From NCBI GenBank assembly GCA_003168215.1, contig PMSW01000101.1, positions 7,426 to 56,814 of the forward strand: 49,389 bases of DNA. Reading direction: 5' to 3'. Origin of the DNA: Actinomycetota bacterium. GTDB lineage: Bacteria > Actinomycetota > Actinomycetes > Streptosporangiales > Streptosporangiaceae. Below the pieces are notes generated by a model. It did no database searches and was not told the origin of the DNA. It worked only from the letters and a program-made list of their open reading frames with translations. Below, one piece after another: positions 1-49,389 of this stretch. The stretch's first letter is position 1; each line of letters starts with the position of its first letter. The position numbers and the translations under genes are program-made.

Positions 1-7
1 CCGGCCG

Positions 8-49
8 GAATGCCCGGCCGGATGCCGGCCCCGGAATGCCGGGCATTTT
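8..49 (+). terminator. Hairpin plus T-tract, probable terminator of a gene left of the window
   Basis: AATGCCCGGC (9-18) is the reverse complement of GCCGGGCATT (38-47), followed by TTTT. Confidence 0.5.
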
Positions 50-72
50 CAGCTTCGGGCCTTGTCGCTCCC

Positions 73-103
73 GAGATAGTTAGGATACTGTCCTAACTAT
101 CTC
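73..103. promoter_or_regulatory. Perfect 13-bp inverted repeat, candidate operator of the ROK/ABC operon
   Basis: GAGATAGTTAGGA-TACTG-TCCTAACTATCTC, 44 bp upstream of the ROK start; overlaps a TAGGAT -10-like hexamer. Confidence 0.75.
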
Positions 104-146
104 ATGAACAGCCGCCGAAGTCGCGCCCCGAATCCGGAAGGTCCCG

Positions 147-1148
147 ATGAGCCAAGCCACGGTCGTGCTCGGGCTCGACTTCGGCGGCACGAAGATCGCC
201 ATCGCGGTCTGCGACCTGGCCGGTAACCGGCTCGCGACCGCCACGGTCAGCAGCGGCGGAGAACTCGGCGCCCGCGCGAGCTTCGACCGCGGCGTCGAGA
301 CCGCCCGCGACCTGCTGGAGACAGCGGCACCGGGCAGCCAGCTCGCCGCCGTCGGGGTCTCCACGTTCGGGATTCCCTTCGACGACCGCGTCGAGCTCGC
401 GCCGGCCATCAGCGGCTGGGACGGGCTCGCATTCGGCCGCGAGCTGCGAGCCGCCTTCGGCGGTGCCGTGATCAGGATGGCCACCGACGCGAAGGCCGCG
501 GCCCAGGCCGAGGCCAGGTGGGGCGCGCTGGCGGGCTGCGACCCGGCCGTCTACCTCAACCTCGGCACCGGCCTGGCGGCCGCCATCGTGATCGGCGGCA
601 CCGTCCTGGCCGGCGCCAACGGCGCCGCGGGCGAGATCGGCTACAACCTCCGGTCGCTCTCCGACGTCGGGCTCGCGCTGGAGCAGCGCATCCCGCTGGA
701 GGACATGGTCAGCGGCCAGGCGCTGGCCCGGCGGGCGGCCGGGGCCGGCGGTCAGCACGGGCCGCTCACCGCGGCGGCGGTATTCGACGCCGGGCCCGGC
801 GACAGCGGTCTGCATGACCTGCTCGCCGACTTCGCCGCGGAGCTCGGCTTTCACCTGGTGAACCTGGCCATCTGCCTGAATCCGGTCCGGATAGCTGTCG
901 GCGGCGGCATGGTCCGGTCCTGGGAGCGGCTCCGGCCGCACCTGCAGCACGCGCTGAGCTCGGGAGTCCCCTTCCCGCCCGAGCTGGTGGTCGCGCGCTT
1001 CCCTGACGACGCCCCGCTGCTGGGCGCGGTGGCACTGGCGGTCGACGCGGCGCAGGCCGGTCACGACGTCGCGGCGCGCGGCGTCTATCACCAGGTTCCG
1101 GGCGCGGACGGCACCGGGATCACGCTGAATCAGGACACCATGGCATGA
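147..1148 (+). CDS. ROK family sugar kinase-like protein
   Basis: N-terminal LGLDFGGTKIAIAVCDLAG ATP-binding motif; LNLGTGLAAAIVIGG; no N-terminal HTH visible. Confidence 0.85.
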   Translation: MSQATVVLGLDFGGTKIAIAVCDLAGNRLATATVSSGGELGARASFDRGVETARDLLETAAPGSQLAAVGVSTFGIPFDDRVELAPAISGWDGLAFGRELRAAFGGAVIRMATDAKAAAQAEARWGALAGCDPAVYLNLGTGLAAAIVIGGTVLAGANGAAGEIGYNLRSLSDVGLALEQRIPLEDMVSGQALARRAAGAGGQHGPLTAAAVFDAGPGDSGLHDLLADFAAELGFHLVNLAICLNPVRIAVGGGMVRSWERLRPHLQHALSSGVPFPPELVVARFPDDAPLLGAVALAVDAAQAGHDVAARGVYHQVPGADGTGITLNQDTMA

Positions 1149-1279
1149 CGGGCAGCCAGCATGCCTTCCCGCGGCCGGCCTGGCCTGGCCGGCTCGCTCA
1201 TCCTCCCGCGCATGCGCGTCCGGCCGGCCAGGACCCTGGCCCGCGCCCATGCGCGGAAACTCCTTGAAGGGCAGCAGCC

Positions 1280-2959
1280 ATGAGACGCCTTAAGGCAATC
1301 GGGGTCATCATCGGGGTCGCTGGCTTGCTGACGGCAGCGGCCGCCTGCGGGACCAGCTCGTCATCCGGGACCGGAACCAAGTCAGGCCCGGCCGCTGCCA
1401 GCGGCACCCTGACCATCTCCAACGAGTTCGGGTCCACCTGGACCTGCCAGTTCAACCCGTTCAACCCGAACGTCACCATCCTGCCGTTCGGCCCGGTCTA
1501 TGAGCCGCTGGTGTACATGGACAACCTGGAGAGCGGCAAGACCTCGCCCTGGCTGGCCACGTCATGGGCCTGGAGCGACAGCAACAAGGTCGTGACGTTC
1601 ACCATCCGCAAGGGCGTGACCTGGTCGGACGGCAAGCCGTTCACCGCCGCGGACGTCGTGTTCACCTTCAATGAGCTGAAGAAGTTCCCTGGACTCGACA
1701 TCCAGTCGGACTGGAACTTCCTGTCCAGCGTGGCGCAGAAGGACTCCGACCAGGTCGTGATGACCTTCAAGACGGCGGGCACAGCTGACTTCTACTACGC
1801 CGCCGACCAGACTCCCATCATTCCCGAGCACATCTGGGCCTCGGTCAAGAACCCGGTCACCTGGGGTGACGATAACCCGGTCGGCACCGGCGCCTACACG
1901 CTCGGCTCGTGCACGCCGGAGAACATCAAGTACGTCGCCAACAAGCACTACTACATGCCGGGCGAGCCCAAGATCGCCACGGTCAACTACCCCGCCTTCC
2001 TGTCCAACAACGCGGCCAACGAGGAACTCGCCGACGGCCAGGCTCAGTGGGGCAACCAGTTCATCCCGAGCATCCAGCAGGCTTACTCGGCCAAGAACCC
2101 GGCCAACAAGTACTGGTTCCCGCCGGTGGTCAACAACGACCTGTTCATCAACTTGAAGAAGCCGCTGCTGGACGAGCTGCCGGTGCGCCAGGCCATGGCG
2201 TACGCGATCGACAGGAGCAAGGTCTCCCAGATCGGCGAGTACGGCTACGAGCCGCCGGCCAACCAGACCGGCATCGTCACGCCGACGTTCACCAGCTGGC
2301 TGGACACCAAAGAGGCGGCGAAATACAACTACGACTACGACCCGGCCAGGGCAAGGCAGATCCTGCAGACGGCCGGCTTCAAGATGGGCAGCAACGGCAT
2401 CTTCCAGACCGCGTCCGGCACGCCGCTGTCGTTCACCGTGGTCAACATCGGCGACTACTCCGACTGGGTTGCCTCACTGCAGATCATCCAGCAGGAGTTC
2501 AAGGCCGCCGGCATCGGCCTGACGGTGGACAACATGTCGAGCAACGCTTATGACGCCGCCATGTTCGACGGCAACTACGAGCTCGGCTATAACACCGAGT
2601 CCGGCGGGCCTGGCCCCTATTACGAGCTGCGTCAGTGGCTGCTGTCGAGCAACTCGGCGCCCATCGGCCATACGGCCTCCACCAACTGGGAGCGCTACTC
2701 CAGCCCGGCCACCGACGCGCTGTTTGCCGAGTACCCGGCGGCCAGCCCGGCGCGGCAGCACCAGATCGTGGACCAGCTGCAGCAGGTCATGCTGAGCGAT
2801 GTGCCGCTGATCCCGGTCACCGAGGGAGTCGACTGGTATGAGTACAACACCGCCGACTTCAGCGGATGGCCGACGCAGAGTAACCCCTATTCACAGCCCG
2901 GGCCCGCGGTGACGCCCGACTTCGGCTGGACGCTGCTGCACCTGGCGCCTAAGGGCTGA
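1280..2959 (+). CDS. ABC transporter substrate-binding lipoprotein, family 5 (peptide/oligosaccharide type)
   Basis: Lipobox LLTAAAAC; typical SBP_bac_5 segments (YEPLVYMD, ATSWAWSDSNKVVTFTIRKGVTWSDGKPFTAADVVFTF). Confidence 0.9.
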   Translation: MRRLKAIGVIIGVAGLLTAAAACGTSSSSGTGTKSGPAAASGTLTISNEFGSTWTCQFNPFNPNVTILPFGPVYEPLVYMDNLESGKTSPWLATSWAWSDSNKVVTFTIRKGVTWSDGKPFTAADVVFTFNELKKFPGLDIQSDWNFLSSVAQKDSDQVVMTFKTAGTADFYYAADQTPIIPEHIWASVKNPVTWGDDNPVGTGAYTLGSCTPENIKYVANKHYYMPGEPKIATVNYPAFLSNNAANEELADGQAQWGNQFIPSIQQAYSAKNPANKYWFPPVVNNDLFINLKKPLLDELPVRQAMAYAIDRSKVSQIGEYGYEPPANQTGIVTPTFTSWLDTKEAAKYNYDYDPARARQILQTAGFKMGSNGIFQTASGTPLSFTVVNIGDYSDWVASLQIIQQEFKAAGIGLTVDNMSSNAYDAAMFDGNYELGYNTESGGPGPYYELRQWLLSSNSAPIGHTASTNWERYSSPATDALFAEYPAASPARQHQIVDQLQQVMLSDVPLIPVTEGVDWYEYNTADFSGWPTQSNPYSQPGPAVTPDFGWTLLHLAPKG

Positions 2960-3041
2960 CCGCCCCGGCGCGCACGCACTCGACAAACGGCACTCCGCAG
3001 GCTGACGGTAAGGGAGCGATGATGAGCACGAGGAGGAGAGC

Positions 3042-4022
3042 ATGAGATACGCGCTCCGCCGGCTTGGCTTCTTTGCCGTCACCCTGTGGGCCTGCCTCAC
3101 GCTCAACTTCGTGCTGCCGCGGCTGATGCCGGGCAGCCCGATCCTGGACATGATGGCCAAGTACCACGGGCGCCTGAATCCGAAGGCGCTGCAGGCCATC
3201 GAGGTCGCCTTCGGCATCCAGACCCACACCAGCCTGATCGTGCAGTACTTCCAGTACCTGGGTAACACCTTCACCGGCAACTTCGGCATGTCGCTGACCC
3301 AGACCGAGCCGGTCAGCCAGGTGATCGGCGGAGCCGTCTGGTGGACACTCGGGCTGATCGGCGTCACCACCATCCTGGCGTTCATACTCGGCACGCTGAT
3401 CGGCATCGTCGGCGCCTGGCGCCGCGGCGGCTGGCTCGACGGCATCCTGCCGCCGGTATTCGTGATCACCTCGTCGATCCCGTTCTTCTGGATCGGGATG
3501 CTGCTGATCCTGTTCGTCGGCAAGTTCTTCGTCCACTTCCCGCTCAGCGGCGCCTACTCCTACGGCGCAACCCCCGGGCTCAACTGGCCGTTCATCGTCG
3601 ACGTGCTGCAGCACGCGCTGCTGCCGGCGCTGGCCATCCTGATCACCTCGATCGGCGGCTGGATCCTGACCATGCGCAACACCATGGTGACCGTGCTGGC
3701 CGAGGACTACGTGCGGATGGCCAGGGCGAAAGGGCTGCCCGGCTGGCGGATCATGTTCGACTACGCGGCGCGCAACGCCATGCTGCCGAACCTGTCCGGC
3801 TTCGCCATGTCACTCGGGTTCGTGCTGTCCGGAGCGATCCTGGTGGAGTACCTCTTCTCCTACCAGGGCATCGGCTACTACCTGCTGCAGGCCGTGGACA
3901 ACCAGGACTACGCGCTGATGCAGGCCCTGTTCCTGCTGATCACCGTGGCCGTGCTGGTGGCGGTGCTGGCCGCCGACGTCCTCACCGCGCTCCTTGACCC
4001 GCGCACCAGGACGGGCAGCTAG
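3042..4022 (+). CDS. ABC transporter permease, DppB/OppB type
   Basis: MRYALRRLGFFAVTLWACLTLNFVLPRLMPGSP; multiple TM segments; EDYVRMARAKGLPGWRIMFDYAARNAMLP EAA motif. Confidence 0.93.
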   Translation: MRYALRRLGFFAVTLWACLTLNFVLPRLMPGSPILDMMAKYHGRLNPKALQAIEVAFGIQTHTSLIVQYFQYLGNTFTGNFGMSLTQTEPVSQVIGGAVWWTLGLIGVTTILAFILGTLIGIVGAWRRGGWLDGILPPVFVITSSIPFFWIGMLLILFVGKFFVHFPLSGAYSYGATPGLNWPFIVDVLQHALLPALAILITSIGGWILTMRNTMVTVLAEDYVRMARAKGLPGWRIMFDYAARNAMLPNLSGFAMSLGFVLSGAILVEYLFSYQGIGYYLLQAVDNQDYALMQALFLLITVAVLVAVLAADVLTALLDPRTRTGS

Positions 4023-4024
4023 CC

Positions 4025-5008
4025 GTGGCCACCATGCAGATCTCGGCCGGAGCCGGCCAGGCGGCGGACGGATCCCAGCCCGGCGGCCCGGCGAGGGCAA
4101 GCGAGCGCACGGCCGGGCGGGTCTGGCGCGCGGTGCGGACCAACAAGAAGGCCGCCGCCGGAGCCATCATCCTGGCCATCTTCGCGATCATGGCCCTGTT
4201 CCCCGGCCAGATCGCGCATGACAACCCGCGCGCCTTCGCCTACGGCCGCAGCCTGGGCCCGTCGCTACATCACCTGCTGGGCACGAACGCGCTGGGCCAG
4301 GACCTCTTCGCCCAGACCATCTGGGGCGCCAGGGAGACGCTGATCATCGCGCTGGCGTCCGGGGCGGCGTCCACCATCCTGTCGATGATCATGGGCATCG
4401 CCGCCGCCTACCTGGGCGGGCTGTGGGACCACGGGCTGAACCTGATCACCGACATCCTGCTGGTCATCCCCACGTTCCCGCTGCTGATCGTCATCCTGGC
4501 CTACCTCCCGCACGGCGGGCTCGTCCCGCTGATGGCAGTCCTGGTGATCACCGGGTACTCCTACGGAGCGCGCCAGCTGCGGGCCGAGGCGCTGTCGCTG
4601 CGCGGCCGCGACTTCCTGGAGGCAGCGCGCGTCCGCGGCGAGCGCAAGCCGTACATCATCTTCGTCGAGATCATCCCGTCTATGACCTCGCTGATCATGG
4701 CAGTGTTCCTCGGCACCGCCGTCTACAACGTGATCGCGGCGGCCTCGCTGCAGTTCATCGGCTTCGGTGACCCGAGCTCGCTGAGCTGGGGCACGATGCT
4801 CTACTGGGCGCAGAACGGTGAGGCCCTGCAGACCGGCCAGTACCTGTGGGCGATCGCGCCTGGCCTGTGCATCGCGCTGCTCGGTGCCGCCTTTGCCCTG
4901 CTCAACTACGCCTTCGACGAGATCGGCAACCCGGCACTGCAGCGGGTCGCCGCGCGCCGCAGCCGGTACACCGCACCCTGGAGGATCCGTGCGAAGCGCG
5001 CCAGCTGA
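4025..5008 (+). CDS. ABC transporter permease, DppC/OppC type
   Basis: LGTNALGQDLFAQTIWGARETLIIALASG; RDFLEAARVRGERKPYIIFVEIIPS. Confidence 0.93.
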   Translation: MATMQISAGAGQAADGSQPGGPARASERTAGRVWRAVRTNKKAAAGAIILAIFAIMALFPGQIAHDNPRAFAYGRSLGPSLHHLLGTNALGQDLFAQTIWGARETLIIALASGAASTILSMIMGIAAAYLGGLWDHGLNLITDILLVIPTFPLLIVILAYLPHGGLVPLMAVLVITGYSYGARQLRAEALSLRGRDFLEAARVRGERKPYIIFVEIIPSMTSLIMAVFLGTAVYNVIAAASLQFIGFGDPSSLSWGTMLYWAQNGEALQTGQYLWAIAPGLCIALLGAAFALLNYAFDEIGNPALQRVAARRSRYTAPWRIRAKRAS

Positions 5009-6038
5009 TCGCGTCCGCGAGCTCGCGGGCCCGGGCGTCCCCCTGGGCGTCCCCCCGGACGCCGGTGTTCCCGTCCTTCAGGTTGACGACCTTTCCGTCG
5101 CCTACCAGACGCGGCGCGGCGACGTCACCGCGGTCGATGGCGTCAGCTTCGACCTGGCCAGGGGCGAATTCCTCGGCATCGTCGGCGAGTCGGGCTGCGG
5201 CAAGTCGACGCTGCTGTTCGCGATCGCGCAGCTGCTCGCGCCGCCGGCCCAGGTCACCGGCGGCTGCGTGAGCTTCAAGGGCACCGACCTGACGGAGCTG
5301 ACCGAGCGGCAGCTCGCCGCGATCCGGTGGAAGGAGCTGTCGGTCGTCATGCAGAGCGCGATGAACGCGCTCAACCCGGTCAAGTCCGTCGGCTCGCAGT
5401 TCGCCGACGCGATGCGGGCACATGGCGTCAGCTCGAAGCGGGAGATCGCCCAGCGGTCAGCCGAGGTGCTGGCGATGGTCGGCATCGACGGCGCGCACCT
5501 GAAGAGCTATCCGCACCAGCTGTCCGGCGGAATGCGCCAGCGTTCCATGATCGCGATGGCCCTGCTCTTCACCCCTGACCTGGTGATCATGGACGAGCCG
5601 ACCTCCGCGCTCGACGTGGTCGCCCAGCGCTCGCTGATGGTCCAGATCAAGGAACTGCAGGCCGAGCTCGGCTTCGCGATCATCTTCGTCACCCACGACA
5701 TGTCGCTGGTCAGCCACTTCTCCGACCGGCTGATGGTGATGTACGCCGGCCAGGTCGCGGAATTCGGCCCCACCCGGCGGGTTTTCGACGCACCGCTGCA
5801 CCCCTACAGTGTCGGCTTGCTCGACGCGTTCCCGTCGATCAGGGGGCCGCAGGTGCCGCTGACCGGTATCCCCGGCAGCCCGCCGGACCTGGCGAAGCTG
5901 CCCGGCGGCTGCCGGTTCGCGCCGCGCTGCCAGAAGGTGATGCCCGCCTGCGAGACCACGGCGCCGCCGCTCTACCAGGTGGACGATATTCAGGTCCGCT
6001 GCCTGCTGCAGGCCGGCCGGGGGCCAGCCGGTGACTGA
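4989..6038 (+). CDS. ABC transporter ATP-binding protein, DppD/OppD type
   Basis: Walker A GESGCGKST, signature LSGGMRQR, C-terminal oligopeptide domain CRFAPRC; likely GTG start at 4989 rather than the longer ORF. Confidence 0.9.
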   Translation: MRSAPADRVRELAGPGVPLGVPPDAGVPVLQVDDLSVAYQTRRGDVTAVDGVSFDLARGEFLGIVGESGCGKSTLLFAIAQLLAPPAQVTGGCVSFKGTDLTELTERQLAAIRWKELSVVMQSAMNALNPVKSVGSQFADAMRAHGVSSKREIAQRSAEVLAMVGIDGAHLKSYPHQLSGGMRQRSMIAMALLFTPDLVIMDEPTSALDVVAQRSLMVQIKELQAELGFAIIFVTHDMSLVSHFSDRLMVMYAGQVAEFGPTRRVFDAPLHPYSVGLLDAFPSIRGPQVPLTGIPGSPPDLAKLPGGCRFAPRCQKVMPACETTAPPLYQVDDIQVRCLLQAGRGPAGD

Positions 6039-7077
6039 CCAGGCGCCAGACCAGGCAGCTGCGCGGGCGGCCGCCACCGCGACCGGGCCGCTGCTCCGGA
6101 CCGACGGGCTGACCAGGCACTTCCGCATCGGCGGCGGAATCTCCCGTAAGACCCTGCACGCGGTTGACGATGTCAGCCTCGCCATCGGAGAGCGCGAGAT
6201 CGTGGCGCTCGCTGGCGAGAGCGGCAGCGGCAAGAGCACGATCGCGCGCCTGCTGGCCCGGATCTACCAGCCGACCAGCGGCGAGATCTACTTCCAGGGC
6301 GAGCCACTGTCCGGCCTGCGCTCGCGCGAGCAGATGCTGCGGTACCGCAGCCTGGTGCCGATGGTCTTCCAGGACCCGTTCAGCTCGATCAACCCGGTCT
6401 TCCGGGTCTCGCACGGCATCCTGCGCGGCCTCAAGCTGCACCGGCCCGAGCTCAGCAAGCCGCAGCGCGCAGCGGAGGCCGCGCGCGTCTTCGAGACGGT
6501 CGGGCTGACCCCTGCGGCCGAGGTACTGCAGCGCTACCCGCACGAGCTGAGCGGCGGCCAGCGCCAGCGGGTCGGCTTCGCCCAGGCCCTCGCGCTGCGG
6601 CCGAAGCTGATCCTGGCCGACGAGCCGGTCTCCATGCTGGACGTCTCGATCCGGATCGGCCTGCTGAACCTGATGGCCGAGCTGCGCGACTCCCAGGGCG
6701 TGTCGATCCTGTACATCACCCACGACATCGCCAGCGCCCGCTACATCGCCGACCGCCTGATCGTGATGTACGCCGGGCAGATCGCCGAGGCCGGGCCCGT
6801 CGAGGACGTGCTCGCCAGCCCGCGGCACCCCTACACCCAGCTGCTGCTCTCCGCGGTACCCGACCCGCGCGCGCCGCTGAGCATCACCGCGGAGACCGAC
6901 CGCGGCGAGCCGCCGCGGGTAATCGACCCGGTGCCCGGCTGCCGGTTCCGCTGGCGCTGCCCGCTGGCGATCGACGAGTGCAGCCACGTCACGCCCCAGC
7001 TGCGGCAGCTGCTGCCCGACCACGACGCGGCCTGCCACGTGGCCAGGGCCGACGCGGGGATCAGGGCGTTCGGATGA
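6031..7077 (+). CDS. ABC transporter ATP-binding protein, DppF/OppF type
   Basis: GESGSGKSTIARLLARIYQPTSG, LSGGQRQRVGFAQALALRPKLILADEPVSMLDVS. Confidence 0.92.
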   Translation: MTDQAPDQAAARAAATATGPLLRTDGLTRHFRIGGGISRKTLHAVDDVSLAIGEREIVALAGESGSGKSTIARLLARIYQPTSGEIYFQGEPLSGLRSREQMLRYRSLVPMVFQDPFSSINPVFRVSHGILRGLKLHRPELSKPQRAAEAARVFETVGLTPAAEVLQRYPHELSGGQRQRVGFAQALALRPKLILADEPVSMLDVSIRIGLLNLMAELRDSQGVSILYITHDIASARYIADRLIVMYAGQIAEAGPVEDVLASPRHPYTQLLLSAVPDPRAPLSITAETDRGEPPRVIDPVPGCRFRWRCPLAIDECSHVTPQLRQLLPDHDAACHVARADAGIRAFG

Positions 7078-8339
7078 AGCTCGCGGTGATCGGCGGCGGG
7101 TCCACCTACACGCCCGAGCTCATCGACGGGATCGCCCGGCTGGCCGGCGACGTAAAGGTCACCGAGGTCACCCTGGTCGACCCCGACGAGGGCCGGCTGT
7201 CGGTCGTCGGCCCGGTCTCGGCGCGGATCATGCGCGCCTACGGGCATCCGGCAGCGCTCCGCTGGACCACCAGCCTGGACGACGGGCTGGACGGTGCCGG
7301 GGCGGTGCTGCTGCAGCTGCGGGTGGGCGGCCAGGCGGCCCGCCACCGCGACGAGACCTGGCCGCTGGAGTGCGGCTGCATCGGCCAGGAAACGACCGGG
7401 GCCGGCGGCCTGGCGAAAGCACTCCGCACCGTACCGGTGGTTCTTGACATTGCCGAACGAGCCAGGCGGCGCGGCGCCGAGGGCGCCTGGATCATCGACT
7501 TCACCAACCCGGTCGGGATCGTCACCCGGGCACTGCTCGACGGCGGGCACCGGGCCATCGGGTTGTGCAATGTCGCGATCGGCTTCCAGCGGCAGTTCGC
7601 CGCGCTACTCGGCGTCCCGCCGGGGCAGGTGCTGCTCGACCATGTCGGGCTCAATCACCTGACCTGGGAACGAGCCGCCGTGGTGGACGGCACCGACCGG
7701 CTGCCCGCCCTGATCGCCGCCCATGGCGCCCAGATCGCTGGGCACACTGGGCTGCCAGTATCCGTTATTCATGAAGTTGGCGCGGTTCCGTCCTATTACC
7801 TGCGCTATTTCTACGCGCACGACTCTGTCGTGGCGGCAGAGCGGGGCCGGCCGACGCGAGCGCAGGAAGTCGCCGGGATCGAGCGGCGGCTGCTGGAGAT
7901 GTACGCCGACCCCGCGCTTGACCGCAAGCCGGAGCTGCTCGGCGAGCGGGGCGGTGCCTTTTACTCGGAGGCGGCCGTGGCGCTGCTCGCCTCGCTGGCC
8001 GGCGACACCGGGGACACGCAGGTCGTGAACGTGCGGAACGCGGGCACGATGCCGTTCCTGCCCGACGACGCGGTGATCGAGGTGCCGGCCGTGATCACCG
8101 CCGGCGGCGCCGAGCCGGTCGGAGTTGCCCCGCTCAGCCCGCTGATGCGCGGGCTGGTCGCGCACGTGTCGGCGTACGAGGAGCTGGCGGTGGACGCCGC
8201 GCTGCGCGGCGGGCGGCACCGGGTGGCCATGGCGCTGCTCGCGCATCCGCTGGTCGGCCAGTTCGACCTGGCCTTCGGCCTCGCTGACCGGCTGATCGCG
8301 GAGAACAGCGGCTACCTGCCCTGGGCCACTGGCCGGTGA
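7074..8339 (+). CDS. Glycoside hydrolase family 4 (6-phospho-beta-glucosidase-like)
   Basis: MKLAVIGGGSTYTPELIDGIARL NAD motif; GLCNVAIGFQRQ and DHVGLNHLTW motifs; ATGA overlap with the upstream ATPase. Confidence 0.88.
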   Translation: MKLAVIGGGSTYTPELIDGIARLAGDVKVTEVTLVDPDEGRLSVVGPVSARIMRAYGHPAALRWTTSLDDGLDGAGAVLLQLRVGGQAARHRDETWPLECGCIGQETTGAGGLAKALRTVPVVLDIAERARRRGAEGAWIIDFTNPVGIVTRALLDGGHRAIGLCNVAIGFQRQFAALLGVPPGQVLLDHVGLNHLTWERAAVVDGTDRLPALIAAHGAQIAGHTGLPVSVIHEVGAVPSYYLRYFYAHDSVVAAERGRPTRAQEVAGIERRLLEMYADPALDRKPELLGERGGAFYSEAAVALLASLAGDTGDTQVVNVRNAGTMPFLPDDAVIEVPAVITAGGAEPVGVAPLSPLMRGLVAHVSAYEELAVDAALRGGRHRVAMALLAHPLVGQFDLAFGLADRLIAENSGYLPWATGR

Positions 8340-9481
8340 CTCAGGGCCGTGCCGCTGTCCTGGCCATCGACGGCGGGAACAGCAAGACCGACGTCGCGCT
8401 GGTCGCCGGGGACGGCGCCCTGCTGGCGGCCGTCCGCGGTCCGGGGTCGAACGCGCACATCATCGGGCTGGACCGGGCCATGTCGATCATCGCGGAGCTG
8501 GCCGCCGCGGCCGCGCGGCAGGCGGGCCTGGCAGCCGGCGGCGCCCCGGTGGCAGAGCACGTGTCCGCGTGCCTGGCCGGGGCCGATCTTGCCGAGGATG
8601 AAGAGCGGCTCGGCGCAGCGCTGCACGCGCAACGGCACGCGCTGACGTGCACTGTCGTCAATGACACGTTCGCCATCCTGCGCGCCGGGCTGGTGCCCGG
8701 GCTGATCGACACCGGCGCGGGCCGTGCAGCCGGCGGGCATGCAGCCGACGGGCGTGCAGCCAGCGGGCGGGCAGCCAGCGGGCGGGCAGCCAGCGGGCGG
8801 GCAGCCAGCGGGCGGGCAGCCGGCGAGGGCGGTGCCCGGGTCCGGCACTGGGGCGTGGCCGTGACCTGCGGCGCCGGAATCAACTGCGTCGCGGTGGCAC
8901 CGGACGGGCGCGAGGCCAGGTTTCCCGCTCTCGGCGAGGTAACCGGTGACTGGGGCGGCGGGGAGGGACTCGGCCGGGAGGCCCTCTGGTGGGCGGTCCG
9001 GGATGAGGACGGCCGCGGGCCGCAGACGATGCTCCGCGACGCGGTGGCAGCCCATTTCGGCGTGCCGACGGCGAGCGACGTCGGCATCGGCATCCATTAC
9101 GGCAAGATTCCCGCTGACGAGCTGCTGGGGCTGGCGCCGGTGCTGCTGCGCACCGCAGCCCGCGGCGATGAGGTGGCGCGCAAGGTAGTCGCGCGGCTGG
9201 CCGACGAGATCGTGACGATGGCGGTCGCGATGATCCGCCGTCTTGGCCTGACCGGGCACGCCGTGCCGGTCATACTCGGCGGCGGCATGCTGACCGCGCG
9301 GGATCCGATGCTGACGGACGGCATCGCGGCCGGACTGACGGCCCGCGCCCCGGGGGCGTTCCTGCACATTGTGGATGTCCCCGCGGTTGCCGGGGCAGCG
9401 CTGCTCGGGCTGGATCACGTCAGGGCGCCGGTCACCGCCGAGGAGCGGCTGCGCGCGGCCTACCTGAGCCAAGAGACCTGA
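8336..9481 (+). CDS. BadF/BadG/BcrA/BcrD-type ATPase, N-acetylglucosamine kinase-like
   Basis: LAIDGGNSKTDVALV; VTCGAGINCVAVAPDGR; GDWGGGEGLGREAL; GTG start overlapping the upstream stop. Confidence 0.83.
   Translation: MTQGRAAVLAIDGGNSKTDVALVAGDGALLAAVRGPGSNAHIIGLDRAMSIIAELAAAAARQAGLAAGGAPVAEHVSACLAGADLAEDEERLGAALHAQRHALTCTVVNDTFAILRAGLVPGLIDTGAGRAAGGHAADGRAASGRAASGRAASGRAASGRAAGEGGARVRHWGVAVTCGAGINCVAVAPDGREARFPALGEVTGDWGGGEGLGREALWWAVRDEDGRGPQTMLRDAVAAHFGVPTASDVGIGIHYGKIPADELLGLAPVLLRTAARGDEVARKVVARLADEIVTMAVAMIRRLGLTGHAVPVILGGGMLTARDPMLTDGIAAGLTARAPGAFLHIVDVPAVAGAALLGLDHVRAPVTAEERLRAAYLSQET
8726..8830 (+). repeat. In-frame 15-bp tandem repeat (about 7 units, 4 identical)
   Basis: GCAGCCAGCGGGCGG repeated at 8756-8815, degenerate units on both sides; encodes AASGR repeats. 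Confidence 0.95.
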
Positions 9482-9518
9482 CCCCAGCCCGGCCGCATCC
9501 CAGCCCCGCCCCGGTCCT

Positions 9519-9560
9519 TCCCAGCCCCGGTCCATCCCAGCCCCGGTCCATCCCAGTCCC
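9519..9560. repeat. 16-bp tandem repeat (two exact copies plus a partial copy)
   Basis: TCCCAGCCCCGGTCCA at 9519-9534 and 9535-9550, then TCCCAGTCCC. Confidence 0.85.
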
Positions 9561-9569
9561 GTCGCCAAT

Positions 9570-9625
9570 GTGGTGAATCCGGGGACCGATCACCTCCGAA
9601 CGTGCTCGGTCGCCGGATTCACCAC
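9570..9625. terminator. Long stem-loop downstream of the ABC/GH4 operon
   Basis: GTGGTGAATCCGG (9570-9582) / CCGGATTCACCAC (9613-9625), then GACCGA (9584-9589) / TCGGTC (9606-9611): 19 paired bp with one mismatch. Confidence 0.6.
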
Positions 9626-9807
9626 CTTCGGTCGGCAGCGCTTTGGCGCCCCCCTTGGCGTCGGCGCGCCCTGCGGGTGGCCTGACCTGCGGATCTGTTT
9701 GCGGCTAAGAACTGCGGGTAGTGCGTCGCGGGGCCGGCCGGGGTACGACTACGTCAGGCGGCTGGCGGTCATGACGAGGGGATGGTGGCGAGCTGCTACC
9801 GGAAAAA

Positions 9808-10560
9808 ATGATCAGTCGATTGCCGCTGCACGCGGGCGCGGTGCCGGCGGCCGAGGGGTCCGGGCTGGCGGTGACCCGGGTCGGCGTCGTCATCCCGGCG
9901 CACGATGAGGAAGTCCTGCTGCCGGCCTGCCTGTCGGCGCTGGGCGCTGCCGCCGCGCGGGCCGGGGTGCCGGTGTCGGTGGTGGTTGTCCTGGACGCGT
10001 GCACGGACGGCACGCTGGAGGCCGTGCGCGGGGCTGACCCGGCTCCCTTCGACCGGCTGGAGCACATCGCGTGCCAGACGCGCAGAGTCGGCGCGGCGCG
10101 CGCGGCGGGCAGCCGGCACCTGATCGGCGCGCACGATCCGGCGGGACTGTGGCTGGCCACCACCGACGCCGACTCCACCGTCCCGCCCGACTGGATCGCC
10201 CGGCAGCTCGCGCACGTCAGGCGTGGCGCGCGCGCCGTGATCGGCACGGTCGAGGTTGCTGACTGGTCGCAGCATCCGCCGCAGGTCGAGCCGCGCTACC
10301 GCAGGCTGTACCGGGCGCGCGATGGCCACCGGCACGTGCACGGCGCCAACATGTCGATGGCCGCGACCGCCTACCTCGCGGCCGGCGGCTTCCCTGCGGT
10401 GGCCGCCGAGGAGGACGTCGCGATGATCGAGCGGCTGACCGCGCTGCGCGAGCCGGTTGTCTGGGCAGCGGATCTTCCCGTGACCACCAGCGCCCGGCTG
10501 CACGGCCGGGCCGCCGGCGGCTTCGCCGGTTACCTCGCTCAGCTGGCCAGCGGATCGTGA
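9808..10560 (+). CDS. Glycosyltransferase family 2
   Basis: VGVVIPAHDEEVLLPACLSAL; TTDADSTVPPDW. Confidence 0.85.
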   Translation: MISRLPLHAGAVPAAEGSGLAVTRVGVVIPAHDEEVLLPACLSALGAAAARAGVPVSVVVVLDACTDGTLEAVRGADPAPFDRLEHIACQTRRVGAARAAGSRHLIGAHDPAGLWLATTDADSTVPPDWIARQLAHVRRGARAVIGTVEVADWSQHPPQVEPRYRRLYRARDGHRHVHGANMSMAATAYLAAGGFPAVAAEEDVAMIERLTALREPVVWAADLPVTTSARLHGRAAGGFAGYLAQLASGS

Positions 10561-11603
10561 AGCAGCCAGCGGACCTGTCGCGCAGCCTCGGCCAGCTGCT
10601 GGCCGCGGGATCAGGCCGCCTGCCGCTGCCAGGGAGCGGGGAGACCTTGCGGCGATGGCAGGCGCTGGCCGATGTCGCCGCCCGCGACCTCGCGCTGGCA
10701 AAGCTATTCGAAGGCCATACCGATGCGCTGGCGATCATGGCCGAGCTGGGCGCCGCGGAGGTGGATCCTGCGTCAGTCTGGGGTACCTGGGCAGCCGAGC
10801 CGCCGTCGGCGCGCCTTGAGCTCAAGCGTTCCGCTCAGGGAGCGCGCCTGACCGGCCGCAAGGCATGGTGCTCCGGCGCGGAGATCGTCAGTCACGCGGT
10901 GCTCACTGCCTGGGACGACCAGGGCGCGCAGTGCCTGGCCGCAGTCGCGATCGGCCAGCCGGGGGTAACGGTGACAACCGACGGCTGGCACGCCGTCGGC
11001 ATGGGCCGTGCCGCTAGCGGGGACGTTCTCTTCGATGCCGCTGCGGCTGTCGAGATCGGAGAACCCGGCCAGTACACCGCCCGGCCCGGTTTCTGGCAGG
11101 GCGGCTGCGGGATCGCCGCGTGCTGGTACGGCGGCGCGGTCCCCTTCGCCGATGCGGTCGCGGATCTGCTGCGCCGCCGCGACGACCCGCATGCGGCGGC
11201 GCATCTCGGCGCGATCGACGCGGCACTGGCAGCGGCCCGCGCCTTGCTGACCGAAACGGCGGCCTGGATCGACGCGAACCCGGCCGCCCCGGCGCGGATT
11301 CAGGCACTGCGATCGCGGGCCGCCGTCGAGGAAACAGTCGGCACCGTGCTGTCGCATGCTGGCCGCGCGCTCGGAGCCGGCCCGCTGTGCCGGGACGTGG
11401 CGCTCGCGCAGCGCTTCGCCGACCTGCCGGTCTTTGTCCGGCAGAGCCATGCAGAACGTGACCTGGCGGAGCTTGGCCGCGGGCTGAGTAACGCCAATGG
11501 GCCGAGTGACGCTAGTGGGCTGAGTGACGGCGACGGGCTGAGTGACGGCGACGGGCTGAGTGACGACGACGGTGAGCGCAGCGGGCACGGGTGGCGGCTG
11601 TGA
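10557..11603 (+). CDS. Acyl-CoA dehydrogenase-like protein
   Basis: GEFA-like middle domain LTGRKAWCSGAEIVSHAVLTA; overall acyl-CoA dehydrogenase layout; ATGA-type overlap with GT2. Confidence 0.7.
   Translation: MKQPADLSRSLGQLLAAGSGRLPLPGSGETLRRWQALADVAARDLALAKLFEGHTDALAIMAELGAAEVDPASVWGTWAAEPPSARLELKRSAQGARLTGRKAWCSGAEIVSHAVLTAWDDQGAQCLAAVAIGQPGVTVTTDGWHAVGMGRAASGDVLFDAAAAVEIGEPGQYTARPGFWQGGCGIAACWYGGAVPFADAVADLLRRRDDPHAAAHLGAIDAALAAARALLTETAAWIDANPAAPARIQALRSRAAVEETVGTVLSHAGRALGAGPLCRDVALAQRFADLPVFVRQSHAERDLAELGRGLSNANGPSDASGLSDGDGLSDGDGLSDDDGERSGHGWRL
11481..11570 (+). repeat. In-frame 18-bp tandem repeat (5 units) at the 3' end of the ACAD-like gene
   Basis: GGGCTGAGTGACGGCGAC and variants; encodes GLSDGD-type hexapeptides. 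Confidence 0.95.
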
Positions 11604-12394
11604 GCGCGGCGGCAGCCGGCTTCCCGGATCCGGGCACGCCGGAGGATCGGGTCATCGCCGGGCAGGGTACGACGGCAGCGCAGTGGCGGGCCTGGATGGG
11701 CTGGCCTGGCCTGCAGGCTGCCACCGTCGATGAGCTCGTGCCGGCCGGGCACCGGCTGGTCGTCGTGGCACCGCACCCCGATGATGAAGTGCTCGGATCC
11801 GGCGGGCTGCTCGCCGGAACCGCGCACGCAGGCCGTGAGCAGCTGCTCGTGGCCGTCACCGACGGCCAGGGCAGCCACCCTGGCTCACTGCGCTGGCCGG
11901 AGAAGGAGCTAGGGGCGCAACGCCGCCGGGAGACCGCCGCGGCGCTGCGCGTGCTGGGCGCGGAGGCGTGCACCGTAGTCAGGATCGGCATCGATGACGG
12001 CAGTATCGCCGCCGCCAGGGCCGAGCTCGCCGACGCGCTGGCCGCGGTGGTCAGGCCAGCCGACGTGGTCGTCTCGCCGTGGCGATTCGACGGGCACCCT
12101 GATCATGAGGCAGTCGGGCAGACCGCGGCGGCGGTGATCGCGCAGGTGAACGGCGCCAGTCACCTCGAGGCGCCGATCTGGGCCTGGCACTGGGCCGTGC
12201 CTGGTGACCGCCGGATGCCATGGCAGCGGGCTGCGGTGCTGCACCTCGGACCGTTCCTGGCGTGGCGCAAGGGCGGAGCGGCGCGGTGTTTCACCAGCCA
12301 GCTTGAGCCCGACCCGTCGACAGGCGCGGACGCCATCCTGCCGCCATCGGTGGTGGCCCGCCTGGTGCACTCGCGGGAGGTGTTCTTCCGGTGA
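11591..12394 (+). CDS. PIG-L family deacetylase (LmbE-like)
   Basis: VVVAPHPDDEVLGSGG; DGHPDHEAVG; overlaps the preceding gene. Confidence 0.9.
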   Translation: MAAVSAAAAGFPDPGTPEDRVIAGQGTTAAQWRAWMGWPGLQAATVDELVPAGHRLVVVAPHPDDEVLGSGGLLAGTAHAGREQLLVAVTDGQGSHPGSLRWPEKELGAQRRRETAAALRVLGAEACTVVRIGIDDGSIAAARAELADALAAVVRPADVVVSPWRFDGHPDHEAVGQTAAAVIAQVNGASHLEAPIWAWHWAVPGDRRMPWQRAAVLHLGPFLAWRKGGAARCFTSQLEPDPSTGADAILPPSVVARLVHSREVFFR

Positions 12395-12999
12395 CCGAGC
12401 CGGCCGACCTCGCCTATCTGAGCGCGCTCTACGCTCAGGATCGCGATCCCTGGCATCTTCGTGATGGCTGGTACGAACGCCGCAAGCTCCAGCTGCTGCT
12501 CGCCTGCCTGCCGAGGGAGAGGTATGCCGCGGCATTCGAGCCAGGCTGCTCGGTGGGCGAGGTCACCGCGCGGCTCGCCGAACGGTGCGACCGCGTCCTG
12601 GCGGCGGATTTTCACGCTGATGCGGTGGCCGCGGCCAGGCAGCGCACCGCCGGCTCGCCCCATGTCGAGGTCCGGCAGCTCATCCTCCCCCGGCAATGGC
12701 CGCCGGGCACCCGCTTCGACCTGATCGTGCTCAGCGAGATCGGCTACTTCCAGTCCGCCGCCGCGTGGGCGGAGCTGTGCGGACTGGCCGCTGGCAGCCT
12801 GGCGGGGGAGGCGACGGTACTGGCATGCCACTGGCGCCGGGACTTCGCCGAGCGGACGCTGCCCACCGATGCGCTGCATGCCCAGCTCGGCGATGCGCTC
12901 AGAATCCCCAAGCACACCAGCGTCACGGATGCCGACTTCGTGATCGACGTATGGACGGCAAGCTCCCGCAGCGTCGCCCAGGCCGACGGCCTGGCCTAA
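12391..12999 (+). CDS. NodS-like class I SAM-dependent methyltransferase
   Basis: DPWHLRDGWYERRK; AFEPGCSVGEVTARLAERCDRVLAADF; ATGA-type overlap with the PIG-L gene. Confidence 0.85.
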   Translation: MTEPADLAYLSALYAQDRDPWHLRDGWYERRKLQLLLACLPRERYAAAFEPGCSVGEVTARLAERCDRVLAADFHADAVAAARQRTAGSPHVEVRQLILPRQWPPGTRFDLIVLSEIGYFQSAAAWAELCGLAAGSLAGEATVLACHWRRDFAERTLPTDALHAQLGDALRIPKHTSVTDADFVIDVWTASSRSVAQADGLA

Positions 13000-13093
13000 T
13001 GCGCGGCGCGGGCTTTCGCCTGGGGCGACAGCCTGGACGCCCGAGGCCTTTGGCGGAAGGTACGACGATTGTCCGGAGCTTGCGGAACTAGGC

Positions 13094-13561
13094 GTGATCA
13101 GCCGGCGGCAAGTAGGCCCGACCGTGCTGGTCCGCCTGGAGCGCGCAAACGCGGCCGGGCAGCTAGTTGCCCGCCTGGGCCGCCTGCGAATCCAGGTGAT
13201 CGAGGAGATGCGCGGACTCGCCCGCGATCTTGATCCGCAGCCGCTCAGCATGGTTTTGTTCGGATCGCTGGCGCGCGGGGACGCCGGCGCCGCGAGCGAC
13301 ATTGACATTCTCGCCGTCCGCCCGGCCGGCGGCGGCGAGCGCTGGGCCGCGGGCCCGACCGGGTTTTCGTCAAAAACGCAGGTTCTTACCGGGAATCGCG
13401 TCCAGATCCTCGACTACGACCTCCCCGACCTGCAGCAACGGTATGCGGCCCAAGGCGATGCCGCTGGCGCCAGGTGCTGGCAGTCGGTTGCCGGGGATGC
13501 CCTGACCCTGGCAGGCGCCGACCTGCAGGAGCTGATGGAGGCCGGCCGTGCCGCGCGGTAG
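13094..13561 (+). CDS. Nucleotidyltransferase-domain protein, probably 5'-truncated (partial winged-helix N-terminus)
   Basis: LFGSLARGDAGAASDIDILAVRP (GSxARG...SDIDIL); N-terminal VISRRQVGPTVLVRLERANAAGQL resembles the second half of a wHTH. Confidence 0.65.
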   Translation: MISRRQVGPTVLVRLERANAAGQLVARLGRLRIQVIEEMRGLARDLDPQPLSMVLFGSLARGDAGAASDIDILAVRPAGGGERWAAGPTGFSSKTQVLTGNRVQILDYDLPDLQQRYAAQGDAAGARCWQSVAGDALTLAGADLQELMEAGRAAR

Positions 13562-13603
13562 TGGGCAACACCCCGTCAGCAAGGCTGACGCGGCTGCAAC
13601 GGG

Positions 13604-14221
13604 TCACCAGTGGCCGCGGTGCACCAGGTCGTCGAGGCTGCGGCGCTTGATAACTCGCGATGAGCCGCCCAGGTCGGCCGCCGGATCGGGGTGCCCGACC
13701 GCGACCGCGCCGATCGGCACGTAGCGCTCGGGCACGCCGTAGTGAGCGCGGAACCGCCCGAACAACTCGGGCACGATGCCGAAGAACAGGGCGCCCAGCC
13801 CTTCGTCGACCGCGGCGAGCAGCATCAGCAGAGCGGTGAACCCCGTGTCGATGTCCCAGTAGGGCACTGGCCAGTGCGCCTCGTCCCGGTCGGTCCAGCC
13901 CTTGTCCGGCCGGGCATAACGCTCCAGGTAGATCTCCTTGCAGGAGAGCGGAACAACCACCAGCGGCGCGTTGGCGAGCGAATCGGCCGCAGGCCCTGGT
14001 GACCCACCGCCATCGTCCTGGCCGGAGCGGACCATCTCCCAGAACGGCGCTAGCTGCTCTGCTCCCTCCAGCACCAGGAGCGCATAGCCCTGGCTGAATC
14101 CTGCTGACGGCGCGCGGTTGGCAGCTGCCAGCAGCCGCTGGGTGACCCCCGGGTCGAGTGGCTCCGCGGTGAAGGCCCGGACCATGCGGCGCTTCCTGAG
14201 CACCTCGTCGAATTCCACCAC
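13604..14221 (-). CDS. Nitroreductase family protein
   Basis: RKRRMVRAFTAEPLDPGVTQRLLAAANRAPSAGFSQGYALLVLEG. Confidence 0.88.
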   Translation of the reverse strand: MVEFDEVLRKRRMVRAFTAEPLDPGVTQRLLAAANRAPSAGFSQGYALLVLEGAEQLAPFWEMVRSGQDDGGGSPGPAADSLANAPLVVVPLSCKEIYLERYARPDKGWTDRDEAHWPVPYWDIDTGFTALLMLLAAVDEGLGALFFGIVPELFGRFRAHYGVPERYVPIGAVAVGHPDPAADLGGSSRVIKRRSLDDLVHRGHW

Positions 14222-14261
14222 GCCAGCCTAAGCCGCCAGCAGCCTCAGCCGCCGGCCGCGG

Positions 14262-15086
14262 TCAGATCGCCGTCCCTGAGTCAGCGTTCCCGTGCCCGAG
14301 CAGGTAACAGGCGATCGCGGCCGCCGAGGCCACGTTGAGGGAGCTCACTCCCCCGCTCATCGGTATCCGTACGCACATGTCCGCCCCGGCCAGCCAGCGG
14401 GCCGACAGTCCGTCCCCCTCGGTCCCGAGCAGCAGGGCTATCCGGCCGCCGGCCGGCACATCGCCGATCGGCACCGCATCCGGTGCGGGCGTCAGCGCCA
14501 GCAGCCGGAACCCGGCCTCCTGGAGCCCGCCGAGCCCGTGCCGCCAGTCGTCCATCCGGGCGTACGGCATCGAGAAGACCGCCCCCATCGACACTCTGAC
14601 CGCGCGCCGGTAGAGCGGATCAGCGCAGCGGGGCGCCAGGATCACCGCGTCGAAACTGAGCGCTGCCGCACAGCGGAAGATCGCGCCTACGTTCGCGTGA
14701 TCGACGATGTCCTCGAGCACCACGATGCGGCTGGCACCATCCACCAGGTCGGCAACGGCGGGCAGCGGCAGCCGGTGCATCGAGGCGAGCGGGCCCCGGT
14801 GCACCCGGTAGCCGGTAAGGGTCTCGGCGGCGGCCGGAGCGATGATGTACACCGGGCCGGGGCAGCCGGCCGCCAGGTCGGCTAGGCCGTCCAGCTTGTC
14901 CTGCGTGATCAGCAAGGAACGCACCCGGTAGCCGGCTGCCATCGCCCGCCTGATCACCTTCTCGCCCTCGGCGACGAACAGCCCGTGCGTGGTCTCCAGC
15001 TTCCTGCGCAAGTGCACATCGGTGAGCCGGACGTAGTCCGCGAGACGCGGATCGCCGAGGTCACTGACGGGAATCAGGGGCGGCAC
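14262..15086 (-). CDS. TrmH/SpoU family RNA 2'-O-methyltransferase
   Basis: VLEDIVDHANVGAIFRCAAALSFDAVIL; LLLGTEGDGLSARWLAGAD; VRIPMSGGVSSLNVASAAAIACYLL. Confidence 0.92.
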   Translation of the reverse strand: MPPLIPVSDLGDPRLADYVRLTDVHLRRKLETTHGLFVAEGEKVIRRAMAAGYRVRSLLITQDKLDGLADLAAGCPGPVYIIAPAAAETLTGYRVHRGPLASMHRLPLPAVADLVDGASRIVVLEDIVDHANVGAIFRCAAALSFDAVILAPRCADPLYRRAVRVSMGAVFSMPYARMDDWRHGLGGLQEAGFRLLALTPAPDAVPIGDVPAGGRIALLLGTEGDGLSARWLAGADMCVRIPMSGGVSSLNVASAAAIACYLLGHGNADSGTAI

Positions 15087-15185
15087 CTGCTCAGTCTGCC
15101 CGGGCCGGCCATGTGCCGTGCGGGGGCCTCATCCCCAGGCAGTGCCCGGGCTGGGCGAGAGTCTGTGCCCGGCCAGCGGCAGGAG

Positions 15186-16352
15186 TTAGTGCAGGGTACC
15201 GCGCAGCGCCGTCACCCGCTGGACCGCGGCGGTGAAGCCGGCCGGGTTCAGCTGCCCGCTGCCGTAAGCGCTGGCAAGCGCCAAGGTGACCGCCTGCCCC
15301 TGGGTGACGTCGCGTGCCGAGCACAAGATGAGATCCATCCCGGCCTGGGCGGCGAGCACGGCGCGCTGCGCGGAGGTGCCGAACGCGGTCAGCGCGCCGG
15401 CTTCCAGCGCATCGGTGATGGTCACGCCCTGGTAGCCGAGCCGGCCGCGCAGTTCGCCCTGGATCACCGCCGTGGACAGCCCGGCCGGGAAGGACGCGTC
15501 AAGCGCCGGGTAGATCGCCCAGGATGCCATGATGAGCCGGACCCCGGCGGAGATGGCGGCCGGGTAGGGCGCCTCGTCCGTGGACCGCAAAGTGGCCAGC
15601 GATACCTTCAGGGTGACCGGGCCAGTGTCGGTGTCCTGTGACCTGGTGGCTGCGCCCAGGCCCGGGAAGTGCTTGGCGGTGGCCGCCACGCCCGTCAGCT
15701 GCTGGGCGGTGATGAACGCCTGTCCGCAGGAGGTCACTGTCGGCGCCTTGCTGCTGTAGGAGCGCTGGAACTGGTCGATGAAGTTGCCAGACTTGCGGAA
15801 CACGTCAAGGACCGGCGCCAGGTTGACGTTCATGCCGACGCTGGCGAGGTTCTGCCCTGCTCCGGTTCCGGCCTGGGCCGCGGCCGTGGCCGGGTTCGCG
15901 GATTGCCCGATCTGCTTTTCCGACATGACGGGCGCGCCGGGCAGCCGCCGCACCAGGCCGCCCTCCTGGTCGGTCATCAGCAGCAGCGGCGACGGCACCG
16001 GGCTCTGCTGCTGCGCCTGCCGGAGCTGACTGACAGCGGACGCGATCTGGGCGTCACCCGAGATGTTCTCGCCGAAGAAGATCACCCCCGCGGCCTCGCC
16101 CGCGGTGATCTGCTGCAGCAGGGCCGCCGGCACGGTCAGGCCCGGATAGGAGAAGATCACCCGCTGGCCGGCCAGCTGCTGTGCTGATAGCCCGGCCTGC
16201 GCCCTGATCCGCTCCAGCGCAGGACGCTGCTGCGCCGTCGCGGCCTGGCCGCCGGACAGGGCGCCCGCCAGCGGCGCCGCGGCGCCCAGCACCAGCAGTT
16301 TCCTGAGCACGTCCCGGCGCCCCGTACCGGACTGTGCCTGTGCATCTTCCAT
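15186..16352 (-). CDS. Glycoside hydrolase family 3 (beta-N-acetylhexosaminidase-like), exported
   Basis: LLMTDQEGGLVRRLPGAP; VAATAKHFPGLGAATRSQDTDTGPV; GVTITDALEAGAL; twin-Arg-like N-terminus followed by a hydrophobic stretch. Confidence 0.88.
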   Translation of the reverse strand: MEDAQAQSGTGRRDVLRKLLVLGAAAPLAGALSGGQAATAQQRPALERIRAQAGLSAQQLAGQRVIFSYPGLTVPAALLQQITAGEAAGVIFFGENISGDAQIASAVSQLRQAQQQSPVPSPLLLMTDQEGGLVRRLPGAPVMSEKQIGQSANPATAAAQAGTGAGQNLASVGMNVNLAPVLDVFRKSGNFIDQFQRSYSSKAPTVTSCGQAFITAQQLTGVAATAKHFPGLGAATRSQDTDTGPVTLKVSLATLRSTDEAPYPAAISAGVRLIMASWAIYPALDASFPAGLSTAVIQGELRGRLGYQGVTITDALEAGALTAFGTSAQRAVLAAQAGMDLILCSARDVTQGQAVTLALASAYGSGQLNPAGFTAAVQRVTALRGTLH

Positions 16353-16564
16353 GTCGCCCCCGCTATCTGGCCTGGATTGCCCGTACCCCGCGCCGTTCCC
16401 CAGGGAACCATCCTTGACCAGGAGAAAGCCGGGCGGGGCTCAGCAGGACTGCTGAATGCACCGTTACGGCAGTGCATGGCCTAAACGGGGGCAAGTCGGC
16501 CGATTCGCAAATCTCTGCTTGGATATAGTCATCCCGGGACGGAGCTGTTGGCCGGAGCCGGCGG

Positions 16565-18328
16565 GTGACGGAGAGGTCTGCGGTGAGCGCTGGACGCACA
16601 GGACGGCCCGGCGCGGCCAGGCGCGGTCGCAAGCACCGTGTACGGACCGGCCTGCTGGTAACCGTCGCGGTCGTTATCGCGGCAGCTGTGATGGCCACCT
16701 TAGGCACGCAGACGATCATGGCCAGCGTCTCGTGCGCACGTAACCCTGTGCTGGTCAACGTCGCGGCCTCTGACGACATCGCGCCCGCCGTTCAGCGAGT
16801 CGCCCGGTACTTCAACCGCCTGCATCGACTGGTGGGCGGCCGCTGCGCGGAGGTGCAGGTCACCGAGGACCAGTCAGCGGCCGCCGCCGCCATGGTCGAC
16901 GGCAAGGACTCCTCGCACGGCCTTCCGGCCATTGACGCGTGGATCCCGGACTCGAGCCTGTGGGTGGATGTGGCCCGGAGCCTGCCAGTCGGCGCGCAGG
17001 CGGTCCAGCCCACCGGCCTTGACGTGGCACGGTCACCGCTGATGATCGTGATGCCGCAATCGGTGGCAGCCAGGCTGCGGGCGTTCGGCAGTTCCGCTGG
17101 CTGGAATTTCCTGCTGCCGCAATCCGCCGGCGGCCCGCCCGCCGCGGACGGCGTGCAGGTAGAGCTACCTGATCCGCAGCAGAGTTCTGCCGGGCTGGCC
17201 ACCGTCATCGAGATGGAGCGGCTACTCGGCACCGGGCCGGCTTCGCGTAATAACTTCTCCAGGTTCGTCTTCGGCACCCATGTGACGTCTCAGTACGACA
17301 ATCCGGCTTCCCTTACCTCGGTTGTTTCCCTTGCCAAGTCCCCGCTCGCCGAGAGCCCGGTCACCGTCGCCACCGAGCAGGCTGTCGTGCAGTATGACCT
17401 GGCTCATCCGGGTCAGCCGCTGGCCGCGCGGTACCCATCCGACGGAAGCCCTGAGCTGGACTACCCCTACGTGCTAACAACGGCCGAGCCCTTGCAGCAC
17501 CAGGTGGCAGTGGAGTTCGGGAAGGTACTAGGGCAGGGATACGCGGCATCTGTGGTCCGTTTTGATGGCTTCCGGTCGGCGCTCGGCGTGGCGGACCGGA
17601 CGCCTGCCTCTTTCGGGCTGTCCGGACAGCAGCTGAGGCTGACGGCGCTGGCGAATCCGGGTGAGGCACAGGCCACGCTGCAGGCCTGGAACAAGCTCCG
17701 GATCGGCAACCGCCTGCTGGCGCTCGTCGACATTTCCGGGTCGATGGCCCAGCCGGCGGTGCCAGGCGGCCCGAGCCTGGAAGACGAGCTGACCCAGACG
17801 GCTGACCAGGGGGTCTTGCTGTTCCCTGACAGCACCCGGATGGGCCTGTGGGAGTTCGCGAGCGACCTCGACGGCACCAGGCCCTACAAGGAGCTCGTCC
17901 CCGTCGGGCCGATGACCGCCGAGGTCGGGCTGATCACCCGGCGTCAGCAGATCCAGCAGATCAACCAGACCCTGCAGCCCAAGCCGGGCAGCACCACCAG
18001 CCTGTACGACTCCATCCTGGCCGCCTACCGTTACATGATCGGCACCTATCAGCCCCACTACGGCAACTTCGTCCTCGTGCTGACCGGCGGCGCGGACAAC
18101 GCGCCGGGTGACATATCCCCCGGCAAGCTGCTCAGGAAGGTGCGCGCGCTCAGCAGCCCGGGCCGCCATGTCGCGTTCCTCTTCCTGGTGTTCGGCGAGT
18201 CAAGGCAGTTTGCCGCCATCCGCAAGATCGCGGTGGCAACCGGCGGGTCTGCCTTCCAGATCACCGACCCGGCCGAGATCAACAAGGACTTCTTCGACAG
18301 CCTCGCCCACACCATCGCGGCCGGCTGA
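16565..18328 (+). CDS. Secreted substrate-binding-like protein with C-terminal VWA domain
   Basis: N-terminal TM; RIGNRLLALVDISGSMAQ (MIDAS DxSxS); LVLTGGADN. Confidence 0.82.
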   Translation: MTERSAVSAGRTGRPGAARRGRKHRVRTGLLVTVAVVIAAAVMATLGTQTIMASVSCARNPVLVNVAASDDIAPAVQRVARYFNRLHRLVGGRCAEVQVTEDQSAAAAAMVDGKDSSHGLPAIDAWIPDSSLWVDVARSLPVGAQAVQPTGLDVARSPLMIVMPQSVAARLRAFGSSAGWNFLLPQSAGGPPAADGVQVELPDPQQSSAGLATVIEMERLLGTGPASRNNFSRFVFGTHVTSQYDNPASLTSVVSLAKSPLAESPVTVATEQAVVQYDLAHPGQPLAARYPSDGSPELDYPYVLTTAEPLQHQVAVEFGKVLGQGYAASVVRFDGFRSALGVADRTPASFGLSGQQLRLTALANPGEAQATLQAWNKLRIGNRLLALVDISGSMAQPAVPGGPSLEDELTQTADQGVLLFPDSTRMGLWEFASDLDGTRPYKELVPVGPMTAEVGLITRRQQIQQINQTLQPKPGSTTSLYDSILAAYRYMIGTYQPHYGNFVLVLTGGADNAPGDISPGKLLRKVRALSSPGRHVAFLFLVFGESRQFAAIRKIAVATGGSAFQITDPAEINKDFFDSLAHTIAAG

Positions 18329-18447
18329 CCGGGTCGGCTGCGCTGAGTGGCGCGGGTGCGAGCAACGCCGGAGATGGTTTTGCCGGGATGGAGATGATCC
18401 TTGGCAGTTCGTGTGAACCTGCTATCCGATCTGCGCGTCATCTCTTT

Positions 18448-18478
18448 GAGGCCCGGCGAGAGCGGGGCGCCGGGCCTC
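18448..18478. terminator. Bidirectional terminator-like hairpin between convergent genes
   Basis: GAGGCCCGGCG (18448-18458) / CGCCGGGCCTC (18468-18478), 9-nt loop. Confidence 0.7.
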
Positions 18479-18537
18479 ATCCAATCTTCCTCTTGAGGCC
18501 GCCACCTTGGCTCGGCCCCACATCGCGGCCGACCCGG

Positions 18538-18573
18538 CTGCAGACGGCTTCCTAGCTGCAGACGGCTTCCTAG
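18538..18573. repeat. Perfect 18-bp tandem duplication spanning a stop codon
   Basis: CTGCAGACGGCTTCCTAG x2 (18538-18555, 18556-18573). Confidence 0.95.
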
Positions 18574-19658
18574 CCTGCGGCACCATCGCCCGCCAGCGGG
18601 TCGGAGTCGAGCAGCTGGTGGGCCCGGTCGATCAGCAGCGGCACGGCATGCCCCTCCCGCTCGAAGCCCTCGCCCACGGTCTGGTGCTGCAGGTACCTGG
18701 CGTGAATGCCCTCCAGGACGACGGCCAGCTTGAAGCAGCCGAACGCCATGTAGTAGCCGATGCCGGAGATATCCCGGCCGGTCAGCTCCGCGTACCGGCT
18801 CGCCAGCTCGGCCCGGCTGAAGAACCCGGGCAACGTCGTCACCGCCGCCCCCACGTTGATCATCCGCCAGTCCCTGTCGGCGGCGTCGGCCCAGTACATG
18901 AGGGTGAGCCCCAGGTCGGCAAGCGGGTCGCCGAGCGTCGACATTTCCCAGTCGACCACGGCCGCGATGGCGGGCCGGCCGCCGAGCACGACCAGCATGT
19001 TGTCGAGCCGGAAGTCGCCATGGACGAGGGTGCCCTCGCCCGTCTCCGGGAGCCCGGCAGCCAGCCTCTCGACCAGCCGGTCGTAGCCGGGCATTTCCCG
19101 CGTCGCTGACAGCTCCCACTGCCGCTGCCAGCGGGCGAGCTGGCGGGCCAGGTAACCGTCCGGCCGCCCGAATCCGGTGAGGCCGGCGGCGGACAGGTCC
19201 AGCCCGTGGATGGCGGCGAGCATCTCGGCAAGCCGCTGCGATAGCTGGCGCGCCTGGTCAGGCGTCACCTGCGCGCCGTCCTCGCGAGTGCGCAGCACCA
19301 GGCCGTCCACGTACTCCATCAGGTAGAACGGCGCGCCGATGACCTCAGGATCCTGGCAGAACGCGACCGGCGCGGGAACCGGGATCGCCGTGCCGTGCAA
19401 TGCCGACAGGATGCGGTACTCCCTGGCCATGTCGTGCGCAGTCGGCAGCACATGACCGAGCGGAGGCCGGCGGAGGACCAGCCGGGTGCCGGAACCGAAG
19501 TCGAGGCGGTAGGTCAGGTTCGATCGGCCGCCCGCGATCAGCTCAGCGCCTGCCAGATCCCCGTCCGACCAGGAGCCGGCGGGCACTGAGCTGATCCACC
19601 GGGCCAGCCGGGCGCCATCCTCGATCCCCGGGACGCTGATGTCCTTCGTCATTCCCAC
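18570..19658 (-). CDS. APH-type phosphotransferase family protein (acyl-CoA dehydrogenase-associated type)
   Basis: LVHGDFRLDNMLVV; AAVVDWEMSTLGDPLADLGLTLMYW. Confidence 0.9.
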   Translation of the reverse strand: MGMTKDISVPGIEDGARLARWISSVPAGSWSDGDLAGAELIAGGRSNLTYRLDFGSGTRLVLRRPPLGHVLPTAHDMAREYRILSALHGTAIPVPAPVAFCQDPEVIGAPFYLMEYVDGLVLRTREDGAQVTPDQARQLSQRLAEMLAAIHGLDLSAAGLTGFGRPDGYLARQLARWQRQWELSATREMPGYDRLVERLAAGLPETGEGTLVHGDFRLDNMLVVLGGRPAIAAVVDWEMSTLGDPLADLGLTLMYWADAADRDWRMINVGAAVTTLPGFFSRAELASRYAELTGRDISGIGYYMAFGCFKLAVVLEGIHARYLQHQTVGEGFEREGHAVPLLIDRAHQLLDSDPLAGDGAAG

Positions 19659-19842
19659 CCCGCCTGCCCGATCCGCGTTCGCAATTGGTCCAATGATCCG
19701 CCTCTGCAGGATGGGGACGCACGGCGCCCGGGCGAAAGCATGCCATCCGGCCCAGGGCTGGACTATTGCGCTGCCCTGACGTAGGCAGGTAGGAGGGGAT
19801 AGCCAGGCCGGTGGTCTAGACCCTGGTGGCGGAGGGAGCGCG

Positions 19843-20613
19843 GTGAGTCATGCATGGATGCCGGATGTCGGGCACCTGCGGGCGGCAGCCGACGGCGGGC
19901 ATCTCATCGGCGGCGCTCCCCGCGCCGTCTGGCAGGCAGCGGGCGCCGATCCTGGGATGGTCTCGGCCAGGTCCGCCGCGGAACGCCTCTGCGAGCTCGG
20001 CCAGGCCAGCCACCTGACCTGGAATCCGCTGACCGGGGAGATCATCCAGCTGGTCTCGATTCTCCGGGCCGGGCGCTCGCTTGGCGGGCCAGAAGGCCTG
20101 GCACAGCCGGGGCCGGGTCGCGCAGCGGACCCGGGCGGGCAGCCGGAGACCGCGGAGCCTGCCGGCCCGGACTCGCTCGCCAGGGTAAACGCCGAAGGAC
20201 GGCTCTGCGTCCAGATCTGCGTCGTGGCGTTCGCGTGGGATCCGTTCACGGCCGGCCCGATGACCGGCCTGCGGCACATCATGAACTGGCTCGACTCCTG
20301 GGGCATCGCGCGGCGCTGGCCGGCCGGCTCGCCGGCGGCGTTCCCGGACGGGCAAACGGACTGCCGGAGCCGCGCGCTGTGGGCACGGGGGGGCCATTTC
20401 GGCGCGTCGCAGGTCCCCGACTGGACGGCCGCCGGCCCTGGCGCGATCGATATCGGGCGGCTGACAGGAAGAGCCACGTCACCGGCGGCGGGCGTCCGGC
20501 CGCCCCGGACGAACACCGAGCAGGAACGAGCACAGCGGGCCGGGCTTGCTGCCTTTGACGGCATCTTCGAGTCCCCGGCGCCCGCGGCCGACTCGCTTAC
20601 CCGGGTCGGCTGA
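19843..20613 (+). CDS. Uncharacterised protein resembling actinobacterial peptidoglycan amidase-like proteins
   Basis: HLTWNPLTGEIIQLV; GRLCVQICVVAFAWDPFTAGP; WLDSWGIARRWPAG; ALWARGGHFGASQVPD. Confidence 0.5.
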   Translation: MSHAWMPDVGHLRAAADGGHLIGGAPRAVWQAAGADPGMVSARSAAERLCELGQASHLTWNPLTGEIIQLVSILRAGRSLGGPEGLAQPGPGRAADPGGQPETAEPAGPDSLARVNAEGRLCVQICVVAFAWDPFTAGPMTGLRHIMNWLDSWGIARRWPAGSPAAFPDGQTDCRSRALWARGGHFGASQVPDWTAAGPGAIDIGRLTGRATSPAAGVRPPRTNTEQERAQRAGLAAFDGIFESPAPAADSLTRVG

Positions 20614-20677
20614 CGGAGCGCCAGCCAGCCTTCCGCATCAAGCTGGTCAGTCCGCCCAGCTTGTACGGTAGGGCATC

Positions 20678-21334
20678 ATGAGCGCAGATCTCACTCTCTC
20701 CCCAACCGAGCGCACCCGGCTGCACCGCCTGCGGGAACGCGGCCGGAGCGATCGCGCCGAGCTGTACGCCGTACTTGACGCCGGGCTCATCTGCCACCTG
20801 GGCGTGCTCGTCGACGGCTCGCCCGTCGTCCTGCCGACCGGCTACGGCCGGGCGGGCGACACCCTCTACCTGCACGGATCATCGGCGAATCGCTCGCTGC
20901 TGGCCGCCGACGGGCAGGATGCCTGCGTCACGGTCACCCACCTGGACGGCATGGTGTGCGCCCGGGCGATCTTCCACCATTCGATGAACTACCGCAGCGC
21001 GGTCGTGTTCGGCACGGCGCGGCTGCTCACCGAGGACGCGGCCAAGCTGGCGGGGCTGCAGGCAGTCACCGAGCATCTGATCCCCGGCCGGTGGGCGCAC
21101 GCCCGCCCGCCGACACGCAAGGAACTCGCCGCCACCGCCGTGCTCGCGCTGCCGCTGGACGAGGCGTCGGTCAAGGTCCGCACCGGCCCGCCCAAAGACG
21201 AGCCGGAGGATTATCAGCTGGACATCTGGGCTGGCGTGGTCCCGGCCGCGCTGACCTTCGGCCAGGCCGAGCCCGACCCCGCGCTACGCGGCGGGTTGGC
21301 TGTCCCGGAGCACATCACCGCCCTCACCCGGTGA
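20678..21334 (+). CDS. Pyridoxamine 5'-phosphate oxidase family (FMN-binding split barrel) protein
   Basis: LDAGLICHLGVLVDGSPVVLPTGYGRAGDTLYLHGSSANRSL. Confidence 0.88.
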   Translation: MSADLTLSPTERTRLHRLRERGRSDRAELYAVLDAGLICHLGVLVDGSPVVLPTGYGRAGDTLYLHGSSANRSLLAADGQDACVTVTHLDGMVCARAIFHHSMNYRSAVVFGTARLLTEDAAKLAGLQAVTEHLIPGRWAHARPPTRKELAATAVLALPLDEASVKVRTGPPKDEPEDYQLDIWAGVVPAALTFGQAEPDPALRGGLAVPEHITALTR

Positions 21335-21403
21335 GCCAGCGGCGGATACTGCGTTCTGTAGCCAAAACATCATGCGCGGCTGCCTGGGCCTAGGCTGGGT
21401 GCC

Positions 21404-22099
21404 ATGACTGACCGGCTCGTCTGGATCGACTGCGAAATGACCGGGCTTGACCTTGCGCACGACGCCCTGGTCGAGATCGCCTGCCTGGTAACCGACGGCC
21501 AGCTCACCATCCTGGACGACGGCATCAATCTCGTGATCAAGCCGCCGGCCGAGGCACTCGATCACATGCCGGACGTCGTACGCGAGATGCATACCAAGTC
21601 CGGCCTGCTGACCGAGCTCAGCGGCGGGATCACCCTGGCCGACGCGCAGGAGCAGGTCCTGGCGTACGTGCGCACGCACGTTTCCGATGCGAAGAAGGTA
21701 CCGCTGTGCGGTAACTCCATCGGCACCGACCGCTCGTTCCTGGCCAGGGACATGCCCGAGCTTGACGCGTTCCTGCACTACCGGATGGTGGATGTGTCGA
21801 GCATCAAGGAACTGGCACGGCGCTGGTTCCCGAAGGCGTATTTTGCCAGCCCGGAGAAACATGGCGGCCACCGTGCCCTGGCGGACATCCGGGAGAGTAT
21901 CCAGGAGCTTGGCTATTACCGTGAGGCCATCTTCGTCCGCCCGCCCGGCCCGGAGTCGGCGGCCGCCAGGCAGATCGCGGCGCGGCACGGCGGGCGCAGT
22001 CCGGCCGTCTCAGCCGCGGGCGCCGGGACCAGGCAGGCGGCCGGCGCCGGGACGGGGCCGGCCTCGGCGGACGGGGCATCGGGGGGCGAGCCTGGTTAG
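21404..22099 (+). CDS. orn: Oligoribonuclease
   Basis: LVWIDCEMTGLDLAHDALVEIACLVTDGQL; HYRMVDVSSIKELARRWFP; HRALADIRESIQELGYYR. Confidence 0.96.
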   Translation: MTDRLVWIDCEMTGLDLAHDALVEIACLVTDGQLTILDDGINLVIKPPAEALDHMPDVVREMHTKSGLLTELSGGITLADAQEQVLAYVRTHVSDAKKVPLCGNSIGTDRSFLARDMPELDAFLHYRMVDVSSIKELARRWFPKAYFASPEKHGGHRALADIRESIQELGYYREAIFVRPPGPESAAARQIAARHGGRSPAVSAAGAGTRQAAGAGTGPASADGASGGEPG

Positions 22100-22162
22100 G
22101 CCCGGTGAGCGCGTCCCGGTATGCTGCGTAGCACCGCAGGGCGATTTTTGCCATGCGGCCGT

Positions 22163-22240
22163 GGTGGGCGTAGCTCAGCTGGTTAGAGCGCCAGGTTGTG
22201 GTCCTGGATGTCGGGGGTTCGAATCCCCTCGCTCACCCCA
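22163..22240 (+). tRNA. tRNA-His (anticodon GTG), CCA encoded
   Basis: Cloverleaf: acceptor GTGGGCG/CGCTCAC with G-1 paired to C73; anticodon loop TTGTGGT; T-loop GGGGGTTCGAATCCCC; terminal CCA. Confidence 0.97.
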
Positions 22241-22256
22241 GTATTTTCGCAGTTCA

Positions 22257-22288
22257 GGAGGCTCGGCTGCCGTGACGGCCGGGCCTCC
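22257..22288 (+). terminator. Stem-loop downstream of tRNA-His
   Basis: GGAGGCTCGGC / GCCGGGCCTCC with one G-U pair. Confidence 0.5.
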
Positions 22289-22496
22289 CGCCCGGCGGCT
22301 GTCCGATTCTGGCCTCCGCGAGGACATCACGGACAGCGTCGAGGCACGCGGCTCGCCCTTCATGCCGAGGCCATGAAAGCACGTCCGGTACGCATGCAGC
22401 CGGGCTCGCCGGCTTAATGCTCCACGCCGTGGCTGCATCCTTGCCAGCAGGGATGTTCGCTAGGGCCGCCGAGCTAGCGCAGGACCACGCGACCTA

Positions 22497-22514
22497 GTCA
22501 ACAAGAGAGTTGAC
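22497..22514. promoter_or_regulatory. Operator-like palindrome, site A
   Basis: GTCAAC-AAGAGA-GTTGAC upstream of the LLM oxidoreductase. Confidence 0.8.
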
Positions 22515-22614
22515 AGTACCACGGGCGGATGGGAGATTGGCCCATACGACGTAAGGAGCCCTCAATTACAGCTTATGTTCTGTGGACAACGCCGGCTACC
22601 TGGCGATTCGCGCG

Positions 22615-23631
22615 ATGACTAAGGCCGCCGATCGGAATATCTGCTACGGGATCACCCACGACTTCCGTGCCACCCCGCCGTTCGAGAAGAGTCCGAGCAC
22701 GGTCTATGGCGAAGCACTGGACCTCATTGCGTACGCCGATCAACTCGGGTTCGGTCATGTCTGGCTAAGCGAGCATCATTTCGTCGCCGATGGCTACTGC
22801 CCGTCGCCAGTCGCTGTGGCTGGCGCGATCCTGGCGCGCACGCGGCGGATCCATGTCAGCACGCACGCGCTATTGCTGCCGCTCTATAACCCGGTCCGTC
22901 TCGCTGAGGACGTCGCCGTCCTTGACGTCATCTCCGGCGGCCGGATGGAACTGGGCGTGGCACTCGGCTATCGCGCCGCCGAGTACTCCGGGCTCGGGTT
23001 CGACATCAAAGAGCGCCGGACCCGGATGGATGAAGCCTGCGACATACTCGTCCGGGCCTGGACGGAGGACAACTGGTCCTATCGCGGCAGGCATTTTGAT
23101 GTGCGCGGCGTGTCAGTCCGGCCGCGGCCAGTGCAGCAGCCCTACCCGCGGTTGTGGATTGGCGCGCAGACGGTGCAGGCGGCTGCACGAGCAGTGCGCA
23201 TGCGCGCGCCCTTGCTGCTGCCCCCGCCTGGCTACATCAATGACGAGGCAGCGGTCTACGCCGCTTACGCCGCCGGGCTGCTCGCAGCAGACGAGGACCC
23301 AGGGCGCTACCCGGTCGCCGCCACCTTCACCTGCGCTATCACCGACGATCCAGCCGCCTACCGGATGGCCCATCGCGACGAGTGGGCATATAAGGCCGCG
23401 CTCTACCAGGAGTGGGAGGCTGGTTCCCAGGCCGTCGTCGGCGAGGCGGCCCGCCGACCACGGCGGTCATCAGGGATCATCGGGAGCGCCTCAGAATGTG
23501 CGGCGGCACTGGCGGAGGTCCTGGCCGGCGATGTCCCGATCACTCATGTCGTGATGAACCTGCGGGACCCGGAGCAGCTGCGCCTGTTCGCGGAGCGCAT
23601 GCACCTCAGCGGATCGCCGCCCGAGCATTAG
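22615..23631 (+). CDS. LLM class flavin-dependent oxidoreductase
   Basis: LGFGHVWLSEHHFVADGYCPSPVAVAGAILARTRRIHVSTHALLLPLYNPVRLAEDVAVLD; alternative GTG start at 22582. Confidence 0.88.
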   Translation: MTKAADRNICYGITHDFRATPPFEKSPSTVYGEALDLIAYADQLGFGHVWLSEHHFVADGYCPSPVAVAGAILARTRRIHVSTHALLLPLYNPVRLAEDVAVLDVISGGRMELGVALGYRAAEYSGLGFDIKERRTRMDEACDILVRAWTEDNWSYRGRHFDVRGVSVRPRPVQQPYPRLWIGAQTVQAAARAVRMRAPLLLPPPGYINDEAAVYAAYAAGLLAADEDPGRYPVAATFTCAITDDPAAYRMAHRDEWAYKAALYQEWEAGSQAVVGEAARRPRRSSGIIGSASECAAALAEVLAGDVPITHVVMNLRDPEQLRLFAERMHLSGSPPEH

Positions 23632-24755
23632 TGCCCGGCTTCGGCAGTAGCCTGACCCGAACTCTGGTCGCCCGTAGGAAGTGCGCCCTCGCCGTCGGCC
23701 CGGAGCTGACCAGCGCTGTCGCTGTCCCCGGAGCCCGGTTCCTCGCCGGCTACGACGCCGCCTTGCCCTCTGCGGCGGAGGAATCCGCGGTGCCGCGTAG
23801 CCGCCCTGACGGATCCACCGCGCGCCACCGCCAGGCCGACAGCCACGATCAGCGCGACCCCGTTGAACATGTCGCCGAGCCATTGCTGGCCCGATACCAG
23901 CTGCAGGCCCTCGACCCCGGTCGCGAGCACGTAGATGGCGATCAGGGTTCCCCAGATATTGAACTTCCCCGGCTGGAGCTGGGTCGAACCGAGGAACGCA
24001 GCCGCGAACGCGGGCAGCAGGAGCGTGCTCCCGAACGTCAGCGAAGGCCCGGAGAGTGAGGTGTACAGGATGCCGGCAAAACCGGCGATGGCGCCAGAAA
24101 TAATCAGTGACGTCCAGGTCCAGCGGCCGACCCTGACGCCCGCCAGACGGGCTGACTCGGCATTTCCGCCAATAGCGTAGAAATAGCGTCCGAGCGGGGT
24201 GTAGTCGAGCAACCACCACGTCAGCAAGCCCAGGACGAGCAGGTAGACAACCACAATCTGATAGCCGCCGACCGAAATCTGCGAAAGATCGTTCCAGGCA
24301 GTGGACGTAACGGGGGGCGGCTGATTCGAATTCGTCACGATCACGACAAAGGCGGAAAGTATTGATCCCATTGCTAGCGTCGCGATAAATGAATTGATCT
24401 TGATTTTCACTACGAGAAATCCGTTGACGATCCCGATAAGTGCGCCCACCGCGATGCCCAACAGTACCGCGAGCCCGGCCGACCAGTGCCAGTTAATTTG
24501 GACAACTACGGCTACGATTCCCGTGAGGTTAGCATTCGCGCCGATAGACAGGTCAAACTGACCGCAGGTAATCGGAATAAGGATAGCGATCGCCATAATC
24601 CCCGAGACAGCCTGCTCAGAGGCAACCAAGTGCAAGGTGGACGATGTCAGAAAGATATGCGGACTTAGAATGCCGAAAATAATGAGGAACGCAATCCACA
24701 GATAGATAGCGCTAAATCGATCGAACCCTAGCCTGATCGTCGGCAGTTTCCTCAT
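23628..24755 (-). CDS. Ribose/sugar-type ABC transporter permease (RbsC-like)
   Basis: FDLSIGANANLTGIVAV; LGRYFYAIGGNAESARLAGVRVGR; multiple TM segments. Confidence 0.9.
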   Translation of the reverse strand: MRKLPTIRLGFDRFSAIYLWIAFLIIFGILSPHIFLTSSTLHLVASEQAVSGIMAIAILIPITCGQFDLSIGANANLTGIVAVVVQINWHWSAGLAVLLGIAVGALIGIVNGFLVVKIKINSFIATLAMGSILSAFVVIVTNSNQPPPVTSTAWNDLSQISVGGYQIVVVYLLVLGLLTWWLLDYTPLGRYFYAIGGNAESARLAGVRVGRWTWTSLIISGAIAGFAGILYTSLSGPSLTFGSTLLLPAFAAAFLGSTQLQPGKFNIWGTLIAIYVLATGVEGLQLVSGQQWLGDMFNGVALIVAVGLAVARGGSVRAATRHRGFLRRRGQGGVVAGEEPGSGDSDSAGQLRADGEGALPTGDQSSGQATAEAGH

Positions 24756-26293
24756 GACGCTGTCCCATCGCCTGCAGCTAAAGTAGTGATTTCTGACATG
24801 AAGCTTCGCGTCACCTCTGACTCCGTGAGCCGGGCGCCGGAGAGTTCATCCCGGATGTGCCCTTGCCGGACGACGACCACGCGACTGCAGAGCAGGAGCA
24901 GTTCGTCAATGTCGGTCGAGCTCACCAGCACCAGTGCCCGGTTCCTGGCCGCTTCGAGAATGTGATGATGAATATCGGCCTTCGCGCGCACGTCGACGCC
25001 CTGCGTGGGTTCGTCAAGCAGCAGAACCTGCGGATTTAGCCGCAGCCATTTGGCTAGCAAGATTTTCTGCTGATTTCCGCCGCTGAACGTCTGGAGTTGC
25101 TGCCGCCCACCTGAGCGCGGCCGGACGTCAAGGCGCTCGAACCAGACGCGAGATTCGCGGGCTACTGCGGACTTGCGCAGGAAGAGCCGCGACCAGAAGG
25201 GGCGGAGATCCCCGATGACCAGGTTGTCGTCGGCGCTCAGGCTCATGATGCCGCCGCTACTCTTGCGGTCCGCAGGCAGGTACGCTGCGCCTGCGGCAAT
25301 CGCGGCGTCCGGCCGGCCCGCCGGAATCGGCGTACCCCCGACCGTGACCGTTCCCCGGCTCCGTGTGTACGCGCCGAAAATGGCGCCGAGAAGGCGCTCC
25401 CGGCCAGATCCGGTAAGCCCGGCGACCCCGATGATCTCACCGCCAGTCGCGGTCAGCGAGATGCCCCGGATCGGACCCTCCCAGAGATCATCCACCATGA
25501 GGCTGGCGTCGTGCGCACGCCGGGCCGGCTGCAGAACTTCCGGCTCAGACTCGGCGTTCTCGGCCCCGCCGAGCAGCGAGACGAGCGTGTCCCGGCTGAT
25601 ATCCGCGGTCGGTGCCCGCGCGACGGACTGGCCGTCCCGAAGTATGGTCACCGAGTGACCGATGCGGTGGACCTCATCGAGGTGGTGGGTCACGTAGAGG
25701 ACTGCCAGTCCGCGGTCGGCCGCGGTCGTGAGTATCGCCAGCAGATGGTCGATCTCCTCGATCGGCAAGGTCGCGGTCGGCTCGTCGAGCACCAGGACCT
25801 TGGGGGGATTCTGCTCGTCCGGCTGCAGGGCGCGGGCGACCGCCACCCCCGTGCGCTCAGCCGCGCTCAGCTGGCCCACTGGCTGGCGGGGATCGATATG
25901 GGACAGGCCAATCTGGTCAAGCAGCGCGGCGGCCGAGTCGCGGAGATTCCTGGGCCGTATCGTCAGCATCCGGGTCGGGAACTGCGTGCTCAGGTGGAGA
26001 TTGTCGACGACCGAGACAGTGTCGATCAGCGCCAGATCCTGATGGACAAAGCGGCAGCCCAATTTGTATGCGCTCTCCGCGGCACCGAACGTGAGCGCGT
26101 GACCATCGACATGGACGCGGCCCGAGTCCGGTACATGAAAGCCAGACAGAACCTTGATGAGGGTCGATTTCCCTGAGCCGTTGGCCCCCACGAGCGCATG
26201 AATCTCCCCGGCGCTGAGCGACAAGCTGAACGAGCTTAGTGCCTTGGTGCCGACGAAGGACTTGGACAGATCCTCAATGTCAAGCACGGACAT
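24752..26293 (-). CDS. Sugar-type ABC transporter ATP-binding protein (RbsA-like, two NBDs)
   Basis: GANGSGKSTLIKVLSG; EPTATLPIEEIDHLL; FSGGNQQKILLAKWL. Confidence 0.93.
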   Translation of the reverse strand: MSVLDIEDLSKSFVGTKALSSFSLSLSAGEIHALVGANGSGKSTLIKVLSGFHVPDSGRVHVDGHALTFGAAESAYKLGCRFVHQDLALIDTVSVVDNLHLSTQFPTRMLTIRPRNLRDSAAALLDQIGLSHIDPRQPVGQLSAAERTGVAVARALQPDEQNPPKVLVLDEPTATLPIEEIDHLLAILTTAADRGLAVLYVTHHLDEVHRIGHSVTILRDGQSVARAPTADISRDTLVSLLGGAENAESEPEVLQPARRAHDASLMVDDLWEGPIRGISLTATGGEIIGVAGLTGSGRERLLGAIFGAYTRSRGTVTVGGTPIPAGRPDAAIAAGAAYLPADRKSSGGIMSLSADDNLVIGDLRPFWSRLFLRKSAVARESRVWFERLDVRPRSGGRQQLQTFSGGNQQKILLAKWLRLNPQVLLLDEPTQGVDVRAKADIHHHILEAARNRALVLVSSTDIDELLLLCSRVVVVRQGHIRDELSGARLTESEVTRSFMSEITTLAAGDGTAS

Positions 26294-26351
26294 CGGCCGA
26301 CCACCTCCGCCGCTGCAGTCGACTGTTCATGTAGTGGCACATCCCTCCGGG

Positions 26352-26403
26352 GCCTGGCCACCGCCCTTGACCGGCGTGGTGCGGTCAAGGGCGGTGGCCA
26401 GGC
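26352..26403. promoter_or_regulatory. 22-bp perfect stem-loop between SBP and ATPase genes
   Basis: GCCTGGCCACCGCCCTTGACCG (26352-26373) / CGGTCAAGGGCGGTGGCCAGGC (26382-26403), 8-nt loop. Confidence 0.9.
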
Positions 26404-26430
26404 AGCCAGGCTTTAGGCCCAGGTGATTTG

Positions 26431-27585
26431 CTATGACTTCAGCGGAACCTTCCACAGCTTCTCGTACTGCTGGAGCGCGTTCGGCGGCTCGTTCCAGGTC
26501 GAGATGGAGCCGACATTACTCGGCGTGATCAGTTGCGTCGGCTCGGTCTGGTCGTTGGTGGTAATGGCAACGCCTTCCGCATACCGGAGCGCGATGTCGA
26601 CGATGTCGTAGCCGGTGACGCTGTTGTTATCGGCCGTCCACGCCGCCTGGGTGCCGGACCGCAGCGCACTGGCCTCACTCGGCTGCATATTGAAGCCGGC
26701 GATCTTAATGCCGCTGATGCTCGCCGCTGACAGCGCCGAGTTGATCCCCGTCGCGAAGTCGCCATCATCGAAGATCAGGTACTTGTCGCCCTGGTTGGAG
26801 CGCAGCGCGGAGACAACCAGGCCGTCTTCCTGACCCTGCTCCGCCTCGCTGACCGGCACGTCGACCTCGTTGATCACGCAGTGCGGGCACAGGGTCTTGA
26901 TGTCGGCCTTGAACGACGCCACGATCGCGTCAAGGCTGGGGAAGCCGGTGACGTGTGCTAGCAGGGCATGGCCGGTGCCGCCAGAGTCGGATGCCAGCCA
27001 GCTGGCCAGTGCCGCGGCTTCATCGGCGCGCGAGTCGTCGACGAGCCCGATCACAGTCTTGGTGATGGGCGCTGGCACTCCGGACGTGACCACGATCGGG
27101 ACGCCGGCTTTCCGGTAATTCGCAAGGGTAGAAGCGTAGTCAGAGGGGTCGATGCCGGTTACGCCAACGACCGTCGGATGCTTCAGGAGAGCGGTAGCAA
27201 ATGCAGATACAAGCGACGCGGGGTTGGCGGGGTCATAGCTGATCTCCGAGAAATTCCAGCCAGCCGCATGCGCGGCGGCTTCCGCAGCATCGCCGATGGC
27301 GGTTGTCGTTGGGACCGAACTCTGGTTGAGGTAGATCAGCGTCTTGCCCTTCGGCGGCGCCTTTGGCAGTGCCACGGTCTGGGCGATGTGCGCTGGCACC
27401 TTTAGATACTGGGCTAGCTCGGATTTGGCCGCGCTGACGTTCACGGCGGACGGCGAGGAGCTCGCTCCTGCGGATGAGCCGGCACCGGGCGAACTGGTGG
27501 TGCCCGACGATCCGCATGCCGCACACAGCGCAGCCACAGTCACCCCGATGGCCACCAGAATCCCGTGTCTTGAGTGTCTCTCCAT
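26431..27585 (-). CDS. Sugar-type ABC transporter substrate-binding lipoprotein (periplasmic binding protein 4-like)
   Basis: Lipobox LCAACGSS; KTLIYLNQSSVPTTTAIGDAAEAAAHAAGWNF; TGIDPSDYASTLANYRKAGVPIVV. Confidence 0.87.
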   Translation of the reverse strand: MERHSRHGILVAIGVTVAALCAACGSSGTTSSPGAGSSAGASSSPSAVNVSAAKSELAQYLKVPAHIAQTVALPKAPPKGKTLIYLNQSSVPTTTAIGDAAEAAAHAAGWNFSEISYDPANPASLVSAFATALLKHPTVVGVTGIDPSDYASTLANYRKAGVPIVVTSGVPAPITKTVIGLVDDSRADEAAALASWLASDSGGTGHALLAHVTGFPSLDAIVASFKADIKTLCPHCVINEVDVPVSEAEQGQEDGLVVSALRSNQGDKYLIFDDGDFATGINSALSAASISGIKIAGFNMQPSEASALRSGTQAAWTADNNSVTGYDIVDIALRYAEGVAITTNDQTEPTQLITPSNVGSISTWNEPPNALQQYEKLWKVPLKS

Positions 27586-27832
27586 GCTTCCTCACTCGTG
27601 TTGAGAGAAATAGAGCTTTCGACGTCTGCTCATGCCATCGACCTCCATCAGCGCCGATACGAGATGCGGCTGAAGAGTCTCCTCCTTTGGCAGGCGCCGG
27701 CCCGCGGGAAAGACCAACTGCCTTAATCACACCGGGTGAATATAGAAGGCATGAACATATGTTGTAGTGGCTTGCTTTTGCTATGAGATGGCTAGCAGCC
27801 GAAACGATACTGTAGCAGTCCGCTACTAACGA

Positions 27833-27856
27833 GTCAACAGTCCCGTTGAAATCAAC
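27833..27856. promoter_or_regulatory. Operator-like palindrome, site B, with a third half-site
   Basis: GTCAAC-AGTCCC-GTTGA followed by AATCAAC; upstream of the ABC transporter operon. Confidence 0.75.
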
Positions 27857-28034
27857 TACGGCCCCGGCACTCCGGCGTTCAGCCAGGCCCGCCGTGGGAT
27901 CCGCGCAACCAAGGCCAGGTAGGCGGTTGCATGGCGCGGAGACTAACGAAGGTAATGTGGCATGCTAAAACACAGACCGGTGATCGGTAGCTGCGGGCTT
28001 GTTACCGGTCAGCTGCGGCCCGGGCGCGGAAAGG

Positions 28035-28346
28035 CTAAAGACTGCCCCGGCGATCCGAGCCTGCCGGATGCGGTCGAAGTCGCTGTCCCACCAGCGGACT
28101 CGCCAGCTTGCCTTCCAGGCGGCTCTTTAGCTCCGATAGCGCAGCGCCCCGACCGTGCACTGCCATTGCCTCGTCACTCGCCCACTTCTCTATCATGACA
28201 AGGCAGTCATCATTCTCGTGCAGCGCGTATAGTTCGCATCCTGGTTCGTCCTTATGAACTCTGATAATGGTCTGCTCGAAGATTTCGACCACCTCGTCGC
28301 GGCATTCGGGAAGCGGAAATACAGTTGCTACTACGACGAGGCTCAT
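28035..28346 (-). CDS. Antibiotic biosynthesis monooxygenase (ABM) domain protein
   Basis: MSLVVVATVFPLPECRDEVVEIFEQTIIRVHKDEPGCELYALHENDDCLVMIEKWASDEAMAVH; start at 28346 rather than the full ORF. Confidence 0.85.
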   Translation of the reverse strand: MSLVVVATVFPLPECRDEVVEIFEQTIIRVHKDEPGCELYALHENDDCLVMIEKWASDEAMAVHGRGAALSELKSRLEGKLASPLVGQRLRPHPAGSDRRGSL

Positions 28347-28401
28347 GGGCCACTTTCCTCCTAGGTCACGATGACTCGTGGTTCCCCGCAGCTGGCGCGC
28401 G

Positions 28402-29643
28402 CTACTCGCTGTGGCCGTCGCCGTTCGACCGGACCAGCAGCTCCCGGAACCCGCGCAGTTCGAAGGTCCGCTGGCGGACCGGCTCCTTGGCCCGATCAAT
28501 CTTCGGGAAGCGCTCCGCGAGCTTGCGAAAGGCCACGGCCGCCTCGGCCCTGGCCAGGTTGGCGCCGATGCAGTGATGGATGCCGGCTCCGAAGTTCGTT
28601 GGTGAGTTCGGCGACCTGTCGATGACAAACTCAGTCGGGTTGGGGAACTGAGCAGGATCGCGGTTCGCCGGCGGGAACAGGTTGATCACCACGTCGCCCT
28701 TGGCGATCTTGCGGCCCCGCAGCGCGGTGTCAGCGATCGCGATCCGCCCCGCGAAGTGGACAGGTCCATCAAGGCGGAGACACTCCTCAGCGGCTGACCG
28801 CGCAAGCTCCGGACGCTCCTTCAGCGCACGAATGCGGGCGGTGTCGTCCAGAAGCAGATTCACGCCGTTGCCGATAAGGTTGACAGTGGTCACATGACCG
28901 GCCTCGATCATGAGGTGGACGGTAGCCATCAACTCCTGCGGGGAGTACCGGCCCTCCTGCTCCTCATGAATGAGGGCGCTCATCAGGTCACCCGATGGCG
29001 GCTGCGAGCGCCTTTGCTCAACGACTCGGTGCACGAACGGGTCGATTCGGTGGCCCATCTGCGCATAGTGATCAATCGTCTCCTGCGATGCCCGCGGGTC
29101 AATGGCCAGCAACGCGGTATCGGCTCGGACCATGGACATGAGTTCCTGCTCGTCCTCCGGGCTGATGCCCAGCAGGGCCGTGATGACAAGCACCGGGAGC
29201 GGGTATGCATAGTTCGCAATGACGTCCCACTCGTCTTGGCCGCTGACCGCGTCGAGAAGACGGTCAGCTATTCTCTCGATCTCGGCCTCGAACTTCTTCA
29301 TGTGCCGGGGCGAGAAGCTCGGGTTCGCGGGCGTGCGCAGCCGGGTGTGACGTGGCGGCTCAGTGGTCAGCATCGTCGTTGCGGCGAATTCCCTGTGCTG
29401 ATCAGTCTTCGTGCGCTCCATGTGGGGGCGCTCGGCCTGAAACGGTGCGGCAGCGAAATGTGCACGGTCTCTCAGCACTTTTGTGACGTCCGCGTACGAG
29501 CTGATGAACCAGAGCTGGCGACGCTGATTCCAGTGCACGGGATCGCAGTCACGCATCATGTCGTAGATGCTGATCGGATCGGCGAAGTTCTCGTCGATCC
29601 ACGGATCGAAGTCTGGACTAAGCGCAGTCACTGGGGCTATCAT
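28402..29643 (-). CDS. Cytochrome P450
   Basis: Heme loop FGAGIHHCIGANLARAE; ExxR in EECLRL; I-helix IEAGHVTTVNLIGNG. Confidence 0.95.
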   Translation of the reverse strand: MIAPVTALSPDFDPWIDENFADPISIYDMMRDCDPVHWNQRRQLWFISSYADVTKVLRDRAHFAAAPFQAERPHMERTKTDQHREFAATTMLTTEPPRHTRLRTPANPSFSPRHMKKFEAEIERIADRLLDAVSGQDEWDVIANYAYPLPVLVITALLGISPEDEQELMSMVRADTALLAIDPRASQETIDHYAQMGHRIDPFVHRVVEQRRSQPPSGDLMSALIHEEQEGRYSPQELMATVHLMIEAGHVTTVNLIGNGVNLLLDDTARIRALKERPELARSAAEECLRLDGPVHFAGRIAIADTALRGRKIAKGDVVINLFPPANRDPAQFPNPTEFVIDRSPNSPTNFGAGIHHCIGANLARAEAAVAFRKLAERFPKIDRAKEPVRQRTFELRGFRELLVRSNGDGHSE

Positions 29644-29856
29644 TCAGATTCCGACCTTTCAGGCTTGGCTGTGGTGGATACAACGGAATCGGTACCGGCG
29701 CGATTCACGGATTGACCGGCATGCCGCGTTCTTGACATGCCGTCACTCGTCTGCCGGCTGGCTCGCCCTGAGCCGGAAGAGCTCATAACGTCTGGCACCA
29801 ATGTTCGCTGCGTTTAATAAGCCTGAAATAGACGGTAGCAGTAGGCTTAGCACGTC

Positions 29857-29874
29857 GTCAACACCTGTGCTGAC
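29857..29874. promoter_or_regulatory. Operator-like palindrome, site C (one mismatch)
   Basis: GTCAAC-ACCTGT-GCTGAC between divergent P450 and SDR genes. Confidence 0.7.
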
Positions 29875-30025
29875 TGGCTCGCGCCGGGCCTTTGACCAGT
29901 GCGTCAGCCGGGCCGCACACGGGGTGGCGCTGCTTGCTAGCCCCGCTCGACGGCGAGCTCGTCTCGCGTCGGCGGGCACTCATGACGGCGCGGGCGAGCG
30001 CCAGGAGATTAGGAGGGGCCCCGAA

Positions 30026-30874
30026 TTGCGTGACCGCGAACTCACCGAAGATAAGGTTCCGGGGACTGCGGTCCCTGCTTTGCCCGCCACAAACCAGGCC
30101 GGGTCACAAACGTCGCCGGGATCGCCTAATTTCCGGCTGGACGGGCGCCGGGCTGTCGTGACCGGGGCCAGCAAGAACATCGGGGCGGCGATAGCCGCTG
30201 CGTTCGCCGGGGCCGGCGCCGATGTGCTACTGGTAGCCCGCAGTCACGATGAACTCGAAAGAACGGCGGATGAGCTGCGGGCCGGCACCGGCCGACGCAT
30301 TCTTTCCGTACAGGCGGATGTCGGCGCGGCGGACGCGACCGAGGTCATCGGGTCGGCCGCCGAGCTGCTCGGCGGGCCGGTGGATGTCCTCGTGAACAAT
30401 GCTTTTGCCACCGGCTCGACCTTTGGAACGTCCGTCTTCGACGTCGATGACGCGGCCTGGTCGGAGGTTCTCAACGTCAACCTCATGGGGCCGTTCCGCC
30501 TGGCCAGGGCATTCGGGAAGAAAATGCTCCAGGGCGGCGGCGGGTCAATCATCAATGTTGTCTCCGGGTCGGGTTTCCAGCCAACGCCCACCCTCGCCCC
30601 CTACGGGGCCAGCAAGGCTGCGCTGTGGATGCTTACCCGGTACCTGGCCGCCGAGGGCGCGCCGACGGTGCGGGCCAACGCCATCTGCCCCGGCCTCATC
30701 GAGCGCGCCGGCCAGGAAATGACGGGCGGCCAGCGGGCGCTGCTCAGTCAGGTGCCGATGGGGCGGCTAGGCCAGCCGGATGAGGTCGCCGGCGCCGCTG
30801 TCTACCTGGCGTCCGATGCGTCCTCCTACACCACGGGCGAGGTGATCTTCGTCAACGGGGGCCGGCCATGGTGA
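30026..30874 (+). CDS. SDR family oxidoreductase
   Basis: AVVTGASKNIGAAIAAAF; YGASKAAL; probable TTG start at 30026 with AGGAGG about 9 nt upstream. Confidence 0.85.
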   Translation: MRDRELTEDKVPGTAVPALPATNQAGSQTSPGSPNFRLDGRRAVVTGASKNIGAAIAAAFAGAGADVLLVARSHDELERTADELRAGTGRRILSVQADVGAADATEVIGSAAELLGGPVDVLVNNAFATGSTFGTSVFDVDDAAWSEVLNVNLMGPFRLARAFGKKMLQGGGGSIINVVSGSGFQPTPTLAPYGASKAALWMLTRYLAAEGAPTVRANAICPGLIERAGQEMTGGQRALLSQVPMGRLGQPDEVAGAAVYLASDASSYTTGEVIFVNGGRPW

Positions 30875-30877
30875 GCG

Positions 30878-31684
30878 TCAGCCTTGGCCCGGCGAGTCCG
30901 CCGGGCGGTCCTTCCGCGTCGTGAAGCTGGCCAGCCCGTTGAGGGCGTCGTCGTGACCGCTGAAGTACTCCTGGGTAATGAGGCGCTCGAGGTCCAGCGC
31001 TTCCCGCAGCGGAAGCTCCAGTCCGCGTCGGACGGAGGTCTTGAGCAGGCCGAGCGCAGCGCGGCTCTTTGTTCGCAGCGACGCCACGAACTCCTCGATG
31101 AGACCGTCGAAGTCGGCTGCCGGACACGTCTTCAGGGCAAGGCCGATCCGGGCGGCCTCCGCTCCGTCAATGCGACGCCCGGTGAGGAGCAGCTCAAGTG
31201 CTCGCTGCGCACCGATGCGGCGCGGCAGCCGCTGGCTGCTTCCGGCGCCGGGCATCAGATCGTAGTTGGCGTGCTGGTCAGCGATCTGGCACTCATCGGT
31301 GCAGAGGATGAAGTCGCACGCGAGCGCAAGCTCGAGGCCGCCGGCCAGGGCAAAACCGTCCACCGCCGCCACGGTTGGCACCGGCGCATTCTCGATCTTC
31401 AGGAACGTGTCGCGGATCGTGGCCGTGAACCGGAGGTTCTTAGCGGCGTCGGCCATTATCCCGTGGTCGCGGAAGTACGTCAGGTCGACGCCCGCCGAGA
31501 AGGCGCGGCCGCCGGCTCCACGGATGACGACAACCCGGACCTCGGGGTCCTCGCTGGCCAGCTCGATGGCAGTGGCTAGTCCGGTCAGAACTTGAGGGCT
31601 GAGCGCGTTGAGCTTCTCCGGGCGGTTCAGCGTCACATACGCCACGGCCGCTCTCATCTCATACCGGACCACGCTGTCAGTCAT
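30878..31684 (-). CDS. Enoyl-CoA hydratase/isomerase family protein
   Basis: VTLNRPEKLNALSPQ; VAAVDGFALAGGLELALACDFIL. Confidence 0.92.
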   Translation of the reverse strand: MTDSVVRYEMRAAVAYVTLNRPEKLNALSPQVLTGLATAIELASEDPEVRVVVIRGAGGRAFSAGVDLTYFRDHGIMADAAKNLRFTATIRDTFLKIENAPVPTVAAVDGFALAGGLELALACDFILCTDECQIADQHANYDLMPGAGSSQRLPRRIGAQRALELLLTGRRIDGAEAARIGLALKTCPAADFDGLIEEFVASLRTKSRAALGLLKTSVRRGLELPLREALDLERLITQEYFSGHDDALNGLASFTTRKDRPADSPGQG

Positions 31685-32673
31685 GACGGCACGCTCCAAG
31701 CGTCGGGCCGGGCCGCCTCACCGGGCGACGGATCGAGTCCGATCACCCGCGGCTCGGGAATTCCCGCGATGTCCAGGTCGCATGCGAATATACCTCCGGC
31801 CAGCGGTGCGGCTGCGCTCTCCTGCTCAGTGAGAAACCGGCGCGCAGTGGTCAGGAATAGCGTCCGCAGGTTCGCGCCGCCGAAGCTCACCATCGTTGGC
31901 TGCGGCACTGGTGACGGAAGCTCACGGTCGAGCGCGCCGTCGGCTGATAGCCGCACGATCCGGTCTCCGTTGAACAGCGCCGTCCAGTACCCGCCTTCGG
32001 CGTCAACGGCAGCCCCGTCGGGGAAGCTTCCTGGCTCGAGCGTCGCGAACACGCGGCGGCTGGCGACTGCCCCGGTGGCCGGGTCGTAGTCGAACACGAG
32101 GATCTGATCGTTCGGAGAATCCGCCAGGTACAGCAGATCACCGGCCGGGCTGAACGCGATCCCGTTCGCGATCGTCACGCCGCGGATCTCTTCATGCAGG
32201 CCGGTCTCGTCCAATCGCCAGTAGGACGCCGTCCCCGCCGGGCGGGCCGAGCGGGGCTTGCGGTTAGTTCCGAACCAGAGCCGCCCAGCCGGATCGCATC
32301 TCCCGTCGTTAAACCGGTAGTGCTCCTGATCGTAGGGCGCGGCCCGGACCAGCATGATGGCCCCGCTGGCCAGGTCGAGACCATAGATCCCGCTCGCGGT
32401 CGCTATCACGCAGCTGCTATCGCCCCGGCGCAGGCCATAGGCGCCGGGCATGTCCGGCAGCTGCCAGGTCCGGCGCGAACCCGACGCCAGCTCGAGTTCA
32501 TTAATCGTCGGGCCGTACAGGTCCAGCCAGTACAGACAACCGGTACCGGACGCCCAGATCGGCATCTCGCCCACACCGCAGGCTGCATCGACAATGCATC
32601 GCCAGCTGGTTCCTCGGCTGCTGCCATGATTGCCGCGCTCTCCCCCGGTCACGCGAGTGCTATCGCCGTCCAC
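31681..32673 (-). CDS. SMP-30/gluconolactonase/LRE family protein
   Basis: GVGEMPIWASGTGCLYWLDL; NDGRCDPAGRLWFGTN; ANGIAFSPAGDLLYLADSPNDQI. Confidence 0.92.
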   Translation of the reverse strand: MDGDSTRVTGGERGNHGSSRGTSWRCIVDAACGVGEMPIWASGTGCLYWLDLYGPTINELELASGSRRTWQLPDMPGAYGLRRGDSSCVIATASGIYGLDLASGAIMLVRAAPYDQEHYRFNDGRCDPAGRLWFGTNRKPRSARPAGTASYWRLDETGLHEEIRGVTIANGIAFSPAGDLLYLADSPNDQILVFDYDPATGAVASRRVFATLEPGSFPDGAAVDAEGGYWTALFNGDRIVRLSADGALDRELPSPVPQPTMVSFGGANLRTLFLTTARRFLTEQESAAAPLAGGIFACDLDIAGIPEPRVIGLDPSPGEAARPDAWSVPS

Positions 32674-33083
32674 TAGCCGGCCCCTCCGGCCAGCTGGAAG
32701 CCGTACCCCAGGCGCTCGCCGATCAGCATCGCTACTGTCTCCACCCGCTGGCCGAGCGGGACGTCGTCCAGGGCTGCGGTCACCACGCCTAGAACGGCGA
32801 CCCCCTCCGGGAACGCGGCCAGCGCGACCGTGTAGGGCACCGGGACCAGAGCGCCCGGCGGCGGGTGCAGAACGGCCGTGACCCCGATGACCGTTGCCTG
32901 CGCTGACAGCGCCGAGGGCTCAGCGCGGCCATCACATCCTGGGCAATAGGCCAGAGCCGGGAATTCCCAGCGCGCGCACGCCGGGCAGTGCGACGCGCGC
33001 AGACCGACGACCTTCCCCGGCACCAGCGGCCCGTCTTCGGCGAGCAGGCCCTCGCCGAGCCGGTCCCGTTCGGCCGCGGTCAT
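32673..33083 (-). CDS. Zn-ribbon/OB-fold (DUF35) protein
   Basis: SHCPACARWEFPALAYCPGCDG Cys4 rubredoxin-like knuckle, OB-fold-like C-terminal part. Confidence 0.88.
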   Translation of the reverse strand: MTAAERDRLGEGLLAEDGPLVPGKVVGLRASHCPACARWEFPALAYCPGCDGRAEPSALSAQATVIGVTAVLHPPPGALVPVPYTVALAAFPEGVAVLGVVTAALDDVPLGQRVETVAMLIGERLGYGFQLAGGAG

Positions 33084-34216
33084 CGCGACGCCACCAGCAC
33101 TGCGGCGTTATGGCCGGCGCCCATCACATGGCAGATCCCGGTCCTGGCCCCCGTGACCTGCCGGGCACCGGCCCGGCCTCGAAGCTGCTGGACGATTTCG
33201 TGAACCTGGCCAAGGCCGGAGGCGCCGAGCGGTTCCCCCTTTGACAGCAAGCCGCCGGACGGATTGACAGGTACCCGCCCGCCCAGCGCGGTCTCGCCGC
33301 TGCGCAGCAGCGCGGTCTCACTGCCAGGCTCGCACAGGCCGAGGTCGCGATAGGCCCACAATTCCGATGCCGCGTCGGTGTCCTGGCACTCGATCACATC
33401 GATGTCAGCGGGGCCGATTCCCGCCTGCTCGTAGGCCGAGGCGGCCGCCCGCGCGGTCAGGCTTGTCCGCCGGCCGGCCTGCCGCGATGCCGCGGGCACG
33501 AACCAGTCGTCGGCGGTGCGTGACACCATCGCGACGGAATTGAGCCGGACCGGGCGCGAGATCCCCAGCTCGCGCGCGTAGGACGCGCTGACCAGCACGG
33601 CGGCTGCCGCCCCCTCATTGGGCGCGCAGAGCATCAGCAGGGTAAGCGGCGGACAGACCATCCTGCTGCCGAGCACGTCCTCCTGCGTAACCTCGCGCCG
33701 GTACATCGCGTTCGGATTCGCTACCGCATGGCGGTGATTCTTGACGCTCACCTCGGCCAGGTCAGCGGCCTTCGCGTCGGTGGTCTCGAGCAACTCCTGG
33801 GCCATCAGGGCGAAGTACACCGGGTTGACACCTAGACCGGACTCGATCTGCCATTGCTCGAATCCCGAGGCCGCGATGAATCCGCGCGGGGCCTTCTCGA
33901 CTCCGAGGCACAGGATGGCTCTCGCGGCCCCGCTGTTAATGAGCTGGCTGGCCAGCAGGAGCGTGGATGCGGACGATGCGCAGGCGGCCTCGACGTTGAT
34001 GATCGGGATGCCGGGACGACCTATCAGTTCCATGGTGTTCTGGCCCTTGGCCATCTCACCCCCGACGTTCCCGACGAGGATGCTGTCAAGGTCAGCGAGC
34101 CCGATACCGGCGTCGGCCAGTGCATCTCGGGCCGCCACTGCACCGAGCTGCCGGTAGGACAGATCGAACCTGCCGAACGGGTGAATTCCGACACCGGCGA
34201 TCACTACGTTGTCCAC
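33080..34216 (-). CDS. Thiolase-like / lipid-transfer (SCPx/Ltp-type) protein
   Basis: VVIAGVGIHPFGRF; NVEAACASSASTLLLASQLI; SKGEPLGASGLGQVHE; adjacent to DUF35. Confidence 0.85.
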   Translation of the reverse strand: MDNVVIAGVGIHPFGRFDLSYRQLGAVAARDALADAGIGLADLDSILVGNVGGEMAKGQNTMELIGRPGIPIINVEAACASSASTLLLASQLINSGAARAILCLGVEKAPRGFIAASGFEQWQIESGLGVNPVYFALMAQELLETTDAKAADLAEVSVKNHRHAVANPNAMYRREVTQEDVLGSRMVCPPLTLLMLCAPNEGAAAAVLVSASYARELGISRPVRLNSVAMVSRTADDWFVPAASRQAGRRTSLTARAAASAYEQAGIGPADIDVIECQDTDAASELWAYRDLGLCEPGSETALLRSGETALGGRVPVNPSGGLLSKGEPLGASGLGQVHEIVQQLRGRAGARQVTGARTGICHVMGAGHNAAVLVASR

Positions 34217-34247
34217 GGCAGTTCATGTTCCTTCCCGGCGCCCGGTA

Positions 34248-35441
34248 TCACCGGGGCAGCCCGAGCACGCGTTCGGCAATGATGTTCCGCTGGATCTCGA
34301 CCGTGCCGCCGTAGATCGTCTCGGCCCGGCTGTTGAGAAAGATGCGCTGCTGCTCTCCGGCGAGGTCAGAGGGGTCGTGCCAGACCAGCCCGTCGCGCCC
34401 CATGACATCCATGACGAGTTCGCCGAGGTCACGGTGCCAGGTGGCCCAGAAGAGTTTCGTCAGTGACGACTCCGGGCCCGGGTGGCGCCCGGAGAGAACC
34501 GCGCCGAGCAGACGGTCGGAATGCAGCTGAAGCACGCGGAAGTCCTCCCAGGCTTTGATGATCCGCGCTCGCAGAACCGGGTCCTGGTCGGCGCCGACCT
34601 GCCGGGCGTACTCGACGAGCTGGCGAACCTGCCGGCGGAATGATGCCAGGAACGGCAGCACTGTCGACCCGCCCCGCTCGTTGCCGAGCGTCGCCATCAC
34701 GACCTTCCACCCGCCGTTGACTTCGCCAACGACGAGTTCCCTGGCCGTACGCGCGTCGGTAAAGAAGACCTCGCAGAACTCGCGGCCTCCGGCGATGTTG
34801 GTGATGGGGCGTACCTCGACGCCGTCCTGGTGGCGAGGGACAAGCAGCATTGAAATGCCTCTGTGCCGGGGCGCCGCCGGATCCGTGCGGCACAAGACAT
34901 AGAGCCAGTCGGCGTGATCGCCGAATGTCATCCAGATCTTCTCACCGTTGATGACCCAGGCATCGCCGTCCGCCTCGGCCCTGGTGGCAAGGCCGGCCAG
35001 GTCAGAGCCAGCGCCGGGCTCGCTGAAGCCCTGTCCCCAGAACTCCTCGGCCGCCGTGATGGCCGGCAGGAACCTGGCCCGCTGTGCGTCACTGCCGAAC
35101 TGCAGCAGCGTTGGCCCGAGCAGGTCACGCCCCTGCGATCCAACCCAGTACGGAGCTTCGGCCCGGGCGTGCTCAATATGGAAGAGCAGTTCCTGCTGGA
35201 CGGTACCGCCACGCCCGCCGTACTCGAGTGGCCAGGAGATATTGAGCCAGCGGTGCCGGGCCAGCAGGCGTTCCCATTCCAGCCGGAGCTCCCAGTAAGA
35301 GTCGTCAGCAATGCCGCCGACACCCTTGTGCTTAGCGAAGTCGCCGACCAGGTGATCGGCGAGCCAGCCTCGGAGTTCGTCGACGAAGCCCGCATCGCCA
35401 GGGTCATGTGTCCGGACGGCGTTCGCATCGAGATCAGGCAC
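34248..35441 (-). CDS. Acyl-CoA dehydrogenase
   Basis: GQGFSEPGAGSDLAGLATRAEADGDAWVINGEKIWMTFG; IYGGTVEIQRNIIAERVLGLPR. Confidence 0.94.
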   Translation of the reverse strand: MPDLDANAVRTHDPGDAGFVDELRGWLADHLVGDFAKHKGVGGIADDSYWELRLEWERLLARHRWLNISWPLEYGGRGGTVQQELLFHIEHARAEAPYWVGSQGRDLLGPTLLQFGSDAQRARFLPAITAAEEFWGQGFSEPGAGSDLAGLATRAEADGDAWVINGEKIWMTFGDHADWLYVLCRTDPAAPRHRGISMLLVPRHQDGVEVRPITNIAGGREFCEVFFTDARTARELVVGEVNGGWKVVMATLGNERGGSTVLPFLASFRRQVRQLVEYARQVGADQDPVLRARIIKAWEDFRVLQLHSDRLLGAVLSGRHPGPESSLTKLFWATWHRDLGELVMDVMGRDGLVWHDPSDLAGEQQRIFLNSRAETIYGGTVEIQRNIIAERVLGLPR

Positions 35442-35443
35442 GC

Positions 35444-36235
35444 TTAGCTCCTCACCGTGCGGAGAGCGAAGCGCGGCTGTTCGTCCGTGCCGCGCACTCG
35501 CGCCGCCTCGTCCGCATCGCTCCCGTCTAGGATCTGGTTACGCCAGAGCCTGGCTGTCTCCACGTCGTACCGTGCGCTGGCGCCGGGCCGGATCATCGCG
35601 GCCATGTAGGCCAGGCTGGCCGGGGCGGCGCTCGCCAGCTGGCCGGCCAGGACCGATGCCGCCGCGTCGGGCCCGGCCGGACCGGGCCCGGTCGCGTGGG
35701 GCCCGGCCGCATCGACGGTAATGTCGGCGAAGCCTGCCACCTCGTCGGCGGGCAGCAGCTCACCGGTCAGCAGCAGCCGACGAGCGGCCGGCACCATGGC
35801 GATGATGTGCCGGAGGCCGCCTGCGTCGTAAGCCACGCCGATGCGGACGGCCGGCAGGCCTATCTTCACGCCGCGGCGGACAACGCGAAGATCGCAGGAG
35901 CAGGCCAGGTCCAGGCCTGCCCCAACTGCGTGACCGTCCACGACGGCGACGCTGGGAATGGTCATCGCGCGCAGCCTCGCGAGCATGGATTGCAAGGCCT
36001 CGTCTCGTACGCCGCGGCCGACCATGCCCAAGTCGTAGCCGCCGCAAAACGACCGCCCGCCTGTGCCGCCGATCAGCACGACGTGCACCGCTGGATCCTT
36101 GTCCGCGTCGGCCAATGCCGACTCGATGGCCCCGCAGATGGCCGGCGTCAGCGAGTTCGACAGCTCCGGGCGGTCGATCCTGATGCGCCTGACGCTGGTC
36201 AGGGGCGTATCGACCAGCGCGGTGTCGTCAGCCAT
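35444..36235 (-). CDS. Enoyl-CoA hydratase/isomerase family protein
   Basis: RIRIDRPELSNSLTP; VAVVDGHAVGAGLDLACSCDLRV. Confidence 0.9.
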   Translation of the reverse strand: MADDTALVDTPLTSVRRIRIDRPELSNSLTPAICGAIESALADADKDPAVHVVLIGGTGGRSFCGGYDLGMVGRGVRDEALQSMLARLRAMTIPSVAVVDGHAVGAGLDLACSCDLRVVRRGVKIGLPAVRIGVAYDAGGLRHIIAMVPAARRLLLTGELLPADEVAGFADITVDAAGPHATGPGPAGPDAAASVLAGQLASAAPASLAYMAAMIRPGASARYDVETARLWRNQILDGSDADEAARVRGTDEQPRFALRTVRS

Positions 36236-37115
36236 GAGACAGCTCCTCGACGATGCGCCGGACGGCAGCCGATCGCTGACCGGATCGAATGAGCCGGAGC
36301 ACGTCTTCTCGCGCTTTCGGCGCACGCAGGCTGGCGCGGGCCTGCCCGACTAGGTCGTCCAGGACCGATGCCAGGTGCGCGGCGTCACGACCGCGGCCCG
36401 ATGGCGCCCGCGGGGTACGCAGGGCCAAGTCGAGTTCCTTGATCCCCAGTCCGTCGGTGACCGACAGGAGCATGCAGCGGGGCCGGCCGGGACCAGTGGC
36501 AGCTGATTCGAGCACCCGCAGCAGCGAGCTCGCTCCTGGCCGGTCGGCCTTATTGATCACGATGATGTCGGCAATCTCGAGCACGCCTGCCTTCAGGGCC
36601 TGGATCTCATCGCCGGACTCGGGGCTGAGCAGGAGCACGACGACGTCCGCGCACGAGGCGATCGCGATGTCGTTTTGTCCTCCTCCGACCGGTTCCACGA
36701 ACACCTGGTCCCAGCCGAGCGCGAGTGCGGCATTGGCGGCCGCCGGGATGGCTGCCGCGAGACCGCCGGGGTGACCGCGGCTGGCGAAACTGCGGACGAA
36801 CACCAGCGGGTCCTCGCTATGAGCAGCCATGCGCACGCGGTCGCCGAGCAGCGCGCCGCCCGTCAGCGGGCTGGTCGGATCCACGGCGAGGACGGCGACG
36901 CTCTCGCCCCGCGTTCTCGACAGGGCAGCCAGCTCCGAGATCACCGAGCTCTTCCCGACGCCGGGCGGGCCGATGATGCCGACGACGGAGCGGCCGGGCG
37001 GGCGCGGCGCTTGCGGCGTGGGTCCGCCGCGCTCGGCCGCGCTGAGCGCCTCCGCAAGCTGCCGGACGCGCTGCAGATCGGTCACGCTGAACGCGGACGG
37101 CATGCCGGCGCTCAA
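36228..37115 (-). CDS. MeaB/ArgK-type GTPase (acyl-CoA mutase chaperone)
   Basis: VVGIIGPPGVGKSSVISELA; VLAVDPTSPLTGGALLGDRVRM; FVEPVGGGQNDIAIASCAD; INKADRPGA. Confidence 0.92.
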   Translation of the reverse strand: MSAGMPSAFSVTDLQRVRQLAEALSAAERGGPTPQAPRPPGRSVVGIIGPPGVGKSSVISELAALSRTRGESVAVLAVDPTSPLTGGALLGDRVRMAAHSEDPLVFVRSFASRGHPGGLAAAIPAAANAALALGWDQVFVEPVGGGQNDIAIASCADVVVLLLSPESGDEIQALKAGVLEIADIIVINKADRPGASSLLRVLESAATGPGRPRCMLLSVTDGLGIKELDLALRTPRAPSGRGRDAAHLASVLDDLVGQARASLRAPKAREDVLRLIRSGQRSAAVRRIVEELSHG

Positions 37116-37504
37116 GTGGCCCGGCCGGGTACAGCCGCGAACCAGGCGATGATGTCCTGGTACGGCGTCCCGGCCGCGAACACCCGGGCGACGCCCATGT
37201 CCTGCAGGACCGGGATGTCCCTGCGGGGGATGTTGCCGCCAACGAGGATGGGACGGTCGGAGAGCCCGGCGGCCTTAAGCTCGCTGATGACGTCGGCGGT
37301 CAGCTCCAGGTGAGCGCCGGACAGCATGCTCAGGCCCACGACGTCCACGTCCTCCTGGAGCGCGGCCAGGGCTATCCGCGTGGGCGTCTGGTGCAAGCCG
37401 GTGTAGATCACTTCGCAGCCAGCATCGCGAAGCATGGTCGCCAGCACCTTGATGCCCTTGTCGTGTCCGTCTAGGCCTGGCTTTGCCAGCAGGACTCGTG
37501 TCAT
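37112..37504 (-). CDS. B12-binding subunit of acyl-CoA mutase
   Basis: LAKPGLDGHDKGIKVLA (DxHxxG), GLSMLSGAH, LVGGNIP. Confidence 0.93.
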   Translation of the reverse strand: MTRVLLAKPGLDGHDKGIKVLATMLRDAGCEVIYTGLHQTPTRIALAALQEDVDVVGLSMLSGAHLELTADVISELKAAGLSDRPILVGGNIPRRDIPVLQDMGVARVFAAGTPYQDIIAWFAAVPGRAT

Positions 37505-37505
37505 G

Positions 37506-39113
37506 TCACACCCCGGTCGGCGCGCTGAAGTCGCCGAATATGTTGGCGAACACGCCACTGATCTCGCCGATCGTGGCACCGGCCTTGGCGGCGTCGACGA
37601 GCGTCTCCATGACGTTCTGATCCTGCCGGGCAGCGTCGGCGATGGCACCGAGCGCCTCGGCCGTCCGGGCCGAATCGCGGCTCGCGCGGTGCTTGCTGAG
37701 CCGGCTGACCTGAGCCTCGACGGCGTCAGGATCAAACTGGTGCACGGCAAGCTCCTGGTCGTTCTGGAACGTGTGCTTGTCGCTGTTCAGCCCGACCCGG
37801 ACTTCCCGGCCGTCGGCGACACGCTCCTCCCACAGCCGTGCCTCGCGGCTGATGGCGGCCTGCATGCGGCCATCGGTAATCCATTCGATTGCGCCGCCGG
37901 TGCTGGTGACCTCGTCCACGATGGCCTCGATCTGACCCAGCACTTCCGCCGTCAGAGCCTCGATGAAATAGGAGCCTGCCAGCGGATCCGCGGTGTAGCG
38001 CACTCCCGATTCAAAGGCGACGATCTGCTGCACGCGCAGAGCATTGAGGATCGCATCCTCGGTAGGAATCTCGTAGGCCTCGTCGTAGCACGGCACCTGC
38101 AGGGACTGAACACCGCCGAGCGCTGCGCCGAAGGCGTTGAGCGTCATCCGGGCGACGTTGTTGATGGGCTCGGCCGCGGTCATAGCATCGATGTCGCCGC
38201 CGCTGTGCACCCGGAACGTCATCGACCGCGGGTTAGTCGCCCCGAACCGATCACGGGCGATCTTGGCCCAGGCCGCGCGGCAGGCCCGGAACCTGGCGAC
38301 CGTTTCGAACACGTCCTTGTAGGAGGAGGTCAGGAACGACAGCTGCGGCGCGAAATCGTCGAAGGGGACGCCGCGGTCAAGTACGGCCTCGCAGTAGGCG
38401 ATGGCGTTCGCGAACATGAATCCGTCCGACATGACCGGGGTAGCGCCTGCCGACCGCATATGAGCTGCGGCGATGCTAATGGGATTCCATTTAGGTAGCT
38501 GCCGGACGCAGAACTCGATGAGGTCGGTGCAGAGCCGGACGCTGTGCGCGGGCGGATACATGTAGGCGCCACGGGCCACGAATTCCTTGAGCATATCGTT
38601 CTGGACGGTGCCGGATAGCTTCTCGCGCGGGGTCCCGCGCCGGTCAGCCATGGCGACGTAGAAGGCGAGAATGACCAGAGCAGTCGCGTTGATCGTGAAC
38701 GACGAGGAGATGCTCTCGATCGGGATGCCGTCGTACAGCGCCTCCATGTCTGCCAGGCAGTCGATCGCGACGCCGAGGCGGCCAACCTCGTACTTGGCCC
38801 GCGGGTCATCGGAGTCCAGGCCCATCTGCGTCGGCAGGTCGAGCGCGATGCTCAATCCCGACTGACCGTTGGCAACCAGGTACCGAAGGCGCTCGTTCGT
38901 CTCAGTCCCGCCGGCGAACCCCGCATACTGCCGGAAGGTCCAGGGCCGGGTGCGATACCCGTCGGCACGCAATCCCCTGGCATAGGGGAACTCACCCGGC
39001 GGTGGCAGGGGTGATGTCTCGCCCGGCGGATAGGACAACCGTACGGGTATGCCGCTCTCGGTGTGTGATACGCCAAACTCGGTGATGTCGTCGCGTGATG
39101 TCCAGGCGGGCAT
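37506..39113 (-). CDS. Acyl-CoA mutase large subunit (methylmalonyl-CoA mutase family)
   Basis: RPWTFRQYAGFAGGTETNERLRYLVANGQSGLSIALDLPTQMG; GTVQNDMLKEFVARGAYMYPP; no fused B12 domain. Confidence 0.93.
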   Translation of the reverse strand: MPAWTSRDDITEFGVSHTESGIPVRLSYPPGETSPLPPPGEFPYARGLRADGYRTRPWTFRQYAGFAGGTETNERLRYLVANGQSGLSIALDLPTQMGLDSDDPRAKYEVGRLGVAIDCLADMEALYDGIPIESISSSFTINATALVILAFYVAMADRRGTPREKLSGTVQNDMLKEFVARGAYMYPPAHSVRLCTDLIEFCVRQLPKWNPISIAAAHMRSAGATPVMSDGFMFANAIAYCEAVLDRGVPFDDFAPQLSFLTSSYKDVFETVARFRACRAAWAKIARDRFGATNPRSMTFRVHSGGDIDAMTAAEPINNVARMTLNAFGAALGGVQSLQVPCYDEAYEIPTEDAILNALRVQQIVAFESGVRYTADPLAGSYFIEALTAEVLGQIEAIVDEVTSTGGAIEWITDGRMQAAISREARLWEERVADGREVRVGLNSDKHTFQNDQELAVHQFDPDAVEAQVSRLSKHRASRDSARTAEALGAIADAARQDQNVMETLVDAAKAGATIGEISGVFANIFGDFSAPTGV

Positions 39114-39145
39114 GATCCTCCTCCTGGTCTGGCAGGGCCGGGGGT

Positions 39146-40222
39146 CTAGGCGAAGGCGGGGATGACTTCCTCGCCGAACAGGCGGATGGATTCCATCGTC
39201 AGCTCGTGCGGCATGTCGGCGTACTGCATGAAGCACAGCAGCCGGTCGACGCCAATATCCTGGTACCGCTTGCCCATCTGGATGCACCGAACCGGGTCCC
39301 CGACGACGATCATGTCGCGGCTATCGAGGTAGTCGTAGCTGAACTTGTCGTAGTCCACGCCTACGAACCTGGAGTAGTAGTCGTAGGAGCTGTCCTGCTT
39401 GAGGTCGGGGATCAGCGACGTGAGCAATTCGATCTGATCGTGCTGGTAGCGCATGACGCCTTTCTCGGCCCGTTCGCGGGCCAGCGCGTTGGTGGGGGCG
39501 CAATGGGTCATCGCGAAGACGGCCACCTGCTCATTGACGAACTTACCGATCGGCTCGGCGGTCTTGATCTGGTCCCGGTAACGGCTGATACGCTGCCCCA
39601 CCTCGTCGATGCTGAGCGCCAGAGTGAATGAAAGGAGCCCCATCCCGAGCCGCCCGGCCACGTCGTGCGAGTCCGGGCTCGTGCACGACATCCACAGCGG
39701 CGGATGCGGGTCCTGCAGTGGCTTTGGCACCATTGTCCGGGGCGGCTGGTCGAAGAAGGTCCCGTGATGTTCGACAACGGGCTCGGTCCACGCCTTCAGG
39801 ATCAGCCGCAGCGATTCTTCCCACATCGGCCGTGTCTGCGCCGGGTCGATCCCGAACCCGCCCAACTCAGCTTGGGTCGCAGACCGGCCGGTCCCGAACT
39901 CCAGCCGGCCTTGCGATAGCAGGTCCAGCGTGGCGGCCTGCTCCGCCGCCCGAATGGGGTGGTTGTACGGGTACGGCAGCAGCCGCACCCCATGACCGAC
40001 CCGGATCGTGGAGGTCTGCGCGGCGATCCACGACAGCAGAACCTCCGGCGCGGAAGCGTGGGAGAACCCTTCGAGGAAGTGATGCTCCACCGACCAGACC
40101 GACCGGAAGCCCACCTCCTCCGCCAGCTTCACCTGGTCAATCATCTGACGGAAATGCCGCGACTCTTCCGTCCGCGATATACCCATCGGCATCTGCCACT
40201 CGTACAGAAGACCAAACTCCAT
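39146..40222 (-). CDS. LLM class flavin-dependent oxidoreductase
   Basis: VGFRSVWSVEHHFLEGFSHASAPEVLLSWIAAQTSTIRVGHGVRLLPYPYNHPIRAAEQAATLDLLSQGRLEFGTGR. Confidence 0.92.
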   Translation of the reverse strand: MEFGLLYEWQMPMGISRTEESRHFRQMIDQVKLAEEVGFRSVWSVEHHFLEGFSHASAPEVLLSWIAAQTSTIRVGHGVRLLPYPYNHPIRAAEQAATLDLLSQGRLEFGTGRSATQAELGGFGIDPAQTRPMWEESLRLILKAWTEPVVEHHGTFFDQPPRTMVPKPLQDPHPPLWMSCTSPDSHDVAGRLGMGLLSFTLALSIDEVGQRISRYRDQIKTAEPIGKFVNEQVAVFAMTHCAPTNALARERAEKGVMRYQHDQIELLTSLIPDLKQDSSYDYYSRFVGVDYDKFSYDYLDSRDMIVVGDPVRCIQMGKRYQDIGVDRLLCFMQYADMPHELTMESIRLFGEEVIPAFA

Positions 40223-40268
40223 GTCATCTCCATTAGATCTATTAAGCGGCCATCGCAGCTCGCAGCGG

Positions 40269-41453
40269 CTACCGTCCAGTCCAGCTTGCCTGGCTACTAC
40301 CCCACCTGTCAACTCCGATGTTGACGGACGGGGGACTAGTAAATATGCCGGCGGCTGTCGCCATGCGCTCACGGTGTTGTCCGGGCGATCCGAACAGGAT
40401 CTGCGAGCTCTTCGCGCGCTTCAGATAGAGATGGGCAGGGTGCTCCCAGGTAAACCCGATGCCACCGTGGATCTGCAGGCACTCCGCCGCCGCATAGAAG
40501 TAGGCATCTGTGCAGTGCGCCTTGGCCAGAGAAGCGCATTCCGTGGCATCAGGAGAATCGCCGGCTACCGCCCACAGCGCATTCTCGGCGGCAGCGCGGG
40601 CCGCCTCGACGGCCAGCAATACGTCAGCGCATTTGTGCTTAATGGCCTGGAACGAGCCGATAGGCACGCCGAACTGTTCCCTGACCTTGGCATACTCGAC
40701 CCCGAGCTCCAGGCACCGCACCGCGCCGCCTACCGATTCGGCTGCCATCATCGCTGCGGCTAGGTCGGTAAATCCTCCGACCTGCTGGGAGAGGTCATCG
40801 GGCGTGCCGATAATCCTGGCTTCGGTTTCGGCGAAGACCAGCGTCGCCAGCCGCCGGGTCGGATCAAGCCCGGACAGCACCGTTACTTCGACTTGATCGA
40901 GGCCGATGATCGCGAACAGGGCAGGCCCGCGGTCGGTGCGGGCGACTACCAGTACTAGCTCGGCCTGTGAGCCATTGAGGACCTGCTCCGCAACGCCCGT
41001 CAGGCGCCACGATCCGCCCGTTCGCCCGGCTGTGATCGACGGCGCGGCGCCGATCACGTGAGGGACCGCGATGGTTGCCCGAACCTGGCCGTTCGCAATG
41101 GCTGGGAGCAGGTCCCGGTGCGCGTCGCCATCTGGCAGACGCAGCAGGCACGCGGCCGCAAGTACTGTCGGGAGCAGCGGCGCACACAGCAGGCTGCGGC
41201 CGCTCTCCTGCAGTACGAGCCCGATTTCGACGAGAGAGTAGCCGCTTCCGCCGTACGCCTCGGGTATCGCCAGGCCCTGGATGCCGATCTGCTCGGCCAT
41301 CGCCGCCCAGACCGCTCGGTCGTACCCGACCATGTCCACGGCGAGCCGCCGGACCTCGATCTCGGGCGACCGGGCGGTGAAGAACGACCTCGCGACCCGG
41401 CCGAGCTCGACCTGCTCGTCAGATAGCGCCGGCAGCATTTGCCCGCCTTTCAT
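40269..41453 (-). CDS. Acyl-CoA dehydrogenase family protein
   Basis: GLAIPEAYGGSGYSLVEIGLVLQESGRSLL; GVEYAKVREQFGVPIGSFQAIKHKCAD; QIHGGIGFTWEHPAHLYLKRAK. Confidence 0.93.
   Translation of the reverse strand: MKGGQMLPALSDEQVELGRVARSFFTARSPEIEVRRLAVDMVGYDRAVWAAMAEQIGIQGLAIPEAYGGSGYSLVEIGLVLQESGRSLLCAPLLPTVLAAACLLRLPDGDAHRDLLPAIANGQVRATIAVPHVIGAAPSITAGRTGGSWRLTGVAEQVLNGSQAELVLVVARTDRGPALFAIIGLDQVEVTVLSGLDPTRRLATLVFAETEARIIGTPDDLSQQVGGFTDLAAAMMAAESVGGAVRCLELGVEYAKVREQFGVPIGSFQAIKHKCADVLLAVEAARAAAENALWAVAGDSPDATECASLAKAHCTDAYFYAAAECLQIHGGIGFTWEHPAHLYLKRAKSSQILFGSPGQHRERMATAAGIFTSPPSVNIGVDRWGSSQASWTGR
40308..40325. promoter_or_regulatory. Operator-like palindrome, site D
   Basis: GTCAAC-TCCGAT-GTTGAC, 86 bp upstream of the LLM start at 40222. 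Confidence 0.8.
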
Positions 41454-41476
41454 CGATGCGCACGGCAGGCCACTGG

Positions 41477-42628
41477 TCACAGCCCGGCCCGGCGGAGCTG
41501 GGTCTCGACCCGCTGTGCTGCCTCATAGAGGTGCTTGACTGCGGCGATGACGCTCTCGTCCGACAGCCGCGTGCCGAGCAGGCTGAGGGTCATGACCGCC
41601 TCGCCGGCCCGGCCAAAGACCGGAACGTTGATCGTGCCGACCGGCTGGCTGACCGGGTCGGCCATCGCGGGCGACTCAAAGTCAGCCGGAAGATCTGCGA
41701 TCGAGTGGACCATGTCGGCCCTGGTCCGGTCGGCCGGGCCGTGCTGCGCGCCCGCGGATGCCATAAGTTCTTCCATCTGCGTGTGCCAGCCGTGGCCAAG
41801 GTCGACGCTGTAGCCGCGGGACTTGACGGTCACGAGCGTGGCAGCGAGCTGCGCCCGGTACTCAGCGCTGCGATTACCCGACCTGGCGAGCCACCTGTCC
41901 TGCCCGGGTCCGGGCTGATAGGCAGCAAAGATCGTGCCGAGCGGTGGCATGAACGGGATCCGACCGCCGACCCGGGTGACGAGCTTCCGTGACCTGATGA
42001 CGCCAGCGGCAGCGATCAGAACGAGATCCTCGTCAACCGGCGCGGTGGCGAAGCACTCGGTGCTCAGGCGCTGGGCGAGGTCCTCCATGTGCCCGCGGGC
42101 AAGGTCCGCCATCCGCATCGGCTGGATCAGGTCGTTGTCCCACGCTGACAGCGACAGCGGGGTGAATCGCCCGTAGCCGCTGCGAAAGAACAGCAGAGGC
42201 AGCGCGCTGTCGATTACCTCCATGTCGCGGACCCGGCCGATCACGATGTAGTGGTCGCCGGCCTCGTGAACCGTCTCGATGTCGCAGTCGATCCACCCGA
42301 CAACGCCGTCGATGACGGGCGATCCTGAGCCAGACGGGCGCCAGCCAAGGTCAGCGAACTTGTCGCCGCCGCCGGTCGCCATCGTCCGGCAGACCGTCTC
42401 CTGCTCTGACCCGAGAATGTTGACGCAGAATGACCCGGAATCCCGCACCTGCGGCCAGGTTGTCGAGGCTTTGTCTGGCAGGAATGCCACTAGCGGAGGA
42501 GTGAGCGAGACAGAGGTGAATGAGCCGACTGCCATCCCGACCGGCGCTCCGGATCCATTGACGCTGGTAATCGCAACCACGCCAGTCGGGAAATTACCCA
42601 GGACGCGGCGGAAGTACTGGCTGTCCAT
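41477..42628 (-). CDS. Flavin reductase domain fused to an IclR effector-binding-like domain
   Basis: N-term FRRVLGNFPTGVVAITSVNGSGAPVGMAVGSFTSVSLTPPLVAFLPDKASTTW; C-term DLVLIAAAGV...RVGGRIPFMPPLGTIFAAYQP. Confidence 0.82.
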   Translation of the reverse strand: MDSQYFRRVLGNFPTGVVAITSVNGSGAPVGMAVGSFTSVSLTPPLVAFLPDKASTTWPQVRDSGSFCVNILGSEQETVCRTMATGGGDKFADLGWRPSGSGSPVIDGVVGWIDCDIETVHEAGDHYIVIGRVRDMEVIDSALPLLFFRSGYGRFTPLSLSAWDNDLIQPMRMADLARGHMEDLAQRLSTECFATAPVDEDLVLIAAAGVIRSRKLVTRVGGRIPFMPPLGTIFAAYQPGPGQDRWLARSGNRSAEYRAQLAATLVTVKSRGYSVDLGHGWHTQMEELMASAGAQHGPADRTRADMVHSIADLPADFESPAMADPVSQPVGTINVPVFGRAGEAVMTLSLLGTRLSDESVIAAVKHLYEAAQRVETQLRRAGL

Positions 42629-42727
42629 TCTCCACCTCCTCCAGGTTTCGCAGGCTAAGAGCCGGTGGCCTTAGGCCGAGATGTCGCAGGTCCAAGAAAG
42701 CAAGTTTCGCAGTCGATCATGGATTCT

Positions 42728-42745
42728 GTCAATTCTAGCGTTGAT
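42728..42745. promoter_or_regulatory. Operator-like palindrome, site E (one core mismatch)
   Basis: GTCAAT-TCTAGC-GTTGAT upstream of the flavin reductase gene. Confidence 0.65.
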
Positions 42746-42791
42746 GCCACTTTCGTGATTGTCCATTACCGCAGTTCCGCTTGTCACCAGA

Positions 42792-43574
42792 TCAAGGCCG
42801 CCCGGACCGCCGTGCCCCCTGGGCCGCGACGTAACCACCATCGACTACTAGCGATGCGCCGATGATATAACTAGCGCTGGGGCTCAGCAGGAACGCAATT
42901 ACCTCGGCGATCTCCGCCGCGATTCCGAGCCGCCCGAGCGGAATACGCCGCGAGGCTTTTTCAGTCCAGCTGAAGACTTTGCTTCGCTCCCCGAGCGGCG
43001 TATCCACGATCCCCGGCGACAGGCAGTTAACCCGAACAGCGGGAGCCCATGTCACAGCCATCTTCCTGGTCTGATCGATCAGCGCCCGTTTGCTGTAAGT
43101 GTAGGCACGAGGACCATCAGTGACGATCTGGGTGATCCGGGATAGGAAATCGGCTGCCAGCGGATCGACCAGATTGCTATCCATCGAGTCATCGGCCATT
43201 TCGCCGGTGATCGATGCCACGTTCACTATGGCGGCATCCGGCGCAAGTGTCGCTCTGACCGCGTCAAGGATCAGGAGCGGAGCTAGCAGGTTGATCCGGA
43301 AGATCAATTCCGGCGAGATGGCGTCCGGACCGACGCCGGCGACATTAGCGACCCCGTCGACGGCCAGGCCGCGGAGGTTAGCCTGGATGGCCATGGCATC
43401 GGCCAGGTCGATGCTGATCGTCTCCGCGCAGTTCCCGGCATCGATCATCCGGGTAAGGCCGGGCTGGTCCCGGTCAACGCCGATTACCTGGGCCCCGCGG
43501 TCGGTCAGCAGTCGGCACGTTGCGGCCCCGATGCCGGACGCAGCACCGGTGACGAGGTAGGTTTTTGCGGTCAT
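42792..43574 (-). CDS. SDR family oxidoreductase (3-alpha-HSD/coniferyl-alcohol dehydrogenase-like)
   Basis: YLVTGAASGIGAATCRLLTDRGAQVIGVD; ANVAGVG; YTYSKRAL. Confidence 0.88.
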   Translation of the reverse strand: MTAKTYLVTGAASGIGAATCRLLTDRGAQVIGVDRDQPGLTRMIDAGNCAETISIDLADAMAIQANLRGLAVDGVANVAGVGPDAISPELIFRINLLAPLLILDAVRATLAPDAAIVNVASITGEMADDSMDSNLVDPLAADFLSRITQIVTDGPRAYTYSKRALIDQTRKMAVTWAPAVRVNCLSPGIVDTPLGERSKVFSWTEKASRRIPLGRLGIAAEIAEVIAFLLSPSASYIIGASLVVDGGYVAAQGARRSGRP

Positions 43575-43600
43575 CTCTCGTTACCGAGGCAGTCGTACAT

Positions 43601-45181
43601 CTAGGCCTGCGGCATGCGCACGACGTCATCGGTCACCGGCAACGCCCGGAGTTCCTTGAGATCGACTTTCCCGGTGGGCGTCATCGGCAGTGCGTCTACA
43701 AAGTCCACGATGCGAGGCTTGCGGTAGGAACCGAGTTCCGACTCCACCGCTGAGATCACTGCGTCTCTCTTGATGCTCGCGCCAGGGCTGCACACGACGA
43801 TCGCGCGCACTATTTCTCCCCACTCCGGATCCGGCGCTCCGACGACTGCGGCCTCGGCCACTCCTGGCATGTTGGCGAGCAGCTTCTCGATCTCGGCTGG
43901 GAAGATGTTCTCGCCGCCGGAGATGATCATGTTCTTGAGCCGGTCGACAATGTAGACGTTGCCCTCCGCATCCCAGGTAGCGCCATCGCCACTGTGCACC
44001 CACCCATCGCGCACGAGGTCGGAGGTCTCCTGCTCCTTATGCCAGTAGCCCAGCATGGTGTTGGGCCCGTAATGGCAGAGTTCGCCGATGGTGCGGCCAT
44101 CCTGAGGTACTGGCCGCCCGCGCTCGTCCCGGACGATGATCGTGCTCAGCACGGCCGCCCGGCCGCACGAGCCGAGCAATTCCACGTGCTCGTTCCTGAT
44201 AGCGCGGTTGTGGGCCGCGGGCCCGAGCACGGTGCCGGTGCCGAACTCGGACATGCCCCAGATCTGCATGAGATCGGTTTTCAGGAGCTCGGCCGCGTTC
44301 CGGATGACCGTCTCCCCCATCGGCGCGCCGCCATATCCGGCCAGCCGAACCGACGGCGTCCGCAGGCCACTCGACATCAGCGAGGCCACCAGCCGCGGCA
44401 GCATTGTCGCGATGCAGAAAAAGCCGGTGACGTTCTCCTGGCGGATCACGTCGACAGTCACGTCCGCATCGAAATTGGTGATCACGACCGGTCGGCCCAT
44501 GCCCAGGTGCGCGATCGGCATGTACCCGGTCACGTGGAAGAACTGCCCGAGCATCATAAAAACGTCATTCTCGTCAATGCGCTGAGCGGCCATATAATTG
44601 ATCATCGTGGCGCCGTAGCTGAACTGACTGTGCACCGCGCACTTAGGGATGCCGGTCGTCCCGCCCGTCGAGACGGCCAGGTAGGGGTCGTAGAGCAGCG
44701 AGCTAGGCGGCGGCAACGGCGCGAAGGCACCGCGCGTCGCGGCCATGCGGCGCAGCAGGTCTTCGAACTCCGAGTCCGCGCCCGGCTTCCACTCGATCCA
44801 GATCGCCTGCTCGACTGCGGACCGGAGCGCACCTGCCTCGGCGGCGAACTCGGCGTCGTAAAAGACCACCGACGGGTCTGCGTCCTGGAGGGCCAGCGAG
44901 TTCTGGGAGGTCGACTGCCGCCAGTTCATCGGGAAGAGCAGCGTCCCGGTCAGCGCGCAGGCGAGATAAAGCTCCATGCACTCTAGCGAATTCTTGGTAA
45001 AGGCCGCGATCCGGGCGCCGTGGCCGGCCCCGAGGTGGTCTTGCAGCAAGTGCGCGAGCAGCTCGACCCGCTCGGAGAGCTCGCCGAATGTCCGCCGGAT
45101 GCCCAGGTGAGGTTCGATAAGCGCGGGTGCGCCGGGATCGCGGATCGCAGTTTTGATGGCTAGCTCGCCGAGATTCATCAT
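43601..45181 (-). CDS. AMP-dependent acyl-CoA synthetase/ligase
   Basis: STGGTTGIPKC; WGMSEFGTG; DGWVHSGDGATWDAEGNVYIVDRLKNMIISGGENIFPAEIE; PMTPTGKVDLKEL. Confidence 0.94.
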   Translation of the reverse strand: MMNLGELAIKTAIRDPGAPALIEPHLGIRRTFGELSERVELLAHLLQDHLGAGHGARIAAFTKNSLECMELYLACALTGTLLFPMNWRQSTSQNSLALQDADPSVVFYDAEFAAEAGALRSAVEQAIWIEWKPGADSEFEDLLRRMAATRGAFAPLPPPSSLLYDPYLAVSTGGTTGIPKCAVHSQFSYGATMINYMAAQRIDENDVFMMLGQFFHVTGYMPIAHLGMGRPVVITNFDADVTVDVIRQENVTGFFCIATMLPRLVASLMSSGLRTPSVRLAGYGGAPMGETVIRNAAELLKTDLMQIWGMSEFGTGTVLGPAAHNRAIRNEHVELLGSCGRAAVLSTIIVRDERGRPVPQDGRTIGELCHYGPNTMLGYWHKEQETSDLVRDGWVHSGDGATWDAEGNVYIVDRLKNMIISGGENIFPAEIEKLLANMPGVAEAAVVGAPDPEWGEIVRAIVVCSPGASIKRDAVISAVESELGSYRKPRIVDFVDALPMTPTGKVDLKELRALPVTDDVVRMPQA

Positions 45182-45352
45182 CGTCGCGCGAGTCCTCCCG
45201 TCAAGAAGGCTTCTCTGGCCGATCCGGCGTCCGCCATCTCGCCCAGATTGATCGAGCGATGGGCCCGGCGGGCAGCTATGCCCGATACGGTCCACGATCA
45301 GCGATTCCTGGTTGTTCAGCGCAACTCATGCTGGCACACTGCGCCGAAGCTC

Positions 45353-45370
45353 GTCAACCCTCACGTTGAT
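45353..45370. promoter_or_regulatory. Operator-like palindrome, site F
   Basis: GTCAAC-CCTCAC-GTTGAT between divergent acyl-CoA ligase and TetR genes. Confidence 0.8.
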
Positions 45371-45562
45371 CGACCTTCGTTGCGGCGCTTTGACACGCAG
45401 CGCCTGGCCCGGCCGTGAGCGCCGCGGCCCGGTCACGAACGGGCGGCCCGGTCGTGCCGAGCTGGCAGCGCCTTAAGCCCTACGCTCGGCGGCCAGATTC
45501 GTCAATTGGGCTGCTGTATCATCGGGGGCGACGACGACCGGACGAACCTCAGAAAGTGCCAC

Positions 45563-46216
45563 ATGGCTAACGGAAGTAACATGGCCCAGCGCCGCACGGC
45601 CGCTCGCAAGGAAGGCAGTCCGGCGTACCTGGAAAAGCTTTCTCAGGTCGTGGCGGCCGCGGCCGTCGTGTTCAAGGAGAAAGGCTACGAGACGGCGACG
45701 CTCAACGACGTCGCCGAGATGATCGGAACTGATCGCGCGTCCTTGTACTACTACGTTGGCAGCAAAGAAGAACTGCTACGGGACGCCGTCCGGGACATCG
45801 CTACCGTCAATACAGAGGCGGCAAGGCAGATCATGATGACGGAAGTCCCTCCGCGTGAGAAGATTAATCAGTTTATCACGAAGATTCTGCTTTCCTATGA
45901 TGCTAACTATCCTCAGGTATTCGTGTTCCTCGAGCAAGATCTTGGCAAGCTGACGCTGGAGGACAACGCGTGGGCGCGGTCGATGATCCTGCAGGTCAGA
46001 AAGATCGAGGGCATCATCATGGAAATGCTTCAGGAGGGCGTTGCAGACGGTAGCTTCCGGGCGGACCTCAATGTGGAGTACGTCGCCAAGGCGTTGTGGG
46101 GGATGCTCAACTGGACGCACCGCTGGTATAAGCCGACACCGGCCGACCAGGCCCGGGAGATCGCGGACACTTTCTCCGGCCTGTTCCTGGACGGGCTCGC
46201 GACGTCGCTGCCCTGA
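45563..46216 (+). CDS. TetR family transcriptional regulator
   Basis: AAAVVFKEKGYETATLNDVAEMIGTDRASLYYYVGSKEELLRDAV HTH. Confidence 0.94.
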   Translation: MANGSNMAQRRTAARKEGSPAYLEKLSQVVAAAAVVFKEKGYETATLNDVAEMIGTDRASLYYYVGSKEELLRDAVRDIATVNTEAARQIMMTEVPPREKINQFITKILLSYDANYPQVFVFLEQDLGKLTLEDNAWARSMILQVRKIEGIIMEMLQEGVADGSFRADLNVEYVAKALWGMLNWTHRWYKPTPADQAREIADTFSGLFLDGLATSLP

Positions 46217-46274
46217 TGATACGGCCTTCGGCGGACCGCCTGCCCGTCGCTTGACAGTTACAGCCGTGGGATGT

Positions 46275-47060
46275 CTAGCGCGGGCGAATGCCCGTACCCG
46301 GTGTGATCGATGTACGGCCGCCGTCCACGGTGAGTACCGCTCCGGTGATGTAAGCGGACTCCGCGGATGCCAGGAAGAGGGCTAGGTCGGCAATGTCGTC
46401 CGGAGTAGCAGTACGCCCGAGTGGTGTCGCGCGGATTGCCTCGTCGCGATCCCACATAGGCTGGCCCGTGGGAGGCGCCGATGGATCGGCTGGTGATATT
46501 GCTGCCCCGGCGATGTAATTGACCCGGATGCCCTGCGGGCCGTATTCGTGCGCGGCGATATGGGTGAACGGGATCAGTCCGCCCCTGGCCGCGGAATAAG
46601 CCGGCAACCGGGGATTGCCGTATATGCCGTCGACCGAGCCATAGTAAATGATCGAACCGCCACCGCTGCGAGCCAGGGCAGGTTGAAGCGCTTTGGTGTA
46701 AAAGACGGGAGCCAGCAGGTTCACGCGGATGGCCTGCTCCCAATCCCGCATAGTGTCCTTGCCCGCAGGCCACCAATCCAGGAGGGCGGCACAGATCAGC
46801 AAGATGCTGACCGACTCCCAGGCCTGGCCGCAAACCTCGGCCACCTGCATGATCTCCTGCTCATCGTCCGGCCGAGCGCGCTGGACCAGGCACCGGCGAC
46901 CACTAGCGGTGACGGCGCGGGCAAAATTCTGGAGGGTCTCAGCCGAAGGATCCACGGCCATAATCGCAGCGCCCTCGGCCGCGAAACGCAGCGCGCAGGC
47001 GCGGGCCATCGCGGATCCCACGTGAACGATCACCGCGGTACGGTTCTCAAGTCGTCCCAT
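46275..47060 (-). CDS. SDR family protein with degenerate motifs
   Basis: C-terminal SDR features (ADLALFLASAESAYITGAVLTVDGG) but VHVGSAMARA, ICAA and YSAAR replace the canonical motifs. Confidence 0.8.
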   Translation of the reverse strand: MGRLENRTAVIVHVGSAMARACALRFAAEGAAIMAVDPSAETLQNFARAVTASGRRCLVQRARPDDEQEIMQVAEVCGQAWESVSILLICAALLDWWPAGKDTMRDWEQAIRVNLLAPVFYTKALQPALARSGGGSIIYYGSVDGIYGNPRLPAYSAARGGLIPFTHIAAHEYGPQGIRVNYIAGAAISPADPSAPPTGQPMWDRDEAIRATPLGRTATPDDIADLALFLASAESAYITGAVLTVDGGRTSITPGTGIRPR

Positions 47061-47111
47061 AATACATCAGCCCTCGGCCGCTGATCGGTACGAAAACGAT
47101 GATGCGGATTC

Positions 47112-47849
47112 CTACTGACGCCCGCCAGCTACTTCAAGAACGGTGCCCGACACATAGCTGGACATGTCGCTGGCAAGGAATAGCGCAACATTGGCCACTT
47201 CATCCGGCGAGCCTTCCCGTCTGAGGGCGACGTTCGCGATCTTGGAGGCCCAGGCATCGGGGGCGATCTTGGCCGTCCGGTCAGTGCGGATCGTGCCGGG
47301 AGCGATCGCGTTGACCCTGACGCCGTGCGGTCCGACCTCACGCGCGGCCGCCTTCGTCAGGCCGATGATTCCGGCCTTCGCGGCGCTGTAGTTAGTCTGC
47401 CCGGTAAATCCGAGCAGCCCACTCATCGACGACATGTTGATGATCGACCCGCGGCCCCGCGGGCACATCACGGCGGCAGCCGCCCGTACGCCGAGCCACA
47501 CACCGCGCAGATGCACGTCGACGACCGACTGCCAGACGTCAAGCGTCATTTCGGTAAGCGGCGCGTCCTTCGGAACGCCCGCATTGTTGACGATCACATC
47601 GACAGATCCGAAGGCACTCACCGCCGAGCGAACGCACCGCTCCACGTCGGCCTCCGCGCGCACGTCGGCCTGGACGGCGACCGCGGACCCTCCGCCCGCG
47701 GCAATACTGGCGGCGACCTCCTCGGCCTTGTCGATGTCAATGTCGGCGACTACAATAGCTCCCCCATGAGACGCGAACTTCGTTGCGATCGCGCGGCCAA
47801 TTCCATTAGCCGCGCCGGTTACCACAGCACTCTGGCCGGCGAGTAGCAT
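47112..47849 (-). CDS. SDR family oxidoreductase (FabG-like)
   Basis: AVVTGAANGIGRAIATKFA; NNAGVP; YSAAKAGIIGLTKAAARE. Confidence 0.92.
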   Translation of the reverse strand: MLLAGQSAVVTGAANGIGRAIATKFASHGGAIVVADIDIDKAEEVAASIAAGGGSAVAVQADVRAEADVERCVRSAVSAFGSVDVIVNNAGVPKDAPLTEMTLDVWQSVVDVHLRGVWLGVRAAAAVMCPRGRGSIINMSSMSGLLGFTGQTNYSAAKAGIIGLTKAAAREVGPHGVRVNAIAPGTIRTDRTAKIAPDAWASKIANVALRREGSPDEVANVALFLASDMSSYVSGTVLEVAGGRQ

Positions 47850-47940
47850 GAAACTTATTCCTCATTTCTGAATTGCCAGCTGGCGTCATACGACAAGGCC
47901 ACGCAGCGTTTAAGGGCCACGCGAAGGAGCCTACAGCGTC

Positions 47941-47958
47941 GTCAACGATACAGTTGAC
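47941..47958. promoter_or_regulatory. Operator-like palindrome, site G
   Basis: GTCAAC-GATACA-GTTGAC between divergent SDR genes. Confidence 0.82.
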
Positions 47959-48076
47959 GCGAGTGGGGCGCAAGGCGCAAAATCGACTCTGACGTCATCC
48001 GCTTCGCGCCCGATGGCCAGGTGGCTGACTCAGTTGCCTCGTATCTCTGGCGTGGTTTAGCGACTCGGAGGAGCTA

Positions 48077-48853
48077 GTGAAACTACAGGCACGCAGGGTG
48101 ATCGTGACAGGTGGTGCCGCCGGCATCGGGCACGGTATCGTCCTGGCGCTGCTTGAGGCGGGCGCCCAGGTGATCGTGCACGACGTTAACGCAGCGGCTC
48201 TCGAAGAGCTCGAAGCTGAGGCACGGTCGGCGAATCAGAGCGTTGTTACGGCCTGCGTGGATGTCGCTGACGCGCAAGGCGTACGGGACGAGGTCGACAA
48301 GGAATGGTCTATCGGCCCGATCGACATCCTCGTTAACAACGCCGGAATTAACATAGTGAAAGACCCATTCGACTTCAGCGACAGCGACTGGAATAGGATT
48401 CTGTCGGTTAATGTCGGCGGCGTCTGGAATTACAGCCAGTCAGTCGGGAGGCACATGGCCGAGCGTGGCGGCGGAGTAATCATCAACATCGCATCACTCG
48501 CCTCCACTCTCGCCTCGTACCGGCGCGCTCCCTACGTTGCGAGCAAAGGCGCCATCGGCATGCTGACTCGTGCGCTGGCGTTGGACCTGGCTGAGCGGAA
48601 TATTCGCGTCAACGCCGTCGGGCCTGGCGCGGTGAGCAGCACCGGCATGGCGGCGAATCCTGGCGGGCTGCAAGATGACGCTGCGGTCGCGTACACGCCG
48701 ATGCGGCGCCGCGCCACGCCGAGGGACATTGGAAACGCAGTTGTCTTCCTGGCCTCTGACGACGCCGCGATGATAACGGGCCAGCTGCTCATGGTCGACG
48801 GCGGAATCTCGGCCGGGACTCAGATTGGCTCAACCTGGTCGTCGGTCCTATGA
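48077..48853 (+). CDS. SDR family oxidoreductase
   Basis: VIVTGGAAGIGHGIVLALLEAG; NNAGIN; YVASKGAIGMLTRALALDLAERNIRVNAVGPGAV. Confidence 0.93.
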   Translation: MKLQARRVIVTGGAAGIGHGIVLALLEAGAQVIVHDVNAAALEELEAEARSANQSVVTACVDVADAQGVRDEVDKEWSIGPIDILVNNAGINIVKDPFDFSDSDWNRILSVNVGGVWNYSQSVGRHMAERGGGVIINIASLASTLASYRRAPYVASKGAIGMLTRALALDLAERNIRVNAVGPGAVSSTGMAANPGGLQDDAAVAYTPMRRRATPRDIGNAVVFLASDDAAMITGQLLMVDGGISAGTQIGSTWSSVL

Positions 48854-49151
48854 CGCGCACAGCAACTTCGTCGCCCCGATCCTTTGCCGCGCAGTTTCCC
48901 ACGCATCGGTAGCTGCAGCCGCCACGGCGGGGGTTACCCGCCTGGCCGCAGCCTCGTCGAGGCGCGCCGACTCGATCTGGATCCGTGATCGCCTCAGGCT
49001 GGCGGCGTCCCTGACAACCCGGCGCACTCGTCGGCATCACCGTGGTCGCTGATACGACGCCCGGCGATCTGGCTGCAGGTAGACCACGACCGAGGCGGGT
49101 TTGGCCGCGTGACTTGACCCTTGCCTTCGTCGCCGAACAGCGCCCTGCCCG

Positions 49152-49290
49152 GCAGCATCGTTCATTCGCCGCACCCGCTGCGGCAAGCCCGGCTGCGCCT
49201 GCAACGCCGACCCGCCATCCCCGCACGGCCCCTACATCCAGTGGACCCGCACCGTCAACGGCAAGACTGTCACCCGGACGAATTATGTGA
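49152..49290 (+). pseudogene. Remnant of a DUF6788-like protein
   Basis: Frame starting at 49170 reads RTRCGKPGCACNADPPSPHGPYIQWTRTVNGKTVTR with no supporting full-length ORF. Confidence 0.5.
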
Positions 49291-49389
49291 CACGATTCGA
49301 GCTGGCTGGCATCGAAATATCTCCCGGGCGCGCGTCAGCGAGGACCGCCGAGCACGTCGGTTTCTTCCTCATCGGGCTCGGGGCCGCCG

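Follow-up and report, generated by a model that had tools for sequence, protein, structure and literature searches.

The window (the whole stretch of DNA that was analyzed, 49,389 nucleotides long, from an actinobacterial assembly of 4.65 Mb in 176 contigs) contains a cassette of four consecutive plus-strand genes at positions 9808 to 12999, exactly where the original prediction had placed them. The genes encode a GT2 glycosyltransferase of 250 amino acids (9808 to 10560), an ACAD-fold flavoprotein of 348 amino acids that is probably a flavin monooxygenase-type oxidase (10557 to 11603), a PIG-L family zinc de-N-acetylase of 267 amino acids (11591 to 12394), and a NodS-like class I SAM methyltransferase of 202 amino acids (12391 to 12999). 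The first and third overlaps between the open reading frames are 4 bp each (GTGA in both cases), and the second is 13 bp. The proposal that all four genes overlap their neighbors therefore holds for the internal junctions but not for the outer flanks, where 326 bp separate the cassette from the end of the upstream gene (9481) and 94 bp from the next open reading frame, which starts at 13094. Third-position GC contents of 0.81 to 0.90 were as expected for real genes here. The host genome contains seven PIG-L genes, and the cassette-type methyltransferase and flavoprotein were each found once.

The leader region of the cassette carries a near-perfect 54-bp palindrome (9571 to 9624, no strand assigned) with an RNA fold z score of -6.0. 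The palindrome recurs at about 20 places in the host genome, six of them with exact 12-nt arms and the identical 54-bp length. It is probably a REP/MITE-like dispersed repeat rather than a cassette-specific element, which ruled it out as an operator of the cassette. A RAYT transposase was also discarded as its partner, as PF01797 was absent from this incomplete assembly.

The family calls for the glycosyltransferase, the deacetylase, and the methyltransferase held, with Pfam cut-offs passed or the domain matched. The glycosyltransferase matched the GT2 family PF00535 with 54.6 bits; its TDAD motif (DxD type) was invariant in the alignment, which also contained an HxHGAN motif, and its structural model (pLDDT of 70) matched soluble GT-A enzymes, many of them GT2. 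The PIG-L protein scored 92.9 bits against PF02585 (cut-off, 28.2) and contains the metal motifs HPDDE and HPDHE, of which H62-P-D-D-E66 and H169-P-D-H172 were invariant. Its profile retrieved deacetylases of the GlcNAc type from the PDB, namely, TT1542, diacetylchitobiose deacetylase, BshB, MshB, and teicoplanin deacetylase. The methyltransferase passed the Pfam NodS model PF05401 (44.9 bits; cut-off, 24) and remained below the cut-off of 300 of the NCBIfam NodS model (52.3 bits; homologs, 75 and 52 bits). In the PDB, its profile matched 4isc, an uncharacterized "Methyltransferase," with 225 bits, followed by NodS (3ofj) with 98 bits and a plant phospho(methyl)ethanolamine N-methyltransferase with 61 bits. 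This makes NodS (3ofj/3ofk) the best characterized relative. None of the four window proteins reached the cut-off of a named NCBIfam family, and the equivalog cut-offs were also missed by two sets of Acinetobacter homologs (L012 and L117). Hydropathy analysis revealed no membrane helix in any of the four proteins.

The second protein had been described as a flavin-type dehydrogenase, and this assignment had to be corrected. Among the Pfam ACAD domains, only the middle domain was matched, at 26.2 bits and thus below its cut-off of 33.3. PDB matches of the flavoprotein profile were led by DszC/TdsC, XiaF (entries 5gj7 and 5z8t, which we take to represent this enzyme), MsuC, and a nitrososynthase, with some acyl-CoA dehydrogenases intermixed. 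The best fold matches of the structural model were DnmZ, KijD3, TdsC, and MsuC, a ranking that is only indicative because the model is weak (pLDDT of 53). His54, which aligns with the His of the DszC "GYH" motif, was invariant in 64/64 aligned homologs, and Ser106, which lines up with the DszC CSGA motif, was mostly kept; both positions presumably correspond to active-site residues of DszC. R254 and D289 were likewise invariant, as was D56 in strong homologs. Taken together, the profile and fold matches, the invariant His54, and the mostly retained serine make a monooxygenase-type enzyme more probable for this flavoprotein than a β-oxidation dehydrogenase.

XiaF, DszC, and KijD3 have been grouped as two-component monooxygenases (PMC5481743). 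The cassette flavoproteins differ from DszC/TdsC, XiaF, and MsuC in length (about 310 to 350 versus about 400 amino acids) and gene context, and the main cassette contains no flavin reductase gene as a partner; only a variant described below has an extra FAD oxidoreductase. The nitrososynthases KijD3, DnmZ, and ORF36, which are ACAD-fold flavin N-oxygenases, share the fold class, and an amino-sugar substrate like theirs would be fitting here, but the sequence similarity is remote (about 20% identity, 22 to 34 bits), and they are linked to dTDP-deoxysugar genes, whereas the cassette flavoprotein is linked to a glycosyltransferase, a deacetylase, and a methyltransferase. SfnB and MsuC were among the closest named models, which could point to a catabolic or detoxifying unit whose flavoprotein desulfurizes or oxidizes an external compound while the other enzymes process the conjugate. 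We consider such a unit very unlikely, since the match to the SfnB equivalog of NCBIfam reached 50.9 bits, far below the cut-off of 430.9, the combination of a glycosyltransferase with a methyltransferase follows a biosynthetic logic, and neither sulfur nor uptake genes recurred near the surveyed cassettes.

For a survey of other genomes, loci were selected with a profile of the flavoprotein alone, without regard to the other three genes. Matches were obtained in 32 of 297 sampled Actinomycetota genomes, in 14 of 101 sampled genomes of the window's own family, and in 32 of 399 sampled genomes of Pseudomonadota, the phylum of an Achromobacter genome. Taking both phyla together, 36 of the 43 strong loci had the complete set on a single strand in a span of 5 kb. 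Junctions between genes were tight across the surveyed loci, with 107 of 118 measuring 30 bp or less. The order flavoprotein–PIG-L–methyltransferase–glycosyltransferase was the most common among the 36 complete loci (n = 29), followed by that of the window, with the glycosyltransferase first (n = 3); four further orders (glycosyltransferase–PIG-L–flavoprotein–methyltransferase, flavoprotein–methyltransferase–PIG-L–glycosyltransferase, glycosyltransferase–methyltransferase–PIG-L–flavoprotein, and flavoprotein–glycosyltransferase–PIG-L–methyltransferase) occurred once each. That the set was retained despite such rearrangement is strong evidence of joint function. Varying gene order and nonconserved flanks could also be put down to unrelated genes that merely lie side by side. 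This explanation has practically no credibility left in view of the complete sets, the tight junctions, and the correlated pairwise distances of the four families (Spearman coefficients of 0.48 to 0.71), and the survey refuted chance adjacency. Judged from the sequences, the four genes are one functional unit, probably a transferable biosynthetic one, as the high share of complete sets and short junctions supports, and the suggestion of similar neighborhoods in other bacteria was borne out in Actinomycetota and Pseudomonadota.

Plasmid-borne copies were found in Acinetobacter ursingii, Kitasatospora, Pandoraea, Comamonas, Sulfitobacter, Paracoccus, Legionella lytica, Sphingomonas, and Deinococcus gobiensis, the last of these being a related cassette. 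The Deinococcus flavoprotein (5582 to 7930 of its locus, L155) is extended at its N terminus by about 400 residues that match no Pfam family. When the four proteins were concatenated for a tree, Actinomycetota and Pseudomonadota copies were split with an SH-aLRT support of 99%. The window copy grouped on the Pseudomonadota side and not with the copies found in its own family, with a lower support (92) for its place relative to all Pseudomonadota copies. An ancient horizontal transfer is the simplest reading of this tree; the composition of the cassette is native, so the transfer is not recent.

Several loci deviated in their deacetylase. The PIG-L gene was missing from the cassette in three loci (L008, L115, and L125), where the deacetylase may come from elsewhere. 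In all eight variant actinobacterial loci (L073, L138, L139, L140, L148, L149, L150, and L156, a Rubrobacter plasmid), the cassette lacked PIG-L and instead had a polysaccharide deacetylase gene of PF01522, the family of NodB, directly upstream of the flavoprotein gene. The variant loci except L138 also had a Pyr_redox_2 FAD oxidoreductase gene between the methyltransferase and glycosyltransferase genes; L138 is cut off by a contig end and L139 before the glycosyltransferase gene. Two unrelated deacetylase folds in the same slot indicate that de-N-acetylation is the conserved step. In another locus (L067), the PIG-L and methyltransferase regions were found in one uninterrupted open frame. As separate observations, the PIG-L gene of the Trebonia kvetii cassette (L009, 9241 to 9992) is split over two frames, reflecting a frameshift or an assembly error, and a 546-aa protein without a Pfam match is encoded directly after the glycosyltransferase gene on the Rubrobacter plasmid (10695 to 12335). 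In three Pseudomonadota loci that also contain treY/treZ (L111, L113, and L114), the cassette is followed closely by another PIG-L gene of diverged sequence, which suggests a second deacylation.

Based on the enzyme families, their near-obligate linkage, the exchange of the deacetylase family, and the single PIG-L/methyltransferase open frame, we propose that the cassette directs the biosynthesis of a small cytosolic or soluble, N-methylated and oxidized amino-sugar glycoside (probability of roughly 0.55). The soluble GT2 enzyme would first move an N-acetyl-hexosamine from a nucleotide sugar onto an acceptor. PIG-L, or the NodB-family deacetylase in the variant, would then strip the acetyl group, and the NodS-like enzyme would methylate the freed amine. 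Finally, the ACAD-fold flavoprotein may oxygenate either this product or the amino sugar in its free form, similarly to amino-sugar nitrososynthases. The choice of donor and acceptor, the sequence of the steps, methylation on nitrogen, and oxygenation in place of dehydrogenation are inferred parts of the proposal. Deacetylation followed by N-methylation, reminiscent of Nod-factor synthesis, had been predicted from the window, and the relationship to NodS, the swap to a NodB-family enzyme in eight loci, and the shared frame in L067 agree well with it. It had further been suggested that no product of such a cassette is characterized, and we found none in the open-access literature searched.

The prediction of a modified amino sugar or lipo-glycan was sustained only in its first half. 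The amino-sugar chemistry is supported; for a lipo-glycan, the cassette offers no membrane helix, acyltransferase, or lipid-carrier gene, and this product was rejected, although the lack of membrane helices by itself argues only weakly against lipo-glycan assembly. A broader form of this idea is that the cassette decorates a surface glycan or glycolipid, with an amino sugar placed on a lipid-linked or surface acceptor and then deacetylated and methylated. In its favor, GT2, deacetylase, and N-methyltransferase enzymes are typically involved in surface-glycan synthesis, a GT2 enzyme can act at the membrane face even when soluble, and the glycosyltransferase weakly matches EpsD. We nevertheless regard surface decoration as unlikely, because flippase, polymerase, and polyprenyl-phosphate genes are missing from the cassette as well and no surface-polysaccharide genes recurred in its neighborhood. 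The mycothiol and bacillithiol pathways (MshA/MshB and BshA/BshB) resemble the cassette in that a PIG-L enzyme deacetylates a GlcNAc glycoside after a glycosyltransferase has acted. They differ from it in that the cassette enzyme is of the GT2 rather than the GT4 type and a cysteine ligase is lacking; both pathways were rejected, with models below cut-off and BshB models well below it (47.1 bits for the window protein against the NCBIfam equivalog cut-off of 182.5).

A bioactive secondary metabolite, such as an antibiotic-like amino sugar with an oxidized nitrogen, or a signal would also be compatible with several observations: amino sugars of antibiotics are substrates of ACAD-fold nitrososynthases (fold matches to 4zxv, 4kcf, and 3mxl), the cassette has spread horizontally and onto plasmids, and an MFS transporter gene is found near some copies. 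This possibility appears quite improbable to us, given that resistance, regulator, or scaffold genes did not recur near the surveyed cassettes and that, unlike most antibiotic clusters, the cassette is kept over three phyla and has trehalose neighbors in Pseudomonadota. An anti-phage defense function was dismissed after a search yielded one weak methyltransferase-domain match (mad2) and otherwise weak matches to a neighboring nucleotidyltransferase only.

The sugar trehalose protects cells from desiccation and salt. Genes for the synthesis of trehalose (OtsA/B or TreY/Z) or sucrose (SPS-SPP) were located within about 8 kb of the cassette in 10 of 27 Pseudomonadota loci, compared to 0 of 40 control regions taken from ten of the same genomes, where one TreZ match at 26% identity was counted as generic GH13 and not as a trehalose gene. 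The difference was significant (Fisher P = 3e-5, or 2e-4 once near relatives were collapsed), although these values are optimistic since the genes were picked after the neighborhoods had been viewed. The linkage nevertheless extends over diverse lineages. In Comamonas, the cassette sits between otsA and otsB; it adjoins otsAB in Acinetobacter, treZ in Paracoccus, and otsB together with a GH65 enzyme gene in Legionella. The linkage was absent in the Actinomycetota loci, including the window. Two other candidate linkages were discarded: that to catalase stood out at first in a number of loci on plasmids and in genomes but was about as frequent in controls (P = 0.46), and that to a betaine ABC transporter consisted of generic ABC matches that were present in controls too.

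In Acinetobacter baumannii and Acinetobacter nosocomialis, genes of the same four families precede blsA/anbluf65, which encodes a BLUF photoreceptor, and were drawn without an assigned function (PMC9020721, Fig. 3). Sequence homologs of the cassette were confirmed in A. baumannii (L151). The window copy differs from this Acinetobacter copy in that it begins with the glycosyltransferase gene and that we observed no adjacent BLUF gene. Upstream of the window copy (1280 to 9481), we observed an apparent operon for a family-5 solute-binding protein, ABC permeases and ATPases, a GH4 glycosidase, and a BadF/NagK-like kinase. This oligopeptide-type ABC system perhaps serves the uptake of amino-sugar oligosaccharides. 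Its genes are not conserved beside other cassette copies, and as no conserved Actinomycetota neighbors were found, they were left outside the system.

Judging from the trehalose/sucrose linkage, Pseudomonadota probably synthesize the product alongside these sugars in response to water or osmotic stress, and it is possibly a stress protectant. Extending the proposal of a soluble amino-sugar glycoside, we tentatively raise the rather doubtful possibility of a new compatible-solute or desiccation-protectant class, an N-methylated (possibly quaternary), oxidized amino-sugar glycoside that has spread horizontally in Pseudomonadota, Actinomycetota, and Deinococcota and is deployed beside trehalose or sucrose.

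The four-enzyme pathway is carried by several percent of the sampled species in two large phyla, and its carriers include Acinetobacter baumannii and mobilizable Acinetobacter plasmids. If the product is a stress protectant, bacterial compatible solutes, which are few in kind, would gain a new chemical class, and the position of the cassette beside trehalose genes could be explained. One of the closest parallels is the nodC-nodB-nodS set of rhizobia, whose genes likewise bring together a GT2 enzyme, an N-deacetylase, and a NodS-type methyltransferase, the variant cassette even using a deacetylase of NodB's own family. In contrast to NodC, a membrane chitin synthase, the cassette glycosyltransferase is short and soluble; the nodA acyltransferase is missing, an ACAD-fold flavoprotein is added, and the methyltransferase scores 52 bits where the NodS cut-off is 300. 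The reuse of Nod-factor chemistry, deacetylation and then N-methylation, outside symbiosis would likewise be of interest.
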